Assembly: GCA_021811105.1 (NCBI GenBank)
Contig: JAJZPM010000036.1
Location: 1-38,024, forward strand
Origin: Nitrospirota bacterium
GTDB taxonomy: Bacteria; Nitrospirota; Thermodesulfovibrionia; Thermodesulfovibrionales; UBA6898
Length of the DNA stretch: 38,024 nucleotides
Direction: 5' to 3'
Within the stretch, counting starts at the first letter, position 1. Each line of letters begins with the position of its first letter. The notes beneath the pieces were generated by a model. It was not told where the DNA came from, ran no database searches, and saw only the letters and a list, made by a program, of their open reading frames with translations. A program made the position numbers and the translations under genes. Shown here piece after piece: positions 1-38,024 of this stretch.

Positions 1-124
1 ACCGAGCCCGGCGGTACGCTTACGCTCACAATGAGCGGCAATCCGACAGTCCAAAAGGGTGTTTTGCATTATCTCCATCGACTCAAACACGCTGCATGAT
101 CTGTTTTTAATGCAACGTTAGGGT
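1..124. repeat. Left arm of 124-bp terminal inverted repeat
   Basis: Bases 1-124 are the exact reverse complement of 37898-38021. The match stops after the GGGT at 121-124; beyond it the two flanks differ. The repeat therefore has a sharp edge facing the window interior, as expected for the end of an insertion sequence whose body lies outside the window. No transposase is encoded inside. Two inverted copies of one element flanking the window, or an assembly graph broken at a multicopy repeat, would both give this picture. Confidence 0.9.
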
Positions 125-179
125 AAAATAGTAATCAGGAGACACACAGTATAAACCCCAAAAAACCCGGAGGTGCGTA

Positions 180-689
180 ATGGCTACCAAGGAACCGAAA
201 GGATTGGTGAAGACCGAACCCTCGAGGGCGCTTTCACCCTTTGAGACGATGGAGAGGCGTTTCTCCGAAATGGAGCGGATGTTCGAAGATTTCTTCAGAA
301 GGCCCTTTTCCCTCCTCTGGAATGCCCGCTGGCCAGGCATGCGGCCGGCCGAAATAGGCGAAATCAGTCCGTCGATGGACGTCTTTGAAGAAGGAGACGA
401 CGTCGTGGTAAAAGCGGAACTGCCGGGTATGAAAAAGGAAGACTTAAGCGTCGACTTTTCGGACGGCACTGTGACCATATCAGGCGAAAAGAAACAGGAG
501 GAAAAGATCGAGCAGAAGAACTATCACATGATAGAACGATCCTACGGGTCATTCACAAGGAGTGTCCGCATGCCGGTTGAGGTGCGGGCGGACAAGGCGA
601 AGGCGACCTTCAAGGAGGGCCTCCTCGAGATTAGGGTACCCAAGACCGAGGAGGCGAAGAAAAAAGAGAGAAAGATCCCCGTTGAATAG
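180..689 (+). CDS. Small heat shock protein, Hsp20/alpha-crystallin family
   Basis: This 169-residue protein is an ATP-independent holdase chaperone that binds unfolding proteins in the cytoplasm. The first 60 residues are the variable N-terminal arm, rich in Arg, Phe and Trp. The alpha-crystallin domain runs from about residue 63 to 155, with the AELPGMKKEDL segment, the GLLEIRVPK signature near the end, and a C-terminal I-x-V anchor (KIPVE). A strong Shine-Dalgarno GGAGGTG (169-175) fixes the ATG at 180. The gene begins only 55 bp inside the left repeat. No clear heat-shock promoter, CIRCE element or sigma-32 site is visible, so its native promoter may have been displaced. Confidence 0.95.
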   Translation: MATKEPKGLVKTEPSRALSPFETMERRFSEMERMFEDFFRRPFSLLWNARWPGMRPAEIGEISPSMDVFEEGDDVVVKAELPGMKKEDLSVDFSDGTVTISGEKKQEEKIEQKNYHMIERSYGSFTRSVRMPVEVRADKAKATFKEGLLEIRVPKTEEAKKKERKIPVE

Positions 690-696
690 CAGCTGT

Positions 697-729
697 GATG
701 GCCATAACTACTCAAGGGTTATGGCCGTC
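697..729 (+). terminator. Hairpin after hsp20
   Basis: Twelve base pairs (697-708 with 718-729, one G-T pair) close a 9-nt loop just after the hsp20 stop. No T-run follows, so it may act as an mRNA 3' end stabiliser or a weak terminator. It also lies between the convergent hsp20 and rpsU genes. Confidence 0.5.
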
Positions 730-794
730 CAGATTCCTCTTCACTCCTATGCCGGAACCCTACGCCCTCCGTCACCAAGCGGCAAGGGCACAGA

Positions 795-980
795 CTACCG
801 GGATCTGAGGGCCTTGGCCCTTTTCCTGGCGGCTTCCCTTTTTTTCCGCTTTTCTTTCACCGAGGGCTTCTCGTAGAAACTTCTCTGCTTAATCTCCTTG
901 AAAAGACCCTCCTTCTGGAGTTGCCGTTTGAGGGACTTCAGCGCCTTCTCGACGTCGTTGCCGTGGACTTTGATATCCAA
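795..980 (-). CDS. rpsU: 30S ribosomal protein S21
   Basis: This 61-residue, very basic protein matches bS21, which helps 30S subunits base-pair with Shine-Dalgarno sequences during initiation. Visible family features are the KALKSLKRQLQKEGLFKE helix, the conserved YEKPS block and a Lys/Arg-rich tail. Translation starts at TTG (978-980): no ATG is present at the family start, and a GGAG lies about 8 nt upstream inside the last codons of the preceding gene. The stop of that RNA-binding protein gene is only 3 bp away, so the two are probably translated from one transcript. Pairing of rpsU with an RRM protein suggests a cold or translation stress operon; this is inference. Confidence 0.92.
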   Translation of the reverse strand: MDIKVHGNDVEKALKSLKRQLQKEGLFKEIKQRSFYEKPSVKEKRKKREAARKRAKALRSR

Positions 981-983
981 TGG

Positions 984-1310
984 TTATCTCCGGCCCCTGT
1001 CAAAACCCCTGCCGCCGCCGAAGCCTCCCTTTCCACCGCCGAAGCCGTGGCGTTCCCTCGGCTGCTGGGGCCTTGCCTCCGCGACTGAAAGCGTCCTGTC
1101 CATAAAGTTCGTGCCGTTCAGCGCATTGATCGCCTTCCCGGCACCTTCCTCGGTTGCCATCTCGACAAAGGCAAAGCCCTTCGGGTTCCCGGTGTGTTTG
1201 TCCGTGATTATCTTCACCGATTCGACTTCCCCGCTCTGTGCAAAAAGCTCCTTCAAATCTTCTTCGGTCGCCTTGAACGAGATGTTGCCCACGTAAATCT
1301 TCTTTCCCAT
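984..1310 (-). CDS. Glycine-rich RNA-binding protein, single RRM domain
   Basis: This 108-residue protein has one RNA recognition motif at about residues 3-80 followed by a Gly/Arg tail. The RNP2 motif IYVGNI and the RNP1 motif KGFAFVEM are both intact. The tail contains FGGGKGGFGGG and ends DRGRR. Such proteins are RNA chaperones, often induced by cold. The ATG at 1308-1310 is chosen because AGGAG lies 7-8 nt upstream and the RRM starts right after it; the frame is open to 1403 but that extension lacks family similarity. It is the first gene of a two-gene unit with rpsU. A short leader hairpin (TGGGG at 1332-1336 with CCCCA at 1347-1351) may fold in the 5' UTR. Confidence 0.92.
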   Translation of the reverse strand: MGKKIYVGNISFKATEEDLKELFAQSGEVESVKIITDKHTGNPKGFAFVEMATEEGAGKAINALNGTNFMDRTLSVAEARPQQPRERHGFGGGKGGFGGGRGFDRGRR

Positions 1311-1647
1311 TTTTTTCTCCTCTTTCTTGCTTGGGGAAACAAAAAACCCCAGGGCTTTTAAAGTCTCTGAGGTTATCATAACTCCAAAAGTTTCTTTGTA
1401 CATTATAAACTAATCACCTTGCCACTGTAAACACCTCATTTTGGTATAGATTCGTCGCCGGACCTAAAGACTTCTCCACAGCCCTGCATTAGCCGAATAA
1501 GGCCGGGATACAAGGGCAAAAGGCAGCGAATTGCCTCACCGGAAGACGAAGCGCAATAGCGCCAGTCCGCTGCCGAGGGGCAAGATGATCAAACATGTCG
1601 CTCTTACCCATCCGGTCTGATACGCCGTGGTATGGCACTGCCCTCCA
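1311..1647. other. Divergent intergenic region without a supported gene
   Basis: This stretch separates the minus-strand RRM/rpsU unit from the plus-strand DUF3617 gene. It holds the leader of the RRM gene on its left side and the approach to the DUF3617 promoter on its right. The long antisense frames across it have no start or ribosome-binding site that I can defend. I see no RNA gene. Confidence 0.5.
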
Positions 1648-1677
1648 TTGAAGAGTCCGAAAAAATTGTGATATAAT
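1648..1677 (+). promoter_or_regulatory. Sigma-70 type promoter for the DUF3617 gene
   Basis: TTGAAG (1648-1653) is followed by an 18-bp spacer and a perfect TATAAT (1672-1677). The start site would be near 1684, giving a leader of about 50 nt before the ATG at 1734. Confidence 0.6.
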
Positions 1678-1733
1678 CCGATATCATTTCTGCTGCGCAA
1701 TATAGTTAATCTGAGGAAAGAGGAGGAATTACA

Positions 1734-2168
1734 ATGAAGGGAAAAATGGGGCTTATTCTGCTGGTCATGTTGACCTGGGCGTGGTGTACCTCGTCTTATG
1801 CGATGCAGAACATAACGGAAGGGAAATGGGAGATCACCTCCAGGGTGGCGATGGAAGGTTTGCCGATGGCGGTGCCACCGGTTAAGACTACCATGTGTCT
1901 GAGCAATAAGGAAGCTGTGCCCCAGAAGGCCCAAAAGAACCAGGACTGCAAGATGATCAGCAATAAAGTCGTGGGAGACACGGTAACGTGGGTCATGCAA
2001 TGCAGGGGCAAAAACGGGACGACTAACAGTGAAGGCAAAATCATTTACAAAGGCAGCAGTTTCGACGGGAAGGTCGTCGTGAACATGAAGAGCAAGGAAG
2101 GCAGTCAGAAGATCACGCAGAACATGCACGGGAAACGAATAGGGAACTGTCAGGAGAGCGCTCACTAA
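1734..2168 (+). CDS. Exported DUF3617 family protein
   Basis: This 144-residue protein has a signal peptide (residues 1-23, hydrophobic core GLILLVMLTWAWC, likely cleavage after SYA). The mature part begins QNITEGKWEITSR, the typical opening of DUF3617 proteins, whose function is unknown. Four Cys residues in the mature part (near 60, 73, 92 and 139) probably form two disulfides in the periplasm. GAGGAGG lies 8 nt before the ATG. It is a single-gene unit with its own promoter at 1648 and a terminator at 2178. Confidence 0.8.
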   Translation: MKGKMGLILLVMLTWAWCTSSYAMQNITEGKWEITSRVAMEGLPMAVPPVKTTMCLSNKEAVPQKAQKNQDCKMISNKVVGDTVTWVMQCRGKNGTTNSEGKIIYKGSSFDGKVVVNMKSKEGSQKITQNMHGKRIGNCQESAH

Positions 2169-2177
2169 CTTCCGGAA

Positions 2178-2208
2178 GGGGCCACGGGGCACCCATGGCC
2201 CCCTTTTT
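2178..2208 (+). terminator. Intrinsic terminator of the DUF3617 gene
   Basis: GGGGCCA (2178-2184) pairs with TGGCCCC (2196-2202) around an 11-nt loop. Five T residues follow at 2204-2208. It lies 10 bp after the stop codon. Confidence 0.85.
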
Positions 2209-2315
2209 CCCGGCAGTCAGCAGATCGCAGTAATGACCGGGGTGTTTCCGCGACAACCCAAAAAACACGTTATTGACAAGTTTATCGTTGTTTTGTCCCT
2301 CATCCCTCCTTTTGT

Positions 2316-2344
2316 TTGAAATTTTTCCGTACAACATTGATAAT
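2316..2344 (+). promoter_or_regulatory. Sigma-70 type promoter of the rhodanese gene
   Basis: TTGAAA (2316-2321), a 17-bp spacer and GATAAT (2339-2344) match the consensus at five of six bases in each hexamer. The start site would be near 2351. GGAG at 2355-2358 and the ATG at 2367 follow, so the leader would be very short. Confidence 0.6.
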
Positions 2345-2366
2345 GTAGAGAGATGGAGTATGTGCC

Positions 2367-2798
2367 ATGAAAGAAAATAGTAGAATGAGGCGTCTGTTCT
2401 TCAGTGCTTCGGCTGTTCTGGTCGTACTGCTCCTCTTTGCGGCGACCACAGAGAAGGGATGCTCGTTTCCTCAGGCGGCAATGATTCCAAAGGAACAGTT
2501 GAAGACCATGCTGAATGACCCGGCGGTCGCCATTATCGATCTTCGTCTAAACCGGGACTGGAACGCGGCTGATCGAAAGATTCCGGGTGCGGTCCATGAG
2601 GACCCGGATCATATCGCGGATTGGGCGGGGAAATATCCGAAGGACAAGATAATCGTCCTTTACTGTGCCTGACCGGACGAGATGACGAGTGCCGGTGCGG
2701 CACTGGAGCTGATGAAGATGGGATACGAAAAAGTCTACGTGCTCAAAGGCGGCTGGAATGAATGGCTCAAGGCAGGCTTCCCCGTGGAGAAAAAGTAG
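2367..2798 (+). CDS. Exported rhodanese-like protein, probable selenoprotein (in-frame TGA read as Sec)
   Basis: The reading frame runs from the ATG at 2367 (GGAG 8 nt upstream) to TAG at 2796-2798, with one in-frame TGA at 2670-2672. Read through, it gives 143 residues: a hydrophobic signal or anchor (about 9-27) and one rhodanese domain (about 38-140). Before the TGA comes DKIIVLYCA, the catalytic loop. After it come PDEMTSAGAALELMKMGY and VLKGGWNEWLKAGFP, the normal end of a rhodanese. In the related YCxCP subfamily the TGA position is Cys, so the product would carry C100-A-U102-P. Rhodaneses move sulfane sulfur or bind selenium at this loop. A hairpin at 2688-2704 fits a bacterial SECIS. 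Sequencing error or a Cys-to-stop mutation cannot be excluded. The stop codon abuts the stop of the convergent gene at 2799. Confidence 0.8.
2688..2704 (+). promoter_or_regulatory. Candidate bacterial SECIS hairpin in the rhodanese gene
   Basis: AGTGCC (2688-2693) pairs perfectly with GGCACT (2699-2704). The 5-nt loop is GGTGC, with G in the first two positions and a following U, as reported for bacterial SECIS loops. The loop begins 21 nt after the TGA (2670-2672), within the usual spacing for SelB-dependent recoding. It lies inside the coding sequence, as bacterial SECIS elements do. Confidence 0.7.
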
Positions 2799-3464
2799 TC
2801 ACAAGGGGCCCCTCGCCGTTTCGTGCGTTCGGAACGCGGTCCATATGCCGTCTCCATATACCTGGTTCGGGCGAAATAACGCCTTGTATGACATCTTCGG
2901 CGTCTCTTCGATATAAAATCCGGGGTAGTAATACCTCTTCTTCATCGACTGCGCGAGCGCTATCTCCTGCAAAATGCTGAAGACGCCGGGACTTCTCCGG
3001 AAATAACTGGTGTCGTAGTAAAAATAAACCGATGAGAGCGCGTCAGCGGCCGCATCAACAATGCCGGCGCCTATCAGTTTGTCTCCCAGATAATAATTCA
3101 TCTCGATGCTTCCCGGGTACCCGTAATACAGACTCAAGAGGGCCGCTGCATCCTCTTGCCGGTCCCCACCCTTTCCATTAGCATGTTTCGAGGCGATATA
3201 GCCCTTATAGAGCGCTACTCTTTCGGGAGTGACGCAGGGGGCGCTTATTTCCGTTCTCACATCCAGGTTCTTTTTCAGCGTTCGTTTCTGACTCCTGCTG
3301 ATCCTAAATTTTTCCGTTTCGACCCGCAAAGGCTTGCAGGACGAGCATCCCCGGCAGACATTCCGGTAAAGGACGCTTCCCAGCCTCCGGTAGCCCCCGG
3401 CAAGGAACAAATGAAGTTCCCGCTCAATGCCTTGGGAAGGAAAAAAGAACTCAAGTGACGCCAT
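2799..3464 (-). CDS. bpt: Arginyl/leucyl-tRNA--protein transferase (Ate1/Bpt family)
   Basis: This 221-residue protein resembles bacterial aminoacyl-tRNA--protein transferases, which add Leu or Arg to N-terminal Asp/Glu and mark proteins for ClpS/ClpAP degradation. The N-terminal domain holds a Cys cluster (YRNVCRGCSSCKPLRV) followed by a basic segment (SRSQKRTLKKN). The C-terminal GNAT-like domain contains IEMNYYLGDKLIGAGIVD and SSVYFYYD. It is somewhat shorter than typical Bpt (about 235-250), so Bpt is the family name and the exact amino acid donor is not certain. The ATG at 3462-3464 lacks a strong ribosome-binding site. It converges tail to tail with the rhodanese gene with no intervening base. 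Confidence 0.82.
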   Translation of the reverse strand: MASLEFFFPSQGIERELHLFLAGGYRRLGSVLYRNVCRGCSSCKPLRVETEKFRISRSQKRTLKKNLDVRTEISAPCVTPERVALYKGYIASKHANGKGGDRQEDAAALLSLYYGYPGSIEMNYYLGDKLIGAGIVDAAADALSSVYFYYDTSYFRRSPGVFSILQEIALAQSMKKRYYYPGFYIEETPKMSYKALFRPNQVYGDGIWTAFRTHETARGPL

Positions 3465-3725
3465 CCGCCCGTCAAATATATAAGGGCAGCACAGGTCCTC
3501 CCGAAAGGAGATACCAGATCCTCAGAAATCTAATTTCTTCATAAAAAAAAGACCGTTGGGATTTTCTCGTTACTCTATTGTATCCGATACGGCTTCTTAT
3601 TTCAGGTTTGCCCTGTAAGTCTTTGCCCGGTCCGAGTAGAAGACGTGTCGTCTTCCGGCCATAGCGCGATGGCACGAAACACATTTCCGTCGCATTTGGG
3701 GTAATATAGAGGTGGAGGATGAAAC

Positions 3726-3998
3726 ATGGATGGACCCGAAATAGTCGCCACTGTTGTCTCCTATGCAAAGGCCAATCCTCTTGCTGCGCTCGCTGCTGCC
3801 GGAATAATTCTATTCTTTTTCTACCGCCGGCCGGTCATGTCTTTCTTTGTCCTTTTCATCATCCTGCTTCTCGCCGGGGTGTATTATGTGATCATCAGCA
3901 TGTCTTCTTCGGCGGTTTCCGAGAAGGAGCGTCTGCAGCAGAAAAGCTCTCCGGTTCAGGAGATAATCGGGGTCGATCCCTCCCGCATGCTGCGCTGA
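3726..3998 (+). CDS. Small membrane protein, unknown function
   Basis: This 90-residue protein has two hydrophobic segments: about 19-32 (LAALAAAGIILFFF) and 38-58 (SFFVLFIILLLAGVYYVIISM), joined by the basic turn YRRP. A polar C-terminal tail with KERLQQKSSP follows. I do not recognise the family. GGAGG at 3714-3718 sits 7-8 nt before this ATG; an overlapping frame starting at 3719 is too close to it. The gene stands alone between the divergent bpt and the downstream oxidoreductase. Confidence 0.6.
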   Translation: MDGPEIVATVVSYAKANPLAALAAAGIILFFFYRRPVMSFFVLFIILLLAGVYYVIISMSSSAVSEKERLQQKSSPVQEIIGVDPSRMLR

Positions 3999-4214
3999 AG
4001 AAATCTGCTGCCCCCGCCTTACGCCCCGGCCATGGAAACGTGCCGCCTCTCCAAGACGTCCTTACTGCCCTATCCCTTGAAATATGGTCCCATGTCGCAT
4101 ATGATATCCCCATGGACCTGCATAACGACCGGGCCTTCATTCCAGGATCTGCCGGAAATGCCATGAGTAGTTTTCCGTTTGGCGGAACCGGGGGAAGAAC
4201 TGCGCGGCATTTTT

Positions 4215-5288
4215 ATGAAAAGATCTGAACCGGTAAAGATAATCGGCGCCGGGCCCGCCGGCCTTGCAGCAGCGATCAACCTCGCAAAGAACGGCTGCCG
4301 GGTGATCGTGTACGAAAAGAACCAGGATGTCGGGATGCGCTTTCATAATGACTTTCAGGGCCTGGAAAACTGGACTACGGAAGACGACGTACTCGACTTT
4401 CTGCCTTCAATGTCTATAGACATTGATTTCTATTGCAAGGCCGCATACGGAGGGCTGCTATACGGCCCCTCGGAAAGCGCAACTATCCATTCAGACCAAC
4501 CCCTTTTTTATCTGGTAAAAAGAGGCAGCGCCCCGGACACACTCGATCATTCTTTGAAACGACAGGCCCTGGATTCAGGCGTTCGCATCGAATTCAACAC
4601 TACGGTCCCTTCCGGGGAGGGAGACGTGATTGCGACGGGACCCAGGAAGCCCGATATGTTCGCAGTGGGGATCGTATTCGACACCGACATCTCCGATACG
4701 GCCGTCATCGTGCTCAATAATGAAATCGCGCCCAAAGGCTATGCCTATCTCCTGACGGCAGACGGCAGGGGCACTCTTGCAACGGTATTGTATGCCCACT
4801 TTGACCGCTGCGACCAGTACCTGGACAAGGCGGTCGCGACGTTTCGCGGGATACTCGACTTTGACCTCCGAAACCCGGCAAGATTCAGCGGCTTCGGCAA
4901 TTTTTTCCTCACGAAATCCGCCCTTGAAAGAGGGCAGCGGCTTGTGGGGGAGGCGGCGGGATTTCAGGATTTTCTCTTCGGTTTCGGCATCCGCTATGCC
5001 ATTACCTCAGGATATCTCGCAGCCAAAAGCATCATCGAGGACATCGATTACGATCAGCTGTGGAAACTCAGATTCAGCAAGCAGCTAAAAATGTCAGCAC
5101 TCAACCGAAGACTCTATGAGATGTTCGGCAATTTCGCTTACAACAGCCTGGTGAAAAAAACGGTCGCAAGCGGAAATCCCCGCAGGTTATGGCAGCGCTT
5201 TTACAGCACTTCCTTTCGCGGAATTCTGCGCGCCAACGATATGAAAGAAGAAGCGGCCTGCGACACAAGCCTTCTCTCCGGCCATTAG
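4215..5288 (+). CDS. FAD-dependent oxidoreductase, geranylgeranyl reductase-like
   Basis: This 357-residue flavoprotein begins with a classical Rossmann FAD site (IIGAGPAGLAAAINLAKNG, residues 8-26) followed by the acidic ribose-binding end VIVYEK. A second FAD-contact region lies near residue 255-280 (RLVGEAAGFQDFLFGFGIRYA), corresponding to the GDAAG..dP..G.GI motif of geranylgeranyl reductases and related monooxygenases. The substrate cannot be told from sequence; saturation of isoprenoid chains is one option. The ATG at 4215 starts just before the Rossmann strand and has no clear Shine-Dalgarno; a TTG at 4179 is the alternative and would add 12 residues. The 3' end overlaps the convergent gene by 4 bp. 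Confidence 0.75.
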   Translation: MKRSEPVKIIGAGPAGLAAAINLAKNGCRVIVYEKNQDVGMRFHNDFQGLENWTTEDDVLDFLPSMSIDIDFYCKAAYGGLLYGPSESATIHSDQPLFYLVKRGSAPDTLDHSLKRQALDSGVRIEFNTTVPSGEGDVIATGPRKPDMFAVGIVFDTDISDTAVIVLNNEIAPKGYAYLLTADGRGTLATVLYAHFDRCDQYLDKAVATFRGILDFDLRNPARFSGFGNFFLTKSALERGQRLVGEAAGFQDFLFGFGIRYAITSGYLAAKSIIEDIDYDQLWKLRFSKQLKMSALNRRLYEMFGNFAYNSLVKKTVASGNPRRLWQRFYSTSFRGILRANDMKEEAACDTSLLSGH

Positions 5289-6166
5289 ACGACCTGCACA
5301 GTCTCCCGCCTTCCGAACTTCTCCCTTCTCATCTCGTTACCCGACTTGTCCCGGTAGACGAGTTCATCGGTCTCCAGGTCATACTCCGGAGCCTCGACAT
5401 CGTGCCACCGGTCGAGAAAATACTGGTAAAAAGGGTTATAGAGACAACCGGGGTTGCGGCCGTGTCTGAATACGTACTCCGGCAACTCCTGCACATCCAC
5501 ACCGGGATGATAATGCCGTAGAAAGACATAATCCCCGAGTACGGCCAATTTCAGAAACGGCACGTCGCGATAAAGCTTCAGTCTTATATCTTTCTGCGAG
5601 GCCTTCAGCTCCTTCAGAAACTCTATGCTTCCGACTATCTGCCGTCTAAAATTTTCCGTATTTATGTCCGGAGATTGAATACTCCTTGCGCGTGAAACGG
5701 CCCCGTCGCCCAGGGGGTCAAGGAGCATTATCTTGGCCTCACGGCATTTCTGTAATACGTGATGAAGGTCTCCGGAGGGGTCCACAAAGGTGGTATGACC
5801 CGTAGAGCCGATCAGCATGATGTTTCGCCCGACCCCGTTTTTTTCCTTGAGCTTCTTCAGCCTTGTCCGGTCAATCCGTCGGCCGCTTCTGCCCATTGCA
5901 TGCAGCCCGGCTTCCTCTGTCATCTTCAACAGCTTTCTGCTCTTCAATCCCTTCACGAGAGCGTTAAGGAGCAGTATCAGAAGGACCGCGCTTGCCATCT
6001 CGATCGATACGAGAAATATCTTTTCGTTTTCGATCAGCCCCCAGAACTTGAGAAATTTCTCCGCGATGAACCTGACGGTAAAGGGCAGCGACAACGCGAC
6101 CGCCGCGCTCATCACCACCACTGCGATGTGATATAAAATGTGACTTATACTCTTCAGAAATTGCAA
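5285..6166 (-). CDS. Membrane-anchored protein with a PLD-like cytoplasmic domain, unknown function
   Basis: This 293-residue protein has two N-terminal membrane segments (about 8-30 and 50-68) and then a soluble domain. That domain has the strand NIMLIGSTGHTTF, then REAKIMLLDPLGDGAV, a helix QIVGSIEFLKELK, the strand IRLKLYRDVPFLKLAVLGD and FYQYFLDRWHDV. This order resembles HKD-less phospholipase-D-like domains found in some bacterial regulators, but no catalytic HxK is present. Translation starts at TTG (6164-6166) after a strong GGGAGG about 9 nt upstream. It follows the 6214 gene by 47 bp on the same strand and may be co-transcribed. Function is not known. Confidence 0.65.
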   Translation of the reverse strand: MQFLKSISHILYHIAVVVMSAAVALSLPFTVRFIAEKFLKFWGLIENEKIFLVSIEMASAVLLILLLNALVKGLKSRKLLKMTEEAGLHAMGRSGRRIDRTRLKKLKEKNGVGRNIMLIGSTGHTTFVDPSGDLHHVLQKCREAKIMLLDPLGDGAVSRARSIQSPDINTENFRRQIVGSIEFLKELKASQKDIRLKLYRDVPFLKLAVLGDYVFLRHYHPGVDVQELPEYVFRHGRNPGCLYNPFYQYFLDRWHDVEAPEYDLETDELVYRDKSGNEMRREKFGRRETVQVV

Positions 6167-6213
6167 GGTCGATAACCTCCCTAGTTGGAATGTGGCCTGT
6201 CCGGGCAGGTCAA

Positions 6214-6564
6214 TCAGGACAGAACGATAAGTGCGGTGACGAGGAAGAAGGCAATGTCTCCGCCCACCGAACTTTCTTCAGCGGGGATCCTTTCGCAAAG
6301 TGCCGAGATCAGCCGTATCTCCCGGTCGCCCATTCCGTAGATCTTTTCCTTCGACTTTTCGACAAGCTTCCTGTCCATCTTTTCTTCCAGGACAGGGAGT
6401 ATCTTGGGCATCTCCTTCTTGATAAGACTTTCATGAGACGGACCAACCTTCGGGGCGGCCACAGCGCCCAAGGCGTTCGACTGACAAACCACGAAAAGGG
6501 CGAACAGCACCGACAGTATGCACAATCCCGGTCGTTCCGTAAAACTACATATTTTAGCACTCAT
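6214..6564 (-). CDS. Small exported or membrane protein, unknown function
   Basis: This 116-residue protein has a hydrophobic N-terminal segment (ILSVLFALFVVCQSNALGA, residues about 16-35), a charged helical middle (KMDRKLVEKSKEKIYGMG) and a hydrophobic C-terminus (GGDIAFFLVTALIVLS). The pattern signal peptide, short helical region, GGD and C-terminal membrane helix resembles the PA2779/DUF6627 family, but I cannot confirm it. The ATG at 6562-6564 is chosen over an upstream in-frame start because AGGGGGC lies 6 nt before it. No partner gene is recognisable apart from the downstream membrane gene at 5285. Confidence 0.55.
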   Translation of the reverse strand: MSAKICSFTERPGLCILSVLFALFVVCQSNALGAVAAPKVGPSHESLIKKEMPKILPVLEEKMDRKLVEKSKEKIYGMGDREIRLISALCERIPAEESSVGGDIAFFLVTALIVLS

Positions 6565-6714
6565 TATTGCCCCCTTTGTTCTTTGATAATCCAAGTCTCC
6601 CTATTGAACATCAGGTCCATAACGCTCGAGACATACGTCTCCAGATGCCGTCTTCTCATGGGAAGAGTATAGCCGGGGAAGATTAAAACCGAGTTAAAAG
6701 TCAATTAAATAAAC

Positions 6715-7395
6715 TTAATGGCGAAAGTCGACAGGGGTAGGAAGCTTTGCACGCAGGTCTTCGATTTCCCTCATGCGGTTCAAGAACTTCCTGAAATTGT
6801 CCTCCGGCTTCCCGCCGAGGAATATCCTGCTTCCGACGCAAATGTAATCCACGCCGATATCGTAAAACAGATGCAGGTTGTCGATCGAAACGCCGCCGTC
6901 GACAGCGATTGTCTTTTGGGGGAAGATCCTCCGGGCCTCCGCCACCTTCGCGAGAACCTCGGGCCTGAAGGGGCTCCCATATTTCCCGGGATCCACCGTG
7001 AGGAAAAGCAACGTGCCGACGCGCCCGGCGACCCCGCGGCATTCTTGCAGCGTCGTCTCCGGCCTGACCGCCAGCCCCGCATCCAGGCCCCGTCCTCTCA
7101 ACTCTTCCAGGATGCCGTCATGATCCACCCTCGATTCAAAATGATAGATCACCTTTCTGAGTCCCCGGTTCCGTATCTTGCGAACAATTGGCCCCGGGTC
7201 CTCGACCATCAGGTGGACTTCGAAACTGAGTCCGGTCTCCACTCCGCTGATCATTTCTGCCGGGAAACTCTTTGTGCCGACAAAAAAACCGTCCATGATA
7301 TCGATCTGGACGTAGTCGGTAAGCGGCTCGGCCTGCCTCAGTCTCAGAACGAAGTCGTCGTAGTTTTCGGAAAGGACCGAAGGGACTATTTTCAC
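6715..7395 (-). CDS. Ribulose-phosphate 3-epimerase-like protein, divergent active site
   Basis: This 226-residue TIM-barrel protein belongs to the ribulose-phosphate 3-epimerase family, which interconverts ribulose-5-P and xylulose-5-P using a divalent metal. Conserved features are the IVPSVLS start, D32 and D35 in QIDIMDGFFV, H61 in VHLMVEDP, and D166 in IAVDGG. The canonical metal-ligand His of H-x-D-x-M-D is Gln (Q30), and the usual GHFVPN is GFFVGT; the NPGFGGQ loop reads DPGKYG. It may thus be a paralogue with another substrate or a metal site lacking one ligand. It starts at GTG overlapping the pgl stop by 4 bp and is the last gene of the sugar-phosphate operon. Confidence 0.8.
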   Translation of the reverse strand: MKIVPSVLSENYDDFVLRLRQAEPLTDYVQIDIMDGFFVGTKSFPAEMISGVETGLSFEVHLMVEDPGPIVRKIRNRGLRKVIYHFESRVDHDGILEELRGRGLDAGLAVRPETTLQECRGVAGRVGTLLFLTVDPGKYGSPFRPEVLAKVAEARRIFPQKTIAVDGGVSIDNLHLFYDIGVDYICVGSRIFLGGKPEDNFRKFLNRMREIEDLRAKLPTPVDFRH

Positions 7396-8147
7396 GGCAT
7401 TCGCCTTAGCCCTGCGGACAGACGTGAAGCGGCATCAGGATCAGCCAGAAACAGCAGTCTACCCCGGCCAGGTGCCACGGCAGAAGCCGGAAGTGCGGTG
7501 TTTCTCTCTTCTGCCACCTCACGAAGCACCTCCGCCTTCTCTTTTCCAGTGACAAGAAACAGCACGTTCCTTGCGCTGTTGATTACCGGGAAAGTCAGTG
7601 TGATCCGGTTATGTCTTGCATTCCCCAAAACTGCCGAATCCACAAGGCGTCCTTTCTCCTGCAATGCCCTGCTCCCGGGGAAAAGTGACGCGGTATGGCC
7701 GTCGGTACCAAGACCGAGCAGGATAATGTCGAATACGGGGAGCTCGCCATCGCTGAGGCCGAAAAAAGAGGTCAGTATCTCTTCATACTTTTTTGCAGCC
7801 GACTCCGCATCAGGAAGCCCGGTCGGGACAGGGTGGACGTTGGATGCCGGAATATCGACCGCCTCCAGCAGTCTTTCCCTGATCATCCGGTAATTGCTGT
7901 CGGCATCGGTAGCCGGAACGAAACGCTCATCGACAAGGAAGACATGAGTTTTGTCCCACGGTCCGATATCGCGCCGCGCAGCGAGGCCGAGATAAAGCGG
8001 CACCGGCGTCCTTCCGCCCGAAAGGGCAACGGCGAAGAAACCTCTCTGCCTGATCGCCTCGCATGATGCTCGTTCCCATTCCCGGATGACGAATTCGGTC
8101 ATCTTTGTCGCATCATCGAAGACGATCACGGACCCCGGACCTCTCAT
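7392..8147 (-). CDS. pgl: 6-phosphogluconolactonase
   Basis: This 251-residue protein matches DevB/Pgl, which hydrolyses 6-phosphogluconolactone in the oxidative pentose phosphate pathway. Typical motifs are ALSGGRTPVPLYLGLA near residue 40, VFLVDERFVP near 70, SNYRMI just after it, and LLGLGTDGHTASLFPG near 145. The ATG has AGGAG 5-6 nt upstream. It overlaps the downstream rpe-like gene by 4 bp and follows rpiB by 6 bp. No glucose-6-phosphate dehydrogenase or 6-phosphogluconate dehydrogenase lies in the window, so they must be elsewhere or the pathway is partial. Confidence 0.9.
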   Translation of the reverse strand: MRGPGSVIVFDDATKMTEFVIREWERASCEAIRQRGFFAVALSGGRTPVPLYLGLAARRDIGPWDKTHVFLVDERFVPATDADSNYRMIRERLLEAVDIPASNVHPVPTGLPDAESAAKKYEEILTSFFGLSDGELPVFDIILLGLGTDGHTASLFPGSRALQEKGRLVDSAVLGNARHNRITLTFPVINSARNVLFLVTGKEKAEVLREVAEERNTALPASAVAPGRGRLLFLADPDAASRLSAGLRRMP

Positions 8148-8153
8148 AGCTCC

Positions 8154-8615
8154 TCAGGACTTCATGAATTCCTGTTCTATCTTTCTGACCTTCCCCAACC
8201 TGCGGACATGCCTTTCGGCGCCTGAGAAACGGGCGGCGAGAAACCTGGCGACAACTTCCTTGGCAAGTTCCTGGCCGATAATTCTCTCCCCCAGGCATAG
8301 CACGTTCATATCGTCGTCCTCCACTCCCTGATGGGCCGAAAAGGAATCGTGACAGACAGCCGCCCGTATGCCGGGAAACTTATTGGCGGCAATTGATGCC
8401 CCCACCCCGCTTCCGCAGATAAGGACCCCCCTGTCCGCCCTGCCGCTCCGTATGGCATCGGAAACCGCCCTAGCATAATCCGGATAATCCGACGGTTCAG
8501 CACTATGCGCGCCATAGTCGAGAACTTCGTATCCCTTGCCGGCCAGGTATCGGGCAATGATACCCTTGAGAATGAATCCTCCGTGGTCGGCACCTATCGC
8601 GACCTTCCCCTGCAT
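8154..8615 (-). CDS. rpiB: Ribose-5-phosphate isomerase B (LacAB/RpiB family)
   Basis: This 153-residue protein fits RpiB, which interconverts ribose-5-P and ribulose-5-P. It shows the GADHGGF phosphate-binding start, the YGAHSAEPSDYPDYA segment, and the catalytic Cys loop LICGSGVGASIAANK. The C-terminal region has CHDSFSAHQGVEDDDMNV and CLGERIIG. In place of the common REHND it has VEDDD, a variant that may affect sugar specificity, so a related aldose isomerase role is possible. ATG with AGGAAA upstream. It lies between transketolase (73 bp upstream) and pgl (6 bp downstream). Confidence 0.88.
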   Translation of the reverse strand: MQGKVAIGADHGGFILKGIIARYLAGKGYEVLDYGAHSAEPSDYPDYARAVSDAIRSGRADRGVLICGSGVGASIAANKFPGIRAAVCHDSFSAHQGVEDDDMNVLCLGERIIGQELAKEVVARFLAARFSGAERHVRRLGKVRKIEQEFMKS

Positions 8616-8688
8616 TATTTTCCTGAGGGTTCCCTCATGAGGCTGGGCAAACCCTTTGATGAATTTCCCGTCTTATGTCCGGTGGGGA

Positions 8689-10521
8689 TCACAGAAGTTC
8701 TCTCACTTTGTTAATGATGGCGCCTTTTGATATCTCTTCGTAATCGAGGAGCTCACCCGGCTTTCCGCTCTTCGGCATCTTCCGGACCGCAAGGGAATGG
8801 ACGGGCACGTCGATGTCCGCCATAAGGGTCCTGACGGTTTCGCCGATGCCTCCCTCCGCAAAGTGGTCTTCAACAGTGACGAACGCCTGGCTCACATTCG
8901 CGGCCTTTCTGAGCGTCTCCTTGTCTGCAGGCTTGACACTATAGATATCTATCACCCGGATGAATATCCCCTCTTTTTTCAGTTCTTCATATGCGGCGAT
9001 CGCCTCGTGAAGCGTGATACCGGCAGCGATGACCGTGACCACGTCCTTATCGCTTTGTCTCAGCACCTTGCTCCCGCCTATGGGGAACTCCTCGTTTGCC
9101 TTATAAAGAATGGGCGTCTCCTGCCTCGTCGTCCTGATATAGACTATCCCCTTGCGCTTGGCGGCCTCTTCCACGATTTTTTCGGTCGAGATGGCATCCG
9201 AAGGATAGAGCACCACGCTGTTCAGGAGCGTCCTGAACAGCGCAATGTCCTCGAGCCCCATCTGCGACGGTCCGTCTTCACCGATGGAGACCCCCGCGTG
9301 CGATCCCGCAAACTTGATATTCGCCTCAGAATACTGACTCATCCGTATCTGGTCGAAGGCCCGGGTCAGAAAGGCCGCGAAGGTCGATACAAACGGCTGT
9401 TTCCCCCTGCAGGAGAGCCCCAGCGCAGCCCCGGCCATGTTCTGTTCCGCTATGTACATCTCAAAGAATCTCTCAGGGTATTTCTCCTTGAACACGTCCG
9501 AATGTGTCGAATTGCTCACCTCCGCGTCCAGCACGACCATATCGGGGAATTTCGGGTGGAGACGCGCAAGGGCGTTGCCGTACGCCTTTCGCGTGGCAAC
9601 CGGCTTGTCGGTCAGGTAGAGGAGCTTCTGCGGCAGCTGCGACTGCTGCTTCTGCACCCTCAGATTATCGGGACTCCTGATCTCGCCCCGCACAGATCTG
9701 TCCACCTCCCCCAATTCCGCAAGCGCCTGACCCAGTTGCTCCCTGCTGAGGGGCTTGCCGTGCCAGCCGTTTTTGTCTTCGATAAACGAAACACCTTTGC
9801 CCTTCACCGTCTTTGCGAGGACCATCACCGGACGGCCTTCCACCTTAAGGGACCTGTTAAAAGCCTCCAGGACCGCATCGATATCATGGCCGTCAACGGT
9901 TATCGTTTCCCAGCCGAAGGCTGATACGCGTTTAGCATATGCGCCAAGGTCATGTCCGTACATCGTCTCTCCGCGCTGGCCGAGCCGGTTCACGTCAACG
10001 ATCCCGACAAGATTGTCGAGTTTGTAATGGGCGGCAAGCTGGAGCGCCTCAAACTGCGAACCTTCCGCCATCTCGCTGTCGCCCAGGAGCACGTATGTCC
10101 GGTAGGGCATTTTGTCGATGTACCTGGCATTCAGGGCCATTCCAAGACCGATCGGCAGACCCTGTCCCAGCGAACCAGTAGCGGCTTCCGCGTACCGAAA
10201 AGCCGGGGTGGGATGACCTTCCAGGGGGCTCCCAAATTTTCTCAGGGTCATCAGTTCCTCTTCGGAGACCTTTCCTGCAGCGGCCCAGAGGGAATATAAA
10301 AGCGGCGAGGCATGGCCCTTCGAAAAAATGAGGCGGTCGTTATTGGGATGCCCGGGCTGGTCGGGATCAAACCGGAAAGCACCTCCGAAAAGGAGACAGG
10401 TCATCAAGTCCGTAGCAGACAGTGACGAAGTGGGATGGCCCGAACCCGCCTCTGTGGTTGAAACGAGAATATAATAACGGATCAACTTTGCAAGCTTTCT
10501 CAACTTTTCATTGTCGGCCAT
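8689..10521 (-). CDS. tkt: Transketolase
   Basis: This 610-residue enzyme transfers two-carbon units between sugar phosphates using thiamine diphosphate and Mg2+. The N-terminal TPP domain has SGHPTSSLS, FSKGHASPLLY and the metal motif GDSEMAEGSQFEAL (Ser replaces the usual second Gly of GDG). The pyrimidine-binding domain begins with RKAYGNAL near residue 310 and contains EQNMAGAALGLS and FVSTFAAFLTRA. The C-terminal domain closes with VRKMPKSGKPGELL. It is about 50 residues shorter than E. coli TktA and matches the compact bacterial/archaeal type. ATG preceded by GAGGAGG. It is the first gene of a four-gene sugar-phosphate operon ending at 6715. Confidence 0.94.
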   Translation of the reverse strand: MADNEKLRKLAKLIRYYILVSTTEAGSGHPTSSLSATDLMTCLLFGGAFRFDPDQPGHPNNDRLIFSKGHASPLLYSLWAAAGKVSEEELMTLRKFGSPLEGHPTPAFRYAEAATGSLGQGLPIGLGMALNARYIDKMPYRTYVLLGDSEMAEGSQFEALQLAAHYKLDNLVGIVDVNRLGQRGETMYGHDLGAYAKRVSAFGWETITVDGHDIDAVLEAFNRSLKVEGRPVMVLAKTVKGKGVSFIEDKNGWHGKPLSREQLGQALAELGEVDRSVRGEIRSPDNLRVQKQQSQLPQKLLYLTDKPVATRKAYGNALARLHPKFPDMVVLDAEVSNSTHSDVFKEKYPERFFEMYIAEQNMAGAALGLSCRGKQPFVSTFAAFLTRAFDQIRMSQYSEANIKFAGSHAGVSIGEDGPSQMGLEDIALFRTLLNSVVLYPSDAISTEKIVEEAAKRKGIVYIRTTRQETPILYKANEEFPIGGSKVLRQSDKDVVTVIAAGITLHEAIAAYEELKKEGIFIRVIDIYSVKPADKETLRKAANVSQAFVTVEDHFAEGGIGETVRTLMADIDVPVHSLAVRKMPKSGKPGELLDYEEISKGAIINKVRELL

Positions 10522-10709
10522 GTCTCCTCCTCACAGGGACGCCTCTGTCTTCCACCGCGCGGCTTGGCGCGATAGTCCTATTTTATCAGTCTTTCTTCTC
10601 ATGTCAACAATGCTGGAAGAAAAGCGTTGCCTCACAGTTTCTGGTGTTGAAACGTCTCGGGCCAGCCTCATTGCCCTGCGGCGCAGTTCGCCAACACCTT
10701 GCCTTCCAA
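10522..10709. other. Intergenic, no gene seen
   Basis: This divergent region separates transketolase from the membrane protein at 10825. Open frames across it show no ribosome-binding site or family likeness. It should hold the transketolase operon promoter, which I could not identify confidently. Confidence 0.4.
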
Positions 10710-10736
10710 TTGACCGATAGGATGATATATCATAAT
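10710..10736 (+). promoter_or_regulatory. Possible weak promoter for the membrane protein gene
   Basis: TTGACC (10710-10715) and CATAAT (10731-10736) each match consensus at five of six bases, but the 15-bp spacer is short. It would give a leader of about 80 nt. Confidence 0.3.
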
Positions 10737-10824
10737 AGAAAGGAGAAGTCGGCGGGAAATCTCCTGCATTCCCTGCCGGGCTGATTACGGGGGAACCTAT
10801 AGGGCATGTTTTTTTATTGTGCTT

Positions 10825-11373
10825 ATGGAAGTCGATCTTCAAAAAACAAAAGCGGGCTTGGTCATTAAGACCGATCATAATACAATCCGGTGCCCTACGC
10901 TTGAAATTTCGGGGACCGCAATCAGAGAGCTTGACGGAGATAAAACGGTGTTTACGGTGCCGAGAGAGCAGATCCGTCATATCTCACTCTTTTACGATAC
11001 AGGCGTCAAGAACCCCTTCTGCCATTACTTCCTCGGGTTTGTCCTGTTTCTTATCGGACTGATCGGTCTGATCGCGGTCCTGCTTGCAAGCGTAGGAGGA
11101 CACCCGCTTATCCAGCCGGAAACCGGCGTTTCGGAACTCACGCCGCTCCTCCTTGGACTCTGGACTATCATCGGAATAGGCCTTTGGCTATTAATGAGTA
11201 TATTCCGGGCGCGCTATCAGCTGTTAATCGATACCGCGAACGGAGTCAGGAAAGTCCCGTTCCCAAAGTCGATGGACCTGCAACAGATCCGCCAGTTCAT
11301 CAGACGGGCACATATGTTTTTTGGCTACGAGATAGACGTATCCGTGCTCGACAAAATAGGGCCTTCTGCCTGA
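10825..11373 (+). CDS. Two-helix membrane protein, unknown function
   Basis: This 182-residue protein has an N-terminal beta-rich soluble part (residues 1-55), two membrane helices (about 65-90, FLGFVLFLIGLIGLIAVLLA; and 107-128, LLLGLWTIIGIGLWLLMSI), and a C-terminal soluble part (QLLIDTANGVRKVPF then a helix of QIRQFIRRA). The arrangement recalls PH-like-domain membrane proteins, with a strand pair before and after the helices, but the match is only structural intuition. ATG at 10825 is preferred; GTG at 10819 is an alternative, and neither has a good Shine-Dalgarno. It converges with the large gene at 11434. Confidence 0.6.
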   Translation: MEVDLQKTKAGLVIKTDHNTIRCPTLEISGTAIRELDGDKTVFTVPREQIRHISLFYDTGVKNPFCHYFLGFVLFLIGLIGLIAVLLASVGGHPLIQPETGVSELTPLLLGLWTIIGIGLWLLMSIFRARYQLLIDTANGVRKVPFPKSMDLQQIRQFIRRAHMFFGYEIDVSVLDKIGPSA

Positions 11374-11433
11374 TCCGGCATTCTCTCCCGGTGCCCCCGC
11401 GCATCCGGGCCAAGTTCCCCTTCCCGAAGACTT

Positions 11434-13992
11434 TCAGAACGTATACCGTTCTTCCAGAAAATTGCGGGCAAAGCGCTCGACAGAGGAGTCGTCATTGAGA
11501 ACTGCGTCGAGCTGTCTCGTATACCCGATAAGCCTGCCCAGATGGTCAAGGACCTTCTCGAGCTCCCCCTTGCTTATGTTGGCAAGCCTGCCGATTACAA
11601 GATCACCCTTCGCAACGATATTGAAACCGTATTCCCTGAGGATAGCCGCGATCAGTTCCACTCTTCTGGACCGTTTGACGATATCTGTCGCCCCGCCGAC
11701 GAACCGAAAATAGACGTGGTTGTTTCTTGCGTTCTCGCTGCAGTAGCAGTCGAGCATATTGAAATGGTACCCGAACCTTATGCTGAGGTTCACGTATTCC
11801 CCTGAGGCGACTGCAACGTTGTACCCTGCATAATCCCTTCCGTCGGTTGTGATGTCCGGCATCCTCATCATGCTCGAAATAAAATCGTTCACCCCGAGTG
11901 AGACGGCATCCGCATGCCACACCCCTGGATGCATCATTCCCTTCACGATCGCCCTGAGAGGCACGGACACGATCTGTTCCAAGGTCGCGCTTCGGGGCGC
12001 CCCGCCGGCCGCAAGACCGCCCCCGATGTCAACGATCATAATTCCGGTCGGAATCGGCAGGTCCAGTTTTATCGCCATGTGATGCTTCACCATGTCATTA
12101 CCATATCGCGCCCGCTCCACGAGTTCTCCGACGGATTTCTCATGTATGAATCTGAGGATATCATGCATCGTTTTGCATCCCTCGGGCGTGAACGCGTCAA
12201 TCAGCGGATCGACAAGGTTGAGGACCGAAATATACCGCAGGACATACCTCCGTTTCCTGAACTCGAACAGCTCTTCCATCTTCAGTGAATTTCTGTCATC
12301 GTATTCCAGCAATTCACGGACAACCCCGTCATAGACAACCGCTCCGTCATCACCGGCCTTTAGCGTGATCTCCTGCCCATGCTGCAAAAGTCGCGTGGCA
12401 GCTCCCGTATTGACGAGGGTCGGGACCCTGAACTCCCTGCAGAGGGACGCCATATGGCTCGTCGGCGTGCCGGTATCGGTGATGATGGCGGACACGTACG
12501 GCATAACGCGGACGAAGTTCGATGAGTCGAACTTTGCAACGAGCACCGAACCCTTCGGGAACCTGTCGAGTTCTCCCGGGTGTCTCACCACAAATACCCT
12601 GCCAGCGCCTACCCCTTTCTGGACAACGACACCCATATTCTCCATCAGTACGCCGTGAGGCGCCGCGTACTCTTCCCGACGGCCCGATCCCTCTCGGACT
12701 ACCTCTGGAATTCTAAGCGGCCGGGACTGAAGGATGAATGCCTTTCCGCTCTTGTCTATCGCCCATTCGATATCCTGCGGCCGCCTGAAATGCTTTTCTA
12801 TCTGGACCGCCTGGGCGGCAAGCGCCTTTACCTCCTCTTCCGCGAGCGTGCCGGCTTCGACCATCTCTTCCGCAGGTCTCACCTTGACGGTCCCGCCTTC
12901 TTCACGCATGATGACCATGGAATCTTTTCTCCCGTATTTGGTCCCGACCACCAGGGGCTCGACCTCCTTTTTCACCATGTACATATCGGCATCCGTCTGC
13001 CCCTCCACCACGGAAGTCCCAAGTCCCCAGGTCGAATTGATCACTAGGATGTCCCGGTCTCCATTAGGCGCGACGGAATAGATCACCCCGCTCTTTGCCG
13101 CATCCACCATCACCAGGCAGCCGACCGCCATCTTGATGTCACCGACCCGGTATCCATGCATCTTCTGATAGGCAACGGAATTTTCCGAAAAAAGACTGGC
13201 CAGCACTTTCTTGTATGCTTCGCCGACGGCCTTGCTCCTCGCCTGTACGTTTAGGACCGTTTCGAACTGTCCTGCAAAGGAGAAATCCCCGTCTTCCTCC
13301 TCAGCGCTGCTCCTTACTGCAAGAAAACAGTCTCGTCCGAACGTCTCCCTTATCCTCTCCACAGCACCCTGCAGCGCGACCGCAAGGTCCGGAGGGATCT
13401 CGCCTCTGATGATTTCACTGCGCAAACGTTCGAGCGACCGCGGGTCGGGATTTTCCCGTATCGCCTCGATCTTCTCCGGAAGTCCGTTATGGGCCATGAA
13501 AGCGTCGAAGGCATGGGTCGTTACTGCGAAGGCGTCGGGAATATTGAGCTTCAGATAATTCTTCATCTCGGCAAGGGCGGCGTTTTTCCCCCCGACCTCA
13601 CGGAACATATTCCAGGTGATGTCTTTATAGTCAAGCACCATCTCTCCACGGGAAGGGGTCACGTCGTATATCAGGGTCTTGATGTGGTCGTCGATGCGGC
13701 TGAATACCTCGTGAAGCTGCGGGTATCGGTTCATCGTCAGGACATCGAAGTTCTGAATCGAGCCGTAGACCGCACCGGCGAGGTCCGAATACGCGCTTTT
13801 GATGTAATTGATGTCGAAGAGGTAATCGCCGCCCAGTTTGTCTCCCAGTTCGGCGATGATCTCCAGGGCGCGGTTGTTGTTCTCAAGAACTTCCTTGAAG
13901 TTCTTGAATACCGTCCTGAACGGCGGGGCTTCCTGCCCGGAGCCCTTCGCCAGCCCCAAAAGGGACCTTATCCGGCCGAGCATCTTCTCCAC
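11434..13992 (-). CDS. PEP/pyruvate-binding and phosphohistidine-swivel protein with an unrecognised C-terminal domain
   Basis: This 852-residue protein has an N-terminal helical region (1-120), an ATP-grasp PEP synthase-type domain (about 130-430, with GGKNAALAEM, LAVRSSAEEEDGDFSFAGQF and DIEWAIDKSGKAFILQSRP), and a swivelling phosphohistidine domain (about 445-560, TDTGTPTSHMASLCREFRVP; active His 513). In PEP synthase a TIM-barrel PEP/pyruvate domain would follow. Here residues 570-852 look different (IDIGGGLAAGG-like turn, SGEYVNLSIRFGYHFNMLD, NNHVYFRFVGGATD) and I do not recognise them. It could be an ATP-driven phosphotransferase acting on another acceptor. GTG at 13990-13992 follows AAGG; ATG at 13983 is possible. 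It lies 4 bp after a response regulator gene. Confidence 0.82.
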   Translation of the reverse strand: MEKMLGRIRSLLGLAKGSGQEAPPFRTVFKNFKEVLENNNRALEIIAELGDKLGGDYLFDINYIKSAYSDLAGAVYGSIQNFDVLTMNRYPQLHEVFSRIDDHIKTLIYDVTPSRGEMVLDYKDITWNMFREVGGKNAALAEMKNYLKLNIPDAFAVTTHAFDAFMAHNGLPEKIEAIRENPDPRSLERLRSEIIRGEIPPDLAVALQGAVERIRETFGRDCFLAVRSSAEEEDGDFSFAGQFETVLNVQARSKAVGEAYKKVLASLFSENSVAYQKMHGYRVGDIKMAVGCLVMVDAAKSGVIYSVAPNGDRDILVINSTWGLGTSVVEGQTDADMYMVKKEVEPLVVGTKYGRKDSMVIMREEGGTVKVRPAEEMVEAGTLAEEEVKALAAQAVQIEKHFRRPQDIEWAIDKSGKAFILQSRPLRIPEVVREGSGRREEYAAPHGVLMENMGVVVQKGVGAGRVFVVRHPGELDRFPKGSVLVAKFDSSNFVRVMPYVSAIITDTGTPTSHMASLCREFRVPTLVNTGAATRLLQHGQEITLKAGDDGAVVYDGVVRELLEYDDRNSLKMEELFEFRKRRYVLRYISVLNLVDPLIDAFTPEGCKTMHDILRFIHEKSVGELVERARYGNDMVKHHMAIKLDLPIPTGIMIVDIGGGLAAGGAPRSATLEQIVSVPLRAIVKGMMHPGVWHADAVSLGVNDFISSMMRMPDITTDGRDYAGYNVAVASGEYVNLSIRFGYHFNMLDCYCSENARNNHVYFRFVGGATDIVKRSRRVELIAAILREYGFNIVAKGDLVIGRLANISKGELEKVLDHLGRLIGYTRQLDAVLNDDSSVERFARNFLEERYTF

Positions 13993-13996
13993 ACTT

Positions 13997-14362
13997 CTAC
14001 CTTTCGAGTGCCCGCTGGATCGACGCCTTCAGTTCCTTGATCTTGACCGGCTTCGGGAAAAAGTCGTGCACATCGCCCCTCAGCGCCTCGATTGCCGCGT
14101 CCAGGTTTGCAAACGCCGTTATCATGATTACCTTGGTCTCAGGATAGAGCCTCTTCACCGTCCTCAGCACCTCCATCCCGTCGATGCCCTTCATCTTCAG
14201 GTCGGTCACCACTACGTCGAATTGCTCTTTCTTGAGCCGTTCCAGCGCCGGCTCGCCGTTGAGAAATGTCTCGACGTAAAAACCGTCCTGCTCAAGGGCG
14301 AGCTTCGCCATATCCCCGACGATCTTTTCATCGTCGATTACCATAATCTTTTGACCCTGCAT
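13997..14362 (-). CDS. Single-domain response regulator (CheY-like receiver)
   Basis: This 121-residue protein is a stand-alone receiver domain. The acidic pair is in MVIDDE, the phosphoacceptor is D54 in VVTDLKMKG, followed by the conserved Thr (IMITAF) and Lys (FPKPVK). No output domain is present, so it must act by protein contact or as a phosphorelay intermediate. The ATG at 14360-14362 has AGGAG 8 nt upstream; a GTG one codon earlier is possible. It lies between a histidine kinase gene (66 bp upstream) and the PEP-utilizing-type gene (4 bp downstream). This suggests that the kinase phosphorylates it and that its target may be the neighbouring large enzyme; that is inference. Confidence 0.92.
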   Translation of the reverse strand: MQGQKIMVIDDEKIVGDMAKLALEQDGFYVETFLNGEPALERLKKEQFDVVVTDLKMKGIDGMEVLRTVKRLYPETKVIMITAFANLDAAIEALRGDVHDFFPKPVKIKELKASIQRALER

Positions 14363-14428
14363 CACCTCATCTCCTTTCGCTTTCCGTACTGAACCCGCAT
14401 TATTCGTGAACGCCGCCCGCTTCTCACC

Positions 14429-15847
14429 TCACTCGTCTGCGATGAACCCGGTACTTTTATTATAGACCGGAAGTTCGATAGTAAAAGTGGTCCCGGCGCC
14501 CACCGTGCTGTCCACCCTGATATTTCCCTTATGGTTCTTAATAATGCCGTAGCTGACCGAAAGACCGAGGCCGGTCCCGCCCACACCCTTTGTACTGAAA
14601 AATGGGTCGAAGATATGCGACAGGAATTCGGGGGCGATCCCCTTTCCGGTATCGATGACGTCTACTTTCACCGTCTGGCCCTCCTCGCCGGCCCTTGTCG
14701 CGAGCTTCAGCACCCCGCCGTGCTCCATCGCATGGACCGCATTGACGATAAGATTTACAAGCACCTGTTGTATCTGATGATCATCGATGTAGACGCGGGG
14801 AAGCCCCTGTCCCAGTTCCGTGCTGACCTCTACATTCGATATATCGAGTGTGTTCTGCATAAGCTCAAGTGATTTTCTGACCGTCTCGTTAATGTCCTTC
14901 TCCTCGAGCTTCGCCTCTTTAGGTTTCGAGAAATCCAGGAGGTTTCTCACGATCTCCTCTATCCTCTCCGCCTCCCCCTCGATCTTCTTCATAAGCTCGA
15001 TCCGGTTCGCTTCGCTCAGCACATCGTAAAACTCCTGATAGTTCTGGGCTATCATAGAGATGTTATTGAGCGGATTGGTAAGCTCGTGGGCAACGCCGGC
15101 AGTGAGGATGCCGAGCGACGCCAGTTTTTTGGACTGGATCAGCTCCTCTTCCCGGTTTCTCAGTTCCTCGGACATGGAATTGATCGCCGCGATCACGGTG
15201 CCGAACTCGTCTGCGGGCATATTCCCTTCGATCTTGTGAAAGTTTCCCTGCGATATCGATTTCGCCAGCCGCTGGATCTCCCTCAGCGAACGGAGTATCC
15301 GCTGGGAGATAAAGTGACTCACGATGACGGCAGACGCCAGGATTGCCCAGAATGAGTAAAAAAGTACGTTCTTCGACCGGGAAATGATGTGATTGACCCC
15401 TTTTCGCTCGAGGCTGGTGATCGTGTTCGAGAATTCCCGCAGGCCCCTTCCCTTTGCCCTGAGCTTCGCGTCTATTCTCACGTCGTGGCTGATGTTCGTC
15501 TTGACCTCATCGATCGCCTCCGAATACTCGCTGAGGTGTGCTTTGAGAAGGTCGAGGTTTTGCTGCCCGATTGCGCGGCTTATGTCGTTGCTCACCGGCG
15601 CAATCGATTTTTCGGTCGAATCTATCTTTTCCTTTATATCGAGAAGCGCGGACTCGTCATGATAGAGGAAGTAGTTCTTCTCGGAGAGTCTCATCTCAAG
15701 GAAAGACGCATTCAGGTCATCAGCGATCTCGACGAAACGCAGCTTCGTCAGCATGAGATTAAGGTTCTGCATCGCGAAGAAGCCGATCAGCAGAATCAGG
15801 CCGATATTGAACACATTCGAGAGGATAATCTTATTTTCTATCTTCAT
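14429..15847 (-). CDS. Membrane sensor histidine kinase
   Basis: This 472-residue kinase has two membrane helices (about 8-28 and 160-182) enclosing a helical periplasmic sensor with the motif MRLSEKNYFLYHDESAL. A HAMP domain (about 183-235) and a short coiled coil ending NREEELIQSKKLASLG follow. The dimerisation domain carries the phosphorylated H254 in GVAHELTNPLNNI. The ATPase domain has the N box (QVLVNLIVNAVHAM), G1 (DVIDTGKGI), F box (FDPFFSTK) and G2 (GTGLGLSVSYGI). It heads an operon with the single-domain receiver and the large PEP-utilizing-type gene. Its sensor and HAMP resemble those of the kinase at 26463, so the two are probably paralogues. Confidence 0.93.
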   Translation of the reverse strand: MKIENKIILSNVFNIGLILLIGFFAMQNLNLMLTKLRFVEIADDLNASFLEMRLSEKNYFLYHDESALLDIKEKIDSTEKSIAPVSNDISRAIGQQNLDLLKAHLSEYSEAIDEVKTNISHDVRIDAKLRAKGRGLREFSNTITSLERKGVNHIISRSKNVLFYSFWAILASAVIVSHFISQRILRSLREIQRLAKSISQGNFHKIEGNMPADEFGTVIAAINSMSEELRNREEELIQSKKLASLGILTAGVAHELTNPLNNISMIAQNYQEFYDVLSEANRIELMKKIEGEAERIEEIVRNLLDFSKPKEAKLEEKDINETVRKSLELMQNTLDISNVEVSTELGQGLPRVYIDDHQIQQVLVNLIVNAVHAMEHGGVLKLATRAGEEGQTVKVDVIDTGKGIAPEFLSHIFDPFFSTKGVGGTGLGLSVSYGIIKNHKGNIRVDSTVGAGTTFTIELPVYNKSTGFIADE

Positions 15848-15961
15848 TTATATGCCATTATTATACCCCACCGGACATGCGTCTTTGTGGGAGAATTTCT
15901 CGCTGCGGCGAATCACTGCGGTCCTCAAATAACGGAAGCTACCCCGATGCTGCCAGGGAAG

Positions 15962-15996
15962 AAAATGCAAAGGGCCGGCACCTGAAATGCCGGCCC
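15962..15996 (-). terminator. Intrinsic terminator of the MFS gene
   Basis: A perfect 9-bp stem (972-980 with 988-996 of the 15 kb block; GGGCCGGCA and TGCCGGCCC) closes a 7-nt loop. Read on the minus strand it is followed by TTTGCATTTT. It lies 47 bp after the stop codon at 16044. Confidence 0.85.
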
Positions 15997-16043
15997 GTCG
16001 TCTTACAGAAGGAAAGCTCTTTGTTGCAGCCGCAAGAAGTTTA

Positions 16044-17552
16044 TCAGATCCCTTCGAACTCCTTGGCAGCCTCCGAATCCAGGGCACCTTCGTCCTTCTT
16101 TGCCGCTGAAAGCAGGGCGCCCCCGACGTTGATGAGCAAAAGCACCAGAATCACGACAAGAAACCCGTGAAGGAATGCGCCGTCCTTGTCAGCAAGAGGA
16201 ATGCTGCTGTTCCTGAAGACGTGCTGAACGTTCTGATACCCCTTCTCCGCGAGGTACTTATGCTCAAGCGAGCTGAAGATCAGTCCGGATATGTCGACGC
16301 CGAAAATAAGGCCTAGAGACCTCATCATGTTCAGGATACCTCCCGCCACGCCCAATTTCTCTTTCGGAGCAGCGCCCATAATGGCGCTGTTGTTCGGCGG
16401 CGTGAAGAGTCCCATGCCGACGCCGAGGACGACCAGTTCGCAGACCAATAAGATCATATTGACCGAGGTCCCCAGGAACATCAGGCCCACGCAAGCCAGG
16501 GCCGACAATGCCATCCCCGAGGTCGTCATAATCCTCGCCCCGTACTTGTCCGAGATATGCCCGGAGAAAGGTGCCACAATAGCCATCGCAAGGGGAATCG
16601 GCGTAAGAAGCATGCCGGTCATCGCCACGCTTACGTTCAACACTTTTTCAAGATAAAACGGCATCAGGAACAGGACGGCAAACAACACGTAGTACGACAG
16701 CATGCCGGTGAGGTTCCCTATCAGGAAGGTGCCGTTCCTGAAAAGTTTGAGGTCTATCATGGGGTCCTTGACATTCAGTTCCGTGATCACAAATGCCGTC
16801 AGCAGTATCAGTGCATTAATGAAGTATACGATGATTGTGTTCGATCCCCACCCAAGTTTGTTGCCCATGTTAAAGGCCAGCACAAGAAACGCGAGCCCGG
16901 AAGCAAAGGTCAGCGCGCCCAGGATGTCTACCTTCTCTTTTTTGTCCGATTTCTTCTGGGGCGGCAGGATAAAAACGGCCGCGGTCACGCCCAGGATACC
17001 GATCGGAATATTCACATAAAAAATCGCCCGCCAGCCTATAGCCGCGATCAGGAGGCCGCCGACAAACGGACCGATGGACATAGAAATCGCCTGCACGGCG
17101 CCCTGTATGCCGATGGCCTTTCCTCTCTCACTTGAGGGGAATGCCTGTGTGATAAGGGCCACTGAATTGGCCTGCAGAAGTCCGGCGCCCACTGCCTGGA
17201 GTATGCGCGCACCGACCAAAAAAGAAGCGCTCGGCGCCATACCGCAGAAAAAAGAACCTACGGTAAAAACCACGAAACCGAACGTATAGAGCTTCGACCT
17301 GCCGAACATGTCGGCAAGCCTTCCAAAAAGGGGCAGAAATATCGTAAGGGTGAGCATATAGGCTATCGCCACCCACTCAATCATAGCCATTGAGACATTG
17401 AAATCGTTCTTCAAAGTCGGCATCGCCACATTCACAATACTCACATCGAGCGCCGACATCGTCGCGCCCATAAGGACAGTGGTCAGGATAAACCACTTCC
17501 ATGTCGGGCGTTCCGAGAAAAACGGATGTGGGAACGCAAGTAATTTACTCAT
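16044..17552 (-). CDS. MFS drug/H+ antiporter, DHA2 (EmrB/QacA) type
   Basis: This 502-residue inner-membrane transporter has about 14 predicted helices. Family motifs visible are ALDVSIVNVAMPTL in helix 1 (DHA2 motif D1), the motif A loop GRLADMFGRSKLY after helix 2, RILQAVGAGLLQANSVALI, and motif C GPFVGGLLIAAIGWRAIFYVNIPIG. Such pumps export toxic hydrophobic compounds by proton antiport, often with an EmrA-like adaptor and TolC; no such partner is next to it. GGAGG is positioned 6 nt before the ATG. It has its own terminator at 15962. Substrate cannot be deduced. Confidence 0.93.
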   Translation of the reverse strand: MSKLLAFPHPFFSERPTWKWFILTTVLMGATMSALDVSIVNVAMPTLKNDFNVSMAMIEWVAIAYMLTLTIFLPLFGRLADMFGRSKLYTFGFVVFTVGSFFCGMAPSASFLVGARILQAVGAGLLQANSVALITQAFPSSERGKAIGIQGAVQAISMSIGPFVGGLLIAAIGWRAIFYVNIPIGILGVTAAVFILPPQKKSDKKEKVDILGALTFASGLAFLVLAFNMGNKLGWGSNTIIVYFINALILLTAFVITELNVKDPMIDLKLFRNGTFLIGNLTGMLSYYVLFAVLFLMPFYLEKVLNVSVAMTGMLLTPIPLAMAIVAPFSGHISDKYGARIMTTSGMALSALACVGLMFLGTSVNMILLVCELVVLGVGMGLFTPPNNSAIMGAAPKEKLGVAGGILNMMRSLGLIFGVDISGLIFSSLEHKYLAEKGYQNVQHVFRNSSIPLADKDGAFLHGFLVVILVLLLINVGGALLSAAKKDEGALDSEAAKEFEGI

Positions 17553-17629
17553 CGAAATCCTCCTTTTTAAAATAATACATAAAATATTCTCATATACTTA
17601 ATTTATTAACCCGGCAATTAAATATCGCC

Positions 17630-17701
17630 ATGCCCGAGTTTCTCTGTCGGGCATCCGGACTCTTTCTTTCTGGATTCCCGCCTAAAGACCGCGGGAATGA
17701 C
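17630..17701. repeat. REP-like palindromic intergenic repeat
   Basis: Two hairpins lie side by side: ATGCCCGA (17630-17637) with TCGGGCAT (17647-17654), and ATTCCCGC (17674-17681) with GCGGGAAT (17691-17698). The second, with its TGGATTCCCGC and GCGGGAATGAC flanks, looks like a dispersed REP-type element seen in many bacterial genomes. It is the only copy I see in this window. Confidence 0.6.
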
Positions 17702-17965
17702 AAATTACGAAATTTTGTTGCCGGAGTAATAATAAATTGTAAACTGTGAAACTAAATGCAGAAAAAAGGGGGGGGCATGACAAAAAAGGCGTTTTGACAG
17801 AAGTTCATACTGGCAGAAAACAAAAGGCGTTTCCGCTAACTTGCCCAAAAGGCCCGTACGAAACCACCTTATTGTCATCTCTGTAACCATATCCTCTCGA
17901 TTCGCGCTTTATTGTTTAATATTAAGTATATCTGCTATTTATGAATTAATTATGAAGATTCGGGA
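17702..17965. other. AT-rich intergenic stretch without a gene
   Basis: This part lies downstream of the DUF202-type cluster and upstream of the MFS gene, beyond the REP-like repeat. It includes a run of eight G at 17768-17775. A 61-codon minus-strand frame here has no ribosome-binding site or family likeness. Confidence 0.45.
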
Positions 17966-19180
17966 TCATTCCGGATAGGCGAGACTTCTGGGGATTTCGG
18001 CCTGTTCTTTTCTGACCGGCAGATACCACAACAGGCCGTCGGCGAGCATCAGGATGCCGACAAAAACAAGATACAGGTCGAATGAGGTCAATACCCCAAG
18101 ACCGAAATAGCTTATGAGGCCAATACCGATACTCATAAAGGAAAAGCCCGTGCGCATGAAGGCAAGGCCAGTTCTCGCGCGGGAATAAATAGTCCGGTAG
18201 CATGCCGCGATCGTCCTCTGCGCGGCAAGCACGTTCCTTTCGCGCGCCAACTGCGTGCGCACCCTGCTGGAAGGAGAGGGATAAAAGATCGTACAATGGT
18301 CCGCGAGCATGTCCCCCATACGGGCGAGCATGGTGCCTTTTGTCTCAAGCCTGGTCCCGGTGTCTTCCAGAAAGTGGTAGTTTTCGAGAAAAAGAAGCGT
18401 TGCCGCGGTCACTTCTACAAGGGTATGGTGACCGGGGGGGGTCATCCTCGACCGTCTGATGCGAATATAACTCGGGAGTCCGAAAAAGAAGATGACCGCA
18501 CCGGCCGTTACGAGAGAGAAATAGAGATACGGAGAAGTGCTCGTGCTCTTCGTATGAAGCAGGGTATTGGCCAGCGCCAGCGTGCCCAGGCCCCACCGCT
18601 GGAACGCCAACCCTGTCCTCGCCTTGGCAAGGTCCGTCCGGTAGCAGGCCAGCCTCGTCCTCCACTGCGCCATCGTGTTGCGCCAATAGGCGAGTCCGGT
18701 CCTCTCCGTTCCTATGAGACAGCCAGGCTTCGCATGCAGAAAGTCCTGGATATACCACCTGATATCGTCTGCGAGCGCAACCCTGAATTCATATACCTCG
18801 GCCTTCACATATTTCCTGACCTCCGCCAGCACCTCAGGACTATCGGGATAGCGTGCCGCGATTGTAACAGTGCCGCTGGTGTCCATCATGACCGGCATCC
18901 AGAGACCGGCCGAAAGGGCCTCTCCGCTTAGGTCGGTAAGGACCTCCCTCGGTATGGGCAGGCGCTCGTCATATTCGATGGACGGACAGCGGTAATATTC
19001 CGACAGCGCGTTGAGCAGAATATGTTTCGGCACGCCGAATTCCGAAATAAGTATCTTTTCAAGCTCGATCCCCCGCGTGCGGGAGCGCACCACCGCTTCG
19101 CCGAGTTGATCGGAACCCAGGACCTCCCGTTCCGTCAGCAGGGAAAATTCAGACGCCTCCTGAAGGTCAGTCGGCATCAT
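17966..19180 (-). CDS. MshEN-like N-terminal domain fused to two DUF202-like modules with Arg-Thr heptads
   Basis: This 404-residue protein starts with a region resembling the N-terminal domain of GspE/PilB ATPases (MshEN): GVPKHILLNALSEYYRCP and LPIPREVL at about 45-80, then RKYVKAEVYEFRVALADDIR at 122-141. No ATPase follows. Instead there are two helices with Arg every seven residues (R160, 167, 174, 181, 188, 195 and R308, 315, 322, 329, 336, 343), mostly in the form RTxLA, each followed by two membrane helices. A partly degenerate third helix lies between (about 255-290). The start ATG at 19178-19180 overlaps the upstream gene by 14 bp. The frame is open further upstream but that part lies inside the neighbour. 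Function is unknown. Confidence 0.7.
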   Translation of the reverse strand: MMPTDLQEASEFSLLTEREVLGSDQLGEAVVRSRTRGIELEKILISEFGVPKHILLNALSEYYRCPSIEYDERLPIPREVLTDLSGEALSAGLWMPVMMDTSGTVTIAARYPDSPEVLAEVRKYVKAEVYEFRVALADDIRWYIQDFLHAKPGCLIGTERTGLAYWRNTMAQWRTRLACYRTDLAKARTGLAFQRWGLGTLALANTLLHTKSTSTSPYLYFSLVTAGAVIFFFGLPSYIRIRRSRMTPPGHHTLVEVTAATLLFLENYHFLEDTGTRLETKGTMLARMGDMLADHCTIFYPSPSSRVRTQLARERNVLAAQRTIAACYRTIYSRARTGLAFMRTGFSFMSIGIGLISYFGLGVLTSFDLYLVFVGILMLADGLLWYLPVRKEQAEIPRSLAYPE

Positions 19181-20810
19181 GGCTGAAAACCGCCTTTCTC
19201 CAGGAACGTGCAGGCACTCCATAATCCGGGACCGTAATTTCCATGTCGCCGTAACAGTACGGGTACTGAATACGCATTTTTTCAGCCGGGACTGCCCAGT
19301 AAAAGCCGTCAACGATAAGCCAAAGTCCGGTGAGTATCATGATCGTGTTGAACGCAGTCCATCCGATCGAGCCGAACCCGAAGTAAAACATAAGACCCGC
19401 ACCGACGCCGCAGATGCTGATGCCCGTCCTTATGAAAGCCATTCCGGTGCGCGAATGGGCCATTACGGTGCGGAGCCTCGCCATGACCGTGCGCCTTTCG
19501 CCAAGAACAGTCCTTTCAAGTGCGAGGCCGGTCGTCGCCCATATTCCGGACAGATCGGTCGCCCGTACAGGCGGGCAGGCGCTGTCTTTCTTGGGACCGT
19601 TACGCTTATGACCAAGGGGCATCACGAAATCCCATATGCTCTCTCTTTTGTTCCTCGTCAGTGCGCATTTCACTCCCGACAACCATGTGCGCCGGCCGCC
19701 GAAATACCAGTGGAACCCTTCGAGTAACATGAGAACACCTATAACAATAAGCGATGCGTCGAATACAGTCCACCAACTCTCGTGAAAAGACCTTATCAAC
19801 CCGATCCCGAGTCCGCTGAAGGCCACGCCGGTCCTCGTGAAGGCTAGACCGGTCCTGGCCTTGGCTACTACGGTCCGATGTCCCGCCAATGACGTCCTTT
19901 CCTCCGCGAGGTCTGTCCGGTCGCTGGCAAGGAAACGACGTCTCATCACCGGTGAAAGGGTATCCCACTTTGCCCTGAGTTCTTCCGACCCCGTAACCGC
20001 ATCGCTGCGCTCGATCACCGGGTTGCCTGTTGACGACCGCGATTCCAGAACAGTCGTTCCCCAGGTCGGCTCGGTGCATTCGTGGTCGATCGGCTTCCCT
20101 GCGACGGGCCGGCAGGGCAGATACCACTTCAAACCGTCGAAGATCATCACGATACCGCCGACCAGAAGCGGCGCCTCAAGAGCTGCATACCACCCTGCCC
20201 CGAAGACCCTCAGAAACAGCAGCGAGATGGTGATGAAGGAAATTCCCGTCCTTATAAAGGCAAGGCCCGTTCTTCCCTTGGCAAGCAGTGTCCTGTAATA
20301 TGAGTAAGTCGAGCGCCGGTAGGCAAACGAAGTCCTCACGAGTGCGAGGGGCGTTCTGCCGCCCGAGATCCGGTAGTTAGGGTTCACATCGAAATTATTT
20401 TCTATGATTCTCAGCAGGTCACCTGGAATGGCGACACGGAAGCTGACTGCAGTCACGTTGAGTGTCCGTTTGATGTCTTCGATGACCGAGGGGTCCTCAG
20501 GCCTGTAAGCTACCACCTCTGCCTTGCCGTCTTCGACTGAAAGCGGATACCAGAGGGCTTTCTTCTGCTTCTCCAACTCAAGGCGCATCGTCACAAGATA
20601 AGGGGCCATCAGCCCTTCATCGTACTCTACGACCGGGTAGCCATAGTACTCGGCAAGGCAGAAAAGCACCTCATGCTTCGGTACGCCCTTTTCAAGGAGA
20701 ACCTCTTCAGGGTACCGACCCGAAGCCTGCGCTTCATCAATATATTCCTGCAGTTCCCGTGAGCTCAGAATTTCCCGTCTCACGAGTCTTTCGAACTTTC
20801 TGTAATGCAT
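19167..20810 (-). CDS. MshEN-like N-terminal domain fused to three DUF202-like modules with Arg-Thr heptads
   Basis: This 547-residue protein is a larger paralogue of the 17966 gene. Residues 1-145 form a GspE/MshEN-like region (KGVPKHEVLFCLAEYYGYPV, then FRVAIPGDLLRIIENNF). Three modules follow at about 150-235, 290-375 and 430-510. Each is a helix with Arg at strict seven-residue spacing (R152-187, R298-326, R433-461), usually RTxxA, ending in ARTGLAF-RTG, then two membrane helices ending in an F/L-x-WY-x-P or WYFGG turn. DUF202 (YidH-type) membrane proteins normally have one such unit. The ATG at 20808-20810 has AAAGGG directly before it with no spacer, so an internal start is possible. 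It overlaps its paralogue. Confidence 0.72.
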   Translation of the reverse strand: MHYRKFERLVRREILSSRELQEYIDEAQASGRYPEEVLLEKGVPKHEVLFCLAEYYGYPVVEYDEGLMAPYLVTMRLELEKQKKALWYPLSVEDGKAEVVAYRPEDPSVIEDIKRTLNVTAVSFRVAIPGDLLRIIENNFDVNPNYRISGGRTPLALVRTSFAYRRSTYSYYRTLLAKGRTGLAFIRTGISFITISLLFLRVFGAGWYAALEAPLLVGGIVMIFDGLKWYLPCRPVAGKPIDHECTEPTWGTTVLESRSSTGNPVIERSDAVTGSEELRAKWDTLSPVMRRRFLASDRTDLAEERTSLAGHRTVVAKARTGLAFTRTGVAFSGLGIGLIRSFHESWWTVFDASLIVIGVLMLLEGFHWYFGGRRTWLSGVKCALTRNKRESIWDFVMPLGHKRNGPKKDSACPPVRATDLSGIWATTGLALERTVLGERRTVMARLRTVMAHSRTGMAFIRTGISICGVGAGLMFYFGFGSIGWTAFNTIMILTGLWLIVDGFYWAVPAEKMRIQYPYCYGDMEITVPDYGVPARSWRKAVFSHDAD

Positions 20811-20912
20811 CCCTTTTATACTACCTGAAAGACGGAGCGGCAGGGAAGGAGCGTCCTTCGACTCCGTCTGCGCAACCTCGAAACCGTCTCTGAAATAAAT
20901 ACCCGGACTATT

Positions 20913-21119
20913 TTACTTGCCTTTGTCCGGCCCTGTTTTCGGGTCTGCCCCGTACTCGATCGTATTATTTTTTCCATCCTCCGAGAGCGCCTTCTTAAAT
21001 TCCCTTATGCTCTTGCCGAGACCCGCACCTATTTCGGGAAGCTTTCCCGGACCGAAAATGATCAGCACAATAGCCAGTATCACGATCAGATGCAGCGGCT
21101 GAAACAATCCTTCAAACAT
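20913..21119 (-). CDS. tatA: Sec-independent protein translocase subunit TatA/TatE
   Basis: This 68-residue protein is a typical TatA: a short N-terminal membrane helix ([20 protein letters not shown]), the FGPGKLPE hinge, and an amphipathic helix [16 protein letters not shown], then a polar tail. TatA oligomers form the pathway for folded proteins across the inner membrane together with TatC, which is not in this window. GGAGGT sits 6-7 nt before the ATG. It lies 28 bp after a UspA gene and about 100 bp before the DUF202-type gene on the same strand. Confidence 0.95.
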
Positions 21120-21147
21120 TTTTTGTTACCTCCGTTTTTCCCTCTCC

Positions 21148-21576
21148 CTAAGCTGCTTCCGCACCCACTACAAGCACAGGACACGGGGCCCCGCTGATGA
21201 CCTTGTTGACGACGTTGTCGCCGATGATCTTCCTCAGCCAGTTCCTCTTCCTTGCACCCATGATGATCAGGTCGCATCGCTCTTCTTCAGCCACCTCTAT
21301 TATTTTTTTCGATGCGTCTCCTTCTTCAAGCCTCGTCTTGATAAGCGCCTTTTCTGCAACGGCGGTTTCCTTCATTTCCGCAACCGCCCTGCCGCCGCCG
21401 CTGTCCAACACGTCCTCGATCTTCTTCACCCCGGTGAGGTCCAAATCACCCTCATACGGGGGAATGACTTTGACGACCGTCACCCAGCATTTTTCGTCGT
21501 CTGCCAGTCTGAGGCCCTGATGTAGGACCTCACGGGAACCGTTCACCGCAATAAGAACCTTTCTGTACCCTTTCAT
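21148..21576 (-). CDS. Universal stress protein, single UspA domain
   Basis: This 142-residue protein is a single UspA domain: KVLIAVNGSREVLHQGLRLA at the start and the nucleotide-binding loop IIMGARKRNWLRKIIGDNV with SGAPCPVLVV at the end. The canonical G-2x-G-9x-G(S/T) pattern is altered (GARKRNWLRKIIGDN), so ATP binding is uncertain. The ATG at 21574-21576 follows GAGGTG by 6 nt; an in-frame GTG three codons earlier sits within that Shine-Dalgarno and is less likely. It follows the tandem UspA gene by 14 bp. Confidence 0.88.
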   Translation of the reverse strand: MKGYRKVLIAVNGSREVLHQGLRLADDEKCWVTVVKVIPPYEGDLDLTGVKKIEDVLDSGGGRAVAEMKETAVAEKALIKTRLEEGDASKKIIEVAEEERCDLIIMGARKRNWLRKIIGDNVVNKVISGAPCPVLVVGAEAA

Positions 21577-21590
21577 TTTAATCACCTCGC

Positions 21591-22448
21591 CTACCTCACG
21601 GCAAGCACGGGACAGGGCGCCCCGATGAGCACCCTCTCCGTCGTGCTTCCCATGATTGCTTTATTTACGCCTCGCCACCCGTAACTTCCCATAACGATCA
21701 GGTCCTTTTTAAGCCCGGCGGCCATATCTATTATTTTTTCCGCCGAATGACCTTCCTTTATCTCTGTTTTGACGGAGACGCCCTTCGCCGAAGCCGCCTC
21801 TATCGCAGCCCCGGCGATTTTCTGTGCCTCCTGATTCATGCTCTTTTGGATAGAATCAGTCCTGAGGAAACCGAGCATCTCTTCGTAACGCGGGATGACA
21901 TAAAGGACGGTGACCTCTGAACCGTCGGTCTTGGAAAGACAGCACGCCTTGTCGAGCGCCTTTTTGCTGAACTCCGACCCGTCGAAGGGGACGAGTATCG
22001 ACCGGTATGCGCCGCTGCCCTCGGTGCACGCCTTCTTTACCACCAGTACATCGACAGGTGAATTCACGATGACGTGCGATGTGACGCTTCCCATAAGGAG
22101 CCGGTTTATCCCCCGTCTGCCATAGGTGCCGAGCACGATCAGGTCGGCATTCTTTTCCCTTGCCATGCTCACCAACACCTCCGGGGGCTCTCCTTCGCAA
22201 AGGATGGACTTCGCCTCTATGCCGAATTCGCGGGCGACCATCTCCTTAGTTTCGAGGCAGACTTTTTCGCCGTGCTGGAGCCGCTTTTCCATCTGTGTCG
22301 GCGCGATCCCAAACTCTTCGGCATCGAAATAGACGGCATGAACGAGGATCACATTCCCCCCGTGACGTTTGACCCAGTTCGCCGCCTCCGCGAGCGCCGC
22401 TTTACTAGGCTGGGAATCGTCAAAACCGACCAACAAGGTTTTATACAT
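21591..22448 (-). CDS. Universal stress protein, tandem UspA domains
   Basis: This 285-residue protein holds two UspA domains (about 1-140 and 147-285). Each ends with the ATP-binding motif: LIVLGTYGRRGINRLLMGSVTS in the first and LIVMGSYGWRGVNKAIMGST in the second, both followed by NSPVDVLVV or GAPCPVLAV. The domains start KTLLVGFDDSQPSKAAL and RSILVPFDGSEFSKKAL. Such proteins act in the cytoplasm during stress or energy limitation, often as ATP-sensing partners of transporters. GGAGGTG precedes the ATG by 10 nt. The gene directly follows the TIGR02186 protein gene (2 bp), tying it to the TauE unit. Confidence 0.93.
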   Translation of the reverse strand: MYKTLLVGFDDSQPSKAALAEAANWVKRHGGNVILVHAVYFDAEEFGIAPTQMEKRLQHGEKVCLETKEMVAREFGIEAKSILCEGEPPEVLVSMAREKNADLIVLGTYGRRGINRLLMGSVTSHVIVNSPVDVLVVKKACTEGSGAYRSILVPFDGSEFSKKALDKACCLSKTDGSEVTVLYVIPRYEEMLGFLRTDSIQKSMNQEAQKIAGAAIEAASAKGVSVKTEIKEGHSAEKIIDMAAGLKKDLIVMGSYGWRGVNKAIMGSTTERVLIGAPCPVLAVR

Positions 22449-22450
22449 GA

Positions 22451-23233
22451 TTAATGGGCACCTCCGCCCTTTCGGAAGATCAGGCCTACACCAAAGCCCG
22501 CGCCGAGGGCGGCAAGTATCGAGATAGCGCCGTATACCGCCGCGTTGCTCTTCGCCATCGTCGCCAGTGATTTCACGACTCCAACCTGTTCCACCGAAAC
22601 CTTCGTCTCGGCCTGCTCCACTACCTTGTTATTCTTTACCGCGTACACGGAAACCGTATACTCGCCAGGAGAAGCCTGATAAGGCCAGTCAAGCAGGATA
22701 TAATACTGTTGATTGTCTCCTTCCCGGGTCGTCGTGATCTTTCCGTAAGACGTTGCATAGAGCTTCGAAGCCGTCTTGAAACTCACAAATTCATCGAACC
22801 ATTTCTCTCTTTCGGCAGGGCTCGAAACAGGGGTCACCTCCGCATGTTTTTCGAGGGCCGAATATCCGAGCACGTATTTGTTCATCTCTTCCTCGCTCAG
22901 TATGTCGGTCAGGTTTTTCGTACTCTCGAGGAAATAGAGCGAAGGGACGCGCTCGAAAACCAGCTTCCCGACGTTCATCCACAAGAGGCCTCCAACCTTG
23001 CCCTTCTGCCTCAAAGTCTGCTCACCTTCAGGCGATGCGATCTTGACGATCAAGTCCGTGCCGGGGTCCGATACCCCTCTGACGCTGACCGTGCTACCGT
23101 GATAGAAGAAGTCTACTGTGATGCGGTCATGGTTGGCCTTCGCCGTCAGCGTCGCGGATGCGGTGCCTGCTGACAGCAGAATGGCAAATAGAAGATATGC
23201 AAAAACTTTGAACCTTGAATCTTGAACTTTCAT
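22451..23233 (-). CDS. TIGR02186 family exported membrane-anchored protein
   Basis: This 260-residue protein has a signal peptide (about 9-27, ending TASA), a periplasmic beta-rich domain starting with DRITVDFFYHGSTVSVRG, and a single C-terminal membrane helix (about 232-254, GAISILAALGAGFGVGLIF) before a short GGGAH end. This is the layout of the TIGR02186 family, which I know as a regular neighbour of TauE/SafE permeases. It probably forms the periplasmic part of that transporter. Its start overlaps the tauE-like stop by 1 bp (TAATG), so translational coupling is likely. Confidence 0.85.
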   Translation of the reverse strand: MKVQDSRFKVFAYLLFAILLSAGTASATLTAKANHDRITVDFFYHGSTVSVRGVSDPGTDLIVKIASPEGEQTLRQKGKVGGLLWMNVGKLVFERVPSLYFLESTKNLTDILSEEEMNKYVLGYSALEKHAEVTPVSSPAEREKWFDEFVSFKTASKLYATSYGKITTTREGDNQQYYILLDWPYQASPGEYTVSVYAVKNNKVVEQAETKVSVEQVGVVKSLATMAKSNAAVYGAISILAALGAGFGVGLIFRKGGGAH

Positions 23234-24150
23234 TAGTGTCCCCCTCCCATAGACAAGAGCAATGACGGACTCGCGGTAAGGTCGTAGACAATTTTTACCG
23301 TGACAACAAGTACGATCACCGCGAGGATTATTTTCAGTTGTTCCCCCTTAAGCTTTCTGCCGAAAACCGCTCCGACCTGAGCGCCGAAAGTGGAGCCGAT
23401 AAGCAGCAGGACCGCGAGCACAAAATCGACACTGTGGTTGGTGTATGCCTGGAGGAACGTCACCTCAATACAATTGAAAAGGATCTGGAAGAGGCTCGTC
23501 CCGACCACGACGTGCATCGGCATTCTGAGGATATAGACCATCACCGGCACCATCAGGAAGCCGCCGCCCACGCCCATTACAGCAGCAAGAACTCCTACGA
23601 ATGAGCCGAAGATGATCGGGATGAGGGCCGAATGCGTGACACCTGATTTTTCAAAATGCGTCTGCATGGGAAGAGATTTAAGGAACTTCGACAACCCCGA
23701 CTCTTTCGCGGGCTTGCTCGTTTCGGTCTTCTTTTTCCTCATGCTCGCAAGGCTTTCAAAAAACATATAGGTGCCGACTATGCCGAGCATTAATACATAG
23801 GTCATCTTGATCACGAAATCGGCGTTACCCATCGCCCTCAGCAGTTTGATCGCCTGAACGCCGCCGAGACCTCCGACGAACCCGCCTACGAGAAGATAAA
23901 GGCCCATCTTGAAATCGACGTTTCCGACCTTCCAATGCGCATATGTGCCGGACGTGGACGCCGCAACAATCTGGTTTGAATCGGTCGCTGCTGCGACGGT
24001 CGAAGGAATACCGAACATGATTAAGAGTGGCGTCATAAGGAACCCCCCCCCGACGCCGAAAAGTCCTGACAAAAGTCCTACCGCGAGACCCAGCCCAATA
24101 GGGATGAGAATGTTAATGCTGGTCAGCGCTACTGGTAAATACAGATACAT
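23233..24150 (-). CDS. TauE/SafE-type sulfite/organosulfonate exporter
   Basis: This 305-residue permease has two homologous halves, each beginning with a GVGGGF motif: GLFGVGGGFLMTPLLIMFGIP (near 30) and VMGVGGGFLMVPVMVYILRMP (near 190). About eight helices are visible. A polar insert of about 35 residues (RKKKTETSKPAKESGLSK) separates the halves. Members export sulfite, sulfoacetate or similar anions; substrate here is not known. GGAGG lies 7 nt before the ATG. Genes for a TIGR02186 protein and two UspA proteins follow without gaps. Confidence 0.9.
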   Translation of the reverse strand: MYLYLPVALTSINILIPIGLGLAVGLLSGLFGVGGGFLMTPLLIMFGIPSTVAAATDSNQIVAASTSGTYAHWKVGNVDFKMGLYLLVGGFVGGLGGVQAIKLLRAMGNADFVIKMTYVLMLGIVGTYMFFESLASMRKKKTETSKPAKESGLSKFLKSLPMQTHFEKSGVTHSALIPIIFGSFVGVLAAVMGVGGGFLMVPVMVYILRMPMHVVVGTSLFQILFNCIEVTFLQAYTNHSVDFVLAVLLLIGSTFGAQVGAVFGRKLKGEQLKIILAVIVLVVTVKIVYDLTASPSLLLSMGGGH

Positions 24151-24209
24151 CCGAATCCTCCTTTTTTACAAAAAATATTTTCTCTGCTTCTTCACGTCTG
24201 CTGCGCTCA

Positions 24210-24713
24210 TTAATGAGAATGGGCCGGCACGAAGGCCTGCCTTGCCATGGTCACGACCGGCCTTGAGGCCGTTCTTACGAGCTTGTTCAGTTCCCTTGCC
24301 GAAACATTACCGTTGTCGGTGATGCTCGGGCTGAGAAGGACCATGTCTATGCCCGACTTCTGACCCAGAAAATCCTTGATGGCCGAAAACAGGTCGGTAG
24401 TGGCTGAATGGATATTCACGCTCACCCCAGACTCCTGGCACTTTTCCGCAAGCATCCCGGCCTTTTTGTCCGCAGATTCTTCCGCCGCTGCTTCGCCGCC
24501 GGCCATGACCTGGCGTGCCGTGTCGTGATCGTCCGCCTCGGCAAAGGTGACTGCGGTCATAAGGTCGTCGAATCTTTCCCTAAGGGTCTTCTTGTTATTG
24601 GCTATGAGGATTGATATGTCCTTATCCATCGTCTTCGCCAGATCAATCGCATAGCTGAGACCTTCATCCATGTCCTCGCTCTCGTACGTTACGAATAAAA
24701 GTTGTTTCCTCAT
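24210..24713 (-). CDS. UspA-like cytoplasmic protein at the head of the TauE cluster
   Basis: This 167-residue protein starts KQLLFVTYESEDMDEGLSYA, like the first strand and helix of a Usp fold, and ends IDMVLLSPSITDNGN then VRTASRPVVTMAR, like the last strand. The middle (residues 55-95) is Ala/Glu-rich and helical (GGEAAAEESADKKAG). The nucleotide-binding glycine loop of ATP-type Usp proteins is absent. ATG at 24711-24713 is chosen because AGGAGGT is 4-5 nt upstream; the frame stays open to 24761, but the sigma-54-like promoter overlaps that extension. It is the first gene of the cluster and probably the first to respond to the neighbouring sigma-54 activator. Confidence 0.75.
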   Translation of the reverse strand: MRKQLLFVTYESEDMDEGLSYAIDLAKTMDKDISILIANNKKTLRERFDDLMTAVTFAEADDHDTARQVMAGGEAAAEESADKKAGMLAEKCQESGVSVNIHSATTDLFSAIKDFLGQKSGIDMVLLSPSITDNGNVSARELNKLVRTASRPVVTMARQAFVPAHSH

Positions 24714-24755
24714 CTTTACCTCCTGATTCTTTCCAACTTTTTGAAGATAGGAATA

Positions 24756-24770
24756 GCACAAGCCATGCCT
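24756..24770 (-). promoter_or_regulatory. Sigma-54-type promoter
   Basis: On the minus strand the 15-mer AGGCATGGCTTGTGC has GG and GC exactly 12 positions apart, as in the consensus TGGCACGN4TTGC. It matches GGCA, the pyrimidine, the G, and TGC. Transcription would start near 24744, about 30 nt before the ATG of the UspA-like gene. A sigma-54 activator gene lies 190 bp upstream. Confidence 0.65.
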
Positions 24771-24806
24771 GATAATAACTCCTTGAAATTACGCGATAAA
24801 ATGGAG

Positions 24807-24821
24807 CGGCTATTTTAGCCG
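24807..24821. promoter_or_regulatory. Palindrome upstream of the sigma-54 promoter
   Basis: CGGCTA (24807-24812), TTT, TAGCCG (24816-24821) is a perfect inverted repeat about 40-50 bp upstream of the promoter. It could be an activator-binding site. It lacks a T-run that would make it a terminator. Confidence 0.4.
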
Positions 24822-24839
24822 TTTAAAATATGGACGACT

Positions 24840-24933
24840 TGATATAGGGGAAAACTGTTTTTTTGGAAAAGGCTGGCTGATATAACTACCTGTTTATAAA
24901 GTATTTTATTAATTTCCGTGATGATATAGGGGA
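24840..24933. repeat. Direct repeats TGATATAGGGGA between the activator gene and the promoter
   Basis: TGATATAGGGGA occurs at 24840-24851 and again at 24922-24933, and a partial copy (TGATATA) at 24888-24894. They lie 70-180 bp upstream of the sigma-54-type promoter, where enhancer-binding proteins usually bind. They may be upstream activating sequences. Confidence 0.45.
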
Positions 24934-24961
24934 TGTGTTAAGAAAATGAACAGCAAAAACA

Positions 24962-26293
24962 CTATTCCTCCTTCAATATCTTCCAGAGACTCGTTCTTGA
25001 TATCCCGAGGACTTCTGCCGCCTTGGTCCTGTTGCCGCCCACGATCTTGAGCACCTTTTCCGCGTACTCCTTGACGAGTTCATCCACCGTCAACACCCTT
25101 CCCGAATCGAGGGTGTCGATATGCAGGACCTGAAGGCTGTGAGGAAGACTGTCCGGCGTAATCGTCAGGCCTTTCTCGAGTATAATCGCCCTTTCGATGA
25201 TGTTTTCGAGTTCCCTCACGTTTCCAGGAAAACTATAATTCAGCAGGACATCCATCGCTTCCGTGGTGAAACCGCTGATCTTCTTGTTGGCCTTCGGAAG
25301 ATGTTTCTGCAGAAAATATGTGCTGAGGGGTTTGATGTCTTCCATCCGCTCCCTCAGGGGCGGGATATGGATCTCCATAACGTTCAACCTGTAATAAAGG
25401 TCCTCCCTGAACCTTCCGTCCGCAATCAGGCGCTTCACATCCTGATTGGTGGCGGCGACGAACCTCACGTCAACCCTGATCAGCCTCGTCTCGCCCACGC
25501 GGTAGAACTCTCCGTCTTCGACCACTTTCAGTAATTTCGCCTGGAGATTCGGGGACATCTCGGCAATTTCGTCCAGAAAAAGGGTCCCCGTGTCGGCAAT
25601 CTCTATCAGACCCTGTTTGGCCCTGATCGCGCCGGTAAAGGCCCCTTTCCCGTGTCCGAAAAGTTCGCTGGCCAGGAGATCTTCGGTGAGCGTCGCGCAA
25701 TTGATAGACAGAAAAGGCATGCTCTGCCTTCTGCTTGTGGAATGGATGATCTTGGCAATCAGGTTCTTTCCCACCCCGCTTTCGCCGGTGAGAAGTACGT
25801 TACAGTCCGACCCCTTCATGCCCTCGATGACTGCAAGGACCTTTTTCATGCTATCGCTCTTCGTAATGATCGGAACTTCCTTGTTCATCCCGTAGTATGT
25901 CTTCAGGGCGATGTTTTCCCTCTTCAGGGTCTTCTGTTCGCGAATCTTCTTAAGTCTGAGAGCGAGCTCGTCGAGATCAAAGGGTTTGGTGATGTAATCA
26001 TACGAGCCGCTCTTCATCGCCTCGACCGCCGAGCTAATGCTGCCGAAGCCGGTGATAATAATCACCTCGATCTCCGGTGACCGCTCCTTCACCTTCGACA
26101 GAAGCTCAAGGCCGGTCAGGCCCGGCATCTTGATATCCGTGATCAGCACATCGAAGTTTCCCTTTTCGGTCCTGGCGAGTGCGTCGAGACCGTCTTTTGT
26201 CCCGACCACTTCATATCCTTCTTCCTGAAGGGACTCCACAATGTTGTTAAGGGTTATCTCTTCGTCTTCGGCAACAAGAATTCTGAAAGCCAT
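24962..26293 (-). CDS. NtrC-family sigma-54-dependent response regulator
   Basis: This 443-residue activator has a receiver domain (1-120; phosphoacceptor D53 in LITDIKMPG), an AAA+ domain (about 140-370), and a Fis-type helix-turn-helix (about 415-440, NRTKAAEVLGISRTSLWKI). Walker A is GESGVGKN (Asn where Glu is usual), the sigma-54 contact loop is GAFTGA (217-222), and Walker B is TLFLDEIAEM. The arginine region FREDLYYRLNV is intact. It should open sigma-54 promoters when phosphorylated by the kinase encoded 170 bp upstream. The nearest candidate target is the promoter at 24756. ATG with AAAGG about 9 nt upstream. Confidence 0.95.
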   Translation of the reverse strand: MAFRILVAEDEEITLNNIVESLQEEGYEVVGTKDGLDALARTEKGNFDVLITDIKMPGLTGLELLSKVKERSPEIEVIIITGFGSISSAVEAMKSGSYDYITKPFDLDELALRLKKIREQKTLKRENIALKTYYGMNKEVPIITKSDSMKKVLAVIEGMKGSDCNVLLTGESGVGKNLIAKIIHSTSRRQSMPFLSINCATLTEDLLASELFGHGKGAFTGAIRAKQGLIEIADTGTLFLDEIAEMSPNLQAKLLKVVEDGEFYRVGETRLIRVDVRFVAATNQDVKRLIADGRFREDLYYRLNVMEIHIPPLRERMEDIKPLSTYFLQKHLPKANKKISGFTTEAMDVLLNYSFPGNVRELENIIERAIILEKGLTITPDSLPHSLQVLHIDTLDSGRVLTVDELVKEYAEKVLKIVGGNRTKAAEVLGISRTSLWKILKEE

Positions 26294-26462
26294 ATCATTT
26301 CGCCTTTCTCAGCCTTCTTCGCATCCTCACTACTTTAATATTATCTTTATTAATGTCGAGCTTTTATCCTTAGTCTTAATAAACTACTTTAACATCATCA
26401 GCCATCGAAAAGCCGACTATCAATTCTTCAAAAATATATCATATATACAAAATACCGTTAAA

Positions 26463-28019
26463 TTATCGACCTTGCATTTGTTTAGGCAAGGTAATTCTAA
26501 AGATTGCGCCTTTACCCGATTCGCTCTCCGCCTCGATTTTGCCGTTGTGTTTTTGCACGATATTAAAGACGATGGCAAGCCCCAGGCCGGTCCCCTTGTC
26601 CTTCGTCGTATAGAAGGGTTCGAATATCTTTTCGAGGGTTTCGGCGGACATGCCTTTTCCGGTATCGGAAACCCTAATCCTCACCTCTTCCGCAGTCTCG
26701 TCGACGTTGACCTTCAGCTCCCCCTCTCCCGACATGGCCTGCACTGCGTTCGTGAAGAGATTAATGAAGACCTGTTCGAGTTGCTCCTGGTCGCCATCGA
26801 TAACCACCTCCTGTGGGTGAAGCTCCATGCTGAACCGTATCTTCTCTATATCGACAGAGTTCCCCAGATGCCGGTAGGCCCCCTGAATGAGCCTTCGGAG
26901 TTCAAGCGGCCTCATATGAGGCTCCCTGCCGCGCGCAAATTCGAGGAGGTCTCCCACGATCTTCTTCACCCTCATTGTCTCGCTGTATATGTCGCTCAGG
27001 GACTTCTGCACAAACGGCGGGCACTCATCCCCAGCCTTCTTCAAAAGCCGCTGAGAAGTCGTAAAAATGTTATTCAGCGGATTGTTAAGCTCGTGGGCTA
27101 CACCTGAGGCAAGGGTGCCGATCGCCGCCAGCTTCTTCGACTGAATGAGTTCCTTCTCCCTTTGGGCCAGTTGCTCTTCCATGTCGTTGAATTTCCCTAT
27201 GAGTACCCCCACCTCGTCGTTGTCCGCCCAGTTCATTGCCGGAACTGCAAGCGGCGAAAACTTCCCCTCTCCCGTCCTTTCCACCACTTTGGTCAGTGCC
27301 TCAAGACGCCTGACCACGTTACTGATAATGAAGAGAAAAATACCGATACCTATGATCAGAAACATCGGGAAAAGGATGAGGATGGCTATCTGCGACGTGC
27401 GAATAAAGTGGTCCACCTTTGCCCTCGCCCCTTTGTCCAGTTCTCTCGATATCACTACAATGTCTTCACCGTTTCTTTTGAGTGCGTTCATATCCGCATC
27501 CAGCACCTTGAGTTCCCTGACGGCCTTGTGTTGAGAATCCAGCGAAAACACGTTTTGCAGCAGGTCGGCATTCAGGTTCGGCCGTTCGAGAAACGTCGAT
27601 TCGATGAGGTCGAAGAACTTCTCATAACGGATATGGGAAGGCTTGATATCCCCGAAGTCGCGCTGAAAATCCCAGAATATGACCTCTATGTTCCTGAAAT
27701 TCCGCTCGTAATCCAGTATTTTATTTTCGAGGCCGGCAAGAGCGCCGCTATCATCGAAGTGCCTGCTCTCCTCAAGGATCTTCTTTAAGTCCCTCAGGTA
27801 GACAAAGACGCTTTTCAGTTCCTCGAGGTCGTTGCGAAGGAAAAAGTTTTTTTCATGCCTCCTCAACTGGAGGGATTTGCTCCTGATGGTGTCGGTCACC
27901 TCGAGGTACATGATTTCTTTCTTTATCTTGATGAAGTTGACATACTCCAGCATCACGAGAATCGCGATGATGAATGCGCTAATAAAAAAGCTGAGCGCAA
28001 TTTTTTTCTTCAGTAACAT
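26463..28019 (-). CDS. Membrane sensor histidine kinase (NtrB-type partner)
   Basis: This 518-residue kinase has membrane helices at about 7-28 and 208-232, with a helical sensor between them that includes QLRRHEKNFFLRNDLEELKS, close to the sensor of the 14429 kinase. HAMP (233-285) and a coiled coil ending AQREKELIQSKKLAAIG follow. The phosphorylated residue is H309 in GVAHELNNPLNNI. The ATPase domain shows QVFINLFTNAVQAM, VSDTGKGM, FEPFYTTK and GTGLGLAIVFNI. GGAAAGGA is 4-5 nt before the ATG. It is upstream of, and on the same strand as, the sigma-54 activator, its likely partner. Confidence 0.94.
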   Translation of the reverse strand: MLLKKKIALSFFISAFIIAILVMLEYVNFIKIKKEIMYLEVTDTIRSKSLQLRRHEKNFFLRNDLEELKSVFVYLRDLKKILEESRHFDDSGALAGLENKILDYERNFRNIEVIFWDFQRDFGDIKPSHIRYEKFFDLIESTFLERPNLNADLLQNVFSLDSQHKAVRELKVLDADMNALKRNGEDIVVISRELDKGARAKVDHFIRTSQIAILILFPMFLIIGIGIFLFIISNVVRRLEALTKVVERTGEGKFSPLAVPAMNWADNDEVGVLIGKFNDMEEQLAQREKELIQSKKLAAIGTLASGVAHELNNPLNNIFTTSQRLLKKAGDECPPFVQKSLSDIYSETMRVKKIVGDLLEFARGREPHMRPLELRRLIQGAYRHLGNSVDIEKIRFSMELHPQEVVIDGDQEQLEQVFINLFTNAVQAMSGEGELKVNVDETAEEVRIRVSDTGKGMSAETLEKIFEPFYTTKDKGTGLGLAIVFNIVQKHNGKIEAESESGKGAIFRITLPKQMQGR

Positions 28020-28143
28020 CGTCCTTTCCCTCTGCAGTTATTCTAAGACATTATGTTTATTTTTACATCACCCTATTATTGCGGGCGTGCGGGACGGCAG
28101 GAAGCGGGGGATCCTCCGAAGAAGAACGTCGTTTACCCCTATC

Positions 28144-28152
28144 TGTTATAAT
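28144..28152 (+). promoter_or_regulatory. Extended -10 promoter for the DUF2318 gene
   Basis: TGTTATAAT is a full extended -10 (TGnTATAAT, 28144-28152). No good -35 is visible at 17 bp, as is common for this class. The start site near 28159 gives a 28-nt leader. Confidence 0.5.
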
Positions 28153-28186
28153 ATAAGCGGAAATTTAGTAAAAAAGAGGCGTGGAA

Positions 28187-28624
28187 ATGAGAAAAAACAT
28201 ATATATCCTTTTGTGTATCCTCTTTGCTTTCGCTGGATGCTCAAACCTCCCTGCTGAACATACCGTCGTCTCCGTCCGTAGCGGCGAGATTAGGCTACCG
28301 ATAAAAGATTTTAGTGACGGCAAGGTCCATTTCTTCACCTATAAGAAAGACGGGAAACGCATAAACTTCTTTGTGCGGACCGACGGAAAGGCCAACCTGT
28401 CGGCCTATTTCGACGCGTGCTACACCTGCTACAAACATAAAAAGGGTTATCGGGAGGAAGGCTCTGACCTCGTATGCAACGAGTGCAACCTGAAGTTCAG
28501 ACTCGCAGAGGAGCACTGGGACACATCTCATGGCTGCTGCCCTATCTCGATCAAGAGCAGGATCGACGGCACTGAGCTCGTCATAGCGTCAAAAGACCTG
28601 GAAAAAGGGGAAAAGCTCTTTTAA
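28187..28624 (+). CDS. DUF2318 lipoprotein, Cys-rich metal-binding
   Basis: This 145-residue protein has a lipoprotein signal with lipobox FAGC (Cys18). The mature domain fits DUF2318: a beta part with IRLPIKDFSDGKVHFFTYKK, then CYTC, VCNEC and GCCPI in a conserved order, and His residues (HKK, HWDTSHG). DUF2318 domains are linked to iron transport, and the Cys pairs probably bind a metal or cofactor in the periplasm. ATG at 28187 is chosen with GAGG 7 nt upstream; GTG at 28181 is the alternative. It starts a run with the hydrolase (4 bp downstream) and arsS. Confidence 0.82.
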   Translation: MRKNIYILLCILFAFAGCSNLPAEHTVVSVRSGEIRLPIKDFSDGKVHFFTYKKDGKRINFFVRTDGKANLSAYFDACYTCYKHKKGYREEGSDLVCNECNLKFRLAEEHWDTSHGCCPISIKSRIDGTELVIASKDLEKGEKLF

Positions 28625-28628
28625 TGTC

Positions 28629-29420
28629 ATGAAAGCCGGATTCTTTCAGTTTCCCCCTGTCTTCGGGGACGTAGCAGGCAACGTCGAAAAAGTTGGGCGC
28701 GCGCTGACCGCTAAGCAGGTTGATCTCTTAGTCCTCCCCGAACTCTTCAATACAGGCTACCAGTTCGTGTCAAAAGACGAAGTGACCAGACTTTCGGAGG
28801 AAGTCCCTTTTGGATTCACGACGCAAAAACTGATCGAAATGTCAAAGGAGAAGAATGTCCATATCGTGGCCGGTCTCGCCGAAAGACAGGGCGACTTTTT
28901 TTTTAATTCCGCGGTGTTGACCGGTCCTGAAGGCTTTGTCGGGGTATACAGAAAGACGCATCTTTTTTTCGAGGAGAACCTCTGGTTTTCACCCGGCGAC
29001 TCCGGCTTCAGGGTGTGGGATACTCCGGCCGGCAGAATCGGCATCATGATATGCTTCGACTGGTTCTTCCCGGAATCGGCGCGGACCCTCGCGTTACAGG
29101 GCGCCGATATTATCGCCCATCCCTCGAATCTCGTCCTCCCTTACTGCCCCGACTCTATGCCGACGCGCTGCCTCGAAAACAGGGTTTTTGCCGTGACGGC
29201 AGACAGGACGGGCAAGGAGCAGCGAGGCGGGAAAGAAAGTCTCGAATTTATCGGGACAAGCGAGATCGTCTCGCCTTCCGGCAAGGTGCTCTTCAGGGCC
29301 GGACGCCAGACCGAGGAACTTGGGATTGTCGAGATAGATGTGACCGAGGCGCGCAACAAGGAATTGAACCGTTTCAACAGCCTCTTCAGGGACAGACGAA
29401 AGGACTTTTACCGTTCTTAA
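28629..29420 (+). CDS. Nitrilase-family carbon-nitrogen hydrolase
   Basis: This 263-residue enzyme shows the full catalytic set of the nitrilase superfamily: Glu38 in LLVLPELFNTGY, Lys109 in GVYRKTHLF, and Cys142 in IMICFDWFFPES. It hydrolyses amides or nitriles, probably as a cytoplasmic amidase; substrate unknown. The ATG lies 4 bp after the DUF2318 stop, with a weak AAGGGGAAAAG about 14 nt upstream, so translation may be coupled. arsS starts 8 bp after its stop, so the two are likely co-expressed. Confidence 0.9.
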   Translation: MKAGFFQFPPVFGDVAGNVEKVGRALTAKQVDLLVLPELFNTGYQFVSKDEVTRLSEEVPFGFTTQKLIEMSKEKNVHIVAGLAERQGDFFFNSAVLTGPEGFVGVYRKTHLFFEENLWFSPGDSGFRVWDTPAGRIGIMICFDWFFPESARTLALQGADIIAHPSNLVLPYCPDSMPTRCLENRVFAVTADRTGKEQRGGKESLEFIGTSEIVSPSGKVLFRAGRQTEELGIVEIDVTEARNKELNRFNSLFRDRRKDFYRS

Positions 29421-29428
29421 ACCTTGAT

Positions 29429-30391
29429 ATGAACTTCCGGGAAAGAATATTAACGATCCAGGGGCGGCCTCTAAGGGCAGAGGGAGTCAGGACCCTTCAG
29501 GTAAATATGGGGCATCGCTGCAACATGCACTGCACCCACTGCCATGTCTCGGCCGGTCCGCGGGAGAAAAAGCAAATGGAGAGGGAGACTGTCGAGGATG
29601 TCATTGCAGTCCTGCGGAGAAATGAAATCAAGAGCATCGATATCACGGGCGGGGCCCCCGAATTGAATCCCCATTTCAGATATCTCGTTGAAACCGCGAA
29701 GGCCCTCGGGACCCGCGTAGTCGTGCGTACGAACCTGACGGTATTCTTCGAGGACGCCATGGACGGTCTCCCGGAATTTTACGCCGGGAACTCCGTAGAG
29801 ATCGTCGCGTCTCTTCCCTGCTATACCGAAGCCGGGGTCGACGCCGTGAGAGGCAGGGGAGCTTTTCAGAAAAGCATACAGGCGCTCGGGACACTGAACG
29901 GTCTCGGCTACGGGGACGGCTCCGGCGAAAAGAGACTCAGTTTTGTCTTCAACCCGGCCGGTGCTTTCCTGCCTCCGCCGCAGTGCAGGCTGGAAGACGA
30001 TTACAAACGGGAATTGCAGAGGCGCTTCGGGATATCTTTCGACAGCCTTTATGTGTTTACAAATATGCCCATAGGACGTTTTAGGGACATTCTGATCAAA
30101 AACCACTCCCTCGAAAAATACCAGTCGGAATTGGAGAGATCTTTCAATGGTCGGACCCTGGGCGGCCTCATGTGCAAAGATATGATCAGCGTCGGATGGG
30201 ACGGGAAGCTGTATGATTGCGACTTCAACCAGATCCTCGGACTGGGGCTCGATGAGAACTACCCCCGGCATATCTCCGAACTCGATGTCATGCGGCTCAT
30301 TGGAAGAGAAATAAGAGTAGACGAGCATTGTTACGCCTGCACTGCAGGGCAGGGCTCGACCTGAGCGGGAGCGGTACATGTGGGCAGTTAG
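29429..30391 (+). CDS. arsS: Arsenosugar-type radical SAM protein ArsS, probable selenoprotein (TGA 30362-30364)
   Basis: This 320-residue protein has the radical SAM cluster motif C31xxxC35xxC38 (RCNMHCTHCH), followed by DITGGAPELN and the Cys-rich C-terminal domain (MCKDMISVGWDGKLYDCDFN, HCYACTAGQGS). The family name in use, arsenosugar biosynthesis radical SAM (seleno)protein ArsS, reflects that many members have Sec at the C-terminus. Here the frame reaches TGA at 30362-30364 exactly where homologues have Cys in CTAGxGSSCGG. It then adds AGAVHVGS before TAG at 30389-30391. The product would have Sec at residue 312. A SECIS-like hairpin follows at 30380-30396. ArsS installs the 5'-deoxyadenosyl group on dimethylarsenite. 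The ATG at 29429 fits the family start but has a weak Shine-Dalgarno. No arsM is visible here. Confidence 0.85.
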
Positions 30392-30537
30392 CCCGCGAGG
30401 CCGGCGGTCATTTCCCGGGCACGTTTAACCCCACGGATTCTCAGAGAACCCAGTGGTACAAATGCGAGGGAAGGCCCGAATTCAGCCGCTCAGGACATCA
30501 GTTCAGGCCCCGGAAAGTGCTCACGTTATATACTTGA
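30328..30537 (+). CDS. Possible small ORF overlapping the arsS end
   Basis: In the +2 frame relative to arsS the frame is open to TGA at 30535-30537. Its second half reads like a real protein (GGHFPGTFNPTDSQ, then QWYKCEGRPEFS and FRPRKVLTLYT), with Cys at 2-3 positions. The only starts are TTG at 30328 or CTG, without Shine-Dalgarno. It would overlap the arsS stop and SECIS. It may be a small Cys protein, a remnant of a gene, or chance. I do not recognise the family. Confidence 0.25.
   Translation: MLRLHCRAGLDLSGSGTCGQLAREAGGHFPGTFNPTDSQRTQWYKCEGRPEFSRSGHQFRPRKVLTLYT
30380..30396 (+). promoter_or_regulatory. Candidate bacterial SECIS hairpin of arsS
   Basis: GTGGGC (30380-30385) pairs with GCCCGC (30391-30396), six pairs including one U-G, around the loop AGTTA. 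The loop begins 21 nt after the TGA at 30362-30364, the same spacing as in the rhodanese gene. It overlaps the TAG stop of arsS. Confidence 0.6.
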
Positions 30538-30810
30538 CTAATAAGGAAGGACCGTATCGTACTTCGGCAGGGCGCGGGCTATGTCTTCCGTGCTCATCTG
30601 CTCAAATTTGTTCTCGGGATTATTCGAATATATCTTCACGTCAAGGTCGTTCAGCGTCTCGACGTTAAGTGAGACCGCCTCGTCGTCCAGATCGATCTTC
30701 CTGTCCATCATGAACACATTGACCTCATCGTCTGCAAGCGTGAGACCTACCGCCATTCTTATCGCCTCAGCCTGCCTGTCCCTGACCAGAACCGCAATCT
30801 TTTTTGCCAT
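30538..30810 (-). CDS. DsrE/DsrF-like family protein
   Basis: This 90-residue protein begins MAKKIAVLVRDRQAEAIRMA and continues with ADDEVNVFMMDRKI and YDTVLPY at the end, the pattern of small DsrE-like proteins that act in sulfur or related redox metabolism. No Cys is present, so it is not a sulfur carrier like DsrE or TusD itself. The ATG at 30808-30810 has a long AGGAGGGAAGGG stretch directly upstream; the in-frame extension to 30867 is unlikely. It is convergent with arsS. Confidence 0.8.
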   Translation of the reverse strand: MAKKIAVLVRDRQAEAIRMAVGLTLADDEVNVFMMDRKIDLDDEAVSLNVETLNDLDVKIYSNNPENKFEQMSTEDIARALPKYDTVLPY

Positions 30811-30957
30811 GTCCCTTCCCTCCTTTTCATTGAGAACTGCGCCAGACGGCGCCGCTGAAAGATCCATTATTCTTACCGCGATACTTTTGTATCACAAGAA
30901 TCAGCCGATAGTCAAGATAATTTTCATGCATTCATTCCCATGGATTATCCCTTTACA

Positions 30958-30978
30958 TTTGTTCCATAATAGAACAAA
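30958..30978 (+). promoter_or_regulatory. Perfect palindrome over the -10 region and start codon of the glycosyltransferase
   Basis: TTTGTTC (30958-30964) and GAACAAA (30972-30978) flank CATAATA. CATAAT (30965-30970) is a good -10, and transcription would start near 30977, at the ATG itself, so the mRNA may be leaderless. No Shine-Dalgarno precedes the ATG. The palindrome could bind a repressor. Confidence 0.45.
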
Positions 30979-31976
30979 TGCAGAAGCGCATCTCGGTGAT
31001 CATACCGAACTACAACGGCGGCCGGACAATAGGGAACTGCCTTGAGGCGCTGTTCGCCTCATCGTATAACAGCTTCGAAGTCGTAGTTGTGGACGACTGT
31101 TCGACAGACGGCTCCCGGGAAATCATCGGCCGCTTCCCCTGCAGGCTCATTCCCCTCGGGGAACGCTCCGGCGCGTCCAGGGCGAGAAATATCGGCGCGC
31201 AGAAAAGCGGCGGCGAGGTGCTTTTCTTCATAGACGCCGACTGCATCGTACAGGAAGATACGCTGTCTCTCGTTGACCGCGCAGTCGACGGGGATCGCCG
31301 GGTGGTCGTCGGCGGCACTTACACCTGTCTGCCCTTCGACGACCGCTTTTTCAGCACCTTCCAATCTGTCTTCATCCACTATTCGGAAACCAAGAGGGAG
31401 AACCCCGATTACGTTGCCAGCCATGCCATGGCGATGGGCAGGGAGCTCTTCGCGAAAAGCGGCGGCTTTCCGGAAGATTTCATACCGATCATCGAAGATG
31501 TGGAATACAGCCACCGACTCCGGAGGTCGGGTTCGACGCTCAGGATGGATGAGTCGATCCTGGTGAGGCACGTATTCGAATTCACCCTTCTGAAATCGCT
31601 TGGAAATGCCTTCAGAAAGTCGATGTACTGGACCGCATATTCGCTGAAGAACCGGGACTTGCTGACAGACTCGGGTACTGCTTCGATCGGACTCAAGACC
31701 AATGTCGCATCGTTTTTTTTGGTCCTTTGTTTCGTTCTCCTTTTCTTATTCTTTAATAAACCGCTTCTTCTCGCTGCAGCCCTCCCGGTCTTTGCCTTCA
31801 ACCTATACGCAAACCGAGGCTTTCTTGCGACCCTCGGACAGGCCAAGGGGATTTCCTTCCAGGTGCCCGCCGCACTGTATTACGTCTTCGTCTATCCCCT
31901 GCCGGTAGGCGCCGGGTCGCTGGCGGGAATCATTAAATACTGTCTTGGGCGGGGCGAACTGCGGAGATTACAATGA
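30978..31976 (+). CDS. Family 2 glycosyltransferase with membrane C-terminus
   Basis: This 332-residue protein has a GT-A domain: VIIPNYNGGRTIGNCLEAL, VVVVDDCSTDGSREII, then the metal-binding FIDADC at about residue 80 and IIEDVEYSHRLRRSG (D/E-x-x-x acceptor region) near 175. Two to three membrane helices follow (about 245-275 and 285-310; FFLVLCFVLLFLFF and PVFAFNLYA). It probably transfers a sugar to a lipid or peptide at the inner membrane. It overlaps the downstream radical SAM gene by 4 bp (ATGA), so the two proteins very likely act together. The palindrome at its start may control it. Confidence 0.88.
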   Translation: MQKRISVIIPNYNGGRTIGNCLEALFASSYNSFEVVVVDDCSTDGSREIIGRFPCRLIPLGERSGASRARNIGAQKSGGEVLFFIDADCIVQEDTLSLVDRAVDGDRRVVVGGTYTCLPFDDRFFSTFQSVFIHYSETKRENPDYVASHAMAMGRELFAKSGGFPEDFIPIIEDVEYSHRLRRSGSTLRMDESILVRHVFEFTLLKSLGNAFRKSMYWTAYSLKNRDLLTDSGTASIGLKTNVASFFLVLCFVLLFLFFNKPLLLAAALPVFAFNLYANRGFLATLGQAKGISFQVPAALYYVFVYPLPVGAGSLAGIIKYCLGRGELRRLQ

Positions 31977-33058
31977 CATACTCTCCTTTCCGCCATGCGG
32001 GCTCCATTGTCTGGAAGAAAAGGCCGATCCATCTGACCTTTTTTATTACCCGCAGGTGCAATTCGCGCTGCCCCTTCTGCTTCTATCTGAAGACCCCGGC
32101 TAGCGGGGGAGGCGGCTCGCCGGAGCTGAACATCGATGAGATCTCGAGGATATCGCGTTCGTTCGGGGACCTTCTATGGCTCGCTTTTTCAGGCGGCGAG
32201 ATATTCCTGAGAGAAGACCTTGTTGAAATAAGCCGGATCTTTTACGCCAATAACCATCCGGCGATCATGCTCTTCCCTACAAACGGTCTTCTTCCTGAGC
32301 TTATCAGGGACCATACCAGGCGCATATTGGAAGACTGTCCGAAAAGCGTGATTGCGGTGAAGCTCTCCCTCGACGGCATAGGAGCAGAACACGACCGTCT
32401 CCGCAATACGCCGGGCAGTTTCAACAAGACTATGGAGACCTACCGGCTCCTCGAGGGACTTCTTGATAGCTATCCTCACTTCGAACTCGGCGTCAATACC
32501 GTCTTCTGCTCCGAAAACCAGGACCGGATGGACGGGATCATCGACTTCGTAAAGGGACTGAAGAACATCAAGACGCATACCATTTCCCTTGTCAGGGGAA
32601 ACCTTAGCGATACGGGATTCAAGAATGTCGACGCAGAGAAATATCATCGGGCTGTCGGAAGGCTCGAACAGAACCTCAAGAACAAAACGTCCAGCGTCTA
32701 CCGCTTCAAGGGAGCCGGGATCAAGGCGGCTCAGGACATCCTTCAGCGGAGCATGATCCATCGAACGATGCAGGAAAAAAGGCGTCTGATACCCTGCTAT
32801 GCCGGAAGACTCAACGTTGTACTGACAGAAAACGGGGAGGTCTTCCCCTGCGAGATCCTTACCGCTTCCCTCGGCAATATGAGAGACCACGATTACGATA
32901 TCACGAAAGTTCTGGCTTCCGGGAAGGCCCGCAGGGCGGTCGGGTCGATTATGGACAACGGCTGCTATTGTACTCATGAGTGCTACTTCATGACCAATAT
33001 TCTCTTTAATCCGAGGCTCTATCCCTCACTCCTCAGAGAATACCTCCAGCTCCGCTGA
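31973..33058 (+). CDS. Radical SAM protein with a SPASM-like C-terminal Cys cluster
   Basis: This 361-residue enzyme has the SAM-binding cluster CNSRCPFC (residues about 28-36) and the GGE-type motif FSGGEIFLREDL. The C-terminal part has several further Cys (PCYAGRLNVV, VFPCEIL, NGCYCTHECYF), matching a SPASM or twitch cluster that holds additional Fe-S clusters, used in peptide-modifying enzymes. Its overlap with the glycosyltransferase suggests a small modification pathway. No precursor peptide is recognisable nearby, though short peptides can be missed. The stop is TGA, which shows that UGA is a normal stop in this genome. Confidence 0.88.
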   Translation: MTYSPFRHAGSIVWKKRPIHLTFFITRRCNSRCPFCFYLKTPASGGGGSPELNIDEISRISRSFGDLLWLAFSGGEIFLREDLVEISRIFYANNHPAIMLFPTNGLLPELIRDHTRRILEDCPKSVIAVKLSLDGIGAEHDRLRNTPGSFNKTMETYRLLEGLLDSYPHFELGVNTVFCSENQDRMDGIIDFVKGLKNIKTHTISLVRGNLSDTGFKNVDAEKYHRAVGRLEQNLKNKTSSVYRFKGAGIKAAQDILQRSMIHRTMQEKRRLIPCYAGRLNVVLTENGEVFPCEILTASLGNMRDHDYDITKVLASGKARRAVGSIMDNGCYCTHECYFMTNILFNPRLYPSLLREYLQLR

Positions 33059-33282
33059 TGTCGTTAATGACAGTCGGGAGACCGCCGTCGACCCTCACCT
33101 CCGGTCAGTTGGCAGTGTATCAGAACTGAGACACTACATGTCAGTTTCCTGCCGACGCCGCGGATATATACGGCTCGTTACCGGCGATCCCGGCCGGCGG
33201 GCAAAACTGATGTCAGTGACCGGCAAGATACGAGTCGAAGGGATAGAATACCGATAAAGCCCATCGCCGCTCTCGGAAAGAC

Positions 33283-33306
33283 AAGCCGGGGCAGTTTGGC
33301 CGGCTT
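33283..33306. terminator. Hairpin between the radical SAM gene and the small Cys-rich gene
   Basis: AAGCCGG (33283-33289) pairs with CCGGCTT (33300-33306) around a 10-nt loop. Only TTTTAT follows on the plus strand. Because the minus-strand small gene ends next to it, it may terminate in either direction. Confidence 0.45.
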
Positions 33307-33477
33307 TTATTCTTCGGTGCTAAAACCCGGACAGTTTGCGGCAAGGACCTCAAATGACCTGGGCAACGTGTTTGAGGGCAACTCCTGCCTTAACTTTCCT
33401 ACCGGCGATATGCACTTTACTTTATTGTTTTGAGTGCGGATAAGATTGAAACAATCGAGACAGCTTTTCTTTTCCAA
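33307..33477 (-). CDS. Small Cys-rich protein, unknown function
   Basis: This protein of about 56 residues has a CLDCFNL pair near the start, a KVKC pair partner, and NCPGFS near the end; four Cys in this order suggest a metal-binding small protein. The likely start is TTG at 33475-33477 with GGAG 6 nt upstream; TTG at 33487-33489 is an alternative without a ribosome-binding site. It lies between the radical SAM gene and the liv operon and has no recognisable partner. Confidence 0.5.
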   Translation of the reverse strand: MEKKSCLDCFNLIRTQNNKVKCISPVGKLRQELPSNTLPRSFEVLAANCPGFSTEE

Positions 33478-33627
33478 AGACCTCTCCAATAAGTTTATGA
33501 ACTCTTACTACATTCATTGTAGAATATTTTTGCCTTCTGATGCATCTTTTTATGTCGAAATTATTTTTTTTTGCAGCGAATCCCCTCACCACTCCGCGTT
33601 ACTACTGTCCCGCAACACGAGAAACAT

Positions 33628-34326
33628 TTATTCTCCCAGATACGCGTGCCTGACCTTCTCGTTATCGAGCAGGTCTTCGCTCCTCCCTTCAAGCGTGATC
33701 ATGCCGCCTTCGAGGACATATCCGCGGTTCGACAGCTTGAGCGCAGCCCGCGCGTTCTGCTCGACAAGGAGGACAGTGACGCCCTTTCTGTTGATCTCCT
33801 CGATAGTCCTGAATATCTTGCTGACCATGATCGGGGCGAGCCCAAGAGACGGCTCATCGAGGAGGAGGATCTCGGGCTTTGCCATGAGCGCCCTGCCTAT
33901 TGCGAGCATCTGTTGCTCGCCTCCGCTCAGCGTACCGCCGTACTGTCTCGCCCGCTCCTTCAATATAGGAAAGAGCCTGAAGACGTCTTCTACGAGTTCA
34001 GTCAACTTCCCCCTCCTGAGAAAAGCCCCCATCTCAAGGTTTTCGAGCACCGTCAATTTCGGAAAAATCCTCCTGCCTTCAGGCACCTGGCTTATGCCCC
34101 TCTCGACTATCCGGTGCGGGGACATTCCCACGATGTTTCCCCCCTTCAATTCGATCTTGCCCGAGGACGGCTTCAACACTCCTGAAATAGTCATAAGACA
34201 GGTCGACTTGCCCGCCCCGTTGCTGCCGATCAGAGACACGATCTCTCCTCTCGGGATCTCCAGTTCGATGCCCCTCAGCGCCTCTATCGGTCCGTAGTGG
34301 GCATGGACTGCTTCAAGCTTCAGCAT
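33628..34326 (-). CDS. livF: Branched-chain amino acid ABC transporter, ATP-binding protein LivF
   Basis: This 232-residue ATPase is the second nucleotide-binding subunit of a liv-type importer. Walker A is GSNGAGKST, the signature is LSGGEQQMLAIGRAL, Walker B is LLLDEPSLGLAP, and the H loop is VEQNARAALK. The short form, with EPSLGLAP rather than EPTAGMNP, fits LivF. It ends the four-gene operon and starts 3 bp after livG. No promoter of its own is visible. Confidence 0.93.
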   Translation of the reverse strand: MLKLEAVHAHYGPIEALRGIELEIPRGEIVSLIGSNGAGKSTCLMTISGVLKPSSGKIELKGGNIVGMSPHRIVERGISQVPEGRRIFPKLTVLENLEMGAFLRRGKLTELVEDVFRLFPILKERARQYGGTLSGGEQQMLAIGRALMAKPEILLLDEPSLGLAPIMVSKIFRTIEEINRKGVTVLLVEQNARAALKLSNRGYVLEGGMITLEGRSEDLLDNEKVRHAYLGE

Positions 34327-34329
34327 GAA

Positions 34330-35094
34330 TTACTGCATCTCCTTGCCGAGATAGGCCTCGATCACCATCGGGTCGTTTCTGATCTCCTGCGGCGCTCCCT
34401 CGGCGATCTTCACTCCGTGGTCGATCACGACGATACGGTCGGATATGCCCATGACGACCTTCATGTCGTGCTCGATAAGGATGATCGTCTTCCCCAGCTC
34501 CCTCAAATTTCTTATGATCGTCATCATCTCGTCCGTCTCAAGCGGGTTCATGCCCGCCGTCGGCTCATCTAGGAGTATCAGCAAAGCGCCCGTCGCCATC
34601 GTACGCGCTATCTCGATCTTTCTCTGGAGACCGTAGGCAAGGCTTCCCGCGGTCTTCCCGGCGAGGGCCTCAAGGCCGAGGAATTCGAGGCACTCGAACG
34701 CCCGTTCCCGCACTTCCCTCTCCTCCCGCTTGAAGCCGGAAAGCCGCAGCACCGCAGGTACAAGTCCCGACCGTATCATAGAATGCTGGGCCACCATGAC
34801 ATTCTCGATCACGCTCATCTCCCTGAAAAGCCGTATATTCTGGAAGGTCCTCGATATGCCAAGACGATTGATCCTGTCGGCAGACATCCCGGTGATCTCT
34901 TTTTCGCGGAGGACAATGCCGCCCTTCGTCGGCTTCAGGAACCCGGTGAGGCAGTTGAAGAGGGTCGTCTTGCCTGCGCCGTTCGGCCCGATGATGCTCT
35001 GGATGGCGCCGTTTTTCACAGAAAAACCGATCTCTTCGATCGCCTTTATTCCGCCGAAGTGCTTCGATAGGCCCCTAACTTCCAAGTGATACAT
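34330..35094 (-). CDS. livG: Branched-chain amino acid ABC transporter, ATP-binding protein LivG
   Basis: This 254-residue ATPase has Walker A GPNGAGKTT, the signature region LAYGLQRKIEIARTMA (YGLQRK in place of LSGGQ is usual for LivG), Walker B LLDEPTAGMNPLE, and IEHDMKVVM. Its C-terminal tail GAPQEIRNDPMVIEAYLG is typical of LivG. GGGAG lies 6 nt before the ATG. It overlaps livM by 20 bp and is followed by livF after 3 bp. Confidence 0.94.
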   Translation of the reverse strand: MYHLEVRGLSKHFGGIKAIEEIGFSVKNGAIQSIIGPNGAGKTTLFNCLTGFLKPTKGGIVLREKEITGMSADRINRLGISRTFQNIRLFREMSVIENVMVAQHSMIRSGLVPAVLRLSGFKREEREVRERAFECLEFLGLEALAGKTAGSLAYGLQRKIEIARTMATGALLILLDEPTAGMNPLETDEMMTIIRNLRELGKTIILIEHDMKVVMGISDRIVVIDHGVKIAEGAPQEIRNDPMVIEAYLGKEMQ

Positions 35095-36202
35095 TTTTTC
35101 TCCCGAAAAGCCCCTGCGGCCTGAATACCATAAGAAGGACGAGCCCCGATCCCACCGCGATCATCCTGTACATCTGCGCCTCTCTCAGCAGTTCCGGAAG
35201 AAACACGAGCACCACCGCGCCGATAATTGCCCCGGTAATGCTCCCTATCCCTCCGATGATCACCATGCACAGGATCAGGACCGATTCCATAAAGGTAAAA
35301 CTCTCCGGCGAGACGAACCTCATCTTCGCCGCGAAAAGGCAGCCGGCGATCCCGGCCCAGAACGCCCCGAATGCACAGGCATACAGTTTGTATCGCATCG
35401 TGCTGATCCCCATCGCCGAGGAGGCGATCTCGTCTTCCCGTATCGCGATCCAGGCCCTTCCGATCTTCGAGTCTTCCACCCTTCGCATCACAAAAACCGT
35501 AAGCACTACAAAGACCAGGACGAGGTAATAATACGAAGAGAGGTCCCCCAGTGTCGCGCCGAACAAAGAGGGCGCATCGATGCCGGATATGCCGTTGGGC
35601 CCTTTCGTGAGGCTGTCCCAGTTGTTCAGGACGAGGCGCACGATCTCCCCGAACCCGAGCGTCACGATCGCAAGGTAGTCGCCCTTCAAACGCAGTGCAG
35701 GAAAGGCCAGAAGAAATCCGGCGACGGTCGTAATGCCGACCGACAGCGGCAGCGACGACCAGAAGCCGAAGCCGAGCGCCGTGTTCAGAAGGGCATAGCT
35801 ATACGCCCCTATCGCGTAAAAGGCCGCGAACCCGAGATTCAGGAGGCCGGTATAGCCGACCACAACATTCAGACCGAGGGCGAGGATCACATAGATGCCT
35901 GAAAGGACCGCCACGTCAACCCAGTAATTATCGACCGCAAAGGGGACGGCGAGCAGCGGCATCAGCAGAAACGGGGAAAAACGGCCGTACTTCCGGGTAG
36001 TATTCTGCAGTCTCTCCATATGGGGGGCCATCTTTCTGAGCCTGTTCGAAACGTACGTCAGGAAAGGGATGGAGACGGCAAGGATGACGAAGAGTATGCC
36101 TGCGGCGCGATATCCCCTGAAAGGAAGGAACAGGAAGGAGAACCAGAATGCCGTGAGCAGGGGCAGAGAGTATCTTTTTGCGTTCCGGCCGATACCGCCC
36201 AT
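35075..36202 (-). CDS. livM: Branched-chain amino acid ABC transporter permease LivM
   Basis: This 375-residue permease has about 10 membrane helices. Typical LivM segments are VVVGYTGLLNLGFAAFYAIGAYSYALL, FGEIVRLVLNNWDSLTKGPNGISGI and RVEDSKIGRAWIAIREDEIAASSAMGI-like (with EIASSAMGI here). The N-terminal 75 residues contain two or three helices ahead of the core. A basic stretch (SNRLRKMAPHMERLQNTTRK) lies between. It starts 4 bp after livH and overlaps livG by 20 bp. Confidence 0.93.
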   Translation of the reverse strand: MGGIGRNAKRYSLPLLTAFWFSFLFLPFRGYRAAGILFVILAVSIPFLTYVSNRLRKMAPHMERLQNTTRKYGRFSPFLLMPLLAVPFAVDNYWVDVAVLSGIYVILALGLNVVVGYTGLLNLGFAAFYAIGAYSYALLNTALGFGFWSSLPLSVGITTVAGFLLAFPALRLKGDYLAIVTLGFGEIVRLVLNNWDSLTKGPNGISGIDAPSLFGATLGDLSSYYYLVLVFVVLTVFVMRRVEDSKIGRAWIAIREDEIASSAMGISTMRYKLYACAFGAFWAGIAGCLFAAKMRFVSPESFTFMESVLILCMVIIGGIGSITGAIIGAVVLVFLPELLREAQMYRMIAVGSGLVLLMVFRPQGLFGRKNVSLGS

Positions 36203-36206
36203 GACC

Positions 36207-37109
36207 TCAGATTTTTTCTTCGGGGGCCTTCCCGAAAAGCCCGCCCGGCCTCACAAGAAGGATCACGATCAGGATAAGGAATGCATATGCATCCTTGTAT
36301 TCGCTCGAGACGTAACTTGCGCCGAGACTCTCCACCAGTCCCAGAAGAATGCCGCCGAACATCGCGCCGGGGATGCTGCCTATGCCTCCGAGCACCGCCG
36401 CAGTGAACGCCTTGATGCCGGCAATATACCCGATAAAATAATTGACGAGCCCATAGTATGCCGCAACCATCACCCCGGCCACCGCAGCCAGTCCCGACCC
36501 GACGACAAACGTGATCGAGATGACCCTGTCGACATTAATCCCGAGCAGGGACGCCATCGTCTTGTCCTGCGCCACCGCGCGCATCGCCTTTCCGGTCTTC
36601 GTCTTCATCACAAATGCCTGGAGCAAAAACATCATCACCGCGGAAACGATGATGATCGCCGCCTGAAGATAGCTCACCCTCGTCGAGAGGAAACGGAACC
36701 CTCCCGCGCCGAAGAGCGAGGGGAAGACCTTGTCGGTGGCGCCCTGCGTCAGCATCACATAATTCTGAAGGAAGATCGAAACGCCTATCGCACTGATCAA
36801 CGGGCTGAGCCTCGGCGCCCTCCGTAGAGGCTTATAGGCAATTTTTTCGACCGTAAACCCGTAGGCCGAGCAGATTACCACCGCGAGCACAACGACGAGA
36901 AGAAGCGTCAGCGGGAGGCTTATTGCGGTCAGTCCGGCCGCGGTGAAGAAGGCCAGAAGGATGATGCCGAGATAGGCCCCGATCATGTAAATCTCGCCGT
37001 GCGCGAAGTTGATCAGTTCCAGAATGCCGTAGACCATTGTATAGCCGAGCGCGATAAGGGCGTAGACACTTCCGAGCGTAAGACCGTTGATGATCTGTTG
37101 CAGCAGCAC
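36207..37109 (-). CDS. livH: Branched-chain amino acid ABC transporter permease LivH
   Basis: This 300-residue permease has about eight helices. Family motifs are QQIINGLTLGSVYALIALGYT at the start, GILELINFAHGEIYMIGAYLG, and SLLGINVDRVISITFVVGS with AAVLGGIGSIPGAMFGG near the C-terminus. It starts at GTG (37107-37109) with a weak ribosome-binding site; no earlier start is in frame. It is the first gene of livHMGF. The substrate-binding protein gene livJ/K is absent up to the end of the window, so it may be elsewhere. The ligand could be an amino acid, amide or urea. Confidence 0.93.
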   Translation of the reverse strand: MLLQQIINGLTLGSVYALIALGYTMVYGILELINFAHGEIYMIGAYLGIILLAFFTAAGLTAISLPLTLLLVVVLAVVICSAYGFTVEKIAYKPLRRAPRLSPLISAIGVSIFLQNYVMLTQGATDKVFPSLFGAGGFRFLSTRVSYLQAAIIIVSAVMMFLLQAFVMKTKTGKAMRAVAQDKTMASLLGINVDRVISITFVVGSGLAAVAGVMVAAYYGLVNYFIGYIAGIKAFTAAVLGGIGSIPGAMFGGILLGLVESLGASYVSSEYKDAYAFLILIVILLVRPGGLFGKAPEEKI

Positions 37110-37339
37110 AGGGAATATTAACAGAAACAGGGCCGATTTTCAAAAAATGGAGGGCCTGCAACCAACTCACCTTTTCGATCGCCTGTCTCCGCAGAGCCGT
37201 CACCCGATACTCCATATCCCTATGTGTTATTTCATCGCGAGCGTTGCTTGATCTTTTGTTTGGAGATATATTGGAAACAGGAGAACCTGCTGCCGCCGTT
37301 TGGCGTCCGGGGTAGCGTGGCGCCTCTTTGAAGCACTGA

Positions 37340-37715
37340 TCAGGACCGTTCGAGTCTCATGGCCCCGGAACCCTTCGCCCTTCTCAGAAGGGTTGCATCG
37401 CCGGTTATCCTGCCGACGATATTCACCTCGCTTGCAGGCACCGGCTCGGGGCCCCTGCTCATCGGAGTAGGCCCGAAAAATATTGCGAGTGCGCTGCCCG
37501 GCGGCCAATAGCCGATATCGCCGATCGAGACCTTCGTCGTTGCGGTCTTATCCAGCGGCATCCTGACAGGGATTTCGAAATAAAACTCGCCCCCCCCATT
37601 CATTGGGTTCCACTTCGATGGGAAGCGCAGCAGCAATGGACTTTGCCGTTTCTGTGTCGAAAAGCTCGGCATCGAGCACAATGTCCTTCCTTACGATCCT
37701 TATCTTCACAGACAT
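37340..37715 (-). pseudogene. Cyclophilin-like fold protein, frameshifted at a G8 run
   Basis: Two minus-strand frames join into one family-like protein of about 124 residues. Frame one starts at ATG 37713-37715 (AGGAAGAG upstream) with SVKIRIVRKDIVLDAELFD and ALPIEVEPNEWGG. Frame two continues with EFYFEIPVRMPL, SIGDIGYWPPGSALAIFFG and RGPEPVPASEVNIVGRI, the usual order of the cyclophilin-like TM1367/DUF3830-type fold. The change falls in a run of eight C (37590-37597, G8 on the coding strand); seven would keep the frame. It may be a sequencing or assembly slip, a real inactivation, or slippage expression. The gene ends about 230 bp before livH. Confidence 0.8.
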
Positions 37716-37897
37716 GTCTCTTCCTCTTTGTTCATTCTACCACCAAAAAACAAAGAATCCTGATATTGGCACCTTGAAATACAGAGAATGACTGATACTC
37801 CGCAATGAGTCGATCATTGAAGAACTGTGGATTTCCGTTGAAACCTCAAAATGACCTCTCGCTTATGCCACTAGATTTTGGGGATGCCACACACTTG

Positions 37898-38021
37898 ACC
37901 CTAACGTTGCATTAAAAACAGATCATGCAGCGTGTTTGAGTCGATGGAGATAATGCAAAACACCCTTTTGGACTGTCGGATTGCCGCTCATTGTGAGCGT
38001 AAGCGTACCGCCGGGCTCGGT
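37898..38021. repeat. Right arm of 124-bp terminal inverted repeat
   Basis: This arm is the exact reverse complement of 1-124. It begins ACCCTAACGTTGCATT and reaches nearly to the window end (38024). Only three bases lie outside it. The inner flanks of the two arms differ from the first base on, so the edge is sharp. Confidence 0.9.
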
Positions 38022-38024
38022 AAG

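Follow-up and report, generated by a model that had tools for sequence, protein, structure and literature searches.

The gene analysed here raises a single question: does the TGA inside its reading frame encode selenocysteine (Sec), or does it mark a gene that is truncated, damaged or misread? The gene lies in the window, the 38,024-nt stretch of Nitrospirota DNA under analysis, which is contig 25 of a 3.94 Mb genome (G000; 93 contigs, rated 100% complete). On the forward strand, positions 2367–2798 read MKENSRMRR...IIVLYCA-TGA-PDEMTSAGAALELMKMGYEKVYVLKGGWNEWLKAGFPVEKK-TAG, with the TGA at 2670–2672 as the single internal stop and the TAG at 2796–2798 as the terminal one. Ordinary ORF calling with the standard code yielded 101 aa ending at 2672, the truncation by automatic gene callers that the initial annotation had foreseen, whereas reading TGA as Sec (U) gave a product of 143 aa. 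The promoter and Shine-Dalgarno sequence described earlier were also recovered, as a sigma-70-like site of which 0.4 were expected in shuffled sequence and as a GGAG preceding the ATG. The features of the locus are listed below.

Table 1. Features of the rhodanese locus, in window coordinates.
Feature	Position	Strand	Basis
Sigma-70-like promoter, TTGAAA-17 nt-GATAAT	2316–2344	+	Consensus scan, 10/12 matches; consensus only
Predicted selenoprotein gene, rhodanese, 143 aa	2367–2798	+	Translation with TGA = U, Pfam Rhodanese, NF041203, AlphaFold2 model
N-terminal signal-like segment (basic start, helix residues 4–24, ATTEKGCS)	2367–2462	+	Sequence; model helix H4–24, low confidence
TGT, Cys100, first (catalytic) Cys of the rhodanese loop	2664–2666	+	Invariant alignment column (U written as C)
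TGA, predicted to be read as Sec, residue 102 (C-A-U)	2670–2672	+	TGA at equivalent codon in 50/50 genes read; TGC/TGT in Cys relatives
Candidate bSECIS hairpin, 6-bp stem AGTGCC/GGCACT (2688–2693/2699–2704), loop GGTGC (2694–2698)	2688–2704	+	bSECIS rules, local energy, covariation

The read-through product has rhodanese sequence both before and after the TGA, as initially annotated: the Pfam Rhodanese match (PF00581, 65.9 bits) extends over residues 43–135 and spans the TGA. The AlphaFold2 model had a mean pLDDT of 87, rising to 95–98 over the domain, and its Foldseek matches were rhodanese structures. In the model, the loop Cys directly follows a strand and Sec102 directly precedes the next helix. 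The protein scored 157.4 bits against the NCBIfam profile NF041203 (rhodanese_LYCAU, "rhodanese-related (seleno)protein"; curated cut-off 115), matching profile positions 4–126 of 126, and carries the LYCAU motif as VLYCAU, with U102 encoded by TGA two residues past the loop Cys. A 2026 review lists this family as rhodanese-like form 3 (CxU) and gives it one Sec (PMC13188914). On the strength of the profile match and this listing, the window gene is a member of an already catalogued, predicted selenoprotein family and is not new in kind. Sharing motif, CxU arrangement and above-threshold score with NF041203, it shows no defining difference from that family, its genome and its N-terminus being its sole distinctive features.

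The N-terminus combines basic residues with a hydrophobic helix, which suggests that the mature domain may lie outside the cytoplasmic membrane and agrees with the exported product initially proposed. Inspection of the N-terminal sequence revealed no clear lipobox in the window protein; several relatives have one (e.g., LLLISC in L032 and VVLISC in L034), and L036 to L039 are without any signal-like N-terminal segment. Up to four LYCAU rhodanese copies were found per Nitrospirota genome, in exported and apparently cytoplasmic forms.

The distribution of the TGA across relatives provided strong evidence on how it is read. Two other MAGs share it, in proteins 98% and 93% identical to the window protein; one scan of contigs for close relatives returned only two. 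Within the same GTDB family, matches were obtained in 20 of 27 genomes at 1e-8, with an in-frame TGA in all those listed, and both family members in which SelA was absent (G008 and G025) fall among the seven genomes that gave no rhodanese match. Across the 296 genomes of the phylum sample, all 28 matches above the NF041203 cut-off carry one or two TGA codons. The 50 genes read comprised 42 with YCxU and 8 with YUxU, none having Cys at the second site (first/second codon TGC/TGA, 31; TGT/TGA, 11; TGA/TGA, 8). SelA was detected in 27 of 28 genomes with a TGA rhodanese, against 128 of 296 overall (Fisher's test, p = 5e-10; genome kinship makes this value too low, although the trend itself is plain). 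Codons past the TGA are under purifying selection, with dN 0.010 and dS 0.165 in the comparison with G018, and dN 0.154 and dS 0.55 in that with G016.

One genome (G047; 430 contigs) combines a TGA rhodanese (L068) with no detected SelA. Since SelA is present in two genomes of its genus, an assembly gap is the likely cause.

A pseudogene or a sequencing error, in which a lost or misread Cys codon would need only a single-base change (TGC or TGT to TGA) and the draft state of the 93-contig assembly might seem to invite one, is vanishingly improbable, since the same TGA recurs across separate MAGs and across 50 divergent genes, which already refutes it, and selection has preserved the codons downstream. 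A genuine stop is extremely improbable as well. The standard code does provide a 101-aa ORF, whose product would have to function without the active-site helix; however, conservation extends past the TGA as far as the C-terminus (G128, G129 and W133 invariant in the alignment, P139 nearly so), and the model indicates that truncation would leave a domain lacking the last helices of the fold.

Sec insertion also requires the corresponding machinery, whose absence the initial annotation had named as an objection. That objection fails, as selA, selB, selC and selD were all found in the genome. The tRNA-Sec(UCA) has an 8-bp acceptor stem and G73, and profile search placed selB (373 bits) and selA (614 bits) next to each other on contig 37. 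SelD is itself a predicted selenoprotein, having an in-frame TGA after SSCAG (L016; G000 contig 19, 38459–39376, − strand).

The genome further encodes a tRNA-Cys(GCA) with a tRNA-Sec-like shape and U73, scoring 62 bits to the tRNA-Sec model (L002:1497–1591; G000 contig 10, 25953–26043, − strand). It belongs to the selC* class of tRNA-Cys, which has been described in Nitrospirae before. Other bacteria are known to have members of this class with a UCA anticodon (PMC7609411), and together with the tRNA-Sec-shaped tRNA-Cys of this genome these lend some colour to the idea that the UGA is decoded as Cys rather than Sec. This is nevertheless very unlikely: the selC*-like tRNA here reads UGC and UGU through its GCA anticodon, on which ground we rejected it as the decoder, and the tRNA with the UCA anticodon is an ordinary selC bearing G73, found alongside SelA, SelB and SelD.

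The TGA is followed by a hairpin. Published rules for bSECIS elements specify a loop of 3–9 nt, a stem of 4–16 bp, a G among the first two loop nucleotides, a distance of 16–37 nt from the UGA and an MFE of at most −7.5 kcal/mol (PMC13188914). The hairpin of the window gene falls within every one of these limits (loop GGTGC or GTG, 21–22 nt, −9.6 to −12.6 kcal/mol), which upholds the SECIS-like element proposed initially. The 6-bp stem and GGTGC loop exist as first described; the 21 nt given for the start of the hairpin is the distance to the loop, and the stem begins after 15 nt.

Within the family, the inner four stem pairs persist in 41 to 48 of the 48 distinct sequences, and all 48 have a G within the first two loop positions. 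Hairpin pair 21–33 covaries (16 C-G and 16 U-A of 37), both positions being synonymous third positions, and its covariation score exceeded all 500 shuffles, figures inflated by kinship, as well as every slid control. Other results temper the weight of the hairpin. A bSECIS-type hairpin of equal stability follows 12 of the window's 1309 TGA triplets and appears in 214 of 3000 sequences (7%) that encode this peptide with synonymous codons, while the 48-nt MFE structure of the window gene excludes the hairpin (−13.2 kcal/mol versus −12.6 kcal/mol for the local element). Cys relatives also retain a similar hairpin, so its presence is owed in part to constraints on the encoded residues or to a Sec-containing ancestor. 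We therefore rejected the hairpin as stand-alone proof, given the stable recodings and its retention in Cys relatives; that of the window gene taken by itself is modest to weak evidence, whereas the conserved TGA is strong evidence.

Comparison with Cys-containing relatives placed the TGA where the initial annotation had expected it, at the second loop Cys of YCxCP rhodaneses: the related proteins L079, L081, L097, L098 and L099 have Cys (TGC/TGT) at this position. Four of them (L079, L081, L097 and L098; family f27) are DedA-type proteins that end in a YCxCP rhodanese domain, which share the loop and 35–38% identity with the window protein. They differ in having Cys at both loop sites, in their longer open frames, which suggest a fusion, and in scoring below the NF041203 cut-off. 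No f27 genome occurs among the selA carriers of the phylum sample examined. L046 (G015) joins a DedA-type protein to a Sec rhodanese, and L095 (G041) joins one to a related Sec domain. In L094 (G084), the Sec position is occupied by Arg (AGA), likely through recent Sec loss.

Better-known rhodaneses share the fold of the window protein, namely the GlpE-type single-domain rhodanese (1gmx) and the persulfide dioxygenase-rhodanese fusion (5ve3). These families are not known to have a Cys or Sec two residues past the loop Cys. GlpE is cytosolic. TsoB (NF045694), a rhodanese/DsbD fusion-like selenoprotein (UxxxxU), is likewise a rhodanese-type selenoprotein, but its Sec spacing differs, and the window protein scored 31.6 against its cut-off of 805. 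A second rhodanese type, with an in-frame TGA five residues past the loop Cys (YCRGxxU), was observed in L040, L047, L048, L049 and L085; the two that were scanned, L047 and L085, had the N-terminal part of TsoB as their best NCBIfam match, far below its cut-off.

Taken from these comparisons, insertion of Sec at codon 102 of this NF041203-family (LYCAU) rhodanese is very probable. Upon arrival of the ribosome at the UGA of codon 102, SelB carrying Sec-tRNA-Sec(UCA) would bind the hairpin just 3' of the UGA and insert selenocysteine, as the encoded machinery and the conservation suggest, and translation would continue to the TAG at 2796–2798. The loop of the putatively exported domain would then place Cys100 where rhodaneses have their catalytic residue, with Sec102 two residues on. 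The C-x-U pair would most likely form a selenenylsulfide redox couple that reduces or relays sulfane sulfur or a disulfide held on Cys100. The product is most likely a small exported C-x-U redox or sulfane-sulfur protein; a C-x-U redox role alone is somewhat favoured.

Alternatively, the Sec protein might carry selenium or sulfur outside the membrane, as a selenotransferase, instead of acting as a C-x-U redox protein. The rhodanese fold with its intact loop Cys is compatible with such a function, as is the handling of sulfane sulfur by rhodaneses in general, but we consider it doubtful, as no neighbouring gene ties the protein to the uptake or use of selenium. The reading preferred above does not require the selenium binding or transfer that was suggested initially. 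Upstream of the gene lie a DUF3617 gene and a terminator-like site, and downstream a convergent gene for arginyl-tRNA-protein transferase. No conserved partner gene was found in the neighbourhoods of the window gene and its relatives, whose contexts vary, so that the neighbourhood gives no functional clue.

Beyond the C-x-U arrangement, part of the family has a second TGA. In L029, L038, L071, L076, L078, L080, L100 and L101, the catalytic Cys codon, six nt before the usual TGA, is also TGA (YUxU). In the read-through alignment (A2), U was written as C, so column C100 appears invariant although L029 and L038 have TGA there. On a tree of 49 proteins, the YUxU state changes five times, all five changes being forced by well-supported branches; there were thus at least five gains or losses across the tree. 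No description of a UxU rhodanese was found in the literature searched, which does not prove its absence elsewhere.

It is conceivable, though unlikely on present evidence, that the LYCAU rhodaneses of Nitrospirota form a selenium-dependent system for sulfane sulfur that has undergone repeated duplication and is often exported, and whose catalytic Cys has itself given way to Sec on several occasions (YUxU). If this were true, the LYCAU family would serve as a test of how selenium at each position of the loop benefits a rhodanese.

For the window gene itself, reading the TGA as Sec puts right an annotation that standard callers would cut short, and the comparisons lend solid support to a selenoprotein family known from prediction only. 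The copy number, the exported and apparently cytoplasmic forms and the catalytic Cys-to-Sec changes make it possible to test directly what selenium contributes to rhodanese chemistry.
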